Shown here: positions 1 to 41,123 of the stretch, piece after piece
How positions within the stretch are numbered: the first letter of the stretch is position 1
Layout of the letters: each line of letters starts with the position of its first letter
DNA from: a virus
DNA length: 41,123 nt
IMG/VR virus record: IMGVR_UViG_3300050821_003273
Span: 1-41,123 of that record
Direction: 5' to 3' (one strand)
The notes under the pieces: model-generated
Databases searched by the model: none
What the model was told of the DNA's origin: nothing
What the model saw: only the letters and a program-made list of their open reading frames with translations
Position numbers and translations under genes: made by a program

Positions 1-88
1 TCAAGATCGACTTGTGTCCGAGGAGCTCCTGGACGGTCCGGAGATCGACGCCTCGCATGACCAGGCGCGACGCGAAAGTGTGTCGCAG
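1..88. repeat. Terminal direct repeat, copy 1 (identical to 41036-41123)
   Basis: The first 88 bases are identical to the last 88 bases. This is the usual signature of a circular or terminally redundant molecule cut open by an assembler. Joining the ends gives about 41,035 bp and restores a complete integrase gene. Caution: the same sequence also lies inside the second integrase (37641-37728), so a contig that broke at a repeat could look similar. Confidence 0.9.
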
Positions 89-964
89 GTCGTGCCAGGT
101 GAAATTTTCGATCTTGGCCTCGGCGAGACACGTCTCAAACCAACGTCGCCAGTCTCTTTGACCGTCGACGTCGGCCTTCCGTTCTGGAATGACGGAGCTC
201 GAGCCGGCCGATCGCGCATAGAGCTTCTCGAGCGCCGCGCGCGCCTCGGGGTTTACGGGAACGAAGCGCCGGCCAGTTTTGCCGGATACCGTGATGACGC
301 CGAGGCCGAGATCGACGGCGTCCCAGGTCATCGAGAATTGCTCGCCGCGGCGGATCCCGGTATAGAGCGCCAGGTCGAGCTCGGCTTCGCGGTCGGGACA
401 GAGCTCGCGGATTTCCTTGCGGAGCGCGATCTCCTCGTCGTCCTGAAGGAAGCGGATACGAAAGTCGTTTTCCTTGTACTTCGGCACCGTGCGGACGGGG
501 TTTTGTTCGACTTTGCCTTCCTTCACGCCGAATGAAAAAATACTGGACAAGAGCGATCGGTACCGATTGCACGTCGAGCCGGATCGCGTCTCTTTCATCT
601 TGCGGAGGAGATCGTCGATTGCCGTCGACGTCACGCCGGAGGCCGGCATCGTTCCGAATTCCTCGAGCAACGTCTCGAGGCGGAGCGTGTCGTTATGATG
701 GGAGAGCGGAGCGAGTCGGCCTTTCTTCGCGGCCAGGCATTCCTCGGCGAGTGTGCGGAATGAGATGCGGTCCTTCCGACTCGGAGAAGTGAAACGGCCG
801 GCGCGGATCTCGCCTTTCCTCTGAATGTAGGCGTCTCGCGCCGCGGACCAGCGGCCGACTTTTTCGCGATGCCGGCGGCCGGCCGCGTCATAGTAGAGGA
901 TCCACCAAATATCGGAGCCGGCGGGATGTTCGAACACTCCGCGATGCTTCGCCTTGTCCCGCAT
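1..964 (-). CDS. int: Tyrosine recombinase/integrase 1, N-terminal and most of catalytic domain (runs off the window edge)
   Basis: Phage integrase that recombines attP with the host attB site. The frame is open from ATG at 964 to the window edge (321 codons) and continues in the piece at 40914-41123 if the molecule is circular, giving 361 aa. Seen: an N-terminal arm-binding-like part (WWILYYDAAGRR), a core-binding SAM-like helical region, then catalytic motifs GIRRGEQ (Arg I), GKTGRRF (Lys), [10 protein letters not shown] (His/Arg II) and LGHKS. The nucleophilic Tyr (TMRYAHL) lies in the other fragment. A GAAGG ribosome site sits about 10 nt upstream inside the preceding RHH gene, which ends 2 nt before the ATG, so the two are co-transcribed. 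It is a paralogue of integrase 2 at 37570-38616, with 98-108 bp of perfect nucleotide identity. Confidence 0.93.
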   Translation of the reverse strand, partial: MRDKAKHRGVFEHPAGSDIWWILYYDAAGRRHREKVGRWSAARDAYIQRKGEIRAGRFTSPSRKDRISFRTLAEECLAAKKGRLAPLSHHNDTLRLETLLEEFGTMPASGVTSTAIDDLLRKMKETRSGSTCNRYRSLLSSIFSFGVKEGKVEQNPVRTVPKYKENDFRIRFLQDDEEIALRKEIRELCPDREAELDLALYTGIRRGEQFSMTWDAVDLGLGVITVSGKTGRRFVPVNPEARAALEKLYARSAGSSSVIPERKADVDGQRDWRRWFETCLAEAKIENFTWHDLRHTFASRLVMRGVDLRTVQELLGHKSIL

Positions 965-966
965 GG

Positions 967-1239
967 CTAGAGCGCCTTCTTTTTCGCGGGGGCGCTCGGC
1001 ATGTCGTCGCCTAGACTTTTCGCGCGGAGCGCATGAAGCGATCCGGCTTCGTCGTATTCCATCATCGCGACGCGGAAAATCTTGCGGACGAAGTCGGCGA
1101 GCGCCAATTCTTCGAAGGCGGCCGCGGCTTCGATACGATTCGCGAGCTCGGGGTCAGCTCGAAAAGAAATTTGCTTACTATGTTTTCGTACCACTACTGA
1201 GTCTGTCTCCGGTTTTATTGAGTGCAATGAGTTTCCCAT
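967..1239 (-). CDS. Ribbon-helix-helix DNA-binding protein upstream of integrase 1
   Basis: Small DNA-binding protein of about 90 aa. The core KQISFRADPELANRIEAAAA fits a CopG/Arc-type RHH: a short beta strand with alternating residues, then two helices. The tail is basic (PAKKKAL). It ends 2 nt before the integrase 1 ATG and shares its transcript, so it may regulate integration or act as an excisionase or repressor. The start is uncertain. ATG 1239 lies only a few nt after the predicted start site of the minus promoter and has no clear ribosome site. GTG 1194 would leave a leader of about 47 nt with a GGAG about 12 nt upstream, and still keeps the whole RHH domain. Confidence 0.7.
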   Translation of the reverse strand: MGNSLHSIKPETDSVVVRKHSKQISFRADPELANRIEAAAAFEELALADFVRKIFRVAMMEYDEAGSLHALRAKSLGDDMPSAPAKKKAL

Positions 1240-1247
1240 AGCGGTAA

Positions 1248-1277
1248 TAAATATCACAGGGGTGCTCTTGACTTCAA
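1248..1277 (-). promoter_or_regulatory. Predicted sigma70-like promoter for the RHH-integrase 1 transcript
   Basis: On the minus strand a TTGAAG -35 box (1272-1277) is followed after 18 nt by a TATTTA -10 box (1248-1253). The -35 box overlaps the -35 box of the divergent plus promoter within the 10 bp 1268-1277 (TTGACTTCAA). Seen in sequence; function inferred. Confidence 0.5.
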
Positions 1278-1297
1278 TAGCTCTTCCGGGGTATAGC
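1268..1297 (+). promoter_or_regulatory. Predicted sigma70-like promoter for the early plus-strand operon
   Basis: TTGACT (1268-1273), an 18-nt spacer and TATAGC (1292-1297) precede the RHH gene at 1320. The ribosome site AAAGGAG (1305-1311) follows at once, so the leader is short. The overlap with the divergent minus promoter suggests mutually exclusive firing. Confidence 0.55.
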
Positions 1298-1319
1298 TGG
1301 AGTGAAAGGAGTACCGGGA

Positions 1320-1502
1320 GTGAAAACCAAAGTCCCACGCAAAATTTCGCGGGAGTCCGCAGTTACCTTCCAGCTCGAGGCCTCGCTAAAGAAGAAGCTC
1401 GAAGTCGCGGCGAGGCGTCAAGAGCGATCCGTATCCTTCGTCGTCCGATCGGCCGTCGAGAAATTGCTCGAGGGCATGAAGGAAGACCAGGCGGCCGCAT
1501 GA
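1320..1502 (+). CDS. Ribbon-helix-helix regulator, first gene of the early operon
   Basis: A 60-aa basic protein: AVTFQLEASLKKKLEVAARR is the beta strand plus helix 1 of an RHH (CopG/MetJ) domain, and RSVSFVVRSAVEKLLEGM is the turn and helix 2. It probably binds operators as a dimer of dimers. The GTG at 1320 is preferred because AAAGGAG lies 8 nt upstream; an in-frame GTG at 1302 would add six residues but has no ribosome site. It overlaps the next gene by ATGA (1499-1502), so translation is coupled. It is divergent from another RHH gene (967-1239), a layout reminiscent of cI/cro or int/xis switches. Which protein represses which is not visible. Confidence 0.8.
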   Translation: MKTKVPRKISRESAVTFQLEASLKKKLEVAARRQERSVSFVVRSAVEKLLEGMKEDQAAA

Positions 1503-1717
1503 CCGACCGTCTCCTCTACCGTCGCATCGAGGCCGCGGAGGCGCTCGGCCTTTCCATTCGGACGATCGATTTCGTCGTCGCCAAGCAATTGCTAAGGGTT
1601 CGCAGGATCGGCCGGCGCGTCCTTATCCCGAAAGCCGAGATCGAACGCTTTGCGAAAATGGATCACTCTTCCGGGCTATGGCCGAAAAACAACGGGAAAA
1701 CTTCCCATGCCGGCTAA
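1499..1717 (+). CDS. Excisionase-like helix-turn-helix protein (MerR/HTH_17-type)
   Basis: A 72-aa protein with the compact pattern of excisionase/HTH_17 domains: YRRIEAAEALGLSIRTIDFV (helix, turn, recognition helix), then a beta wing LLRVRRIGRRVLIPKAEIERF. Proteins of this family bind DNA, often as recombination directionality factors (Xis) that turn integrase towards excision. Its place at the start of the operon divergent from int fits that role, but it could equally be a plain transcription regulator. Coupled to the RHH gene by a 4-nt overlap. Confidence 0.8.
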   Translation: MTDRLLYRRIEAAEALGLSIRTIDFVVAKQLLRVRRIGRRVLIPKAEIERFAKMDHSSGLWPKNNGKTSHAG

Positions 1718-1870
1718 AAATGAGTTTATACTCTCGCCTCGTCCCCAGGTCATTCACACAGTCGAAAACAATTGCTCGATCCGACTACGGAGATCTCCCG
1801 CAGTACTTTCGTCGTCGACTCGGAAACTTCTAGGCAGCTTTCTGTTCCCCAGGACGGAAAGGAAAGACAA

Positions 1871-2440
1871 ATGTCCGAGCATACTTACGTCCCTCTGGAC
1901 GAAAAACTGGTCGACGGCGACCATATCCGGCGCTTAGGCATGTCCGTTTGGCTCCTCTTGTTTCTAGTTAAAAAACAAACCGGCCGCGAGGGATGGATCA
2001 ACTACGGCCGGCCGGTCAGTTATCGATGGATCTTCGACCAGATCCCGCGCTCGATGCCGGAGCGGACGATCCGTCTCTGGATGCAGACGCTTCGAGTAAA
2101 CGGGTACATCGTCGTCGAGCGTCTTCCCTTCGGTCAGGGAATGAAGATCCGCATCGTCAACTCGAAAAAATGGCCGAAGACGCAGCTCACTCTCCCGCTC
2201 TTCCCAGGTGAGGAAGACTTGTCGAAAAACTGTGATTCGACTGAGGAAAAACTGTTCAAGCCGGACGCCTCCATGTGGCAGGATCTTGCCGCTCCATGCG
2301 GCAAGAAAGTGACGTCTATTTCCTTATATAAAGAAAACTTCAAGGAAAAAAGAAAGAGCGACGAGGACCTGGCTCAATCTGTGCCTCAGTCTGTGCAAAA
2401 CGGCCTCGGAGAAATGCTTTTCGGAAAAAGCTCCTCTTAG
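1871..2440 (+). CDS. Winged-helix DNA-binding protein, possible replication initiator
   Basis: A 189-aa protein. Residues about 5-100 look like a winged helix found at the N terminus of phage replication and DnaD-like proteins: a helix (GMSVWLLLFLVKKQTG), a second helix (SYRWIFDQIP), a recognition helix (ERTIRLWMQTLRVNGYI) and a wing (VVERLPFGQGMKIRIVN). The C-terminal 80 residues are polar and low in complexity. The ATG at 1871 is chosen for the GGAAAGGAAAG ribosome site; an upstream in-frame extension exists but has no site. With no polymerase, primase or replicative helicase in the window, this is one of the few initiator candidates. Specific function unknown. Confidence 0.7.
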   Translation: MSEHTYVPLDEKLVDGDHIRRLGMSVWLLLFLVKKQTGREGWINYGRPVSYRWIFDQIPRSMPERTIRLWMQTLRVNGYIVVERLPFGQGMKIRIVNSKKWPKTQLTLPLFPGEEDLSKNCDSTEEKLFKPDASMWQDLAAPCGKKVTSISLYKENFKEKRKSDEDLAQSVPQSVQNGLGEMLFGKSSS

Positions 2441-2460
2441 GGAAAGGCGCGGAGAAAAAG

Positions 2461-2895
2461 ATGGCCGATCCGGTTTGCAAGTTTCATCCGGACGTAAAGG
2501 CGCATCGACTGGTACCAAAAGTCGGCGGCCTTTGCGATGCGTGTTTTCGCGCCGGGCCGCCTTACGGTCCTCCTCCGGATCCGTTTGTCCCTGAAAGGAA
2601 GAATGCGATCATGGCAAAAAAAAATACTTCGGTCGACTGGCCGGCGATCCTCCAGGCAAAAGAGGCCGGCATACCGGCCGCGGACCTGGCGAACAAATAC
2701 GGGGTCAGTGTCGCGAATATTTATTACCACGCGAGCAGCTCGAGCAAAAAAAAGCGGGGGGGGGGGCGATCGAAGGCCTCGAACGGCGTCGGACATTCGG
2801 CGAAGTCTTCTCGATTTGCCAGCTCGATATTGGAGCTCACGGCGGAACGCGATCGGATCCAGGCAATCATCTCTCAGCTTGAATTGATGGGATAA
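2461..2895 (+). CDS. Zinc-ribbon plus HTH protein with internal in-frame start and homopolymer tract
   Basis: A 144-aa protein. The N-terminal 45 residues hold a Cys/His cluster (CKFHPDVKAH then CDACF) that could bind zinc. Residues about 58-93 (DWPAILQAKEAGIPAADLAN, then KYGVSVANIYYHA) look like a resolvase/terminase-small-type HTH. A basic linker, SSSSKKKRGGGRSK, is encoded by A8-GC-G11 (2746-2766), and a helix ends the protein. The start has GGAG 6-7 nt upstream. A second ATG at 2611, after AAGGAAG, would give a 94-aa isoform without the zinc ribbon. A run of nine A follows that ATG. Function unknown; probably DNA binding. Confidence 0.72.
   Translation: MADPVCKFHPDVKAHRLVPKVGGLCDACFRAGPPYGPPPDPFVPERKNAIMAKKNTSVDWPAILQAKEAGIPAADLANKYGVSVANIYYHASSSSKKKRGGGRSKASNGVGHSAKSSRFASSILELTAERDRIQAIISQLELMG
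2746..2766 (+). repeat. A8-GC-G11 homopolymer pair inside a gene
   Basis: Eight A (2746-2753), GC, then eleven G (2756-2766). Slippage of one base would shift the frame of the zinc-ribbon/HTH protein after its HTH domain. This may be a contingency (phase-variable) site or simply a hard-to-assemble run. Confidence 0.8.
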
Positions 2896-2898
2896 GCC

Positions 2899-3327
2899 GT
2901 GTTTATCGTTTGCGGAATCTGCGAGCGGACGATCGGTCGAACGGCCGGAGAAGGCCTTATAACTTCTTTGTGCGGGGAATGCGACAAAGATCTCGACGAC
3001 GAGGAAAGTAACATGCACCAAAACCACGACGAGAAAGGTCGATTCGAATTCGTAAACGGCGTCGGCGAAAACGGCGTCGGCGAAAACGCCGGCAGCAAAA
3101 CGAAGAAGCCGTATCTCCGCATAACGTCGGGACCGTGCGCCGGAAAATACGTCCATACGCTCATCATGGAAGCCATGCTCGGCCGCGAGCTCGAGCCGTG
3201 GGAACAAGTCGAACACAAAGACGGCGACGGCCTCAACGATCGATGGACGAATCTACTCTTGACGACGGACGAGGCGCATCCCGCGCTAACGAAAGCGCGG
3301 ATCCGTCGCGAGAGAAGCGCGGCTTAG
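2899..3327 (+). CDS. HNH-type endonuclease with N-terminal zinc ribbon
   Basis: A 142-aa protein. Residues about 5-31 are a zinc ribbon (CGICERTIG and CGECDKD). Residues about 72-130 match the HNH_3 pattern of small homing-type nucleases: KYVHTLIMEAMLGRELEPWE, then VEHKDGDGLNDRWTNLLLTT, with His, Asp and Asn in the metal finger. The linker holds a perfect 15-bp tandem duplication (3058-3087, GVGEN twice). The GTG start at 2899 has a weak ribosome site. A second in-frame ATG at 3013 after GAGGAAAG would make a 104-aa nuclease without the zinc ribbon, the same arrangement as in the preceding gene. A selfish homing nuclease or a phage DNA-processing enzyme are both possible. Confidence 0.75.
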   Translation: MFIVCGICERTIGRTAGEGLITSLCGECDKDLDDEESNMHQNHDEKGRFEFVNGVGENGVGENAGSKTKKPYLRITSGPCAGKYVHTLIMEAMLGRELEPWEQVEHKDGDGLNDRWTNLLLTTDEAHPALTKARIRRERSAA

Positions 3328-3340
3328 GCGCCTGGAGCAA

Positions 3341-3481
3341 ATGACTCCACTGACTCCTAGCGTTATGAATGCCGCAACGCATCCCGCGCGGCTTGAGGCG
3401 ATCGGGACCTGGGTCAAGGGGTTAGAGCTTGGGATCTCGATCGCCTCTCTAATCGGCTCGTATTGCGTTTTTCGGGGTTAA
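3341..3481 (+). CDS. Small single-pass membrane protein
   Basis: A 46-aa ORF with GGAG 4 nt before its ATG. Residues about 29-44 (LELGISIASLIGSYCVF) form one hydrophobic segment after a polar N terminus. Unknown function. Confidence 0.5.
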   Translation: MTPLTPSVMNAATHPARLEAIGTWVKGLELGISIASLIGSYCVFRG

Positions 3482-3511
3482 AGGGACGCCAAAAACCGAA
3501 AAGAGGACTCC

Positions 3512-3595
3512 ATGCGTGCTAAGAAGAGTCATTCGGAGTTAGTGAATCCTCAGAAGTCACTCGCGCATAAGCTCTTAGGGAGCGTCCCGCTATGA
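3512..3595 (+). CDS. Very small basic protein
   Basis: A 27-aa ORF (starts MRAKKSHSELVNPQ) with GAGG 6 nt upstream. Its stop overlaps the next start (ATGA, 3592-3595). It may be a leader peptide for the genes behind it. Unrecognised. Confidence 0.4.
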   Translation: MRAKKSHSELVNPQKSLAHKLLGSVPL

Positions 3596-3732
3596 GCGAT
3601 CTTCGGACCGGCCTGACGATCGGCTTGTTTGCCGGCTTCATCGTCGCTCACTTCTTCGACGAGATCCTCGCAGCCATCTATCGAGCCTGGTATCGGCGCT
3701 CGCTTCGCCGCTCGAGGGATCGATCCCGATGA
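3592..3732 (+). CDS. Small membrane protein with basic tail
   Basis: A 46-aa protein: a hydrophobic segment at residues about 5-18 (RTGLTIGLFAGFIVAHFF), an amphipathic part, and a very basic C terminus (RRSLRRSRDRSR), so the tail is probably cytoplasmic. ATGA overlaps on both sides tie it to a translationally coupled string of genes. Function unknown. Confidence 0.55.
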   Translation: MSDLRTGLTIGLFAGFIVAHFFDEILAAIYRAWYRRSLRRSRDRSR

Positions 3733-3983
3733 GCGCGGTCGACACGTCGCACGTCGTTCTCAATCTCTCGACAAATTCAATCGTTTGTAAGCATTGCGGC
3801 GCCGTCGAGAAAATCGCGGCGCCGCTCGAAGAGAAGGCGGAGAAGCTCAAAAGGAAGCTAACTCCGATCGGCCGGTCATTTCTCGATCGGCATCGTTTCT
3901 GCAGAAAGGGGAAAAATGTCCAACAAACTCCGAAGCGATCTTCCTCCCATGCCGGCGCGAATGTCCGCTCTTCCCGTCGATGA
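3729..3983 (+). CDS. Small zinc-ribbon protein
   Basis: An 84-aa protein with CKHCGA at residues 20-25 and a second possible ligand pair HRFC at 55-58, separated by a charged helix (LEEKAEKLKRKL). The C-terminal third overlaps the next gene by 68 nt in another frame and looks low in complexity, so the functional part is probably residues 1-65. Starts within an ATGA overlap. No known family recognised. Confidence 0.6.
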   Translation: MSAVDTSHVVLNLSTNSIVCKHCGAVEKIAAPLEEKAEKLKRKLTPIGRSFLDRHRFCRKGKNVQQTPKRSSSHAGANVRSSRR

Positions 3984-4644
3984 GCGCGGCTATCCTGTCC
4001 CCTGGTTTGTCCACTGGTCCGACGGCAAGCCGGACTTCCGGATAATGGATAACGTCAAGCGCGCGGTCGCCGTCACGCAAAGAAAATGCTGGCTATGCGG
4101 AGGCCAGCTCGGCCGATTCCAGGCCTTCGTCATCGGTCCCATGTGCGCGATCAATCGAGTCACGCAGGAGCCTCCGTCGCACAAAGATTGTGCGATCTAT
4201 GCCGCGATGGCCTGTCCGTTTCTCGCGCGGCCGCATGCCAAGCGCCGCGAGGCCGGCCTTCCGGAAAATATCGCGCCGGACAATGGGATCGCGCTTCTTC
4301 ATAATCCCGGCGTCTGTCTCGTCTGGATCGCGCGCTCGTTTTTTTGCTACTCCGTCCCGACGCCGGACAATCCGCGGGGATGGCTCATCAAAGTCGGCGA
4401 TCCGGTCGAGACGCTTTGGTACGCCGAAGGCCGGCCGGCGAATCGCCTCGAGGTCCTCGAGGCGATCTCTCGCGGCCTTCCGATCCTCACCGAAGCCGCA
4501 AAACTGCAAGGCCGGGAAGCCGAGCTCGAGCTCGCGAAAGCAATCGACCAGGTCCGGCGGATCCTGCCTCCGCCTCTCGACGGCGTTCCGGATCCGGACC
4601 TGGTCACGGTCGGAGAGGGAGGGACAAATGCTCTCAAATCTTGA
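3916..4644 (+). CDS. Conserved phage-type hypothetical protein with Cys/His-rich core
   Basis: A 242-aa protein with GAAAGGGG before the ATG. Residues about 55-105 hold CWLCGGQLGRFQAFVIGPM, then NRVTQEPPSHKDCA and CPFL, a dense set of Cys and His that suggests a structural zinc site. The C-terminal half is helical (LEVLEAISRGLPILTEAAKL, ELELAKAIDQVRRIL). Its pattern is like uncharacterised proteins of early regions in several actino- and proteobacterial phages, but I cannot assign a biochemical role. Overlaps its upstream neighbour by 68 nt and its downstream neighbour by 17 nt. Confidence 0.75.
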   Translation: MSNKLRSDLPPMPARMSALPVDERGYPVPWFVHWSDGKPDFRIMDNVKRAVAVTQRKCWLCGGQLGRFQAFVIGPMCAINRVTQEPPSHKDCAIYAAMACPFLARPHAKRREAGLPENIAPDNGIALLHNPGVCLVWIARSFFCYSVPTPDNPRGWLIKVGDPVETLWYAEGRPANRLEVLEAISRGLPILTEAAKLQGREAELELAKAIDQVRRILPPPLDGVPDPDLVTVGEGGTNALKS

Positions 4645-4951
4645 CAAGGCCGATCGGATCCAGGTCGCGATCGCGCGCGCCGGCCGGAAGCGTCTCAACC
4701 TGGCCGAGACGCGCAAACTCATCTTCGACGTCCTCGAGGCATGCGACAAAGGACAAACGGAATTCTTTTTCGCGATCGATGAATGCGAGCATCAAATGAC
4801 GATGCTCGCGCTCGCCGAGCTCTCGCTCTCGAGGCCGGGATGGAAAAACTCGATCGACCGGATCGCGAAGAAAATGCACGGCGCTGAGATGTATGAAGGA
4901 TTTCGCGTTACGTCCAGCGATCGCGTCAAGGAAACGCACAAGTCGCTATGA
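4628..4951 (+). CDS. Hypothetical early protein, all-helical
   Basis: A 107-aa protein starting inside the end of the previous gene, with GGGAGGGAC just upstream. Sequence such as LNLAETRKLIFDVLEACDKG and FFFAIDECEHQMTMLALAEL predicts helices. It has two Cys but no metal-binding spacing. Its stop overlaps the next start (ATGA, 4948-4951). No family recognised. Confidence 0.65.
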   Translation: MLSNLDKADRIQVAIARAGRKRLNLAETRKLIFDVLEACDKGQTEFFFAIDECEHQMTMLALAELSLSRPGWKNSIDRIAKKMHGAEMYEGFRVTSSDRVKETHKSL

Positions 4952-5178
4952 CCGAGAAGGATCCGAAAGCGATCGCCTGGCCGGCGACTCGCGACTCGAT
5001 GCTCGACGCCGGTTACGCCTTCCTCAAGACGGACTTTTGCCGCTCTTGCCAGAAGGCCGTCGAGTTTTGGCTAACGCCTCGAGGAGCGCGCGCGCCGTTT
5101 GTCGTCGACGGCCAGAATCTCCGGACGTCGCATTTCGCAGACTGTCCACAAGCGGCCGAGCATCGGAGGAAAAAATGA
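4948..5178 (+). CDS. Small zinc-finger-like protein
   Basis: A 76-aa protein with FCRSCQKAVEFWLTPRGARA followed by a His/Cys pair (SHFADC): a CxxC...HxxxC zinc site around a beta hairpin. Similar microproteins accompany phage DNA metabolism genes. Coupled by ATGA to the gene upstream and overlapping the next start by four bases. Function unknown. Confidence 0.68.
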   Translation: MTEKDPKAIAWPATRDSMLDAGYAFLKTDFCRSCQKAVEFWLTPRGARAPFVVDGQNLRTSHFADCPQAAEHRRKK

Positions 5179-5381
5179 GGCAGCTAACGAAATGGGCCTA
5201 CGTCGGCGATGACGATCGGCTACACGTCGACATCCCGACGCTCGTCAAAGAGATCGGATTCGAGGACACGCCGAAGATCCGCGAAAACGTCACGGCCGGC
5301 GCCGTCCAGGCAATCAGGGAAAAGTATCCGAATATGCCGACGATCTTGCATAACGAGGGCACGGTTACGGTCGCGCCGTGA
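5175..5381 (+). CDS. Hypothetical early protein before the HerA-like ATPase
   Basis: A 68-aa protein with GGAGG upstream of ATG 5175, inside the end of the preceding gene. An alpha/beta fold is likely (HVDIPTLVKEIGFEDTPKIR, AVQAIREKYPNMPTI). Its stop overlaps the GTG of the ATPase gene (GTGA, 5378-5381), so it is translationally coupled and may be a partner subunit. Not recognised. Confidence 0.65.
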   Translation: MRQLTKWAYVGDDDRLHVDIPTLVKEIGFEDTPKIRENVTAGAVQAIREKYPNMPTILHNEGTVTVAP

Positions 5382-7183
5382 AAATTGACGTCGGCCAGAT
5401 GTACACGCGCGCCGGCGACGAGCTCGTCGCCGGCAAGCCGCTCTTCCTCGATGTCCAGACGCTCATCCGGACGCGAATGCTCGTCCAGGCGGCCAGCGGA
5501 CAAGGCAAATCTCACTGGCTCCGCCGTCTCGTCGAAAAACTCGCCGAGCTCAAGCTCCAGGTTTTTGTCGTCGACCACGAAGGCGAATTCGCGACGCTGC
5601 GAAAGAAGTTTGATTTTTTCCTAGCCGGCGAAGGCGGAGATCTCCCGATCGATATCCGCACGGCCGGCGTGACAGCTCATCGTTTCCTCGAGATGCGTGC
5701 GAATTGTGTCTTCGATCTGTCCGAGCCTTTTCGCGCCAGGCCGCGAGATCGGCATACCTGGGTCAAGAATTTCCTCGAGGCCTTGATGGAGTCGCCTAAG
5801 CGGCTTTGGACTCAAGTCGTCATCGTCGTCGACGAAGCTCACAAGTACATGCCGGAGAAAGGCGAATCCGAGGCGCTCGACGCGATGATCTCGCTCGCGA
5901 CCGACGGCCGCAAACGCGAGTTTTGCGCGATCTACGCGACGCAGCGTCTCGCCAAGGTCGCCAAGGACGGCGCCGCGGAGCTCCTCAATAAATTCATCGG
6001 CGGGACGTCTCTCGGCCTGGATCGCAAACGCGCGGCCGAGGAAATGGGGATCGACTCACCGGATCTCAAGGAATTCAATCGCCAGATCAAGACGATCGAC
6101 CGCGGCTTCTTCTGGACGCTCGGGCCGGCCGTCTCGAAGGATCCCGTCCTGGTTAAAGTCGGCGATACGATCACCGCGGCGCCGGCGCGCGGATCTCGAG
6201 CGGCGGGTCCTCCGCCTCCGCCGGCGAAAGTCAAAGCGATGCTCGAGGAGCTCGGCGACCTGGCGAAAGTCGCCGAGGCGAAGCTCGCGACGGAGAAGGA
6301 TCTGCGCGCCAAAATTGCAGAGCTCGAGAAGACAATCCGCACCAATCGAATGCAGAAAGTGCAGCCGTCCAATGCAGTTTCGGCGCCGGCGAAGGCCGCG
6401 GCCAGGAAGATCACCGATAAAGAGCTCTCCGAGGTCCTCGAGCCGCTCTTCGCGCAGCATACCGAGCGCGTCGCAGCCTGGGTCACGTCGTTTAAGGAAA
6501 ACATCGAGAAATCGATGCAACGCGCATTCGAGAATGGGCCGAAGCCGGTCGTCCTCGAATGGCGCTCGCTTCTCTTTAACGCGGCAAAGGCGCTTAATAG
6601 ATCCGCGGGATCAATGGGGGAAACGCCTTCAACGGGGAGGGCAGCTCTACTGGCAGAGCGACAACCGGCGATCCCGCGCAGCTCGCCGAGAGTCGATCTC
6701 GACGAAGCGACAATCGATCGCAAGATCGGCGCCGGAGCGCGGCGCGTTCTGCAAGCTCTCAAGCAATTTCATCCGAAGCAACTCTCTCGCGAGACGATCA
6801 TCGTCACGGCCGGCGTTACGGCTCGATCGCTCAAGGACTATCTTTCGATCCTTCGGCGCGGAGCGTATATCGCGGAGCGCGGCGAAATGGTCAGCGCGAC
6901 GGCCGAAGGCCTTGAGGCCGCCGGCGACGTGCGCGAGAATCCGTCGACGACGGAAGAGCGCGTCGCATTCTGGAAAGACAAGCTCGGCGCCGGCGCCGGC
7001 CGCGTCCTGGTTTTCCTGGTTAACGTCTATCCGGAGGAAGTCGATCGAGAAACGATCGTCACGCATGCAAACGTCACGCTTCGATCGCTCAAGGACTATT
7101 TATCGCTCTTGCGGCGCGCGAAGCTCATCATAGAGAACGGCGGCCAAACGAGAGCCGCGGAGAGTTTATTCCTTTTCGACTAA
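5378..7183 (+). CDS. HerA/FtsK-like DNA-translocase ATPase with two C-terminal winged-helix repeats
   Basis: A 601-aa P-loop ATPase of the HerA/FtsK (DUF87) superfamily. Seen: Walker A ASGQGKSH (residues 39-46); the HerA-type strand VVDHEGEFATLR (64-75); Walker B VVIVVDEAH (147-155); DGRKREF with a possible arginine finger (176-182); and AIYATQR (184-190). It lacks the N-terminal HAS barrel of archaeal HerA. A Pro-rich linker, a coiled coil (about 285-325), and a tandem repeat of about 65-85 residues (about 450-520 and 537-601) follow. Each repeat contains GAGAxRVL, then RETI, then RSLKDYLSxLRR, and looks like a winged helix. The expected activity is ATP-driven movement on double-stranded DNA as a hexamer, with DNA recognition by the repeats. 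It sits in the middle of the early operon. Close relatives work with NurA-type nucleases or in defence systems; a nuclease gene lies 530 bp downstream. Confidence 0.88.
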   Translation: MKIDVGQMYTRAGDELVAGKPLFLDVQTLIRTRMLVQAASGQGKSHWLRRLVEKLAELKLQVFVVDHEGEFATLRKKFDFFLAGEGGDLPIDIRTAGVTAHRFLEMRANCVFDLSEPFRARPRDRHTWVKNFLEALMESPKRLWTQVVIVVDEAHKYMPEKGESEALDAMISLATDGRKREFCAIYATQRLAKVAKDGAAELLNKFIGGTSLGLDRKRAAEEMGIDSPDLKEFNRQIKTIDRGFFWTLGPAVSKDPVLVKVGDTITAAPARGSRAAGPPPPPAKVKAMLEELGDLAKVAEAKLATEKDLRAKIAELEKTIRTNRMQKVQPSNAVSAPAKAAARKITDKELSEVLEPLFAQHTERVAAWVTSFKENIEKSMQRAFENGPKPVVLEWRSLLFNAAKALNRSAGSMGETPSTGRAALLAERQPAIPRSSPRVDLDEATIDRKIGAGARRVLQALKQFHPKQLSRETIIVTAGVTARSLKDYLSILRRGAYIAERGEMVSATAEGLEAAGDVRENPSTTEERVAFWKDKLGAGAGRVLVFLVNVYPEEVDRETIVTHANVTLRSLKDYLSLLRRAKLIIENGGQTRAAESLFLFD

Positions 7184-7305
7184 TCGTCGCCTGGTTTGTT
7201 CTGTGCGTCGCGTTTCTGGTTTGGTCTAGTGGAAATGTCGAGCCGATGTTCCACTGGATTAAAAAACAAGCGAGCGACTTTGTGTACTGGCTCAAGACGA
7301 GGTAG
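7168..7305 (+). CDS. Possible small membrane protein with non-standard start
   Basis: A 45-codon frame overlapping the end of the ATPase gene. It encodes a convincing membrane segment (LIVAWFVLCVAFLVW) followed by an amphipathic, aromatic tail ending YWLKTR. There is no ATG, GTG or TTG. An ATT at 7168 has GGAG 5 nt upstream, and ATT starts are rare. This may be a real small gene, or a remnant. Low confidence in the start, moderate in coding character. Confidence 0.35.
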   Translation: MPFRLIVAWFVLCVAFLVWSSGNVEPMFHWIKKQASDFVYWLKTR

Positions 7306-7316
7306 AGGATGTCCGC

Positions 7317-7481
7317 ATGCACGCTCTAGGATGGATTCTGTTCGTCGTGGTTTGGTGCATTCCGATTTTGCTCGTCATTTTGCGGAGTCGACAGATTCGC
7401 CGGCGAAAGACACTTTGGCGAGCGGACGATCGCGCCTTCAAAGAAGACATTCGCCGGCGCTCTCGGAATGGTCAGCTATGA
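7317..7481 (+). CDS. Small single-pass membrane protein
   Basis: A 54-aa protein: hydrophobic segment WILFVVVWCIPILLVIL (residues about 6-22), then a strongly basic cytoplasmic tail (RSRQIRRRKTLW). GAGG lies 8 nt upstream, and its stop overlaps the next start (ATGA, 7478-7481). Probably an inner-membrane microprotein; role unknown. Confidence 0.6.
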   Translation: MHALGWILFVVVWCIPILLVILRSRQIRRRKTLWRADDRAFKEDIRRRSRNGQL

Positions 7482-7705
7482 CACTTCATTTTGTCGGCGA
7501 GACAATGGTTTGCGTTCTCTGTTCGAAAACTGCGAAGAGCGATCCGCGGATAAGCTCCGACTGGCGCGCGATCCAAATCCAACGCCGGACGTTCTACGCT
7601 TGTACCGATCATTTTCCTCCGGACGGCTCGCCTTCCGGCGCGTTTGCGGACGCTTATACGAAATTTCTCAAGCGCGTAATCGAGATGCTGAACAAGAGCG
7701 TGTGA
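7478..7705 (+). CDS. Small zinc-ribbon protein
   Basis: A 75-aa protein with CVLCSKTAKSD at residues about 12-22 and a second ligand group ACTDHF (about 41-46), a typical two-half zinc knuckle around a Trp-containing strand (SSDWRAIQI). Coupled to the membrane protein upstream by ATGA. Unknown role; may modulate host or phage DNA enzymes. Confidence 0.62.
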   Translation: MTLHFVGETMVCVLCSKTAKSDPRISSDWRAIQIQRRTFYACTDHFPPDGSPSGAFADAYTKFLKRVIEMLNKSV

Positions 7706-7711
7706 TAGACT

Positions 7712-8182
7712 TTGCGAAAAGCAACGAAAAGCGAGAAGATCCGCCAACCGACAGAAACCGGCGACGAAGGGAGATCGTCGCCGGTTTCTCCTGCCAAAAA
7801 ACCGTTTGTCCCGTCCGAAGAGCAAATTCTCGTCCGGATCCAGATGCTCGAGCTTGGCCTCATCAAAAGGCCATGGATCGGACAATGCGTCTTCGAGTAT
7901 TGCTTCCATGAATCGCGCGACTGGCGATTCGATGTCGCAGTTCCAGAGATCCATCTAGGGATCGAAATCGAAGGCGGGATACATCCGTTTCGAAATCCGC
8001 GCACCGGCCAGATCATCGTCGGCCGTCATATTCGCGGCGCCGGCTACCAGGAAGATCTCGACAAGTACAATGCCGCGACGGCTCGAGGTTGGCGCGTTTT
8101 TCGTTTTTCCGTCGAAGATGTCCAATTCGCCAGATCGAAAACGGCGCTCGCCGAATGGCTCGAATTTGCGATCTCCAAGTAA
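7712..8182 (+). CDS. PD-(D/E)XK endonuclease-like protein
   Basis: About 156 aa from TTG 7712; the true start is uncertain. The catalytic core reads WRFDVAVPEIHLGIEIEGG (residues 71-89): Asp74, then Glu85-x-Glu87, the PD-(D/E)XK pattern of Vsr/DUF559-like nucleases. RHIRGAGYQEDLDKYN (105-120) and RGWRVFRFS (125-133) follow, also typical of this phage family. Such proteins cut branched or mismatched DNA, and many phages carry one in place of RusA. A perfect 14-bp inverted repeat lies within the first 26 codons, so the first 25-40 residues may not be translated. ATG 7843 would still keep the core. Position just behind the HerA-like ATPase suggests a motor-nuclease pair. Confidence 0.78.
   Translation: MRKATKSEKIRQPTETGDEGRSSPVSPAKKPFVPSEEQILVRIQMLELGLIKRPWIGQCVFEYCFHESRDWRFDVAVPEIHLGIEIEGGIHPFRNPRTGQIIVGRHIRGAGYQEDLDKYNAATARGWRVFRFSVEDVQFARSKTALAEWLEFAISK
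7753..7789. promoter_or_regulatory. Perfect 14-bp inverted repeat with 9-nt loop
   Basis: The arms AGAAACCGGCGACG (7753-7766) and its exact complement (7776-7789) would form a very stable RNA hairpin. No U-run follows, so it is not a classical terminator. It lies at the 5' end of the nuclease gene and could attenuate transcription or bury its start. Confidence 0.75.
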
Positions 8183-8253
8183 CAGGTACGCGCCGAGTCT
8201 ATTGCGCGATCCCGTTTTTCGCTGTACGTTCCGGATGCGAGTCTTCCCGAAAG

Positions 8254-8267
8254 TCTATTTAAATAGA
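8254..8267. promoter_or_regulatory. 14-bp AT-rich perfect palindrome upstream of a small membrane gene
   Basis: TCTATTTAAATAGA reads the same on both strands and ends 11 bp before ATG 8279. It is the only AT-rich stretch nearby, so it may be an operator. The surrounding 8183-8278 has no gene. Confidence 0.45.
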
Positions 8268-8278
8268 AAAGAGAACAA

Positions 8279-8446
8279 ATGAACAAATCAACACTCGGCT
8301 ACGTCGTCGAAGGCGCCGGCGCGATCGCCGTTTTGATCGGAATCGTCCTATCGTTGCATCATCTCCAAATCGCGCTTCCCGTCGGCCTCGGCGCCGCGGC
8401 GATCTATGTCGGCCGTTTGATCGGCGCCGGCACGGTCAAAGTATAA
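8279..8446 (+). CDS. Small two-pass membrane protein, holin-like
   Basis: A 55-aa protein with AAAAGAGAAC before the ATG. Two hydrophobic segments (VEGAGAIAVLIGIVLSLHHL and VGLGAAAIYVGRLIGAG) are separated by a short turn. Size and topology resemble small class II holins, but it is far from the main lysis genes. A different early-membrane role is equally possible. Confidence 0.55.
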   Translation: MNKSTLGYVVEGAGAIAVLIGIVLSLHHLQIALPVGLGAAAIYVGRLIGAGTVKV

Positions 8447-8450
8447 AGTT

Positions 8451-8675
8451 TTGTTCCTCCAGAAGATCGTCGCGAAGATCATCATCATCGCGCAGGGCAA
8501 AACAACGGTTTGGCTCTGTTCGTTTTTTATCACTGGAAACGTCCTAGCATTTCTCAACAAACTATCGCCGACATACGTCGCTTTCATGCTTTCGTTTATG
8601 TCCGTCGTCTTGGGTCATTCGATCAAAGAAGATTATTTCGGCACGACAGAGACGCCGCACGATCATCCCGGATAA
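8451..8675 (+). CDS. Small membrane protein with two hydrophobic segments
   Basis: About 74 aa from TTG 8451. Segments VWLCSFFITGNVLAFLNKL and YVAFMLSFMSVVLGHSIKED resemble the holin-like small membrane proteins found beside phage lysis or packaging genes. The C terminus is polar and His-rich (HDHPG). The TTG start has only a weak ribosome site and overlaps no neighbour. Together with the 55-aa protein just upstream it could form a holin/antiholin pair (inference). Confidence 0.6.
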   Translation: MFLQKIVAKIIIIAQGKTTVWLCSFFITGNVLAFLNKLSPTYVAFMLSFMSVVLGHSIKEDYFGTTETPHDHPG

Positions 8676-8683
8676 GGATCACC

Positions 8684-9085
8684 ATGCCAACGCGCGCGCG
8701 TCGTGTGTGTCAGAAGCCAGGATGCGGCCGTCTGTGTGACGGCCGATTCTGTGATACTTGCGCGGTCGAAGCCGATCGGCCGTCGAAGACGTTTGACGAT
8801 CGCCGCGGATCGGCCAGCGCGCGCGGTTATGGTCGACGCTGGCATCGGTTAGCGATCTACATCATCGCGCGCGATCCGATCTGCAAGATCGCCAAGCTAT
8901 GCACGGCCGACTATGCCGGCCAACTACCGGCGCCGAGTCAATGCGCCGATCACGTCAAGCCTCGTAATCAGGGAGGCACAGACGAGGAGAACAATCTGCA
9001 AGGCGCGTGCTTTAGGTGTCACAACTGGAAGACGCGAACGCAGGATAGCGCGCTCGCACGACGCGATCAAAGGAAAGGAAGGTAG
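8684..9085 (+). CDS. HNH endonuclease near the terminase genes
   Basis: A 133-aa HNH nuclease with AAGGA before the ATG. An N-terminal Cys-rich knuckle (CQKPGC...CDGRFCDTC, residues 9-26) is followed by YGRRWHRLAIYIIARDPIC and the HNH motif CADHVKPRNQGGTDEENNLQ, then CFRCHN (D89 H90, N104, H113). HNH proteins next to terminase are widespread in HK97-like phages and help TerL cut at cos sites or are required for DNA packaging. Here about 1.3 kb, with a fibre-like gene and a lysin gene, separates it from TerS. It differs from the HNH_3-type nuclease at 2899. Confidence 0.88.
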   Translation: MPTRARRVCQKPGCGRLCDGRFCDTCAVEADRPSKTFDDRRGSASARGYGRRWHRLAIYIIARDPICKIAKLCTADYAGQLPAPSQCADHVKPRNQGGTDEENNLQGACFRCHNWKTRTQDSALARRDQRKGR

Positions 9086-9088
9086 ATC

Positions 9089-9205
9089 ATGCCTCGCAAT
9101 CAAACGACACTTCATCTCGTATGCTTTGTCCTCGGCCTGGTCCTCCTGGGTATTGCGGCCTTTGGTTGGCCGGCGCCAGTCGAGCCATATATCGACTCAA
9201 GATAG
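9089..9205 (+). CDS. Tiny single-pass membrane protein
   Basis: A 38-aa protein with AGGAAGG upstream. Residues 9-25 (HLVCFVLGLVLLGIAAFGW) form a membrane segment, followed by a short acidic tail. It starts 3 nt after the HNH stop. Function unknown. Confidence 0.55.
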   Translation: MPRNQTTLHLVCFVLGLVLLGIAAFGWPAPVEPYIDSR

Positions 9206-9424
9206 CGTGTGCGGGCTTGTTCTTTTGGTGTCTAAGTACTTCGCTTTGAGCGACTTGCGTCGCGCCGGCGCGGAGGCAGGCAGGGGGGGGTCGAATCTCT
9301 AGGATGCCTCGGCCGAAGACCGTCGCGCCCGGCCGCGGCACACACCCGCGAAATGGAAATTTCGTGTTTTACAAAAGATTCTCGGGCCAGAACGTAATCG
9401 AGAAGTAATCACTTGGAGGAAATG
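9206..9424. other. Gene-free stretch before the late operon
   Basis: No convincing gene. It holds a run of eight G (about 9284-9291) and a small AT-rich hairpin CGAAAT-GGAA-ATTTCG (9349-9364) followed by TGTTTT, possibly a weak terminator of the early transcript. The strong ribosome site GGAGG (9415-9419) belongs to the next gene. It could contain the cos site, since it lies between the HNH and terminase genes, but I see no direct proof. Confidence 0.4.
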
Positions 9425-9907
9425 ATGGGAACGACGCCGAATCTCGGACTGTATCTCAGCACTCCGGCAAATACTCCGGACGCGCTCACTCGATGGCCGG
9501 CGCGCCTCGATGAAAACTTCCAGAAGATCGATATCGCGATCGGCGCCGCGGACGTGTCGCTCGTTCTTCCGAAGCCGTATGACATTATGGTCACGGCGCC
9601 AGGCCTCGGCACAAACACGCAAGTCCTCGCGCGTTTTAAACTCGCGCGCGCGGTTACGTTTCCGGCCGGCGCGGCGCTTTCCTTAGCCGTCGCATCGGCG
9701 GCCGCGACCGGCTCGACGACGTTTACGCTCAAGAAAAACGGGACGGCGTTCGCGACCGTGAATTATGCGGCGAGCGCGGCCGTCGGGACCTGGACGCAGG
9801 CAGCCGACGCGGTTTTCGCGGCCGGCGATCTCCTCGAGATCGACGGGCCGGCCGTCGCGGACGCGACGCTCGCGGACGTGGGGATCACTCTCGCGGGGAC
9901 AAGGTAA
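9425..9907 (+). CDS. Fibre-like protein sharing a C-terminal module with the tail fibre at 31.2 kb
   Basis: A 160-aa protein; ATG 9425 has GGAGG 5 nt upstream (ATG 9422 is too close to it). The N terminus, PNLGLYLSTPANTPDALTRW then LDENFQKID, is the type found at the start of phage fibre and virion-associated proteins. Residues about 52-160 (YDIMVTAPGLG, VTFPAG, AAATGSTTFTLKKNGTAFAT, LLEIDGPAVADATLADVGI) are clearly homologous to residues about 168-280 of the protein at 31247-32089. The two copies flank the structural region. It probably forms a beta-rich receptor-binding or trimerising domain. It precedes the lysin and terminase genes, an unusual place for a fibre gene. Confidence 0.75.
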   Translation: MGTTPNLGLYLSTPANTPDALTRWPARLDENFQKIDIAIGAADVSLVLPKPYDIMVTAPGLGTNTQVLARFKLARAVTFPAGAALSLAVASAAATGSTTFTLKKNGTAFATVNYAASAAVGTWTQAADAVFAAGDLLEIDGPAVADATLADVGITLAGTR

Positions 9908-9913
9908 GACAAA

Positions 9914-10348
9914 ATGCTTTCCGACGAGCTCGTCATCAACGTCGCGCGCGCATTCGCGACGGCCGAAGGATTCTTCGATCCGAATCATCCCAACGACGTA
10001 CCGAAGCGCGCGCACAATCCAGGCGACTTGACGGACGAAGGCGACATCGGCCTCGGCAGGATCCAAACGTCCGGACCTGACGGCGCCGGCATCACGATCT
10101 ATGCGACCGATGACGATGGATGGGCCGCGCTCTATCGGAAAGTGAGGCGCATGCTTTCCGGCCTCTCGCATCCGTACCATCTCGATATGACGATCGCGCA
10201 GGTCGCGATCAAATACTCCGGCGATCCGAATTGGGGGATCCAGGCCGCTCGAGAGCTCGGCGTCCCGACGTCGACGACTCTTCGAGATCTCGTTACGCTC
10301 GACGCCAAGCTCAACGCGCCGAGCGATGGAACGATCAATGGGGGGTAG
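9914..10348 (+). CDS. Putative peptidoglycan hydrolase (endolysin-like)
   Basis: A 144-aa protein. The arrangement AFATAEGFF, HNPGDLT, ITIYATDDDGWAALYRKVRR, and AIKYSGDPNW...ARELGV is that of phage muramidase/transglycosylase-type lysins, which typically contain NNPGNL, a region that aligns a sample with GW-AL, and a tail iterating the sugar-binding groove. The likely catalytic acid is Glu18 (residues AEGFF). No signal peptide, so it needs a holin. It overlaps the TerS gene by 11 nt and is separated from the other lysis-like genes at 33 kb. The assignment rests on pattern similarity only. Confidence 0.6.
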   Translation: MLSDELVINVARAFATAEGFFDPNHPNDVPKRAHNPGDLTDEGDIGLGRIQTSGPDGAGITIYATDDDGWAALYRKVRRMLSGLSHPYHLDMTIAQVAIKYSGDPNWGIQAARELGVPTSTTLRDLVTLDAKLNAPSDGTINGG

Positions 10349-10865
10349 GCGTCCTCTCCCGACGGCCGTCAAAAAACTCCGCGGTAATCCTGGGAAGAGA
10401 AAACTAGCGAAGGGTGAGCCGGCGCCTCCAGTCTCCGATCCGAAGAAGCCGAAATTTCTTGCGAAGGTCGCGGCGAAGGAATGGGACGCGATCCTCCCGA
10501 TCTTGCGCCAGATGAAAGTCCTAACCGAAGCCGACGGGAAGGCGCTCGCGGCCTACTGCCACAACTATGCGCGATGGATCCAGGCCGAGGACGAGCTCGA
10601 GCGCCTGGGGATCATGGTCGAAGAGCCGATCCTAGGGAAAGCCGACGAGAAGGGAAACCGGGAGATCGTCGGATACAAGTACAAACGGAATCCTTGCAAT
10701 GGGATTTCGAACGACGCGCAAAAACTTATGAAGTCCTTCCTCATCGAATTCGGTTTGACGCCGGCGTCGCGCGCTAAACTCCGAATCGAGAAGCCGTCCG
10801 AGCCGGATCCGTTCGAGTCCTATCTCGCCGGGAACGCCGTCGGCAATGCCGCAAAGCCGAATTAA
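10338..10865 (+). CDS. terS: Terminase small subunit, P27 family
   Basis: A 175-aa DNA-recognition subunit of the packaging motor. The N terminus GRRPLPTAVKKLRGNPGKRK is the hallmark of P27-type small terminases, followed by KEWDAILPILRQMKVLTEAD and an all-helical oligomerisation part (DAQKLMKSFLIEFGLTPASR). Start ATG 10338 is chosen because family members begin MGGRRP-like; ATG 10326 would add four residues. It overlaps the lysin gene upstream and TerL downstream by 20 nt, so the packaging genes are co-translated. Confidence 0.92.
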   Translation: MGGRRPLPTAVKKLRGNPGKRKLAKGEPAPPVSDPKKPKFLAKVAAKEWDAILPILRQMKVLTEADGKALAAYCHNYARWIQAEDELERLGIMVEEPILGKADEKGNREIVGYKYKRNPCNGISNDAQKLMKSFLIEFGLTPASRAKLRIEKPSEPDPFESYLAGNAVGNAAKPN

Positions 10866-12585
10866 GATCGATCCGCATCATCCCGCGGAGAAGTATTGTC
10901 GAGACGCCGCGGCCGGGAAGATCACCGTCTCGAGAAACGTCGCGCTCGCTTGCCGGCGACATCTCAAGGATCTCGAGACGGGACACTCGAGAGGACTCTA
11001 TTTCGATCCCAAGTCCGCGCAGCATGCTCTCGACTTCTTTTCCTTCCTCAAACATTCGAAAGGCGAGTACGCCGGCCAGTCGTTCAAACTCGAGCCATGG
11101 CAGCAATTTATTATTTACTGCGTCTTTGGATGGAAGCGCGCCGGAGGCCTCCGCCGGTTTCGAAACGCCTATGTCTTCGTCGCCAGGAAAAACGGGAAGT
11201 CGACATTCGCCGCGGGGATCGGCCTCTATTTGTTTTTCGCGGACGGCGAGCCAGGCGCCGAGGTCTACGTCGCCGCGACGAAGAAGGACCAGGCGCGCAT
11301 CGTTTTCAAAGAGGCCGAGCGCATGCGGAAGGCCTCGCCGGCGCTCGCGAAACGGATCCAGAATTTTCGGGACAATATGTCGATCCCGAATACGGCCTCG
11401 AAATTCGAGCCGCTCGGCGCCGACGAGGATACGCTCGACGGCCTCAACGTTCACGGCGCGATCATCGACGAGTACCACGCGCACAAGACGGACAAGGTTT
11501 ACGAAGTGATTGATACGGCGACGGGGTCGCGCCGGCAGCCGCTCAAGTTTACGATCACGACGGCCGGCGACAATCTCGAAGGGCCATGCTTTAAGCAGCA
11601 CGGCTACTGCGAAAACGTTCTCGAGGGCATCTTCGAGGACGACTCGCTTTTCTGTTTCCTGGCCGGCCTGGATCCCGACGATCAGAAAACATGGTTCGAA
11701 GAAAAATGCTGGATCAAGGCGAATCCGAATCTCCTCGTCTCCGTCAAGATCGACGATCTTCGCGACAAAGCACAGACCGCGAAGAACATGAATTCGAAGC
11801 TAAACGGCTTCCTCACCAAACACCTAAACGTTTGGGTCGCCGGCGGAGGGACGAAGCTCATCAAGCCGGAAGACTGGGCGACCTGCGTCGGCTATTCGCT
11901 CGAGGGGATCGATCCGAAGATCCTCCGCGATCGCACGCTCGAGCGCCTCCGCGGCCGTCGATGCGTCGCCGGCATGGATCTCTCGAGCAAGGTCGACTTG
12001 ACGGCCTATGTAAAACTTTTCTTTCCGACGCCGGAGGATCCGCTTTGGATCGTCGTTCCGGAATTCTTTGTCCCGTCGGAGAACGTCGCCGAGCGCGTGA
12101 AAAAGGATCACGTCCAGTACGACATCTGGATCCGCGAGGGATTCATCACGGCGACCGAAGGGAACGTCGTCGACTACGACGTCATCAAGCGGAAGATCAT
12201 CGCGGACAAGGATCTATTCGAGCTCGAGGAAGTCGCCTTCGATCCCTGGAACGCGACGCAGATCGCCAACCAACTGACCGAGGCCGGCGTCACCATGGTC
12301 GAGTTTCGACAGGGGTACGCCTCGATGTCCGATCCCACAAAAAATCTGGAAGTCCTGGTCAAGAAGAAGAAGATCGCGCATCTCGCGGATCCCGTTTTAC
12401 GATGGAACATAAACAACCTGATAACCAAAGAGGACGAGGCCGGAAACATTAAACCTAACAAACGCAAAAAGATTGAGAAGATCGACGGTGCGGTCGCTCT
12501 TATCATGGCACTCGGCCGCGCTCAATTCGCTCCTTCCCAGGCGGGTCACTCGATCTACGACGAAATGGGAATTCGCACTACATGA
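10846..12585 (+). CDS. terL: Terminase large subunit (ATPase and nuclease)
   Basis: A 579-aa packaging motor of the Terminase_1 (HK97/P27-partner) family. Seen: an adaptor region with FKLEPWQQFIIYCVFGWK (80-97); Walker A VARKNGKST (112-120); Walker B GAIIDEYHAH (about 206-215); a coupling motif (FTITTAG, about 228-234); and an RNase H-like nuclease domain opening with GMDLSSKVDLTA (about 376-387) and ending with a conserved Asp in KIDGAVALIMALG. Length is normal for the family. It overlaps TerS and the small membrane gene behind it (ATGA, 12582-12585). Confidence 0.96.
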   Translation: MPQSRIKIDPHHPAEKYCRDAAAGKITVSRNVALACRRHLKDLETGHSRGLYFDPKSAQHALDFFSFLKHSKGEYAGQSFKLEPWQQFIIYCVFGWKRAGGLRRFRNAYVFVARKNGKSTFAAGIGLYLFFADGEPGAEVYVAATKKDQARIVFKEAERMRKASPALAKRIQNFRDNMSIPNTASKFEPLGADEDTLDGLNVHGAIIDEYHAHKTDKVYEVIDTATGSRRQPLKFTITTAGDNLEGPCFKQHGYCENVLEGIFEDDSLFCFLAGLDPDDQKTWFEEKCWIKANPNLLVSVKIDDLRDKAQTAKNMNSKLNGFLTKHLNVWVAGGGTKLIKPEDWATCVGYSLEGIDPKILRDRTLERLRGRRCVAGMDLSSKVDLTAYVKLFFPTPEDPLWIVVPEFFVPSENVAERVKKDHVQYDIWIREGFITATEGNVVDYDVIKRKIIADKDLFELEEVAFDPWNATQIANQLTEAGVTMVEFRQGYASMSDPTKNLEVLVKKKKIAHLADPVLRWNINNLITKEDEAGNIKPNKRKKIEKIDGAVALIMALGRAQFAPSQAGHSIYDEMGIRTT

Positions 12586-12788
12586 CGGACAATCCAATCG
12601 AGACGAAGCCGGCGCGCTTCGCGAAGGAAGACGCCGTCGCTCTTCTCGGCCTCTCGCTCTTGATCGCCGGGATCGCCTGGATCTACCGGCCGGCCGCGCT
12701 CATCGTCCTCGGCGCGTTACTTCTTGTCTACGCCTTCGTCCTGGCCGCGAAACATAAAGCAGAATCACAGTCAGGACGGGAGGGATAG
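12582..12788 (+). CDS. Small two-pass membrane protein between TerL and portal
   Basis: A 68-aa protein coupled to TerL by ATGA. Hydrophobic segments AVALLGLSLLIAGIAWIY and ALIVLGALLLVYAFVLAA are separated by RPA; the ends are polar. Small membrane proteins in this position occur in some HK97-like phages without known function. Confidence 0.65.
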   Translation: MTDNPIETKPARFAKEDAVALLGLSLLIAGIAWIYRPAALIVLGALLLVYAFVLAAKHKAESQSGREG

Positions 12789-12790
12789 CC

Positions 12791-14428
12791 GTGTCCTTAG
12801 TCCGCGACTTCAGCTCGGCGTTTCGCATCCTCGGCCTCGGCGGGGCCATCAATCCAATTTCGCCGCATGACGATTTCTGGTACTCGCGGCCTGGCTACGC
12901 CTCAGACTCCGGGATGCGCGTCTCTCCGGAGTCGGCGATGCAGCTCTCGGCCGTCTTTTCCTGCGTTCGCGTTTGCGCCGAGACGCTCGGCTCGATGCCG
13001 CTCATCATTTACAAGCGGCTTCCCGACGGAGGCAAAGAGCGCGCGACCGATCATCCTCTCTACAAAGTCCTCCATAACAAACCGAATATCTATCAGACGG
13101 CGATGGAATGGGTCGAGATGATGCAGGGTCATGTCGAGCTCCGCGGCAATGGTTTCTCGCTCATCATTCCAGGACGGAAGGGAGCGATCGACGAGCTCAT
13201 CCCTTTGCATCCGGATCGCGTCAACGTCTACCGGCTACCAAACGGCCGGCTCCGCTACCAGGTCCGCGCATGGTACGACGGGACGGTCCAAAACTATGCG
13301 ATGGAAGAGATCTTCCACGTCCGCGGACTTTCGTCCGACGGCATGATCGGGATGAGTCCGATCGCCGTCCAGCGCGAAGTAATCGGGACGGCGCTCGCAC
13401 AGCAAGAATACGCGGCGCGCTTTTTTTCGAACGACTCGCAGCCTCGAGGCGTCCTCGAGCATCCCGGCAAGCTCGGCGACGTCGCGTACAAACGAATCAA
13501 GGACTCTTGGCAGGAGTCTCAGACCGGCGTCAATCGCCACAAGGCCGCACTTCTCGAGGAAGGCCTCAAGTACCAGGCGATCGGCATGAATAACAAAGAC
13601 TCGCAATTCCTCGAGGCCAGGCAGTTCTCGCGCTCCGATATCGCCGGCTTCTTCCGGGTCCCTCTTCACAAGATCGGCGATCTCTCGAAGTCGGCGTTTT
13701 CGAACATCGAACAACAAGCGATCGAATTCGTTACGGACAATCAACGGCCGCGCGCCGTTAGATGGGAACAAAGGATCTCCGTCGATCTCCTGGATCCGCT
13801 CGAGCTCGGCGACGGTAACGAATACTTCGCGGAGTTTTTGATGGACGGCCTTCTCCGCGGGGACATCAAGAGCCGCTATGACGCCTACTCCGTCGGCCGC
13901 ACTGGAGGATGGCTCTCGCGGAACGACGTCCGGCGCTTCGAAAACTTAAACCCCATAAAGAACGGCGACGACTACTTGACGCCTTTAAATATGGGGACTA
14001 CCGGCGGACCAGGTCCGGATCCCAACGACCAGACGGCCAATCAGACGGACGCGACGGCCGTCGAAGCGCGGCTTCGCCAGTTTGCAATCGGCGCGGGCGA
14101 GCGTCTGGTCCGGAAGGAAATTGCGGCGCTTAAACGGGCCGCGGCGAAAGCGAAGGATCCGGAGGACTTCGAACGAGAGGCCATCTTGTTCTATGCCTCA
14201 CATATCGATCTCATCTCCGAGACGATGCGGATCTCGCGCGCCGAAGCTAACAGCTATTGCCAGGACAATCTATCGAGAGTGTCCGGCGCCGGCGCGAGCG
14301 GCGCGAGCGTCGAGGCCGAGCTCGAGGCGATCGCGCTAGATGGTCCTGGGGAGCTCGTCGAGAAGGCGCTCGTCAAGGTCACAAGAGCGAAAGCACTCGC
14401 GGAAGTAGCGACAGGGGTAAAGCGATGA
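12791..14428 (+). CDS. Portal protein, HK97 family
   Basis: A 545-aa portal that forms the dodecameric DNA channel at one capsid vertex. GTG start with GGGAGGG 5 nt upstream. Family signatures: SAVFSCVRVCAETLGSMPL (about 54-72), WVEMMQGHVELRGNGFSLI, DVAYKRIKDSWQESQTG, LLEEGLKYQAIGMNNKDSQF and ARQFSRSDIAGFFRVPLHKI. It is about 100 residues longer than HK97 portal. The extra C-terminal part (about 415-545) is helical and charged, and may contact the protease or the internal core. It overlaps the protease gene by ATGA. Confidence 0.95.
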   Translation: MSLVRDFSSAFRILGLGGAINPISPHDDFWYSRPGYASDSGMRVSPESAMQLSAVFSCVRVCAETLGSMPLIIYKRLPDGGKERATDHPLYKVLHNKPNIYQTAMEWVEMMQGHVELRGNGFSLIIPGRKGAIDELIPLHPDRVNVYRLPNGRLRYQVRAWYDGTVQNYAMEEIFHVRGLSSDGMIGMSPIAVQREVIGTALAQQEYAARFFSNDSQPRGVLEHPGKLGDVAYKRIKDSWQESQTGVNRHKAALLEEGLKYQAIGMNNKDSQFLEARQFSRSDIAGFFRVPLHKIGDLSKSAFSNIEQQAIEFVTDNQRPRAVRWEQRISVDLLDPLELGDGNEYFAEFLMDGLLRGDIKSRYDAYSVGRTGGWLSRNDVRRFENLNPIKNGDDYLTPLNMGTTGGPGPDPNDQTANQTDATAVEARLRQFAIGAGERLVRKEIAALKRAAAKAKDPEDFEREAILFYASHIDLISETMRISRAEANSYCQDNLSRVSGAGASGASVEAELEAIALDGPGELVEKALVKVTRAKALAEVATGVKR

Positions 14429-15330
14429 AATATAAACTCGTTTACGCGCACGTCATCGGCCAGCCGTGGGCCATCCTCCCGGAGAAGCTCGCGACGATTT
14501 GCGACGTCATTCGAAAAAAGGGCTCCGAAGGTTGGGAGGATTTCAACGACGACGAGATCCGCGCGCACGTCGGCGCCGGACCGAAGCCGCGGCCGTCGAC
14601 GCCTGGTACGGTCGCAGTCCTACCGATCTACGGCATCATCTCGAGGCGCATGAATATGATGTCGCAGATGTCCGGAGGGACATCGATCGAGAAGCTCCAA
14701 GCCTCTTTCCGTCAAGCGATGACGGACTCCTCCGTCAAGGCGATCGTCTTCGACGTTGACTCGCCGGGAGGATCCGTCGACGGCGTTCCAGAATTCGCCG
14801 ATGAGATCCTGGCCGCGCGCGACCAGAAGAAAATCGTCGCGCAGGTCGACGGCATGGCGGCCTCGGCGGCCTACTGGCTCGCATGCTCGGCTTCGGAGAT
14901 CATCGTCACGCCGAGCGGCTCCGTCGGCTCGATCGGCGTCTTCGCCGAGCATGAGGACGTTTCGAAGGCGCTCGAGACGGAAGGCGTCAAGGTTTCGCTC
15001 ATTTCCGCCGGCAAGTACAAAGTCGACGGCAATCCCTACGAGCCGCTCTCGGACTCGGCGCGCGCCGCTCTCCAGGATACCGTCGACTCTTTTTACACGA
15101 TGTTTACGAAGTCAGTCGCGAAGGGCCGCGGAGTCTCGCCGGCCGACGTCCGCGGCGGCTTCGGCGAAGGCCGGCTCGTCCTGGCGGCCGCGGCCGTAAA
15201 GCAAGGCATGGCCGACAAGGTCGCGACGATGGACGACACGCTCGCGCGTTTCGGCGTCGCCAGCTCGCCGGCGCCTCCGCAAAGAGTCGGAGGACTTGCA
15301 GCACGCTCGAGGGAGCTCGATCTAACTTAA
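14425..15330 (+). CDS. Prohead maturation protease, S49 (SppA/C-type) family
   Basis: A 301-aa serine protease that trims the prohead. Fold signatures: VAVLPIYGIISRR, IVFDVDSPGGSVDG (about 110-123), GMAASAAYWLAC with the nucleophilic Ser at about 147, SVGSIGVFAEHEDVSKAL, and SAGKYK with the catalytic Lys at about 198. It is of the phage-lambda C type rather than the HK97 gp4 (S14/ClpP or U35) type, a combination seen in many HK97-like siphoviruses. No internal scaffold start is obvious. Its stop codon lies within a 24-bp perfect palindrome. Confidence 0.93.
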   Translation: MKYKLVYAHVIGQPWAILPEKLATICDVIRKKGSEGWEDFNDDEIRAHVGAGPKPRPSTPGTVAVLPIYGIISRRMNMMSQMSGGTSIEKLQASFRQAMTDSSVKAIVFDVDSPGGSVDGVPEFADEILAARDQKKIVAQVDGMAASAAYWLACSASEIIVTPSGSVGSIGVFAEHEDVSKALETEGVKVSLISAGKYKVDGNPYEPLSDSARAALQDTVDSFYTMFTKSVAKGRGVSPADVRGGFGEGRLVLAAAAVKQGMADKVATMDDTLARFGVASSPAPPQRVGGLAARSRELDLT

Positions 15331-15340
15331 GTTAGATCGA
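15317..15340. promoter_or_regulatory. 24-bp perfect palindrome spanning the protease stop codon
   Basis: The half-site TCGATCTAACTT (15317-15328) is followed directly by its exact complement, with no loop. The TAA stop of the protease is in the middle. As RNA it can make a 10-bp stem with a tetraloop, and as DNA it is a symmetrical binding site. It lies just before the 150-bp leader of the major capsid gene, so it may adjust protease:capsid ratios. An RNA end without a U-run argues against a standard terminator. Confidence 0.8.
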
Positions 15341-15483
15341 AACATAAGTTTCAGCCGTGGCCGGCGGCGCCTTCGCGCAAGCCGGCCAGCGGCGATGCAG
15401 CAAAGCGGGAAGTCGCGAGATCCGTCGATCGCGTGATATCCAGCAAGGCCACAAAGACAAATTCGAATGAGGAGAAGACTGAG

Positions 15484-16800
15484 ATGTCGAACATCAAAGC
15501 ATTGCGTCAAAAGAAAGTCAGCATCACAACGGAATTGCGCGCGCTACTCGACGGAGCCGCGAAGGACAACAATCGCGACTTGAACGAAGCCGAAGCCGCG
15601 ACCTATGAGGACAAACTCAAGGCGCTCAAGGCCGTCGAAACGTCCCTCGAGCGCGAAGAGAAAATCCTGGAATTCGAGCGGGGCGTCGTTCACGTTCCGG
15701 ACGAGGACCAGGAAGCCGCACGTCGCGCCGGCGCCGCGGCGGGGGATCCGAAAATCGTTTTCCCGACATTCGGCGAATTTCTCGTCGCTTGCGTCCGCGC
15801 AGAGCGATCGAGCGGCCGGCAAGTCGATCCGCGACTCATCCAGGCCGCGGCCTCGGGGACGTCGGAGGCCGTACCGTCCGACGGCGGCTTCCTCGTCCAG
15901 AAGGATTTCTCGGCCGAGCTCATCCAACGCGTTTACGAATCGGGACAGATCGCCTCGCGCGTTCGCCGCATCCCGATCTCTTCGAATGCGAACGGCATCA
16001 AGATCAACGCGCTCAACGAGACGAGTCGAGCCGACGGCTCTCGATGGGGCGGGATCCTGGCGTATTGGATCAACGAAGCCGATACGTTTACGGGGACGAA
16101 GCCGAAGTTTCGTCAAATCGAGATGAATCTTCAGAAGCTCATCGGGCTCTGCTACGCGACCGACGAGCTCCTCGCCGATGCGACCGCGCTCGAGGCCGTC
16201 ATCATGCAAGCATTCCCGGAGGAGTTCACGTTCAAAGTCGAGGACGCGATCTTCAACGGGACCGGCGCCGGCCAGCCTCTCGGCATCATCGGGGGAGCCG
16301 CGACCGTTTCCGTCGCGAAAGACGGAGGCGATTCCGGCGCAACGATCTCGACGCCGGACGTCCTCGATATGTGGCAAAGACTATGGGCTCGATCGCGACA
16401 GACGGCGGCCTGGTTTATCAATCAGGACGTCGAATCGAAGCTCTATCCTCTGACTCTAGGTACGGGGACGGCCGTCCAACTCCTGTACACGCCTCCCGGC
16501 ATGAACGGGAATAACAATCAATACGGCCTCTTGCTCGGCCGGCCGGTTATCCCCGTCGAGCATTGCGCGACGCTCGGAACGGAAGGCGACATCGTCCTGG
16601 CCGATCTCTCGCAATACTTGATGATCGACAAGGGAGCTCCGCAGGCCGCGAGCTCTATCCATGTCCGATTCCTCAATGACGAAACGACGTTCCGTTTTGT
16701 CTATCGCGTCGACGGTCAACCGTCTTGGAACAAGGTCCTAACTCCGAAGAACGGCACGAACACGGTCGCGCCGTTTGTCACTCTACAAGCTCGCTCGTAG
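15484..16800 (+). CDS. Major capsid protein, HK97 fold
   Basis: A 438-aa capsid subunit. The N-terminal residues 1-100 are charged and helical (IKALRQKKVSITTELRALLD, EDKLKALKAVETSLEREEKI), typical of the delta/scaffold domain removed by the protease. The mature domain begins around AAASGTSEAVPSDGGFLVQK and shows P-domain and E-loop signatures: RVRRIPISSNANGIKINALN, FRQIEMNLQKLIGLCYATDE, EDAIFNGTGAGQPLGIIGGA, LLGRPVIPVEHC and LADLSQYLMIDKG. ATG 15484 with GGAGAAG upstream; a longer in-frame extension to GTG 15433 is unlikely. Preceded by a 153-bp leader. Confidence 0.96.
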   Translation: MSNIKALRQKKVSITTELRALLDGAAKDNNRDLNEAEAATYEDKLKALKAVETSLEREEKILEFERGVVHVPDEDQEAARRAGAAAGDPKIVFPTFGEFLVACVRAERSSGRQVDPRLIQAAASGTSEAVPSDGGFLVQKDFSAELIQRVYESGQIASRVRRIPISSNANGIKINALNETSRADGSRWGGILAYWINEADTFTGTKPKFRQIEMNLQKLIGLCYATDELLADATALEAVIMQAFPEEFTFKVEDAIFNGTGAGQPLGIIGGAATVSVAKDGGDSGATISTPDVLDMWQRLWARSRQTAAWFINQDVESKLYPLTLGTGTAVQLLYTPPGMNGNNNQYGLLLGRPVIPVEHCATLGTEGDIVLADLSQYLMIDKGAPQAASSIHVRFLNDETTFRFVYRVDGQPSWNKVLTPKNGTNTVAPFVTLQARS

Positions 16801-16870
16801 GAAGTAGAAGTCTCGGGAGGCGATCGAGAGGTCGCCTTCCATCAAAATTTTCTGAAGAGGAGAAAGTCCA

Positions 16871-17347
16871 ATGAAAGGTTTTGTAATCGCAGAGCAAGGG
16901 CACGTCGTAAACATCCTCGCGCCGATCGATATCACCGGAGGCAAAACGGCGCAGGCCTTCAGCATGAAGAAACACGGTCATGCGTCGATCCTCCTCGCGA
17001 TCGGCGTCGCCGCGGCCGCATTTACGAAAATCCTCGTCAATCAGTGTACGGACGCGGCCGGCGACAATCCCGTCGCGATTCCTTTTTCGATCTACAAACA
17101 AGAAACGGCCGGCGCTTCGCATGACGTCCTCGGCGCGAGGACGGCCGTCACGGCGGCCGGCTACACGCCGAGCGCAAACTCCGGGATCTTCTATGTCATC
17201 GAGATCGATGCGTCGGAGCTCGCCGACGGATCCCCGTATGTTCAGCTCCAATTGACGAACGGATCGAATAGCGTCATCGCGTCCGCGGTCGCGCTCCTCA
17301 CCGGCGCGCGATATGCCGAAGTCTCGAGCGCGACGGCAACGGCCTAA
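16871..17347 (+). CDS. Probable capsid decoration or minor head protein
   Basis: A 158-aa protein with an excellent ribosome site (AGAGGAGAAAG) directly after the capsid gene. Beta-rich sequence (VVNILAPIDITGG, ILVNQCTDAAGD, GIFYVIEIDASELADG, YVQLQLTNGSNSVIASAVAL) and high Ala/Gly content fit a small structural protein made in quantity. Similar proteins follow the capsid gene in GTA-like siphoviruses. Decoration is an inference from position. Confidence 0.65.
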   Translation: MKGFVIAEQGHVVNILAPIDITGGKTAQAFSMKKHGHASILLAIGVAAAAFTKILVNQCTDAAGDNPVAIPFSIYKQETAGASHDVLGARTAVTAAGYTPSANSGIFYVIEIDASELADGSPYVQLQLTNGSNSVIASAVALLTGARYAEVSSATATA

Positions 17348-17370
17348 CAAAAGCAGCACGATAAGCGGGG

Positions 17371-17396
17371 GCGGGACGGCGTCGAGGCCGTCCCGC
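17371..17396 (+). terminator. GC-rich stem-loop after the capsid/decoration genes
   Basis: A perfect 10-bp stem (GCGGGACGGC / GCCGTCCCGC) with the loop GTCGAG lies 24 nt after the decoration gene stop. No U-run follows, so it is more likely to protect or partly terminate the abundant capsid transcript than to act as a full terminator. Confidence 0.6.
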
Positions 17397-17423
17397 ACTC
17401 CCGCAAAAAGGGAATTCTCGCGA

Positions 17424-17648
17424 ATGTATGTCCGAATGAAGATCGGCATGTATGCCGGCGAGGTAAGGGACGTCAAGGATCATGCGGCGCATGCTCTCAT
17501 ACGCGAGAAGAAAGCCGAGCGCGTACTCTTCGATCCGGACGATCCTTCTCCGCCTCCGCCGGCGGAGATCGCCGTCACTCCGGACGCCGGCGTCACGCCG
17601 GCCGCGAAGCCGGCGCCGATTGCGAAAAAGAAAGGGAGAAAGTCGTGA
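17424..17648 (+). CDS. Small hypothetical head-region protein
   Basis: A 74-aa protein. Residues 1-37 (YVRMKIGMYAGEVRDVKDHA) form a small beta domain of a type often seen between capsid and connector genes in HK97-like phages. The C-terminal half is Pro/Ala-rich and ends in KKKGRKS. It overlaps the GTG of the next gene (GTGA, 17645-17648). Possibly a head-tail joining accessory; not proven. Confidence 0.6.
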   Translation: MYVRMKIGMYAGEVRDVKDHAAHALIREKKAERVLFDPDDPSPPPPAEIAVTPDAGVTPAAKPAPIAKKKGRKS

Positions 17649-18535
17649 GCTCACTGGTCGAAGAAGTCGGACAGGCGATCGAGCCGATCGATGTCGCGAC
17701 GGCTAAGAGCCATTGCCGCGTGACGACGAGCCAGGACGACACGCTCATCAAGCTCTATGTCCGCGCAGCTCGGGAAAATCTCGAGGAAATGACAAACCTG
17801 AGTCTGATAACCAAGTCCTACCGGCAAACGTTCGACGCCTTCCCGTTCAAATCGCTCGACCAGCAATTCGTCCGGAATGACCAGATCGACTACGGAGTCA
17901 TCCGATATTGGAATCGTCTCCCCAACTACGCGCAGATGATAAAGCTCTCGAAGTCTCCGCTCGTTTCGATCGAGCGGATCTCCTATCTCTCCGATGTCGA
18001 CAATGCCTGGCACGATCTACTTCCGACGCCGTTCGCCTGGGTCGCGGACGAGGAGTATGAAGTCGGCGACCAGGTCGCAGACTCGCACGGCAATCTCCAG
18101 GAAGTTTCGCTCGCGACGCCGGCATCGGAAGGCGAGGAGCCAACGAGCGGCGATACGACGCCGTCTTGGGCTACGCTCCTGGATGCGACGACGGTCGACG
18201 GGGATCTAACTTGGACGTGCCTCGGGCCGGCGCCGACCGGCGATTTCCTTTACGATCGCGACTCGATGCCTCCGCGGATCTTTCCGCTCTCCGGCGCCGA
18301 ATGGCCGAGCGTCGTCCGCGCGCCTAACGTCGTAAAAATCTATTTCACGGCCGGTTACGGCGAGATTCCGGACGCGGTTCCGGCTCGCGCTCTGGTCGCG
18401 ATATTGCAGATCACCGGCGGCTACTATGAGAATCGCGAAACGGCTACGCCGGCGGATCTCAAAAAAATCCCGATGCAGTTCGACGCCTTAGTCTCGAGTC
18501 TCGAGATCAAGGACTTCGCGCCGACTCGAGGATGA
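17645..18535 (+). CDS. Head-tail connector (gp6-like) with an inserted surface domain
   Basis: A 296-aa protein, about twice the usual 100-200 aa of gp6-like connectors. The N terminus (IDVATAKSHCRVTTSQDDTL, AARENLEEMTNLSLITKSYR) and C terminus (VVKIYFTAGYGEIPDAVPAR, ILQITGGYYENRE) are the connector fold that docks under the portal. Residues about 130-198 are an insertion: WVADEEYEVGDQVADSHGNL, then VSLATP, PSWAT, TTVDGDLTWTCLGP. It reads as the small beta module found as a repeat in many phage surface proteins. A related copy occurs in the tail tip protein (residues about 288-347). Confidence 0.85.
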   Translation: MSSLVEEVGQAIEPIDVATAKSHCRVTTSQDDTLIKLYVRAARENLEEMTNLSLITKSYRQTFDAFPFKSLDQQFVRNDQIDYGVIRYWNRLPNYAQMIKLSKSPLVSIERISYLSDVDNAWHDLLPTPFAWVADEEYEVGDQVADSHGNLQEVSLATPASEGEEPTSGDTTPSWATLLDATTVDGDLTWTCLGPAPTGDFLYDRDSMPPRIFPLSGAEWPSVVRAPNVVKIYFTAGYGEIPDAVPARALVAILQITGGYYENRETATPADLKKIPMQFDALVSSLEIKDFAPTRG

Positions 18536-18559
18536 TCTTCACAAAGAGGAGAGAAAAAA

Positions 18560-18928
18560 ATGGCACCAGTTTTAATAAATTCTCAGGTTCCGGTCGGGCC
18601 GTACATATCCGGAGCGCCGGCCGGCGGCGCTCTCGATCTCGTCAAGACAGCGGCGGACGCCTCGCTCGGGAACAGTTTCAAATTGTCGGGGCATGAAGTC
18701 TTACTTGCGGAAAATACGGACACCGGAGCGCAAACGATCACGATCACGTCTTCGGCCGACGCGAAGGGCCGTTCGCAGGACATCACGACCTATTCGATCG
18801 CGGCCGGCAAGACGGCGGCCTATTCGTTCCTCTCCGGTCAAGAGGGATGGATCGAAGGCGACGGGACTTGTCATGTGATGGCCTCGTCGGCTCTCATCAA
18901 GCTCTCCGTCCTGTACGTCACGCGCTAG
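18560..18928 (+). CDS. Small beta-rich head or decoration protein
   Basis: A 122-aa protein with GAGGAGAG upstream of its ATG. Sequence such as EVLLAENTDTGAQTITITSS and DITTYSIAAGKTAAYSFLSG, then GWIEGDGTCHVMA, predicts a beta sandwich, as in capsid-associated proteins that sit between the connector genes of some siphoviruses. No enzyme motif. Role inferred from position. Confidence 0.65.
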   Translation: MAPVLINSQVPVGPYISGAPAGGALDLVKTAADASLGNSFKLSGHEVLLAENTDTGAQTITITSSADAKGRSQDITTYSIAAGKTAAYSFLSGQEGWIEGDGTCHVMASSALIKLSVLYVTR

Positions 18929-18947
18929 ACCGGGAAAAGAGACAAAA

Positions 18948-19319
18948 ATGCCTCCGAGCACAAGGATCCAGGCCGGCCAACTCCGGCACCGGATCAAAAT
19001 CATGGGCCTAACCAACGTGCAAGGTCCGCTCGGAGGCACGTCTCCCGATAACTACTCGCTATTCCTCGAGACGTGGGCCTCGGTTTCGACGCTCACCGGC
19101 GCCGAAAAATATGCGGCCTCGGAACAAACGCCGCTTATCACTCACAAGATCACCATGCGCTATGCGCCGGGAATCTCTTCGCGTCAGATCGTTCTCTTCG
19201 ACGACAAGTACTTCGAGATCCAATACGCGATGGATCCGGACGGCCGGCACAAGATGCTCGAGCTTTCCTGTATCGAGAGAAGCGACTCGACGCGCAACGC
19301 CGCGGGAGGCGCCGTCTAA
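18948..19319 (+). CDS. Head-tail adaptor / head closure protein
   Basis: A 123-aa protein of the SPP1 gp16 / HK97 gp7-like head closure family: QAGQLRHRIKIMGL, a long loop, then TWASVSTLTGAEKYAASEQT, HKITMRYAPGISSRQIVLFD, YFEIQYAMDPDGRHKMLELS. It would stack below the gp6-like connector and close the channel. Its stop overlaps the next ATG by one base. Confidence 0.85.
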   Translation: MPPSTRIQAGQLRHRIKIMGLTNVQGPLGGTSPDNYSLFLETWASVSTLTGAEKYAASEQTPLITHKITMRYAPGISSRQIVLFDDKYFEIQYAMDPDGRHKMLELSCIERSDSTRNAAGGAV

Positions 19320-19789
19320 TGGGATCCCGCGATCAAATCAAGGCCACAATTACCGGAGGGACCGAGATCCAGGAGAAGCTCGAGCGTCTCCCAGGACGGA
19401 TCGCGAAGGGGATCATCCGGACGGCCGTTCGCGCCGGCGGCCAGGTTTTCCGGGAAATTATGAAGTCGCGAGCTCCGAAGGGATGGCACGTCTTCGGCGG
19501 AACGAAGTACAAAGGCCAGAAGTACAAGGGCCGCTCGAGGGAATTCGGGATCCTCTCCCGCGCGATCGCGATGAAGACGAGCATCCGAGGCGACGAGCTC
19601 CAGGGGACCGTCGCCGTCGGGCCGGACAAAAAAGCATTTTGGGGGCTTTTCCAGGAATTCGGCACGCGCTTTAGCAAGGGCAATCCGTTTATTCGCGCGA
19701 CGTTTGACGCCGGCAAGGACAAGGCGCTCGATGCCTTCATCTCGACGGCGAAAGAAGAGCTTCGGAAGAACGGGATGCCGATCGAATGA
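19319..19789 (+). CDS. Tail completion/neck protein, HK97 gp10 family
   Basis: A 156-aa protein: IKATITGGTEIQEKLERLPG, IRTAVRAGGQVFREIMKSRA, the internal GLFQEFGTRFSKGNPFIRAT and PFIRATFDAGKDKALDAFIS. These are the signatures of HK97 gp10-like proteins, which bridge head connector and tail terminator. Overlaps DUF3168 by ATGA (19786-19789). Confidence 0.9.
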   Translation: MGSRDQIKATITGGTEIQEKLERLPGRIAKGIIRTAVRAGGQVFREIMKSRAPKGWHVFGGTKYKGQKYKGRSREFGILSRAIAMKTSIRGDELQGTVAVGPDKKAFWGLFQEFGTRFSKGNPFIRATFDAGKDKALDAFISTAKEELRKNGMPIE

Positions 19790-20214
19790 TACAAGCGAAC
19801 ATAGTCTCGACGATCCTCGGCGCGGCCGCGATCACGGCCATCATTGGAACGCCGGCGACCAGGCGCGACCAGGCGACCGGCCTCTTCGCCGTCTCGGCGC
19901 CGGCCGATGCCGATGCGCCGCTGATTATCTACTCGCAGATCTCCGGGAACACCGATTCAACGATGGACGGACCGTCCAATTTGCAGCCGATGAGGATGCA
20001 GTTTTCCAACTATTCGAAGACGCATGAAGAAGCGAAAGCTCTCGCGCGCGCGCTCAAGCAATTGCTCGTCGGATTCCAAAGCACGTTTCCCGACGGGACG
20101 CGGATCGACTATTGCGCGCTTTCCTTCGAGCTCGACACCTACGAGCCGGCGCCGGCGCTCTATCACGTGGCAATTGATCTCGAGTTTTTGTTCGCCGACA
20201 CAAACGGCGCATAA
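19786..20214 (+). CDS. Tail terminator-like protein (DUF3168)
   Basis: A 142-aa protein of the DUF3168/tail-completion family. IVSTILGAAAITAIIGT, PLIIYSQISGNTD, RMQFSNYSKTHEEAKALARA and YHVAIDLEFLFADT fit the fold that caps the tail tube and joins it to the head. Coupled by ATGA to the gp10-like gene and directly upstream of the tail tube gene, the classical order. Confidence 0.88.
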   Translation: MIQANIVSTILGAAAITAIIGTPATRRDQATGLFAVSAPADADAPLIIYSQISGNTDSTMDGPSNLQPMRMQFSNYSKTHEEAKALARALKQLLVGFQSTFPDGTRIDYCALSFELDTYEPAPALYHVAIDLEFLFADTNGA

Positions 20215-20274
20215 AAGTTTCGCGGAGCGATTCGCGAAAGGCCTTTTGGCCGAATCTGAAAGAAGGAGACACAA

Positions 20275-20706
20275 ATGAGTTATGGAGGGTCAAGGGCCTT
20301 CGCAGGCCAGGGGACACAATTGCAACTCGGCGACGGAGGAAGTCCGGAAGTTTTCACCACGATCGCCGAAGTCACGTCAGTCAAGCGCGGCGGATCGAAG
20401 ATGGATCTCGTCGACGTCACAAACTTTGATTCAACGGGCGCCTATCGCGAGAAGCTCGCGACGCTTCTCGACGCCGGCGACTTGTCGTTCGACGCGAATT
20501 ACATCCCGCAAGACGTTACGCAGCAATCCTTACAGACGCAGTTTGACGGGAGGACGCTGTCCGATTGGAAGCTAGTTCTTCCTGGCGGCCGCGGGACGTT
20601 CTCGTTTAAGGCCTACTCGACATCGGCAGACTTCGATCTATCCGTAGACAAGGCCTCGAAGTTCGCCGGCAAGCTCTCGATCACCGGTCAACCGACGTTC
20701 GCCTAG
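20275..20706 (+). CDS. Major tail tube protein
   Basis: A 143-aa tube subunit of the TP901/lambda gpV-like type. FTTIAEVTSVKRGGSKMDLV, VTNFDSTGAYREKLATLLDA and GDLSFDANYIPQDVTQQSLQ are the characteristic first half; RGTFSFKAYSTSADFDLSVD the second. Strong ribosome site AAGAAGGAGA. The short intergenic region upstream holds a 7-bp stem (TTTCGCG / CGCGAAA) that may separate expression from the preceding connector genes. Confidence 0.92.
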   Translation: MSYGGSRAFAGQGTQLQLGDGGSPEVFTTIAEVTSVKRGGSKMDLVDVTNFDSTGAYREKLATLLDAGDLSFDANYIPQDVTQQSLQTQFDGRTLSDWKLVLPGGRGTFSFKAYSTSADFDLSVDKASKFAGKLSITGQPTFA

Positions 20707-20853
20707 TCGAAAGTGAAACAAACGTGTCGAAAGAGCCGACGCTCGCGATCGCCGCATAAATGGCTACGATCGCGAGGCAGCTCGCCTTTCTGCAGGAGCT
20801 CGCCGCGGCCGAGGCCTTGAGCAGCTCAGAAACAAACGTTTCAAGGGGGGAAG

Positions 20854-21375
20854 ATGCCAGAAAAACCGATGCAACTCCGCCGGCGGATCGCGCCGTCCGT
20901 TCCTTTGCGTCTGAACGTCCTGGACGACTCCGGCGACGAGCTCCAGCGGACTTTCAATCTCTCGCTCGACTTTAACGCGGCTTGCTACGTCCAGGAGCAT
21001 ATCGGGAAGTCGCTTCTCGACGGTCCGACCTGGGAAGATACTTCGCCGATCACCATTTCGACGATGTTCTACGCCGCGATCCTGGCGAAGCATCCCGAAT
21101 ACGACACGCGGGACGAGAAAACCGGCGAGCCGACGACGGAAGGGATCGAAATCATTCGATCCTTGATGGACGCCGGCAATGCAAAGCAAATCCAGAATGC
21201 TCTCTTTGATGCTTTTGTCGCGACGCTTCCTCCGGATCGCCAGGCGGCCATCAAAGCCGCGCGCGAGAAGGCCGAGGCGGAGGCGCAGGCCAGTTCCCCA
21301 AACGCACCGGCGCCGGCGGCCGCGAACATAACGCAGATCGCGGCGCCGGCGGCGGCGGCCGCTTCGGCGAGCTAA
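20854..21375 (+). CDS. Tail assembly chaperone G
   Basis: A 173-aa chaperone, analogous to lambda gpG, that helps the tape measure nucleate the tail. A beta-rich N terminus (RIAPSVPLRLNVLDDSGDEL) is followed by helices (DFNAACYVQEHIGKSLLDG, TISTMFYAAILAKHPEYDT, LMDAGNAKQIQNALFDAFVA). It ends in an Ala/Pro-rich tail. Its last 24 codons contain the slippery heptamer CCCAAAC at 21297-21303, from which ribosomes can enter the downstream -1 frame to make the longer GT protein. A run of six G precedes the ATG. Confidence 0.87.
   Translation: MPEKPMQLRRRIAPSVPLRLNVLDDSGDELQRTFNLSLDFNAACYVQEHIGKSLLDGPTWEDTSPITISTMFYAAILAKHPEYDTRDEKTGEPTTEGIEIIRSLMDAGNAKQIQNALFDAFVATLPPDRQAAIKAAREKAEAEAQASSPNAPAPAAANITQIAAPAAAAASAS
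21297..21303 (+). promoter_or_regulatory. Slippery heptamer CCCAAAC for -1 ribosomal frameshifting
   Basis: C-CCA-AAC lies in the zero frame of gene G exactly as X-XXY-YYZ. The -1 frame is open from here to 21692. The GC-rich DNA that follows (21304-21360) can form strong RNA structure. Lambda and most siphoviruses use the same device between the tail tube and tape measure genes. Confidence 0.72.
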
Positions 21376-21692
21376 CCTGGCTCGAGATCTGGTCGATCGG
21401 CCGATATGATCTCGGCCTCGCGGACGAAGAGATCGGCCGTCTGACTTTGGCAATGTTTGACGCGCTTTGCGATCGCAAGGTCGCCGAGCGCAGGGCCAGG
21501 CAGCTCTTAGCGGGAACGATCGCCGCGGCGATCTATAACGTCAATCGCGATCCGGAGAAGTCGGAGCCGATTACAGCGATCGATTTCGTTCCGGATCTCA
21601 AGCGCGAGCTCGAGGCGGAGAAAAAAGAGCAGACGCTCGACGAGATGATCGAAGTCCTTTCGTCCGTCATGGGATGCGGACCAGGGAGATAA
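21303..21692 (+). CDS. T extension of tail assembly chaperone (GT), made by -1 frameshift
   Basis: The -1 frame continues from the heptamer without a stop for 129 codons: a Gly-rich linker, then FGELTWLEIWSIGRYDLGLA, LTLAMFDALCDRKVAERRAR, and a charged helix (LKRELEAEKKEQTLDEMIEV). The conserved-looking ELTWLEIWSIGRYDLGLADE lies upstream of the first ATG (21447), which shows that this frame is read through from G rather than started independently. The fusion would be about 279 aa. The T part binds the tape measure in lambda. Tape measure starts 10 nt later. Confidence 0.82.
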   Translation, partial: RTGAGGREHNADRGAGGGGRFGELTWLEIWSIGRYDLGLADEEIGRLTLAMFDALCDRKVAERRARQLLAGTIAAAIYNVNRDPEKSEPITAIDFVPDLKRELEAEKKEQTLDEMIEVLSSVMGCGPGR

Positions 21693-21701
21693 GAAGGAAA
21701 A

Positions 21702-24700
21702 ATGTCACTCGGCACGCTTTTTATCGATCTCAAGGCCAACGTCGCCGACTTCGTCTCGGGAATGGGAGCCGCGGCTTATGCCTCGAAGCAAGCCGGGAAG
21801 GACATCCATGAGTCGTTCGAGAATCTCGGAGGCCTTCTCGGCGAAGTTTTGGGACCTCTCGGCGAAGTCGGCGCGATCATCTCGGCGACATTCTCCAAAG
21901 TAGGGGATTTCGCCGGCGGAGCCGCGAGCGGGATCGGAAAACTCGGAGGCGCGATCGGCCTCGTCGGCGCCGGCGCCGGCGTGGCCGTCGGATCCCTGGC
22001 GGCGATCGAGGTCGGCGTCATCGCGATCGCGCTCCATGCGACCGAGGCCGCGGCAAAGATCGGCCTAATGTCGCAGATCACCGGCGTCTCGACGGAGGCC
22101 TTGAGCGGCTTAGGATACGCGGCGAAACAATCCGGCGTCGATCAAGAGCAACTGACGAAAGGCCTCGAGAAGCTCAACAAAGCCATTTTCGCCGCGGCCG
22201 TCGCGCCGGAGAGCGCGCAGAACGCTTTTACGCGGCTCGGCGTGTCCGTCAAGGGCGCCGACGGGGCGATCCGAAGTACCGAGGCGATCTTCGGCGACCT
22301 AGCGACGAAATTTAGCGGGATGCCGGACACGGCGGAGCGCGGCGCTCTTGCGATGCAGCTCTTTGGCAAGGCCGGCGCCGAGCTTATCCCGCTATTGAAG
22401 AAAGGGAAGGAAGGGATCGACGCATTTGTCGAGACGGCGAAAAAGCTCGGCCTGGTCATCGACCAGGAGACGGCCGAGGCCGCTCACCATTTCGAGCAAA
22501 CGCTAAACGAGCTCAAGGCCGCGGGAGAAGGCGCCTCTCTCCAATTGTCAAAGCAGCTCCTCCCGGCGATGCAAGCCGTCGCGACGGCTCTCACTGAAGG
22601 ACTCACCGAAAAAGGATCGGGAATCGACGATCTCATCTCCGGCGTCAAGACGATAACGCAATACTTCATCTCCTTCGGCGGCCTGGTCGCGTTTATTTTC
22701 AAAGAGGCCGGCGCGGTCGTCGCAAACTTCGTCGCGGAAATGGGAGAGAAATTTTCGACGCTCGTCGCGCAGGCCAAGGCCGCAGCGCACCTGGACTATA
22801 CCGGAATCGTCAACGCCGCGAAGGAAGGGACGGCGCGGCTTGAGGCCGTCGATCAAGTATTTTTCGCTCAATCCAAAAAAAATTGGCTTGCGTATCAAAC
22901 GCTTCTAACCAACGCGTTTAAGGACTCCGCGGATTCCGAAGTCAAAAAGCCGGTAGCCGGGACGAAAGTCGATCTCAACAAGGAAACGGTCGACAAGCGC
23001 CTCGAAGCCATCAAAGCGCAGATCGCGGCGCTCGACCAGCAAGCCGCGGCCGAGGTCCGGCTCGCCGGCGCGACGCAGCTCTCCCAGGCCGCGCAGCGGA
23101 TCCAGGTCGCCGACAATGCGGCCGCGGCGACGATCCAGAAGCTCAACGCCGAGGCCGATAAGACGACCGGCGCCGAGAAAGCGCGGCTCAAGAAGTACAT
23201 CGAGGACGAGACGGACGCGATCAAGGCTAACTCGAGGGAGAAAGTCGTCGGCGCCGACATCGTCAAAATAAATACCGAGCTCCAAAAAGAGACGGACGGA
23301 TATTCCGCGCAGATCGCCGGCCTCCAGGCCATCACGGCCGCTTATGAGCTCGGATCCGCGGCGATCGCCGCGGCCGGCATCGATAAGCAGCTCGAGAAGG
23401 ATCGCGAGAAAGTCCAGGAAGCCGAGGCCGAGTACAAGCTCGCTTTCAATACTATCGGGACGACCGTCGATCGCCTGGCGGAGCTCGCGATCGGCGTCCG
23501 GCAGGCAAACGACGATCTTGACGTACACGCCGCGCAGTTAGCCAAGATCCGGCAATTGACGATCGACGAGACGATCGCCAAAGAGACGCGCGCCTTTCAG
23601 GAAGAACTACCGGCGATCGAGGCCGTCACGGCCGCGCATCTCAAGAGCGCCGAAGCCGTGCGCCAGGCGCAAATCGGGCAAAAAGTCGCGGCCTTCGAAA
23701 GCGCGAATCCGGCCGCGGATCCGAGTCAGATCGCGAAGATCCGCGCGCTCTATACCGAGCAATCGGACATTCAAAAAGAGGCGCAGGTCGCGAGCGAGGC
23801 CGGCGCCTATTCGCTTGTCACGCAGTACACTAACGAGCTCGCCAAGCTAACGGACATCCGGAAAGCTCTCATCGATAACAGAGACTCGACGCTTGTCGTC
23901 GACGCGGCCATCTACGACGCAAACGACAAGATCATCAAGCAATGGGATACGGCCGCTCTGAAAGTCGGGACGCTCACTGACAAGACGCGCGCGCTTTTAA
24001 ACGAGCTCGCGATCGATGGGAAGAATCTCGGCGAGAACGTTTTTAAGACGTTTTCGTCCGCAATAACCGGCCTCGAGGACCAGCTCGGGAAGCTTGTCTC
24101 GACCGGCAAGGCGAATTTCAAGAGCCTTCTCGACTCGTTCAATACGTCCCTCGCGACCGCGGGGATCAAGAACATTTTTTCGAACGTCGCCGGCGGGATC
24201 GAGAAGAAGATCTTCGGCGGCGCCGTCCCAGGCCTCGGCGGAGGCAAGGCCGACGGCTCGAGCTCCTCGCCGTTCTATGTCATGCCGGTCGACGCGAGCG
24301 GGAACGTCCTCGGCAGCATATTAGGGAAGGGAGGCGCCGGCGGAGGCGCCGGGAATAGCCTCTCAGCTCTCGCCGGCGGAACGGACGGAAGCGGCGAAGG
24401 CGACGGAAGCGGCGGAGGCGCCGGCGGAGGCCTCTCGAGCATCTTCTCCGGACTCACTTCGAAGCTCGGAAGCATCTTTAGCAGCCTGGCCGGGACTCTG
24501 TCCTCGATCATCGGCGGGATCGGCCATTCGATCGGATCCATCTTCTCGGGGATCTTCGGCGGAGGCATGGAAGCCGGCGGATCCGTCTCGCCAGGAAAGC
24601 TATACATGGTCGGGGAGAAGCATCCCGAATTCTTCTCGCCGAAGGTCCCAGGGCAGATCGCTTCACAGCTCAAGATCGACTCCGGCGGCCGCTCGATCGA

Positions 24701-24815
24701 GACGCACGTCCATTTTCACGGCGTTCGAGACTTCGATTCGTTCAAAGCATCCCAGGTTCAGGTCCTCGCCGGCGTCCATGAAGCGACGGCGTCGGCTTAT
24801 GCGAGGTCGAGATAA
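21702..24815 (+). CDS. Tape measure protein
   Basis: A 1037-aa protein that sets tail length and is ejected with the DNA. N terminus: LFIDLKANVADFVSGMGAAA, then a hydrophobic Gly/Ala stretch (about 60-120; GLVGAGAGVAVGSLAAIEVG) that could insert into the host membrane, then SGLGYAAKQSGVDQEQLTKG typical of TP901-type tape measures. Long heptad-rich helices follow (about 380-800). The C terminus is Gly-rich, then SPGKLYMVGEKHPEFFSPK and ETHVHFHGVRDFDSFK, the conserved tail-end motif of this family. At about 1.5 angstrom per residue the tail would be roughly 150 nm (estimate from the family rule). No muramidase motif. Confidence 0.95.
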   Translation: MSLGTLFIDLKANVADFVSGMGAAAYASKQAGKDIHESFENLGGLLGEVLGPLGEVGAIISATFSKVGDFAGGAASGIGKLGGAIGLVGAGAGVAVGSLAAIEVGVIAIALHATEAAAKIGLMSQITGVSTEALSGLGYAAKQSGVDQEQLTKGLEKLNKAIFAAAVAPESAQNAFTRLGVSVKGADGAIRSTEAIFGDLATKFSGMPDTAERGALAMQLFGKAGAELIPLLKKGKEGIDAFVETAKKLGLVIDQETAEAAHHFEQTLNELKAAGEGASLQLSKQLLPAMQAVATALTEGLTEKGSGIDDLISGVKTITQYFISFGGLVAFIFKEAGAVVANFVAEMGEKFSTLVAQAKAAAHLDYTGIVNAAKEGTARLEAVDQVFFAQSKKNWLAYQTLLTNAFKDSADSEVKKPVAGTKVDLNKETVDKRLEAIKAQIAALDQQAAAEVRLAGATQLSQAAQRIQVADNAAAATIQKLNAEADKTTGAEKARLKKYIEDETDAIKANSREKVVGADIVKINTELQKETDGYSAQIAGLQAITAAYELGSAAIAAAGIDKQLEKDREKVQEAEAEYKLAFNTIGTTVDRLAELAIGVRQANDDLDVHAAQLAKIRQLTIDETIAKETRAFQEELPAIEAVTAAHLKSAEAVRQAQIGQKVAAFESANPAADPSQIAKIRALYTEQSDIQKEAQVASEAGAYSLVTQYTNELAKLTDIRKALIDNRDSTLVVDAAIYDANDKIIKQWDTAALKVGTLTDKTRALLNELAIDGKNLGENVFKTFSSAITGLEDQLGKLVSTGKANFKSLLDSFNTSLATAGIKNIFSNVAGGIEKKIFGGAVPGLGGGKADGSSSSPFYVMPVDASGNVLGSILGKGGAGGGAGNSLSALAGGTDGSGEGDGSGGGAGGGLSSIFSGLTSKLGSIFSSLAGTLSSIIGGIGHSIGSIFSGIFGGGMEAGGSVSPGKLYMVGEKHPEFFSPKVPGQIASQLKIDSGGRSIETHVHFHGVRDFDSFKASQVQVLAGVHEATASAYARSR

Positions 24816-25502
24816 ATGGCCTTCTTCGAAGTAGAATTCCCGACAACGATCTCGTATCGCGCGGTCGGAGGGCCGGGATACTCGACGCAGGTCAACGAAT
24901 CTTTTTCCGGCGCCGAGCGTCGAAATTCCAACTGGGCAAACTCCCGCGGCGAATGGCAAATTTCTCTCATAACGCCAGTCGGCATCGACAAGACGCTCTA
25001 TAAAGATCTTTTGCTCGCTTTCTTTCACGTCGTTCGCGGCCGCGGCGACGCGTTCCGCCTCAAGGATCACAAAGATTTCGTTTTTACGAATGAGCAAATC
25101 GGGATCGGCGACGGATCGACGCTCGGTCCTTACCAGCTCATCAAAACGTATGCGATCGGCGGCCGCTCGATGACGCGCACGATCACCAAGCCGATCACGT
25201 CGGCCGTAAATAACTACAAGGGAAGCGCGCTCGCGGATACCGTCTCCGTCAAAGTCGGCGGCGTTCTCGTCGCGTCGGCGAATTGGTCGATCGATGCGAC
25301 GACGGGAAAAATCACTTTCGGCGCCGGCCATGCGCCGACGTCTTTAGCGGTCATCACGGCGAGCGGACAGTTTCATTTCCCGGTCAGATTCGACGCCGAT
25401 AAACTCGCGATGTCCGTCGAGGAATCTAACGTCTCGGGAGGCGATCCGATCGTCTCCTGGAACAATATCGGCCTCGTCGAAGTCCGGCCTCCGAATTACT
25501 GA
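24816..25502 (+). CDS. Distal tail protein, DUF2460 family
   Basis: A 228-aa protein of DUF2460 (GTA gp12-like distal tail protein): FFEVEFPTTISYRAVGGPGY, FSGAERRNSNWANSRGEWQI, LLAFFHVVRGRGDAFRLKDH, GDGSTLGPYQLIKTYAIGGR, ending with WNNIGLVEVRP. It forms the hub between tail tube and the baseplate-like tip. Begins directly after the tape measure stop. Confidence 0.95.
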   Translation: MAFFEVEFPTTISYRAVGGPGYSTQVNESFSGAERRNSNWANSRGEWQISLITPVGIDKTLYKDLLLAFFHVVRGRGDAFRLKDHKDFVFTNEQIGIGDGSTLGPYQLIKTYAIGGRSMTRTITKPITSAVNNYKGSALADTVSVKVGGVLVASANWSIDATTGKITFGAGHAPTSLAVITASGQFHFPVRFDADKLAMSVEESNVSGGDPIVSWNNIGLVEVRPPNY

Positions 25503-25508
25503 GAGAGC

Positions 25509-26366
25509 ATGAAAACTGCAACTGTCGCGATGACCGCGCATTTAAATCTTTCCTGTACCACGCTTGCCTTTCTCTGGAAAGTAAAGCGCAAAGACGGGAC
25601 GCTCCTCGGTTTTACAAATCACGATCTCGATCTGGTCTATAACGACGGGACGGACACCGTCACTTACCAGGGCGAAACGGGGATGACGCCGTCGGCGACG
25701 GAAACAAACTCGGGACTCGCGACGGACAATCTCGAGGTCACGGCGTTTCTGGACTCGGACTCAATCACCGATGACGACATTCGAGCCGGCTTGTACAACT
25801 ACGCGGACATCGAAGTCCGCGTCGTCAACTGGGCCGATCTCACTATGGGAGATATCAAGATCCGGAAGGGGACGCTCGGCATCGTCAAAATGCAAAACGG
25901 CGTCTTCGTCTCCGAGATCCGCGGCCTCTCTTTTCGCTTTGGGACCGTCCTCGGCCAGCTCTACGGGCCGACTTGTCGCGTCGATCTCGGGAGTACAGAG
26001 TGCGGGGTCAACCTGGTCGCCTTACAGGAGACGGGTACGGTCGCGGTAGCTACGGATTCGCGCGCTTTCACGGCGACCGGCCTCGCGCATGGATCCGGCT
26101 ACTACACCGAAGGCGTTTTAACCTGGCTAACCGGCGCGAATGCCGGCTTGACGATGGACGTCGGCTCCTGGGACGGGACGACGATCGTTCTTTTCGAGTC
26201 GATGCCTTTCGTCATCGCGCCTGGCGACACGTTCACGGCCGAGCCTGGCTGTAATCATTTCGCGACGGATTGCCAAGACAAATTCACCAATATCGCCAAT
26301 TTCCGCGCGGAAAAAGACATCCCAGGCCAGGATTCTGTCCTGAGTTATCCGAGCATGACGGGGTAG
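25509..26366 (+). CDS. Tail hub protein, DUF2163 family
   Basis: A 285-aa protein of DUF2163/phage_BR0599 (GTA gp13-like): MTAHLNLSCTTLAFLWKVKR, LGFTNHDLDLVY, GMTPSATETNSGLATDNLEV, VRVVNWADLTMGDIKIRKGT, GPTCRVDLGSTECGVNL, and the C-terminal PGCNHFATDCQDKFTNIANF with conserved Cys that may bind a metal, as in GTA gp13. Follows DUF2460 and precedes the NlpC/P60 protein, the conserved order of GTA-like tails. Confidence 0.95.
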   Translation: MKTATVAMTAHLNLSCTTLAFLWKVKRKDGTLLGFTNHDLDLVYNDGTDTVTYQGETGMTPSATETNSGLATDNLEVTAFLDSDSITDDDIRAGLYNYADIEVRVVNWADLTMGDIKIRKGTLGIVKMQNGVFVSEIRGLSFRFGTVLGQLYGPTCRVDLGSTECGVNLVALQETGTVAVATDSRAFTATGLAHGSGYYTEGVLTWLTGANAGLTMDVGSWDGTTIVLFESMPFVIAPGDTFTAEPGCNHFATDCQDKFTNIANFRAEKDIPGQDSVLSYPSMTG

Positions 26367-26369
26367 ACA

Positions 26370-26600
26370 ATGGCGCAATGTGATAAATGCGTCGAGCTCG
26401 CTGTGATGGGAGTGTGGGACTATCTCGAGGTCGAGCGTCCCGCGGGAGAATGGCGCGCATTTGTCAAAGGGCCGATCGAGAAGAAGGGATGCGCGAGGCA
26501 TATTCCGATTTCGATGACGCGCTATCTTGACGGGAGGGAAGTGAGGACGGAAGCATGTCGACCGGAGAAAGTACCAGAATCGAACGCGCTCGAATCGTAG
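26370..26600 (+). CDS. Small Cys-containing tail-region protein
   Basis: A 76-aa protein between DUF2163 and NlpC/P60. CDKC (residues 4-7) and later CARHI and ACRPE provide four possible metal ligands. WDYLEVERPAGEWRAFVKG suggests a beta hairpin. The last 46 nt overlap the NlpC/P60 gene. Unknown role; may be a chaperone or plug for the peptidase. Confidence 0.65.
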   Translation: MAQCDKCVELAVMGVWDYLEVERPAGEWRAFVKGPIEKKGCARHIPISMTRYLDGREVRTEACRPEKVPESNALES

Positions 26601-27031
26601 AGATCGCGCGCGAATATCTCGGGACACGATTCCATCATCAAGGCCGCGAAAAGGGAGTCGGCATTGATTGTGTCGGCCTTCCGATCTGCGTCGCGGAGCG
26701 TCTCGAGATCAAAGATCGTCACGGCGTTCCGATTCTCCGGACCGATCATCTCAGCTACTCGCCGGAGCCGGGATCCCGGCTTGTGCATGACATCTGCGTC
26801 CGGCGGCTCGATCAAAAAGCGGCCGGCGCGGCGCTCGAGGACGGCGACGTCCTGACGATGCGCGTCCCGACTCTTCCTTGTCACGCCGCGATCGTAGCTT
26901 TCCATGGCCTCGATCCCTACATCATCCATGCGTACAGCGCCGGACCGGAGAAATGCGTCGAGCATATTCTTAACGAGGCCTGGTCGCGACGGATCATCGG
27001 GAAGTTTCGCTTCCCTGGAGTGTCGGACTAG
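26555..27031 (+). CDS. NlpC/P60 cell-wall peptidase of the tail tip
   Basis: A 158-aa cysteine peptidase (GTA gp14-like). The catalytic Cys is in GVGIDCVGLP (residue about 39), the His in PCHAAIV (about 109), with a third polar residue in PYIIHAYS. REYLGTRFHHQGREKGVG matches the phage tail subfamily. It cuts peptidoglycan cross-links during DNA entry. No signal peptide, as expected for a virion protein. ATG 26555 has GGAAG upstream; the stop overlaps the GTG of the next gene. Confidence 0.94.
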   Translation: MSTGESTRIERARIVEIAREYLGTRFHHQGREKGVGIDCVGLPICVAERLEIKDRHGVPILRTDHLSYSPEPGSRLVHDICVRRLDQKAAGAALEDGDVLTMRVPTLPCHAAIVAFHGLDPYIIHAYSAGPEKCVEHILNEAWSRRIIGKFRFPGVSD

Positions 27032-30000
27032 TGGCCAAGATCGCGCTCGCGATCGGCGGAGCTCTCGCCGGCCTGGCGATCGGCGCCGCGACTGGCAATC
27101 CATTTCTCGGTTTTGAGATCGGTTACGCGATCGGCTCGATCGGCGGATCGCTTCTTTTTCCCGGCCACACTTCGCAAACCGGACCGCGACTAAGCGACAC
27201 GCTCGTTTCTTCGAGTGCGAACGGCGCTCCGATCATTTTTCTGTATGGAGGCGCTCGCCTTCCGGGCCAGATCATTTACTCGTCGGGAATCAAGGAAACG
27301 AAAACGACGACGACGCAGAGCGCGAAAGGTTCTCCGTCACAGACGACGGTCAATTACACCTATACGGTCGATTTCGACGCGGCTTTTTGCGAGTCGGACG
27401 GGACGGCCTCGATCTCTCGAATATGGGGAGACTCGAAGCTCATTTACGACCGCACGTCGAAAGGCGCGATCTCCTCCGATGTATTGTCGACCGGCATCGG
27501 AACAAACACGACGACGGTCACTCCGGCGATCTATTCGGGAGGAGCGACGCAGACTCCGGATCCGACAGAACAAGCGGCGCTCGGCGTCGGCGGGACGTCG
27601 GCCTTTCGCGGACTTCTGCGCGCCGTTTACACCGGCTTTCCCCTGGCAGACTTCGGCAACCGTCTTCCAAACATCCGAGCGGAATGCTCCTCGGGAATGG
27701 TCCTCACTTACCTCAAAGACAGTTACCCAAACGCCGGCCTCATCGACCCGTTTCCGGGAACGGGACCGGCGTATATGAATCCGCAATGGATCTACGTCGA
27801 TACCATCAACCGAGCCGCGATTATTCTCGACTCGCTCGGCATGGTCGCGGAGCGCATCGATCTCGCCGTCGACAATACAAGTCCTCTTCCGGCCTGGGTC
27901 GCGGCCAACGTCCAGGCGCCAGGCGACCAGATCCTCGATCAAAACGGTCATGTCCAGATCGTCACTTCGGTTACAGGAGACGCGAAAACGGGGAGCACGA
28001 TTCCGGCTTTTACGGCGACGGAAGGCGACACGATAAACGATCATCACGTCGTTTGGCAGAACGTCGGGCCAGGTCCTGAAGCGGTCACGGTCACGTCGAA
28101 AGGTGTTCTCGACTTCGCGCTCAAGGCCGGCGACACACTCCATTCGACGGCCATCGTCCCGACTTGCGCCGGCGTCGATACGTCCGGCTTTTTCTGGATC
28201 ACGCTCGCGATCAACGACATTACTCTCGGACCTACCTGGTACGCTCTAAAATTCGATCCCCGCACTTTCAGAGCACTCGCGCGCATCGGACTCCTGACGA
28301 ATGTAACTTCGTTCAATTTCATTCGGACGCCGTCGGGAGGAAATGAAGTCGTCTTCACGACGAATAACAACGCCGTAGGCGAGTCGAAAGTCTACTTCGT
28401 CGACGGACAGTCGGCATCGATCAAATGCTTCGCGCCTTGGGTCAACACGATCGACGGCACGCTCACTGGAGGCGTGAGATTCCCGACGCTAGACGACAAG
28501 GGGATCGCCTATATCGCGATGTACAACGCCAGCACTCACACTTGGGGGATCACCGTCGCCGACGGACGGTCCGGCACCGTCGCGACGCGATGTTATACAT
28601 ACGCTTCGAATGCGACCGTCGGCGTAGTGGGATCGATGCTCTGGAATGCGTCGGACAATTCCTTGCTAGGGCTAACCGATACGGGGTACGTCATCAAGGT
28701 CGACGTCGCGACGATGGCCATCACGGCGACGTCCGCGGGGCCAGTCCTGGCCGCGGCGGGGGACTACTCTAAGCTCTTCGGGAAGTCGCATCCATTCGGC
28801 CAGGTTCCGGCCGACGGTTTGATTCGCTTCTCCGCCTATGCCGGCGCCTCGCCGAGCATCGCAATCCTCGATGCAATAACGCTTGTAGTGCGGTCGACGA
28901 TCGACGAGCGGCTCTTCCTCACCAACGGAACAAACTGGCCAGGGATCGAAGATCAAGTTTATGACGTGGCGACGAATTCGCTCCTTGTCTCGAGCTTGCA
29001 GACCGGAGGCTACCAGGCAAACACCTATCGGCTCTTCCTCGAGCGCCAGTCCGTCGCCGGCGAAGGCCTCGACTCCGTCGTCGCGGACATCTTGACGCGC
29101 GCCGGCATGGACTCTTCACTCTTCGATTTGACGGCGCTCTCCGGTCAGACTGTTTTCGGATATCCGATTACGCGGAATTGCGACGCGCGGACGATCTTGC
29201 AAGTTTTGACGCAGGCCTATTTCTTCGACCTGGTCGAGACGGACTTTAAGATCAAGGCCGTCCCGCGGGGCGGCTCTTCTGTGATGACGATTCCCGAAGA
29301 CGATCTCGGGATCGTTGCGGATGGCTTCGCGATCCAGGAGACGATCGCGCAGGAGCACGATCTCCCCAAGTCGATCGAGGTCCTGTACTCGGATCCGGAG
29401 CTCGACTATCAGACGGGAACGCAAAGACGGCATCGGCCTTCGCGCGTCGTCAAGACGAAAAACAAGATACTCCTCGAGCTTCCTCTGACTCTCCAGGCGG
29501 ACGCGGCCGCGGAGATCGCGGACAAGGCCTTACATGTGATGTGGGACGAGCGGAACGCGCAGAATTCGACGCTTGTCCCCGCGAAATATATCCTCCTGGA
29601 TACGGCGGACGTTTTCGTCTTCACCTACAAGAGCGCCGACTATGCCGCGCGCATGAAGAAGACGACGCTCGGCCAGGACTTCACCGTCAAGGTCGAATTG
29701 TGCTCGGAAGATGCGCGCAATTATGTTTCCGGCGCGAAGGGGACGAGCGGCGACGGCTTCGTCGGGCAGACTCTCGATCCGACGGCGCCGACGCTTCTCT
29801 TCCTTTTTGATATTCCGCTCTTGCTCGATACGGATGCGCCTCCGTCCGGATCGAGCGGCTTCTATTTTGCGATGGCCTCGCCTTCGAAGGGATGGCCAGG
29901 CGGAGCTCTCTACAGCTCGGCCGATAACGACTCATACAATCAGATTGGGTTCGAGGGATCCCAAGTCGAGTATGGGATCGTCTCCCAGGCCACGCCGGCG

Positions 30001-31233
30001 CCTTTGCATTCGCCGTTTTCCTGGGATCGCGTCACCACGCTCAACGTCCGAATGATAAGCGGCACGCTCTCGTCGACGACGGAGCTCAACGTCCTCAACG
30101 GAGCAAACGCTTTTCTGTTGGGAGGCGAAGTTGGCCAGTTTCAAAGCGCCGTTTTGAATTCGGACGGGACGTACACGCTTTCGAATCTTCTCCGCGGCCG
30201 GCGCGGGACGGAGGACTTCTGTTCGACGCATGTAGCCGGCGAGACGTTCATACTTTTGACGACTAGCGGAATCAATAGGACGACGACGTCGACCGGCGTC
30301 ATCGGCGCTATTCGCTACTACAAAGGCGTGACGATCGGGACGTCGAAAGATTCCGCGACGCCTCAAGTCCTCACGCTCACCGGCGCCGATCTTAAACCCT
30401 ATGCGCCGGCGTCTCTCCGAGCGACGACGGACGGCGATCACAATGTTATTTTGACTTGGATCCGGAGGACTCGAGTCGGCGGCGCCTGGCTCGATGGGAT
30501 CGGGACCGTCCCTCTCTCGGAAGACGTCGAAAGCTACGATCTCGAGCTTTACAACGGCGCGACGCTCGTCCGGACCGTCCGAGGGATAACGAGTCCGACC
30601 TACACTTACACGGTCCCGCAGCAAGCCGCGGACTTCGGAAACGCGCAGAGCGCGATCAAGGCGATCGTCTATCAGAATTCCGCGGCCGTCGGCCGCGGCT
30701 TCCCGGCCGAGAATGACAACGTCGGGACATCGAGCGGAGGCGGAGAGCCGGGTATCTATCAGTATACGAATGTCGGCATCGGAGGAGCTTTTACCGGCAC
30801 GGTCGCGGATCCAGAGAACATTATCGACGGCAATCCGGCGACGTTCGCGACGTTGACGTGTCCTCCCGATCCCGGCATCGGCGCCGGGAATGCCGTTCTT
30901 GCGAGCGTCGTCGTATCGGGGATGCCGATCGGGCCGGTCGCTCCTACTTCTATAGTCTTGACGATCACCTACGAAGTCGTGCAAAACGACATCAACGGCG
31001 GCCAAGCTCCTCCGGCGATCGATATCGCCGCGGGTACGACCTGGACTCGCAGCGTACTCTATCAGGCCAACGCCAATGCGGGACCGGTCGCAAAAACGAC
31101 CGTGAATTTGCCTCTTCCGACGAGCATAAATTTGCGGGATCAGCAAGCAATTGTGTTGCTCGAGACAGATTCCGTCGCGACGACCGGCTCGGTAGTCGTA
31201 AGGATCTACGAGGCATTTATCACCGTCACTTAG
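27031..31233 (+). CDS. Tail tip / central fibre protein (GTA gp15-like), with inserted beta module
   Basis: A 1400-aa protein, GTG start with GGAG upstream. N terminus: Gly-zipper membrane-like segment (GGALAGLAIGAATGNPFLGF), then PRLSDTLVSSSANGAPIIFL and YGGARLPGQIIY, as in proteins of the gpJ/GTA gp15 type. Residues about 680-910 hold the hub domain (ADILTRAGMDSSLFDLTALS, ITRNCDARTILQVLTQAYFF, SIEVLYSDPELDYQTGTQRR, DKALHVMWDERNAQNST). The middle (about 340-680) is a beta-propeller-like or receptor-binding insertion with repeated strand patterns. Residues about 288-347 carry a beta module related to that in the connector. The C terminus has fibronectin-like sequence (LRATTDGDHNVILTWIRRTR). 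Presumed to initiate infection and bind the receptor. Confidence 0.9.
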   Translation: MAKIALAIGGALAGLAIGAATGNPFLGFEIGYAIGSIGGSLLFPGHTSQTGPRLSDTLVSSSANGAPIIFLYGGARLPGQIIYSSGIKETKTTTTQSAKGSPSQTTVNYTYTVDFDAAFCESDGTASISRIWGDSKLIYDRTSKGAISSDVLSTGIGTNTTTVTPAIYSGGATQTPDPTEQAALGVGGTSAFRGLLRAVYTGFPLADFGNRLPNIRAECSSGMVLTYLKDSYPNAGLIDPFPGTGPAYMNPQWIYVDTINRAAIILDSLGMVAERIDLAVDNTSPLPAWVAANVQAPGDQILDQNGHVQIVTSVTGDAKTGSTIPAFTATEGDTINDHHVVWQNVGPGPEAVTVTSKGVLDFALKAGDTLHSTAIVPTCAGVDTSGFFWITLAINDITLGPTWYALKFDPRTFRALARIGLLTNVTSFNFIRTPSGGNEVVFTTNNNAVGESKVYFVDGQSASIKCFAPWVNTIDGTLTGGVRFPTLDDKGIAYIAMYNASTHTWGITVADGRSGTVATRCYTYASNATVGVVGSMLWNASDNSLLGLTDTGYVIKVDVATMAITATSAGPVLAAAGDYSKLFGKSHPFGQVPADGLIRFSAYAGASPSIAILDAITLVVRSTIDERLFLTNGTNWPGIEDQVYDVATNSLLVSSLQTGGYQANTYRLFLERQSVAGEGLDSVVADILTRAGMDSSLFDLTALSGQTVFGYPITRNCDARTILQVLTQAYFFDLVETDFKIKAVPRGGSSVMTIPEDDLGIVADGFAIQETIAQEHDLPKSIEVLYSDPELDYQTGTQRRHRPSRVVKTKNKILLELPLTLQADAAAEIADKALHVMWDERNAQNSTLVPAKYILLDTADVFVFTYKSADYAARMKKTTLGQDFTVKVELCSEDARNYVSGAKGTSGDGFVGQTLDPTAPTLLFLFDIPLLLDTDAPPSGSSGFYFAMASPSKGWPGGALYSSADNDSYNQIGFEGSQVEYGIVSQATPAPLHSPFSWDRVTTLNVRMISGTLSSTTELNVLNGANAFLLGGEVGQFQSAVLNSDGTYTLSNLLRGRRGTEDFCSTHVAGETFILLTTSGINRTTTSTGVIGAIRYYKGVTIGTSKDSATPQVLTLTGADLKPYAPASLRATTDGDHNVILTWIRRTRVGGAWLDGIGTVPLSEDVESYDLELYNGATLVRTVRGITSPTYTYTVPQQAADFGNAQSAIKAIVYQNSAAVGRGFPAENDNVGTSSGGGEPGIYQYTNVGIGGAFTGTVADPENIIDGNPATFATLTCPPDPGIGAGNAVLASVVVSGMPIGPVAPTSIVLTITYEVVQNDINGGQAPPAIDIAAGTTWTRSVLYQANANAGPVAKTTVNLPLPTSINLRDQQAIVLLETDSVATTGSVVVRIYEAFITVT

Positions 31234-31246
31234 AGAGGCGGATCAA

Positions 31247-32089
31247 ATGGCGAGTCCTAATCTAGCGATCACTCACATCAACGCGAGCCAGAATACAAAG
31301 GAAGTCACGGCGAATACGGCCTTCGACGAGCTCGACAAGGCGCTAACCGATAAAATCTCGATCGCGATGTCGGACGCGGATTACGTCCTCTCGACGGCGG
31401 AAGGCGGAGAGGCGCTCGGCCATCTCGCCTACGTTTTCACTGGCGTTTTGACGGCGAATCGAAACATTGTCGCCCCTAACAACAAAAAGCTCTATGTAGT
31501 ATCGAATCAGACAACGGGCGGCCACGATATCACCGTCAAGACGGCCGCGGGGACAGGGATCGCTATACACTCCGCGACTTTCACCATCCTCTATTGCGAC
31601 GGAACGAATGTCGTCACTTTCTCGACCGGCGGATCCGGCGCGACGGCGTTTACGGGACTCACCGACGCGCCGGCTTCTTACTCCGGCGACGGCGGATACG
31701 CCGTCCAGGTCAACGCCGGCGCGACGGCTCTCGAATTCAAGCCGAAGATCTACCGGCTGTACGTCTTCATGCCAGGCGTAGGATCCAACGCGCAAGTGCT
31801 CTTTCGAAACATCCTCGTCGATGCGGTCACGTTTCCGGCCGGCGCGGCCGGATCGAAATCGGGACCGGCCTCGGCCGCGGCGACGGGGTCGACGACGTTT
31901 ACGTTTAAAAAGAATGGGACGTCGTTCGCGACGCTCGTCGTCGCAGCCAGCGGAACGTCCGGCGCCTGGACGCAGGCCTCCGACGCGGTTTTTAACGGGA
32001 CGTCGGACATCCTCGAGATCGATGGGCCGGCGACGGCCGACGCGACGCTCGCGGACTTCGGGATCTCATTCGCCGGGATAAGGAGCTAA
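31247..32089 (+). CDS. Tail fibre protein (DUF2793-like N terminus, duplicated C-terminal module)
   Basis: A 280-aa protein. The N terminus ASPNLAITHINASQNTKEVT then NTAFDELDKAL is the attachment type used by fibres that bind to the GTA-like tail tip. The middle is beta-rich and Gly/Thr-rich (TGGHDITVKTAAGTGIAIHS). Residues about 168-280 are a paralogue of the C-terminal module at 9578-9904: VTFPAGA, AAATGSTTFTFKKNGTSFAT, WTQASDAVF, ILEIDGPATADATLADFGI. A receptor-binding role is likely. Confidence 0.82.
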   Translation: MASPNLAITHINASQNTKEVTANTAFDELDKALTDKISIAMSDADYVLSTAEGGEALGHLAYVFTGVLTANRNIVAPNNKKLYVVSNQTTGGHDITVKTAAGTGIAIHSATFTILYCDGTNVVTFSTGGSGATAFTGLTDAPASYSGDGGYAVQVNAGATALEFKPKIYRLYVFMPGVGSNAQVLFRNILVDAVTFPAGAAGSKSGPASAAATGSTTFTFKKNGTSFATLVVAASGTSGAWTQASDAVFNGTSDILEIDGPATADATLADFGISFAGIRS

Positions 32090-32093
32090 AAAA

Positions 32094-32783
32094 ATGGCCG
32101 TTCCAATCGTAGTGCAACACGCAGGCGACACGACATACGGAAGCTCGCCGAGGTCGAAGGCGTTCACTTCGCCTAACACCGGCGGGAATGTATTGATCGC
32201 TTTCGCATGGGTGCGGTTTTTGAGCGGGACGCCGACGCTCACGGACACGGCCGGCGGAGGACCCGGCAATACCTGGGTTCTTCAAAGCCAGCAGCCTCTC
32301 TCCGAGGGCGGCCAGTGTACAAGTTTACTTTTCATTTGTACGTCGTGCTTGGCAGGCAGCAACACGGTTAGCTTGAATTTTGGCGGCGGGAGTCTAGGCG
32401 TCCTGGATTTCATCGCAGAAATCTCGGGGTCGGGCGGGATCGTCGATCAAATTGTTTCAGGACACAATGCCTCGCCAAGTACGCCGTACACTTGTCCCTC
32501 GATCACGACGACGAAAGTCGACTCGCTTGTCCTGGCGTGCTTTCAAACCGGAGTCGGCGCGGCCGGCGGTCCGTCGATCGCCTCGCCTTATGTTCGATTG
32601 AGCAATCCCGTAACCGGAAACACCTACTCGGCCGGCGGCGCAATTGGAGAGGCGAGTCTCGGAACATATTCGGCGCAAGTCGACCAGCCAGGCGATGACG
32701 TGGGGTACATTCTTTTTAACATCTATCCCGGCGCGCCTCCTCTCGCTCGCGCGAAGCCGAGCATCTGCGTCGTTACGGGTTAA
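32094..32783 (+). CDS. Probable second tail fibre or receptor-binding protein
   Basis: A 229-aa beta-rich protein with AGGAG upstream. GNVLIAFAWVRFLSGTPTL, TDTAGGGPGNTWVLQ, NTVSLNFGGGSLGVLDFIAE and VGYILFNIYPG form a jelly-roll-like pattern common in adhesion modules. No catalytic motif. It sits with the fibre genes and may trimerise on the fibre. Specific family not recognised. Confidence 0.7.
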   Translation: MAVPIVVQHAGDTTYGSSPRSKAFTSPNTGGNVLIAFAWVRFLSGTPTLTDTAGGGPGNTWVLQSQQPLSEGGQCTSLLFICTSCLAGSNTVSLNFGGGSLGVLDFIAEISGSGGIVDQIVSGHNASPSTPYTCPSITTTKVDSLVLACFQTGVGAAGGPSIASPYVRLSNPVTGNTYSAGGAIGEASLGTYSAQVDQPGDDVGYILFNIYPGAPPLARAKPSICVVTG

Positions 32784-32803
32784 GCACTCATCGGGGAGCT
32801 TGC

Positions 32804-33100
32804 ATGAATGGACGGAGGCTCGGCGCGCACACTTCAGGGGGGCGCATCTTGGACGCGGCTCGAGCCGTCGGAGCGCGTCTAAAGCTAAAATTTCCCGATC
32901 GAGCCGACGTCGCGCCGGACTATGCCGACTATGAAGATCTGATGCCGATCATCAATCGCGAGCTCTGTATCGCGCGGCTCGATGAGATCCGCCGCTCGAA
33001 GCTCTACACAAGCGAGAGGCGCGCAGAACGCGAACGCGAGCTCGTCGGCGAATTTGTGAAGCTCGATCTCGAGGTCGAGGCGTGGGCAATGGATAAGTGA
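32804..33100 (+). CDS. Hypothetical helical protein before the lysis genes
   Basis: A 98-aa, highly charged protein (LDEIRRSKLYTSERRAERER), probably helical. GGGGAG lies upstream of ATG 32804. Its stop overlaps the GTG of the next gene (GTGA, 33097-33100). Small proteins of this type often sit between tail fibres and holin in siphoviruses. Not recognised. Confidence 0.6.
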   Translation: MNGRRLGAHTSGGRILDAARAVGARLKLKFPDRADVAPDYADYEDLMPIINRELCIARLDEIRRSKLYTSERRAERERELVGEFVKLDLEVEAWAMDK

Positions 33101-33345
33101 ACCAAGACGTTCTACATTTCGGGGGCCAGCTCCTCCAGCTCGCTTTCTTTGCCGGCATGCTCTATGCCGGCCTCAAGCGCATGCAGAAAGATCTCAACGG
33201 CCTCGGGGCACGGTCCCGCGAGAGTCAGATCGCGATCGAATTTCGTTCTTTGACGATCGCGCTCACGACGATCGTAATGACCGAGGATCTAAAAGAGCGG
33301 CAATGGCTCGCCGAGAAGTTTTTAGATGGATGGCGCCGGCCGTGA
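33097..33345 (+). CDS. Holin-like single-pass membrane protein
   Basis: An 82-aa protein with one N-terminal membrane segment (residues about 8-26; FGGQLLQLAFFAGMLYAGL), then a charged cytoplasmic helix (RMQKDLNGLGARSRES, LAEKFLDGWRRP). One-segment topology fits class III-like holins or pinholins, and its place directly before a spanin-like gene supports a lysis role. Coupled at both ends by GTGA overlaps. Confidence 0.6.
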   Translation: MNQDVLHFGGQLLQLAFFAGMLYAGLKRMQKDLNGLGARSRESQIAIEFRSLTIALTTIVMTEDLKERQWLAEKFLDGWRRP

Positions 33346-33974
33346 GTGCAAGAGCGAAAATCGAAGCGATCGTTGGGATCCTCGTCCTGGTCCTCGTCGG
33401 GATCGGCTTTCTGTCCTGGCTCTCCGAGCATGACGCGCGGCTCAAAGGCGAGGCCGAGATCAAGGCGACGAAGGAGGCCTTCGACAAGCTCCAGGTCGAC
33501 CGCAAGACGGAGGCCGCGGCCGAGGCCGACCGCGATCGCCAGGCGGCCGAGAGAAACGCCGCGACGATCGCCGAAGTCGCGAAGCTCAACACTCCTCAAC
33601 AAAGAGCCGACTACGTCACGCGAGAGATCCCAAGTCTCCCGACGCCGGCCGTCCTGGTTACTCCTGCGAAATCGGACATCCCCAACGCGCCGGCGCCGAA
33701 GCCGCTCGTCATCGTCGACGCCGAGGCGCTCGACAATCGCCTGGCCGCGTGCAAGGTCGCGGAGAACAACGTCGCGACCTGCAAGGCGGATCTCGCGAGC
33801 CGGGATCACGATCGCGATCTCGCCGACCAGCAAATCGCGCTCCTCAAGAAAGACAACGGCAATCTCGAAAAACTCTTGGGGCAGACGAAATGGGCGAAGG
33901 CCTGGAATACCTGGATCAAGCCGACGCTCTTCGCCGGCGCCGGCGCCGCGATCGGACGGCTCTCGAAGAAGTGA
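33342..33974 (+). CDS. Rz/i-spanin-like membrane-anchored coiled-coil protein
   Basis: A 210-aa protein. GTG 33342 overlaps the stop of the holin-like gene. N terminus: one membrane anchor (IVGILVLVLVGIGFLSWL, about 11-28) followed by a long coiled coil (about 35-90, KATKEAFDKLQVDRKTEAAA), a Pro-rich linker (PSLPTPAVL, NAPAPKP) and a second helix with two Cys (AACKVAENNVATCKA). A C-terminal small Gly-rich segment (LFAGAGAAIGRL) may touch a membrane. This is the architecture of an inner-membrane spanin, which fuses the two membranes at lysis. No separate o-spanin lipoprotein overlaps it. Confidence 0.62.
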   Translation: MSARAKIEAIVGILVLVLVGIGFLSWLSEHDARLKGEAEIKATKEAFDKLQVDRKTEAAAEADRDRQAAERNAATIAEVAKLNTPQQRADYVTREIPSLPTPAVLVTPAKSDIPNAPAPKPLVIVDAEALDNRLAACKVAENNVATCKADLASRDHDRDLADQQIALLKKDNGNLEKLLGQTKWAKAWNTWIKPTLFAGAGAAIGRLSKK

Positions 33975-33987
33975 AGGAGCGAACAGA

Positions 33988-34290
33988 GTGAGGCTCGTCG
34001 ACCTACATCCTCAGTGGATTGATCTCGGCGACTTCGCGAAAAAAGTTGGAATTCTTTTTGATTGTCCGATACACCGGAATGCTGGCTGTATTTATCCGCG
34101 CATCCCGGCGTACTTCGCCAATCCTCCGAGCGGAGACGCGCCACTATCAAAACACGAAGCCGACGATGGACGTTGGCATCTAGTGGGCGATTCTTTCGAG
34201 AACATGACGCTCACGCCGTCGATCCTGTATCCGAAGCCTAAGTACGGTCCGGAGCACTGGCACGGTTTCATCACGAATGGAGAGGTTTAG
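33988..34290 (+). CDS. DUF6527 family protein
   Basis: A 100-aa protein matching the DUF6527 pattern: VDLHPQWIDLGD, FDCPIHRN, WHLVGDSFENMTLTPSILYP and GPEHWHGFITNGEV. The family is small, mostly bacterial and phage, and uncharacterised; its Cys/His pattern suggests a metal site. GTG 33988 has AAGGAG upstream. Directly followed, without spacing, by the Fis-like gene. A lysis or accessory function cannot be told apart. Confidence 0.82.
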   Translation: MRLVDLHPQWIDLGDFAKKVGILFDCPIHRNAGCIYPRIPAYFANPPSGDAPLSKHEADDGRWHLVGDSFENMTLTPSILYPKPKYGPEHWHGFITNGEV

Positions 34291-34728
34291 ATGAGCGCCA
34301 GGACGCTCACCTTGGACGATATCGAGCGACTCGCATGCTTTGACGCTCTCGAGCGACTCAACGGAAGTAGGTCGCAAGTCTCGAGAGAGCTCAAGATCGG
34401 ACGGACAACCTTGTATCGCAAATTGGAAAGATGGCCGGCGCCGGAGCGCGACGATCGCCGCGCGCGCGCTTTCAAAATGCTGCGAGGCGAGGAAACCGCG
34501 ATGTCGGAAACGATCAAGGCGATCCATGCCGAAAACAATCGCGTCCGGAAGGCGATCCCATACTGGGAGTCGCTCGCTACAACGCCAGGCACGGCGCGCG
34601 ATCTCCTGGAGGCGGCGATCCTCGAAGGCGAGCGGAGCATCGAAGCCGGCGACGTCGTCAGGATGACCGCGGCGCTCAAGGAGCTCCGCACCATCGAGAA
34701 TTGCAAAGCGGCGCGCGGAACGGAGTGA
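34291..34728 (+). CDS. Fis-type helix-turn-helix regulator
   Basis: A 145-aa protein. Residues about 7-48 are a Fis/NtrC C-terminal HTH: DIERLACFDALERLNGSRSQ, VSRELKIGRTTLYRKLERW. The rest is helical (TIKAIHAENNRVRKAIPYWE, DLLEAAILEGERSIEAGDVV) and probably oligomerises. The ATG follows the stop of DUF6527 with no gap. As the last gene of the late operon it may regulate late or host genes. Low-complexity sequence at the end. Confidence 0.75.
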   Translation: MSARTLTLDDIERLACFDALERLNGSRSQVSRELKIGRTTLYRKLERWPAPERDDRRARAFKMLRGEETAMSETIKAIHAENNRVRKAIPYWESLATTPGTARDLLEAAILEGERSIEAGDVVRMTAALKELRTIENCKAARGTE

Positions 34729-34834
34729 CGAGAGAGACGGCGACGGGCGAAGATGCGGACGGGGGGCTGTTTCTTTGGGAAGGGGCCGGCTCCCTGGCGC
34801 TAGGAATCGCCGTCTCTTTGGGCACTCCCGGATT
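34729..34834. other. Convergent intergenic region between late and accessory operons
   Basis: About 106 bp between two converging operons. It holds an 11-bp inverted repeat (AGAGACGGCGA at 34733-34743 and its complement at 34807-34817) with a long loop, and an AT-rich end. A bidirectional termination region is likely, but no classic hairpin plus U-run is visible. Confidence 0.4.
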
Positions 34835-35128
34835 TTAAAATTTACAAAACGTCAATTTTATTTGACACTTGGGGGCATGGATCTCCGGCTCCGCCTCCGC
34901 GTGATTCTCCATCGCGTACAGCTCTCGGCGCGCGAGCTCGAGCTCCAGCCGGAGACGTTCCAGGCGACCGGCGAGCTTCGCCTGGCGGCCGGCGACCTGG
35001 TCGGGATCCTGCGCGACCTGGACCGTGATTCCACCGACGAGGGACGAGGCCGCGTTCGTATCCCGCGGGGCGAGGCCTCGTCCCGTAACCTGTCAAACGT
35101 TGGCACCGTCCTGGCACTCGCCAGGCAT
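34835..35128 (-). pseudogene. ORF with an in-frame TGA at codon 12 (98 codons)
   Basis: From ATG 35128 to TAA 34835 the frame has one stop, TGA, at codon 12 (35093-35095). After it the codons are strongly third-position GC-biased and encode a coherent helical protein (GLAPRDTNAASSLVGGITVQ, then a coiled-coil-like LAGRLERLRLELELARRELY). No ATG, GTG or TTG exists between the TGA and codon about 71, so the coding-looking part has no ordinary start. It could be a decayed gene, a stop-codon readthrough product, or start at a non-standard codon. Last gene of the minus-strand accessory operon. Confidence 0.4.
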
Positions 35129-35272
35129 TCACTTTTAGCGGCCTAGTAAGTCCTTTAGAACGTGCTCACTCCAGAGGTGAAAAGCAAAGCGCGGGACTAT
35201 CTGTCCTGCGTTTTTGGGCCGATCCGCGGCCGGCGCCGGCGAGACGCCGCGGCGCTCGAGGCGCGATCTCGG

Positions 35273-35509
35273 CTAACGAAACGCCGGCCGAAGGAAGGCG
35301 TCGCCGGCCGCGTCTCCGAGCCTCTGCGCGCGAAGGAAGGCCTTCTCTCGATCGTCCAGGATCGCGCCGCGGCAACGATCGCAGATCCTTCTCGAGCGCC
35401 GCGGCGAGGGATGCGGCTTCGGCGTCCCGCAAGAACAGGGCCGGAAGAGATACGTCCGGCGCCGGCCGTCCCGATACTCGACTCTCCGAAAGAGATCCGG
35501 CGGCCGCAT
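35273..35509 (-). CDS. Small zinc-ribbon protein
   Basis: A 78-aa basic protein with two Cys pairs, PCSCG (residues about 24-28) and CDRC (about 43-46), in the spacing of a zinc ribbon. It starts 2 nt after the stop of the preceding gene. Arg-rich throughout, so nucleic-acid contact is likely. Part of the accessory operon headed by integrase 2. Unknown role. Confidence 0.55.
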   Translation of the reverse strand: MRPPDLFRRVEYRDGRRRTYLFRPCSCGTPKPHPSPRRSRRICDRCRGAILDDREKAFLRAQRLGDAAGDAFLRPAFR

Positions 35510-35511
35510 CT

Positions 35512-35748
35512 CTAGATCCAGCTCTCGACGATGACCGGATCATCTTTCGGATCGCGAGGGAGCTTATAGGTTCCGCCGCTCTCCCAGGCGATCCAGCGCG
35601 CGTGCGAGAGATCCAGGCCGGCGCCGAGGAGCTCGCCGGGCTCGAGGCCGTACCATTCGCGGACCGCATAGCCGGCCGGGAGATCGGCCGCGTCGTGATA
35701 GATCGCGAGGAGCTTCGGATATATTTTCTTCGCCTCGTCGAGCGTCAT
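35512..35748 (-). CDS. Hypothetical accessory protein
   Basis: A 78-aa acidic protein: a helix (LDEAKKIYPKLLAIYHDAAD) followed by beta-rich sequence (YAVREWYGLEPGELLGAGLD, HARWIAWESGGTYKLP). Its ATG overlaps the stop of the upstream gene (ATGA, 35745-35748). No motif or family recognised. Small acidic phage proteins often act on host enzymes, but this is not shown here. Confidence 0.6.
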   Translation of the reverse strand: MTLDEAKKIYPKLLAIYHDAADLPAGYAVREWYGLEPGELLGAGLDLSHARWIAWESGGTYKLPRDPKDDPVIVESWI

Positions 35749-36017
35749 TTTTGCCTGTTCTCTCCCGGCCAGATGCCGGCGCCGACTTTCGTTCCTGTCC
35801 TAGTGTCGACGCGGCACCAAGCGCACAGATAGCCGGCGGAGAGATCGGCCGTCTCTTTCGACATCCCGTACCGGCTCTGCAAGCTCGCGGACCAGGCGTC
35901 GCGGAGATGACCGATCAAATTCCCATAGCCGAATTTCGCGCCTAGCTTTTTGACCGTCGCGATCGCGTCGAGCTCGCCGGCTTCGAGCTCGCCAGGTTGG
36001 AGAGGCGACATCTTCAT
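35745..36017 (-). CDS. Hypothetical accessory protein with CxxC
   Basis: A 90-aa protein from ATG 36017 (an alternative in-frame ATG lies at 36011). A helix-rich middle (LGAKFGYGNLIGHLRDAWSA, YGMSKETADLSAGYLC) leads to a CAWC pair and a basic end. The N terminus is rich in Glu and Gly. Overlaps the 47-aa gene upstream and the 78-aa gene downstream by ATGA. Role unknown. Confidence 0.6.
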   Translation of the reverse strand: MKMSPLQPGELEAGELDAIATVKKLGAKFGYGNLIGHLRDAWSASLQSRYGMSKETADLSAGYLCAWCRVDTRTGTKVGAGIWPGENRQK

Positions 36018-36157
36018 ATCCGATCGGCGAGCGGCTTCTTCTCGGGGTACTCGCGCTCGGCGAGTTTCTCGACGAGTGTGACCAGGCGATCGAAGGCCTT
36101 CGCCGCGATGAGCGCCGCGTCGGCGATCTTCTCGTATCCGTTTTCTGCGTTTTTCAT
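36014..36157 (-). CDS. Small helical protein
   Basis: A 47-aa protein with an ideal ribosome site (GAGGAAAA) before its ATG. A single predicted amphipathic helix (GYEKIADAALIAAKAFDRLV, then LVEKLAERE). Overlaps both neighbours by ATGA. Function unknown. Confidence 0.6.
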   Translation of the reverse strand: MKNAENGYEKIADAALIAAKAFDRLVTLVEKLAEREYPEKKPLADRI

Positions 36158-36507
36158 TTTTCCTCTTTTTCTCCCGACTTCGAGGGATCTCTCTTTCGTC
36201 CACATCCCGGACAGAACGCCGGCGGCGCATTCAAATCAAACCGGATATTGCATCTCTCGCAAATGAAGCCGCGCGCGCTCGGGAAGCAATGCGGCGCATG
36301 CTCGAGGAATCGAGTTAGCTTCTCCGTCGCGAATCGCTCGATCGTCTCGCTCCGGCCGTGAGCTCCGAGCTTCTGCGAAAGTCTGCAAATATGATTCTTG
36401 ACGGTTTGCTCGGCGAGGTTCAGGAGCGCGGCGATCTCTTTACTAGACAAGTCCCGCTCGAGGAGCGCGCCGATTTCTTTTTGGCGTCTTGTAAAGACGA
36501 CGATCAT
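36154..36507 (-). CDS. LuxR-type HTH plus zinc-ribbon regulator
   Basis: A 117-aa protein with a GerE/LuxR C-terminal HTH at residues about 5-57: FTRRQKEIGALLERDLSSKE, IAALLNLAEQTVKNHICRLS and QKLGAHGRSE, the classical four-helix DNA-binding module. A C-terminal zinc ribbon (CERCNIRFD and CPGCGRKRD) follows. It has no sensor, receiver or signal-binding domain, so this is a stand-alone effector. Such a fusion is rare. Sits in the middle of the accessory operon; likely controls host or phage genes. Start ATG 36507 chosen because the upstream extension is poor. Confidence 0.78.
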   Translation of the reverse strand: MIVVFTRRQKEIGALLERDLSSKEIAALLNLAEQTVKNHICRLSQKLGAHGRSETIERFATEKLTRFLEHAPHCFPSARGFICERCNIRFDLNAPPAFCPGCGRKRDPSKSGEKEEK

Positions 36508-36511
36508 CGAA

Positions 36512-36712
36512 TCACCGGCGTCCGGAAAGGAAGGGGAGAAGCGCGAGGAGTTTCTCATCGATGAAACGTTCGCAGATCTCTTGCTTCGTCTGTCCAAAGA
36601 TCCCGATCCCGACTAACTGTTTTAGCATGTCGTCGGCCTGGATAGAGATCGCGACCGTGATTGTCTTCTGTTCGCTCGATACCGATGCTTCTTTTGCGGC
36701 CGTTAGACTCAT
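36512..36712 (-). CDS. Small RHH-like protein
   Basis: A 66-aa protein, GGAGG 12 nt before ATG 36712. KTITVAISIQADDMLKQLVG, then QTKQEICERFIDEKLLALL fits a beta strand plus two helices of the ribbon-helix-helix kind, though it is less clear than the other RHH genes. Ends 4 nt before the LuxR-type gene. Probably DNA binding. Confidence 0.55.
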   Translation of the reverse strand: MSLTAAKEASVSSEQKTITVAISIQADDMLKQLVGIGIFGQTKQEICERFIDEKLLALLPFLSGRR

Positions 36713-36732
36713 TAGACGATCTAGCCTCCAAT

Positions 36733-36939
36733 TCATTTGAGCAATTCCCGGCCGATCGCGCAGGGATCGAGGCCTCGGCATTGTCGGCATCTCCCGCGAT
36801 GGACGAGGAAGGGATGATCGGCCGGCAAGGACATATCGACGGGGACTTCGATCTCCGGAGGCCTTTCGCGCTCGAGGACAGACGGCGGCGAGATCTCCGA
36901 CTTCACTTCCTGAAAGAGACGCCGAAGCCAGGCGATCAT
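36733..36939 (-). CDS. Small Cys-rich protein
   Basis: A 68-aa protein with a perfect ribosome site (AGGAG, 7 nt). An amphipathic N terminus (MIAWLRRLFQEVKSEI) could touch the membrane, a Pro-rich linker follows, then CRQCRGLDPC, three Cys of a possible metal knuckle. Overlaps the 32-aa gene upstream by ATGA. Unknown. Confidence 0.58.
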   Translation of the reverse strand: MIAWLRRLFQEVKSEISPPSVLERERPPEIEVPVDMSLPADHPFLVHRGRCRQCRGLDPCAIGRELLK

Positions 36940-37034
36940 CTTTTTCTCCTAAATAAATTCTGGAGCGCGGCAAGGATTACCACTGACAAAGCGACGGCTC
37001 CGAGGAAAGCTAGGACCTGGTCGAAGTTAGGCAT
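36936..37034 (-). CDS. Tiny membrane protein
   Basis: A 32-aa protein with GGAGG about 11 nt upstream. VLAFLGAVALSVVILAALQN is one membrane segment, followed by a basic tail (LFRRKR). ATGA overlap with the next gene supports translation. Function unknown. Confidence 0.55.
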   Translation of the reverse strand: MPNFDQVLAFLGAVALSVVILAALQNLFRRKR

Positions 37035-37038
37035 TGTT

Positions 37039-37305
37039 TCATTTGCCTCCGATCGCGAGCTCGCGATCGCCGGGAAGAGCGCGGCCGGAATCGATCCGCT
37101 CCATCGCGAGGCGTTTCGGATCGGCCGGATACTTCCTCATCATCGCGCGAAGGACGGGACGCAGGAGCTCATAGTTTTCCGAGTCCGCTCGAGCGGCCGC
37201 GAGACAGAACGTCTTGAGAAAACTAACGTCGTCTCCGTCGCGGACGAGAGGATGCGTTTGTGCGTTTACATAATCGAGTTCTTCCGGATAGAAGTTAAGG
37301 ATCAT
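37039..37305 (-). CDS. Hypothetical accessory protein
   Basis: An 88-aa protein, AGGAG 6 nt before ATG 37305. FYPEELDYVNAQTHPLVRDG then SFLKTFCLAAARADSENYEL and LLRPVLRAMMRKYPADPKRL look helical. Overlaps the preceding gene by 11 nt. Family not recognised. Confidence 0.6.
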   Translation of the reverse strand: MILNFYPEELDYVNAQTHPLVRDGDDVSFLKTFCLAAARADSENYELLRPVLRAMMRKYPADPKRLAMERIDSGRALPGDRELAIGGK

Positions 37306-37573
37306 CGTTTTCTCCTGCGATCGCGAGACGTTCGAGATACTCCGTCCATCTCTCGCGAAGCTCTGACCAAGTCATCACGTTCTCGACGCCTGGCAATGTG
37401 AAGCCGGCGACGCCGGCGCGCGTATTGTATTGCCATCCGATCGGCATGAGCTCGCCGGCGGGATTTCTCACTTCGTAGGATCCGGAGCCTTTGCCTCCGC
37501 CGAAGTTTAAATGACAGGTCATCCTCTTCGTCCATCCCGTCGGCTTCTCCGGAAGTGTGAGAGGCAAGCTCAC
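37295..37573 (-). CDS. Hypothetical protein coupled to integrase 2
   Basis: A 92-aa protein. GTG 37573 overlaps the integrase 2 stop (GTGA), so translation is coupled; ATG 37522 is an alternative start giving 75 aa. Sequence MTCHLNFGGGKGSGSYEVRN and MTWSELRERWTEYLERLAIA suggests a small beta domain followed by a helix. Not recognised. Its linkage to an integrase raises the possibility of a recombination accessory factor. Confidence 0.6.
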   Translation of the reverse strand: MSLPLTLPEKPTGWTKRMTCHLNFGGGKGSGSYEVRNPAGELMPIGWQYNTRAGVAGFTLPGVENVMTWSELRERWTEYLERLAIAGENDDP

Positions 37574-38616
37574 TTCGTTCCGATCTTCTCGATCGCGGCC
37601 GCGCGATGATCCTTCGAGAGATGCGCGTATCGCATGGTCATCAAGATCGACTTGTGTCCGAGGAGCTCCTGGACGGTCCGGAGATCGACGCCTCGCATGA
37701 CCAGGCGCGACGCGAAAGTGTGTCGCAGGTCGTGCCAGTGGAAATTTTTTACGCCGGCGGCCTTCGCGGCCTTCTCGAGCCAACGTCGCCAGTCTCTTTG
37801 ACCGTCGCGCTTCGTCTCCGGACAAACATACTCCGAGCCGATCGGCCTCGAGCCGTTCGCCGTGGCCGTCAAGAGGAGCTCCTCGAGAGCTTTCTTCGCG
37901 CCGTCGTTTATCTCGATAAACCGGCGGCCTGTCTTGCCATGCACCGTCAAGAGCATCGTATTGAGATCGACGTCCTCCCATTTGAGAGAGAATTGCTCAC
38001 CGCGGCGCATCCCGGTATAGAGCGCGAGATCCATCTCCGGCTCGCGATCGGCGTACTTCCTTTGGATCTCCGCGCGCAAGGCCTTCTCTTCGCCGTCGCC
38101 GAGATAGCGGACGCGGTATTCGTTCTCCCGATATCGCTCGACTCCTGCGCAGGGATTCGCGCGCACGCGGCCGGACTTGAGAGCAAATGAATAGATGGAA
38201 GAGACGAGAGCTCGAAAGCGATTCACGGTCGAGCCGGAAAGGCCTTCGCGCTTCATGTCGGCGAAAATTTCCCGGAGCTTCCGGCCGTTTTCCAATTGCT
38301 CGACAGGGATCGCGCCGATCAAGGGGAGGATCGCGTCCAGGCGCCGGACGTCCGTCTCGTAGGACGACTTCGCGAGGCGGAGCTTCTTATCCTCGAGCGC
38401 GATGATCGCGAGCTCGCGGAACGTCCCGCGCGCGCGCGGCGGAACGAATTTCCCGTCCGCGACTTCCTGTAATCTTTGGGCATACGCGGCCAGAGCCTCA
38501 TGCTTTGGGCCGATCTTCTCTCGGCGCCGGCGGCCGGCGGTATCGCGATAATTGATCCACCAAACGCCGGAGCCTTTCTTCTTTTCGAAAACTCCGCCGC
38601 TCTTTTTGGCGATCAA
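37570..38616 (-). CDS. Tyrosine recombinase/integrase 2
   Basis: A complete 348-aa phage-type tyrosine recombinase, start TTG 38616 with GGAG 10 nt upstream. Arm-binding-like N terminus (WWINYRDTAGRRRREKIG), SAM-like core-binding region (TFRELAIIALEDKKLRLAKS...), catalytic residues Arg204 (GMRRGEQ), Lys228 (HGKTGRR), His295/Arg298 (HDLRHT), His321 (LGHKS) and Tyr330 (TMRYAHL). All are present, so it should be active. It is the first gene of the minus-strand accessory operon, behind a strong promoter. It is a paralogue of integrase 1: overall protein similarity is moderate, but 108 bp are identical at the nucleotide level (37631-37738). Its own attachment site is not evident. Confidence 0.94.
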   Translation of the reverse strand: MIAKKSGGVFEKKKGSGVWWINYRDTAGRRRREKIGPKHEALAAYAQRLQEVADGKFVPPRARGTFRELAIIALEDKKLRLAKSSYETDVRRLDAILPLIGAIPVEQLENGRKLREIFADMKREGLSGSTVNRFRALVSSIYSFALKSGRVRANPCAGVERYRENEYRVRYLGDGEEKALRAEIQRKYADREPEMDLALYTGMRRGEQFSLKWEDVDLNTMLLTVHGKTGRRFIEINDGAKKALEELLLTATANGSRPIGSEYVCPETKRDGQRDWRRWLEKAAKAAGVKNFHWHDLRHTFASRLVMRGVDLRTVQELLGHKSILMTMRYAHLSKDHRAAAIEKIGTK

Positions 38617-38639
38617 CGCAGGGACTCCAGGACCGCGGC

Positions 38640-38669
38640 TTTATAGCATGGGGAGTTATTAGGAGTCAA
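38640..38669 (-). promoter_or_regulatory. Strong predicted promoter of integrase 2 and the accessory operon
   Basis: TTGACT (38664-38669), 18 nt, TATAAA (38640-38645), read on the minus strand, 23 nt upstream of the TTG start. Two direct copies of GGGGAGTTA (38650-38658 and 38679-38687) lie in and upstream of it. Their complement, TAACTCCCC, resembles the attP repeats at 40.7 kb, so an integrase or regulator may bind here. Confidence 0.68.
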
Positions 38670-38743
38670 TGACACTCCGGGGAGTTACTGGATTCTATGG
38701 AGTAGGGGATTGTGATACGATGCCGCGCGGTAGAGGAAACGGG

Positions 38744-38787
38744 AACGGGACGCCGGCGGCCGGAGGGATCGCCGGCGTTCCGTTTTT
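38744..38787. terminator. Strong hairpin downstream of the lipoprotein operon
   Basis: A 15-bp stem (38744-38758 with 38770-38784, one G-U pair in RNA) with an 11-nt loop. On the plus strand it is followed by five T; on the minus strand it directly follows the lipoprotein stop at 38793 but is followed by a poorer T-tract. It separates the conversion operon from the integrase 2 operon. Confidence 0.75.
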
Positions 38788-38792
38788 GGTTT

Positions 38793-39287
38793 CTATTTGA
38801 TCTGTTTTGTTTTGCCGCACGCGGCGATAACCGGCGCCGGATCCGGGATCTCAAAGATCGCGGAGATCTGCGCGCCGTTCGCGTAACTCGCGACGCCGAT
38901 CTTGACGCTGTGACTTCTCAAGATCCGGCCGGCGTCGTTCGCGTTCATGTACAGGATCGACGGACTCCCGGCCTTTGCCCATGCGCTATGGACGATCTTC
39001 CCGTCGAGATTCGCCAGGACTCCGCCTTCCTGTACCATTTGAGTAAAGGCGACGCCTGTCCGATCGAGGCGGCCGGCCTTGCAAGAGTAGACGAGCTCGG
39101 CGACGCGAACGCCTTCGGCCGAGACGCCGGCAATCGAAAACGTTTGCGCCTTCTCGTTTGTGACGACGTTCGATCGAGTCTCTTCCGTCCAGCGAACCGG
39201 CGCGACCGTTTGCGCGGTCGCGCTACAACTAGATATCAACAAGACAGCAATGACAGCAATGACAGCAATGACAGCGATATGTCGCAT
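38793..39287 (-). CDS. Exported lipoprotein, candidate lysogenic-conversion or exclusion factor
   Basis: A 164-aa protein with AGGAG 7 nt before ATG 39287. It has a lipoprotein signal peptide: MRH, a hydrophobic core of repeated AVI units (VIAVIAVIAVLL), then lipobox LISSC (Cys at about 21). The mature part is beta-rich (VAELVYSCKAGRLDRTGVAF, GVLANLDGKIVHSAWAKAGS, DAGRILRSHSVKIGVASYAN). The AVI repeat is made by a 9-bp tandem DNA repeat. Phage-encoded lipoproteins commonly block superinfection or alter the envelope. The same operon carries an SGNH hydrolase. Family not identified. Confidence 0.78.
   Translation of the reverse strand: MRHIAVIAVIAVIAVLLISSCSATAQTVAPVRWTEETRSNVVTNEKAQTFSIAGVSAEGVRVAELVYSCKAGRLDRTGVAFTQMVQEGGVLANLDGKIVHSAWAKAGSPSILYMNANDAGRILRSHSVKIGVASYANGAQISAIFEIPDPAPVIAACGKTKQIK
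39243..39278. repeat. 9-bp tandem repeat in the lipoprotein signal peptide
   Basis: Three perfect copies of GACAGCAAT (39243-39269) plus one near copy (39270-39278). Each unit encodes AVI or IAV on the minus strand. Changes in copy number keep the frame and would change only the length of the signal-peptide core. Confidence 0.9.
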
Positions 39288-39319
39288 TTGATTCTCCTGT
39301 GTACAGTTTATGGAAGTCA

Positions 39320-40027
39320 TTAGTTAGCGTCCAGTGTCGTTTCTGCGATTGGAGCCATAACGGCATAGCCTTTCGCGTTTGGATGTAGGCCGTCATCGGT
39401 CAGGTCCGCGAACATCGTCCCGTTAGGTGTCGACATCGCGGAGGAATAGTCCAGATAGGAGCATCCCGTTTCGGCGCAATAGCTTCTCGACCAGGCATTG
39501 ATCGCCGGGATGAGATCGGCATGGACAAACCGGCTTCCGGAGTCGAGGCCGTGGCCGAGAGGCAGGAGCGAGGCGAGGACGACGCGGATCCCATGCGCGC
39601 GAGCGAGCTCGCTCATCGCGCGCAGATTCGAAGTGACGGACTCCGTAGTCGAGGATTTGACGGCCAGATCGTTTATTCCGGCCAGGATGACGACCGTCTT
39701 CGGATGCAATTCGATGACGTCCTGGCGGAAACGGGCCAGGACCTTGCCGGTCGTCTCGTTCGCGATCCCGCGGTTTGTGTAGTCCTGGCCTGGGAAGAAT
39801 GCACCGTTCTTTGTCCAGAAGTCCGTTATCGAGTCGCCAACGAAGACGACGTCGGCCGAGCCGAGCGCCGCATTCGCTTCGCTATAGCGTCCGCTATAGC
39901 TTGACTCCGTCGGCAACAAGGCCGCGGAGATCGCCGGGAAGACGGCGACGATCTCGACGGCGAGGATGATCGCCACTATCGCGAGCGAGAAGTAAAAGTC
40001 GAAACGCTCTGCTTTTGACATATTCAT
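39320..40027 (-). CDS. Membrane-anchored SGNH/GDSL hydrolase
   Basis: A 235-aa protein. One N-terminal membrane segment (FYFSLAIVAIILAVEIVAVF, about 11-30) anchors a periplasmic SGNH hydrolase: block I VVFVGDSITDFW (Ser about 66), block II NRGIANETTG (Gly), block III ILAGINDLA (Asn), block V DDGLHPNAKGY (Asp and His). All four catalytic positions are present. It is expected to be an esterase or deacetylase acting on envelope sugars. In lysogeny it could change the receptor; it may alternatively act in the virion, but the membrane anchor argues against that. Follows two small proteins and precedes the lipoprotein on the same strand. Confidence 0.9.
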   Translation of the reverse strand: MNMSKAERFDFYFSLAIVAIILAVEIVAVFPAISAALLPTESSYSGRYSEANAALGSADVVFVGDSITDFWTKNGAFFPGQDYTNRGIANETTGKVLARFRQDVIELHPKTVVILAGINDLAVKSSTTESVTSNLRAMSELARAHGIRVVLASLLPLGHGLDSGSRFVHADLIPAINAWSRSYCAETGCSYLDYSSAMSTPNGTMFADLTDDGLHPNAKGYAVMAPIAETTLDAN

Positions 40028-40179
40028 GCGTCCACCATGACCGGCTCGAGCTCGGCGAGAAGACCGGCCGTCAATAGCAAGTCATACTTGCGATAAGCGT
40101 CGGCCGCGCTTTCGGTCCGGTAGACTTCCTTTCGGATCTTCCCGGTTATCTCATAGAGAACGTAGATCGCTTTCGTCAT
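40024..40179 (-). CDS. Small hypothetical protein
   Basis: A 51-aa protein: beta strand AIYVLYEITGKIRKEVYRTE then a helix (SAADAYRKYDLLLTAGLLAE). Its start overlaps the previous stop (TGATG) and its stop overlaps the hydrolase start (ATGA). Could be a regulator or chaperone of the hydrolase. Not recognised. Confidence 0.58.
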   Translation of the reverse strand: MTKAIYVLYEITGKIRKEVYRTESAADAYRKYDLLLTAGLLAELEPVMVDA

Positions 40180-40289
40180 CAAGAGCCGGCCTTTATCGTC
40201 CAGCCGAGAAGAAAGCTCGGAATCTCGGCGACTGTCTCCGTCTTCTTCCCTTTGATCGCTTCCAGAATTGCCTTGAGTGATTTGAGCAT
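40179..40289 (-). CDS. Very small basic protein, first gene of the conversion operon
   Basis: A 36-aa protein with GGAG upstream of ATG 40289: MLKSLKAILEAIKGKK is an amphipathic basic helix. The stop overlaps the next ATG (TGATG). Probably a real leader gene. Confidence 0.5.
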   Translation of the reverse strand: MLKSLKAILEAIKGKKTETVAEIPSFLLGWTIKAGS

Positions 40290-40305
40290 TTCGTTTGACT
40301 CCTTC

Positions 40306-40410
40306 AACCTAAAGGAAGTCTATAGGTTTCTTTCGGTCGAGGATATAGTACTTGCGTACCAAAAGAAAACGCATGCTGTTTCTATAGGTTCTATTGATTG
40401 TCTTTCGGTT
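40306..40410. repeat. Repeated operator-like elements between divergent genes
   Basis: TCTATAGGTT followed by CTTTCGGT occurs at 40319-40337 and again at 40381-40410, where the two parts are 10 nt apart. AACCTA at 40306-40311 is inverted to the first. The elements lie between the conversion operon (minus) and an RHH gene (plus) and look like binding sites for that RHH protein. Function inferred. Confidence 0.55.
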
Positions 40411-40427
40411 TAAGGTAAAATGAAGGA

Positions 40428-40598
40428 ATGGCAGGCAAAAAGAAGGAAATCAAAGTAGCAGTTTTCGCACTCGTCGAGCCGGAACAGAAACGCCAGCTCG
40501 AGGAGCTCGCTCGAGCGAATCAGCGATCGATCGGCTTCCTGGTCCGGGAGGCGATCGATCAATACCTGGCGAGCTTGGCGAGCCTCAAAAAGAAGTAG
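40428..40598 (+). CDS. Ribbon-helix-helix protein beside attP
   Basis: A 56-aa protein: KEIKVAVFALVEPEQKRQLE, then QRSIGFLVREAIDQYLASL, a clear CopG/Arc-type RHH. It is the third convincing RHH in the genome. It is encoded towards attP and is divergent from the conversion operon. The repeated TCTATAGGTT elements upstream (40306-40410) may be its operators, which would make it a repressor of the conversion operon and itself. Its stop abuts the first attP-side repeat. Confidence 0.8.
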   Translation: MAGKKKEIKVAVFALVEPEQKRQLEELARANQRSIGFLVREAIDQYLASLASLKKK

Positions 40599-40690
40599 TT
40601 ACAGCCGAGGTTACAGCCGAGGTTACGCATAGGTGCGGCACCACGCGGTTTTTGATGGCTGTTTGATGGCTGTGACGGTCCGCTCTCGCC

Positions 40691-40780
40691 GCGACTCCCC
40701 GCAACTCCCCGCAACTGCATACTACTCATAACAAACGCTTTGGCTACTCCACGCTACTCCCCGCGACTCCCTGCGACTAG
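40691..40780. repeat. 10-bp direct repeats left of the attP core
   Basis: At least seven copies of a unit close to CCGCRACTCC in two groups (about 40690-40719 and 40741-40780), in phase within each group. Related TAACTCCCC units appear at the integrase 2 promoter. Likely binding sites for an integrase or excisionase. Confidence 0.8.
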
Positions 40781-40789
40781 GCGGAAACG

Positions 40790-40830
40790 GATCCTAAGTC
40801 TTGCGCGTCTGCCAGTTCCGCCACTCCCGC
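40790..40830 (-). repeat. 5' half of a tRNA-Leu(UAG) gene: attP core identity block
   Basis: Read on the minus strand, 40830-40790 begins GCGGGAGTGGCGGAA and continues through the D arm (CAGACGC) to the anticodon stem-loop CAAGA-CTTAGGA, with anticodon TAG at 40794-40796. This is the start of a bacterial tRNA-Leu. The complement of the anticodon stem and the rest of the tRNA are missing. A TATAAC -10-like box lies 19 nt upstream (40849-40854). This is not a complete tRNA gene but the block of identity with the host attB tRNA. Confidence 0.87.
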
Positions 40831-40913
40831 ATCGTTGAAAACAAAGACGTTATAGCACTTTTTCGCCGTGGCTGTTTTTGCCGATGGCTGTACAGGTGGC
40901 TGTGCTCGGAAAA

Positions 40914-41123
40914 TCACGCCGGCCTCCCGATCTTGACGACTTTCCGTCGCGCCGGCGCCGGCGCCGCGGCCGGGGAGAGTTTAGCAACGGCCGCGGCTTT
41001 ATGGTCGGGAGAAAGATGCGCGTACCGCATGGTCATCAAGATCGACTTGTGTCCGAGGAGCTCCTGGACGGTCCGGAGATCGACGCCTCGCATGACCAGG
41101 CGCGACGCGAAAGTGTGTCGCAG
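40914..41123 (-). CDS. int: Integrase 1, C-terminal part with catalytic tyrosine (enters from the window edge)
   Basis: Seventy in-frame codons from the right edge to TGA at 40914: [33 protein letters not shown] with the nucleophilic Tyr, then a basic Ala/Pro-rich tail ending KIGRPA. It continues the frame that runs off the left edge at position 1; the 88-nt overlap is shared by both. Together they make a 361-aa integrase. The unique tail differs from that of integrase 2, so this is not a copy of it. The stop is 10 nt from the last attP repeat. Confidence 0.92.
41036..41123. repeat. Terminal direct repeat, copy 2
   Basis: Identical to bases 1-88 (see that entry). Part of the block that is also identical in integrase 2. 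Confidence 0.9.

Follow-up and report, generated by a model that had tools for sequence, protein, structure and literature searches.

A phage attachment site with the 5′ half of tRNA-Leu(UAG) is predicted to rebuild the host tRNA gene behind the phage integrase

We found that an uncultured phage (the window, all 41,123 nt of IMG/VR record IMGVR_UViG_3300050821_003273) carries the 5′ half of a tRNA-Leu(UAG) gene behind its tyrosine integrase gene int1. The block at 40790-40831 is very probably the attP core of a temperate phage, at which int1 recombines with the host tRNA-Leu(UAG) gene inside the anticodon loop, the phage 5′ half rebuilding the tRNA behind int1. The features on which this reading is built are collected in Table 1.

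Table 1. Features around the candidate attachment site (window positions unless another record is named)
Feature	Position	Strand	Basis
int1, N-terminal part, start codon 964-962	1..964	-	Reading frame joined across the 88-bp direct terminal repeat
int1 (tyrosine integrase of 361 aa), C-terminal part with the stop at 40914; the gene runs across the circle join	40914..41123	-	Pfam PF00589, 1.4e-29
Arm region of attP towards int1, with GGCTGT repeats that match those beyond the core	40859..40903	.	Repeat search; putative function
TATAAC, -10-like box, candidate promoter element	40849..40854	-	Lies 18 nt ahead of tRNA nt 1; neither a -35 nor a consensus promoter; group not enriched
attP core: 5′ half of tRNA-Leu(UAG), nt 1-41, plus T at -1	40790..40831	-	L003 match; block common to L002, L004, L060, L209
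Anticodon loop CTTAGGA, likely 7-bp crossover (overlap) region	40792..40798	-	Invariant block of five attPs ends here; G002 core GCCTTAGGA
Arm region of attP beyond the core, with GGCTGT/ACAGCC repeats plus 10-bp ACTCCCCGCG-type repeats in two clusters; candidate Int arm sites	40601..40786	.	Repeat search; putative function
GDSL-type hydrolase gene between attP and int2	39320..40027	-	PF13472, 1.9e-28
int2, second tyrosine integrase, opposite side of attP from int1	37570..38616	-	PF00589, 7.4e-31
int2 in other records	L002 2319-3698; L004 5180-6358; G002 (L084/L147); G017 (L155/L156)		

Minus-strand positions 40830-40790 of the window (GCGGGAGTGGCGGAACTGGCAGACGCGCAAGACTTAGGATC) are identical at 41/41 nt to the 5′ half of a complete tRNA-Leu(tag) gene that ARAGORN called in a different IMG/VR record (L003, 113-199), and the identity becomes 42 bp (40790-40831) once the T at -1 is counted. 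The anticodon TAG occupies nt 35-37 and the loop CTTAGGA nt 33-39 (window 40798-40792). Identity to the tRNA ends at nt 41, 2 nt beyond the anticodon loop, from where the window continues with CGTTTCCGCC and the L003 tRNA with TTGTGGGG. A sequence-only reading of this DNA had proposed that these bases are the first 41 nt of a tRNA-Leu(UAG) gene, and the exact match, ending just past the anticodon loop, confirms it. An exact 41-nt match within 41 kb lies far beyond chance. ARAGORN called no complete tRNA in the window, and Rfam returned no meaningful match in the attP region.

A direct terminal repeat of 88 bp (1-88 = 41036-41123) indicates that the contig is a 41,035-bp circle with int1 spanning the join. 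The tRNA half lies 83 nt downstream of the int1 stop on the same strand, and the repeats found on both of its sides are what an attP with arm sites would be expected to look like. Direct repeats also surround the tRNA halves of two related phages, 226 bp apart in L002 and 217 bp apart in L004.

The same tRNA half follows a related integrase gene in four other phages, by 77 nt in L004 (integrase 62% identical to int1), about 225 nt in L002 (53%), 8 nt in L209 (58%, best segment) and 33 nt in L060 (41%). Alignment of the five attPs with L003 shows one long invariant block, with a few variable columns inside, that begins at nt -1 and ends on the final anticodon-loop base. A chance match, and likewise a tRNA fragment with no link to integration, were rejected as candidates on the conserved limits of this block and its adjacency to the integrase. 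That the fragment is a tRNA relic or a captured piece (e.g. from imprecise excision) without a role in integration is very unlikely, since block limits and integrase adjacency are exactly kept among phages whose integrases are 41-62% identical, repeats flank the core on both sides, and integrated examples share the junction type (G015, below); on the other side stand the two D-arm substitutions that distinguish the L209 half from its neighbours, and the fact that no lysogen of this phage was seen.

When the integrase side and 5′ half of the window are joined in silico to the 3′ half of L003, a full tRNA-Leu(tag) results; the reciprocal window/L003 junction gives no tRNA. In the mechanism that we propose, int1 (the candidate, int2 being present as well) would recombine the attP core with the host gene for tRNA-Leu(UAG), crossing over in the anticodon loop. 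One end of the prophage would then hold a truncated relic consisting of the host promoter and the host 5′ half, and the other end would hold the phage 5′ half joined to the host 3′ half, a rebuilt tRNA gene 83 nt downstream of int1 and on its strand. In this topology the rebuilt gene would follow int1, remote from the host promoter, and the tRNA, severed from its own promoter, would be transcribed from phage DNA, by read-through from int1 and/or from a local promoter. Unlike the block, the attP context, the relatives, the tRNA obtained in silico and the G015 junction, the integration event of this phage and the source of its tRNA transcription are predicted here.

Junctions of the predicted kind were found in an unrelated integrated prophage, IMG/VR record IMGVR_UViG_3300021176_000024 (G015, ends L091 and L044). 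At one end, an upstream tRNA 3′ end is followed by the tRNA-Leu 5′ half and then phage DNA, and at the other end the integrase stop is followed after ~10 nt by a complete tRNA-Leu(UAG). Judged by this gene order, G015 is an integrated element in the reverse arrangement with both predicted junction types visible; its integrase is only ~21% identical to int1. The earlier proposal of a reversed attP, with the 5′ half in place of the common 3′ half, thus holds up on the block beside related integrases in four other phages, the chimera that yields a full tRNA, and the G015 junctions.

Other prophages use the same target differently. In G002 (IMGVR_UViG_3300050821_005250), whose integrase is 58% identical to int1, the two ends carry the 5′ and the 3′ half of the host tRNA, respectively, and directly behind the integrase the phage brings its own complete tRNA-Leu(UAG) (L147 185-271 minus, L148); the shared core is the 9-bp GCCTTAGGA. 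G001 (L104; L149 444-527 minus, 1656-1745) follows the same logic with an unrelated integrase: in both, the host tRNA-Leu(UAG) is split at the anticodon and a complete tRNA-Leu(UAG) lies a few nt behind the integrase. G016 (L003) is classic, with the host 5′ half joined to a phage 3′ half and an orphan 3′ half at the far end. On these gene orders, the anticodon loop of tRNA-Leu(UAG) is one target used in three ways, the window using it in the reverse way. As a 9-bp core suffices in the related G002, the rest of the conserved half would be best explained by tRNA function.

Given that the related G002 and the unrelated G001 do so at this very target, the window might also belong to a tRNA-dependent lysogeny in which the host tRNA is broken on integration and replaced by a whole one from the phage. 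We regard this as scarcely credible, because the window lacks a complete tRNA and its 42-bp core, where a short one of ~10 bp would be expected, rebuilds the full tRNA. Classic 3′-half integration was also rejected for the window, as the block does not reach the tRNA 3′ end and identity stops at nt 41.

Next we consider the transcription of the rebuilt tRNA. The sequence-only reading had placed a TATAAC box 19 nt upstream that would give the tRNA a phage promoter: the box is there, the spacing is 18 nt, and the promoter role was not borne out, as the box has no -35 and is not conserved. We found no sigma-70 consensus promoter above chance, no -35 match and no terminator in 40500-41123. That the tRNA is made from this dedicated promoter and not by int1 read-through is possible, though we hold it short of probable. 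The box matches at 5/6 positions and its distance is one usual for tRNA promoters, L027 (TATAAC) and L122 (TATAAG) have comparable boxes at similar places, and for Fionnbharth a phage tRNA has been shown to have a strong promoter upstream (PMC10865867). Against it, the box is degraded in relatives (TGTAAG in L002, GGTAAG in L004), and the -10-like boxes of 13 cases with an upstream integrase score close to shuffled sequences (mean 3.85/6 versus 3.49/6). Furthermore, the integrase stop lies only ~8-12 nt before the tRNA in L209, L024 and L044, a tight spacing that favours co-transcription with the integrase. All 13 of the upstream-integrase cases among the matches listed (window and L209 included) are codirectional with the tRNA close behind, and integrase read-through is therefore at least as likely as the TATAAC promoter.

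Apart from the window and L209, these cases come from a wider IMG/VR pattern scan, which by design cannot see phages with the 3′ half alone and whose counts are lower bounds; its integrase profile was built from int1 relatives and may miss unrelated integrases. At least 8 orphan 5′ halves directly follow an integrase on the same strand (L002, L004, L027, L060, L067, L072, L123, L127), among which L027, L067, L072, L123 and L127 have the arrangement of the window with other integrases. Complete tRNA-Leu(UAG) genes have a directly upstream, codirectional integrase at 3 or more loci (L024, L044, L122) and a downstream integrase at a minimum of 12. A second tRNA-Leu piece was looked for in the L024 and L122 records and was not found, so both could also be of the replacement type. 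None of the survey matches listed has an upstream integrase on the opposite strand. Outside the 13 cases, L088 consists of a half followed by an antisense integrase, and in the MAG contig C128 the half diverges from its integrase.

Beyond attP, the minus strand at 38793-40027 holds, between attP and int2, the GDSL hydrolase gene and a second small protein gene. The order int1 - attP - int2 is shared by five records, the window included, with int2 related to int1 and on the same strand, and would place one integrase near each prophage end. Integration would leave the promoter of the host tRNA facing the hydrolase and small protein genes. G017 (L155, L156), a prophage of the int1 group, has ends that share a 35-bp non-tRNA repeat, which indicates that the two-integrase layout is not restricted to tRNA targets.

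Any dependence of the host tRNA supply on the prophage would follow from topology. We tentatively consider a full promoter swap, which as a whole seems rather doubtful. Under this hypothesis, a host tRNA that we assume to be essential (its copy number being assumed too) would become the last gene of the int1 transcript, and silencing or loss of prophage transcription would starve the cell of tRNA-Leu(UAG). The host promoter would in turn drive the left-end genes (GDSL hydrolase, small protein, int2), and the clade would move between rebuilding (window, L002, L004, L060, L209) and replacement (G002), with two integrases at opposite ends.

The reverse arrangement of the window is rare and already described in kind. 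Zhao and Williams reportedly dealt with reverse-orientation tDNA elements in 2002 (J Bacteriol 184:859). The reverse tDNA elements have, like the window, an attP with the tRNA 5′ part, an adjoining tyrosine integrase and a predicted orphan 5′ fragment at the host-promoter end; no difference in principle was found, the particular points of the window being that the phage is uncultured and that a second integrase lies across attP. Among the tDNA islands of Islander, the fragment is 5′ in 159/3919 and 3′ in 3760 (PMC4383910), and both bacterial and archaeal reverse elements have been cited (PMC6563490; PMC8371274). For archaeal pTN3-like integrases, attB is a tRNA gene 5′ half, that of tRNA-Leu in the case of pTN3, and the recombinant tRNA is stated to be expressed from the integrase promoter (PMC8371274); the pTN3 integrase gene is split on integration, whereas the att site of the window lies outside int1. 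In the classic phages with a 3′-half attP, which are most of those that integrate in tRNA genes, the 3′ end comes from the phage and the promoter stays with the host; G016 shares with the window both the target gene and an anticodon-loop crossover.

tRNA-dependent lysogeny was described for actinobacteriophages (Fionnbharth and others) with a call to look elsewhere (PMC10865867). It has in common with the window an anticodon-loop target and, as predicted here, a lysogen tRNA made from phage DNA, but the window would rebuild the host tRNA through its 42-bp core and has no tRNA gene. In sequence, G002 and G001 agree with this known type; if their hosts are not actinobacteria, they would answer the question left by that study. 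Three points are less ordinary: tRNA-Leu(UAG) recurs as the target, one integrase group both rebuilds and replaces the tRNA, and a second integrase lies beyond attP. If the rebuilt tRNA needs phage transcription, lysogeny would be tied to host translation without a phage tRNA gene, and such a dependence, if true, would be a milder counterpart of tRNA-dependent lysogeny. With reverse, classic and replacement cases matched at one target, their cost and control can be compared.

The exact left and right arms of the window occur in no other IMG/VR record, and an integrase scan of GTDB genomes, which gave four loci only, did not find the host genome of this phage. The best of these loci, on the MAG contig SURF_8 (L128), was rejected: its half differs from the complete tRNA-Leu(UAG) of that genome, which makes the binning doubtful, and the contig is not used as proof. 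There (L128 1-260; G022 C128 14367-14405), the tRNA-Leu(UAG) 5′ half is divergent from a related integrase, and TTGACA-N17-TTTACT lies between the two, pointing at the half. The integrase profile run against 379 genomes of the SURF_8 phylum gave no further reverse tRNA-Leu(UAG) case among the loci retrieved; one locus from this search (L179) has an integrase followed by tRNA-Leu(UAA). Among the annotated phages listed, the closest integrases are ~30% identical to int1. The integrase of phiS13, an Oenococcus tRNA-Leu phage, adjoins a complete tRNA-Leu in the classic layout. In a bacterial genome (L169 1349 and 1508; G039 C17), an orphan 5′ half of tRNA-Leu(AAG), possibly an integration scar, lies 159 bp upstream of the complete gene, and G034 has a similar pair of matches. 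A further virus record (L212, G402) has three integrase-profile matches on two strands.
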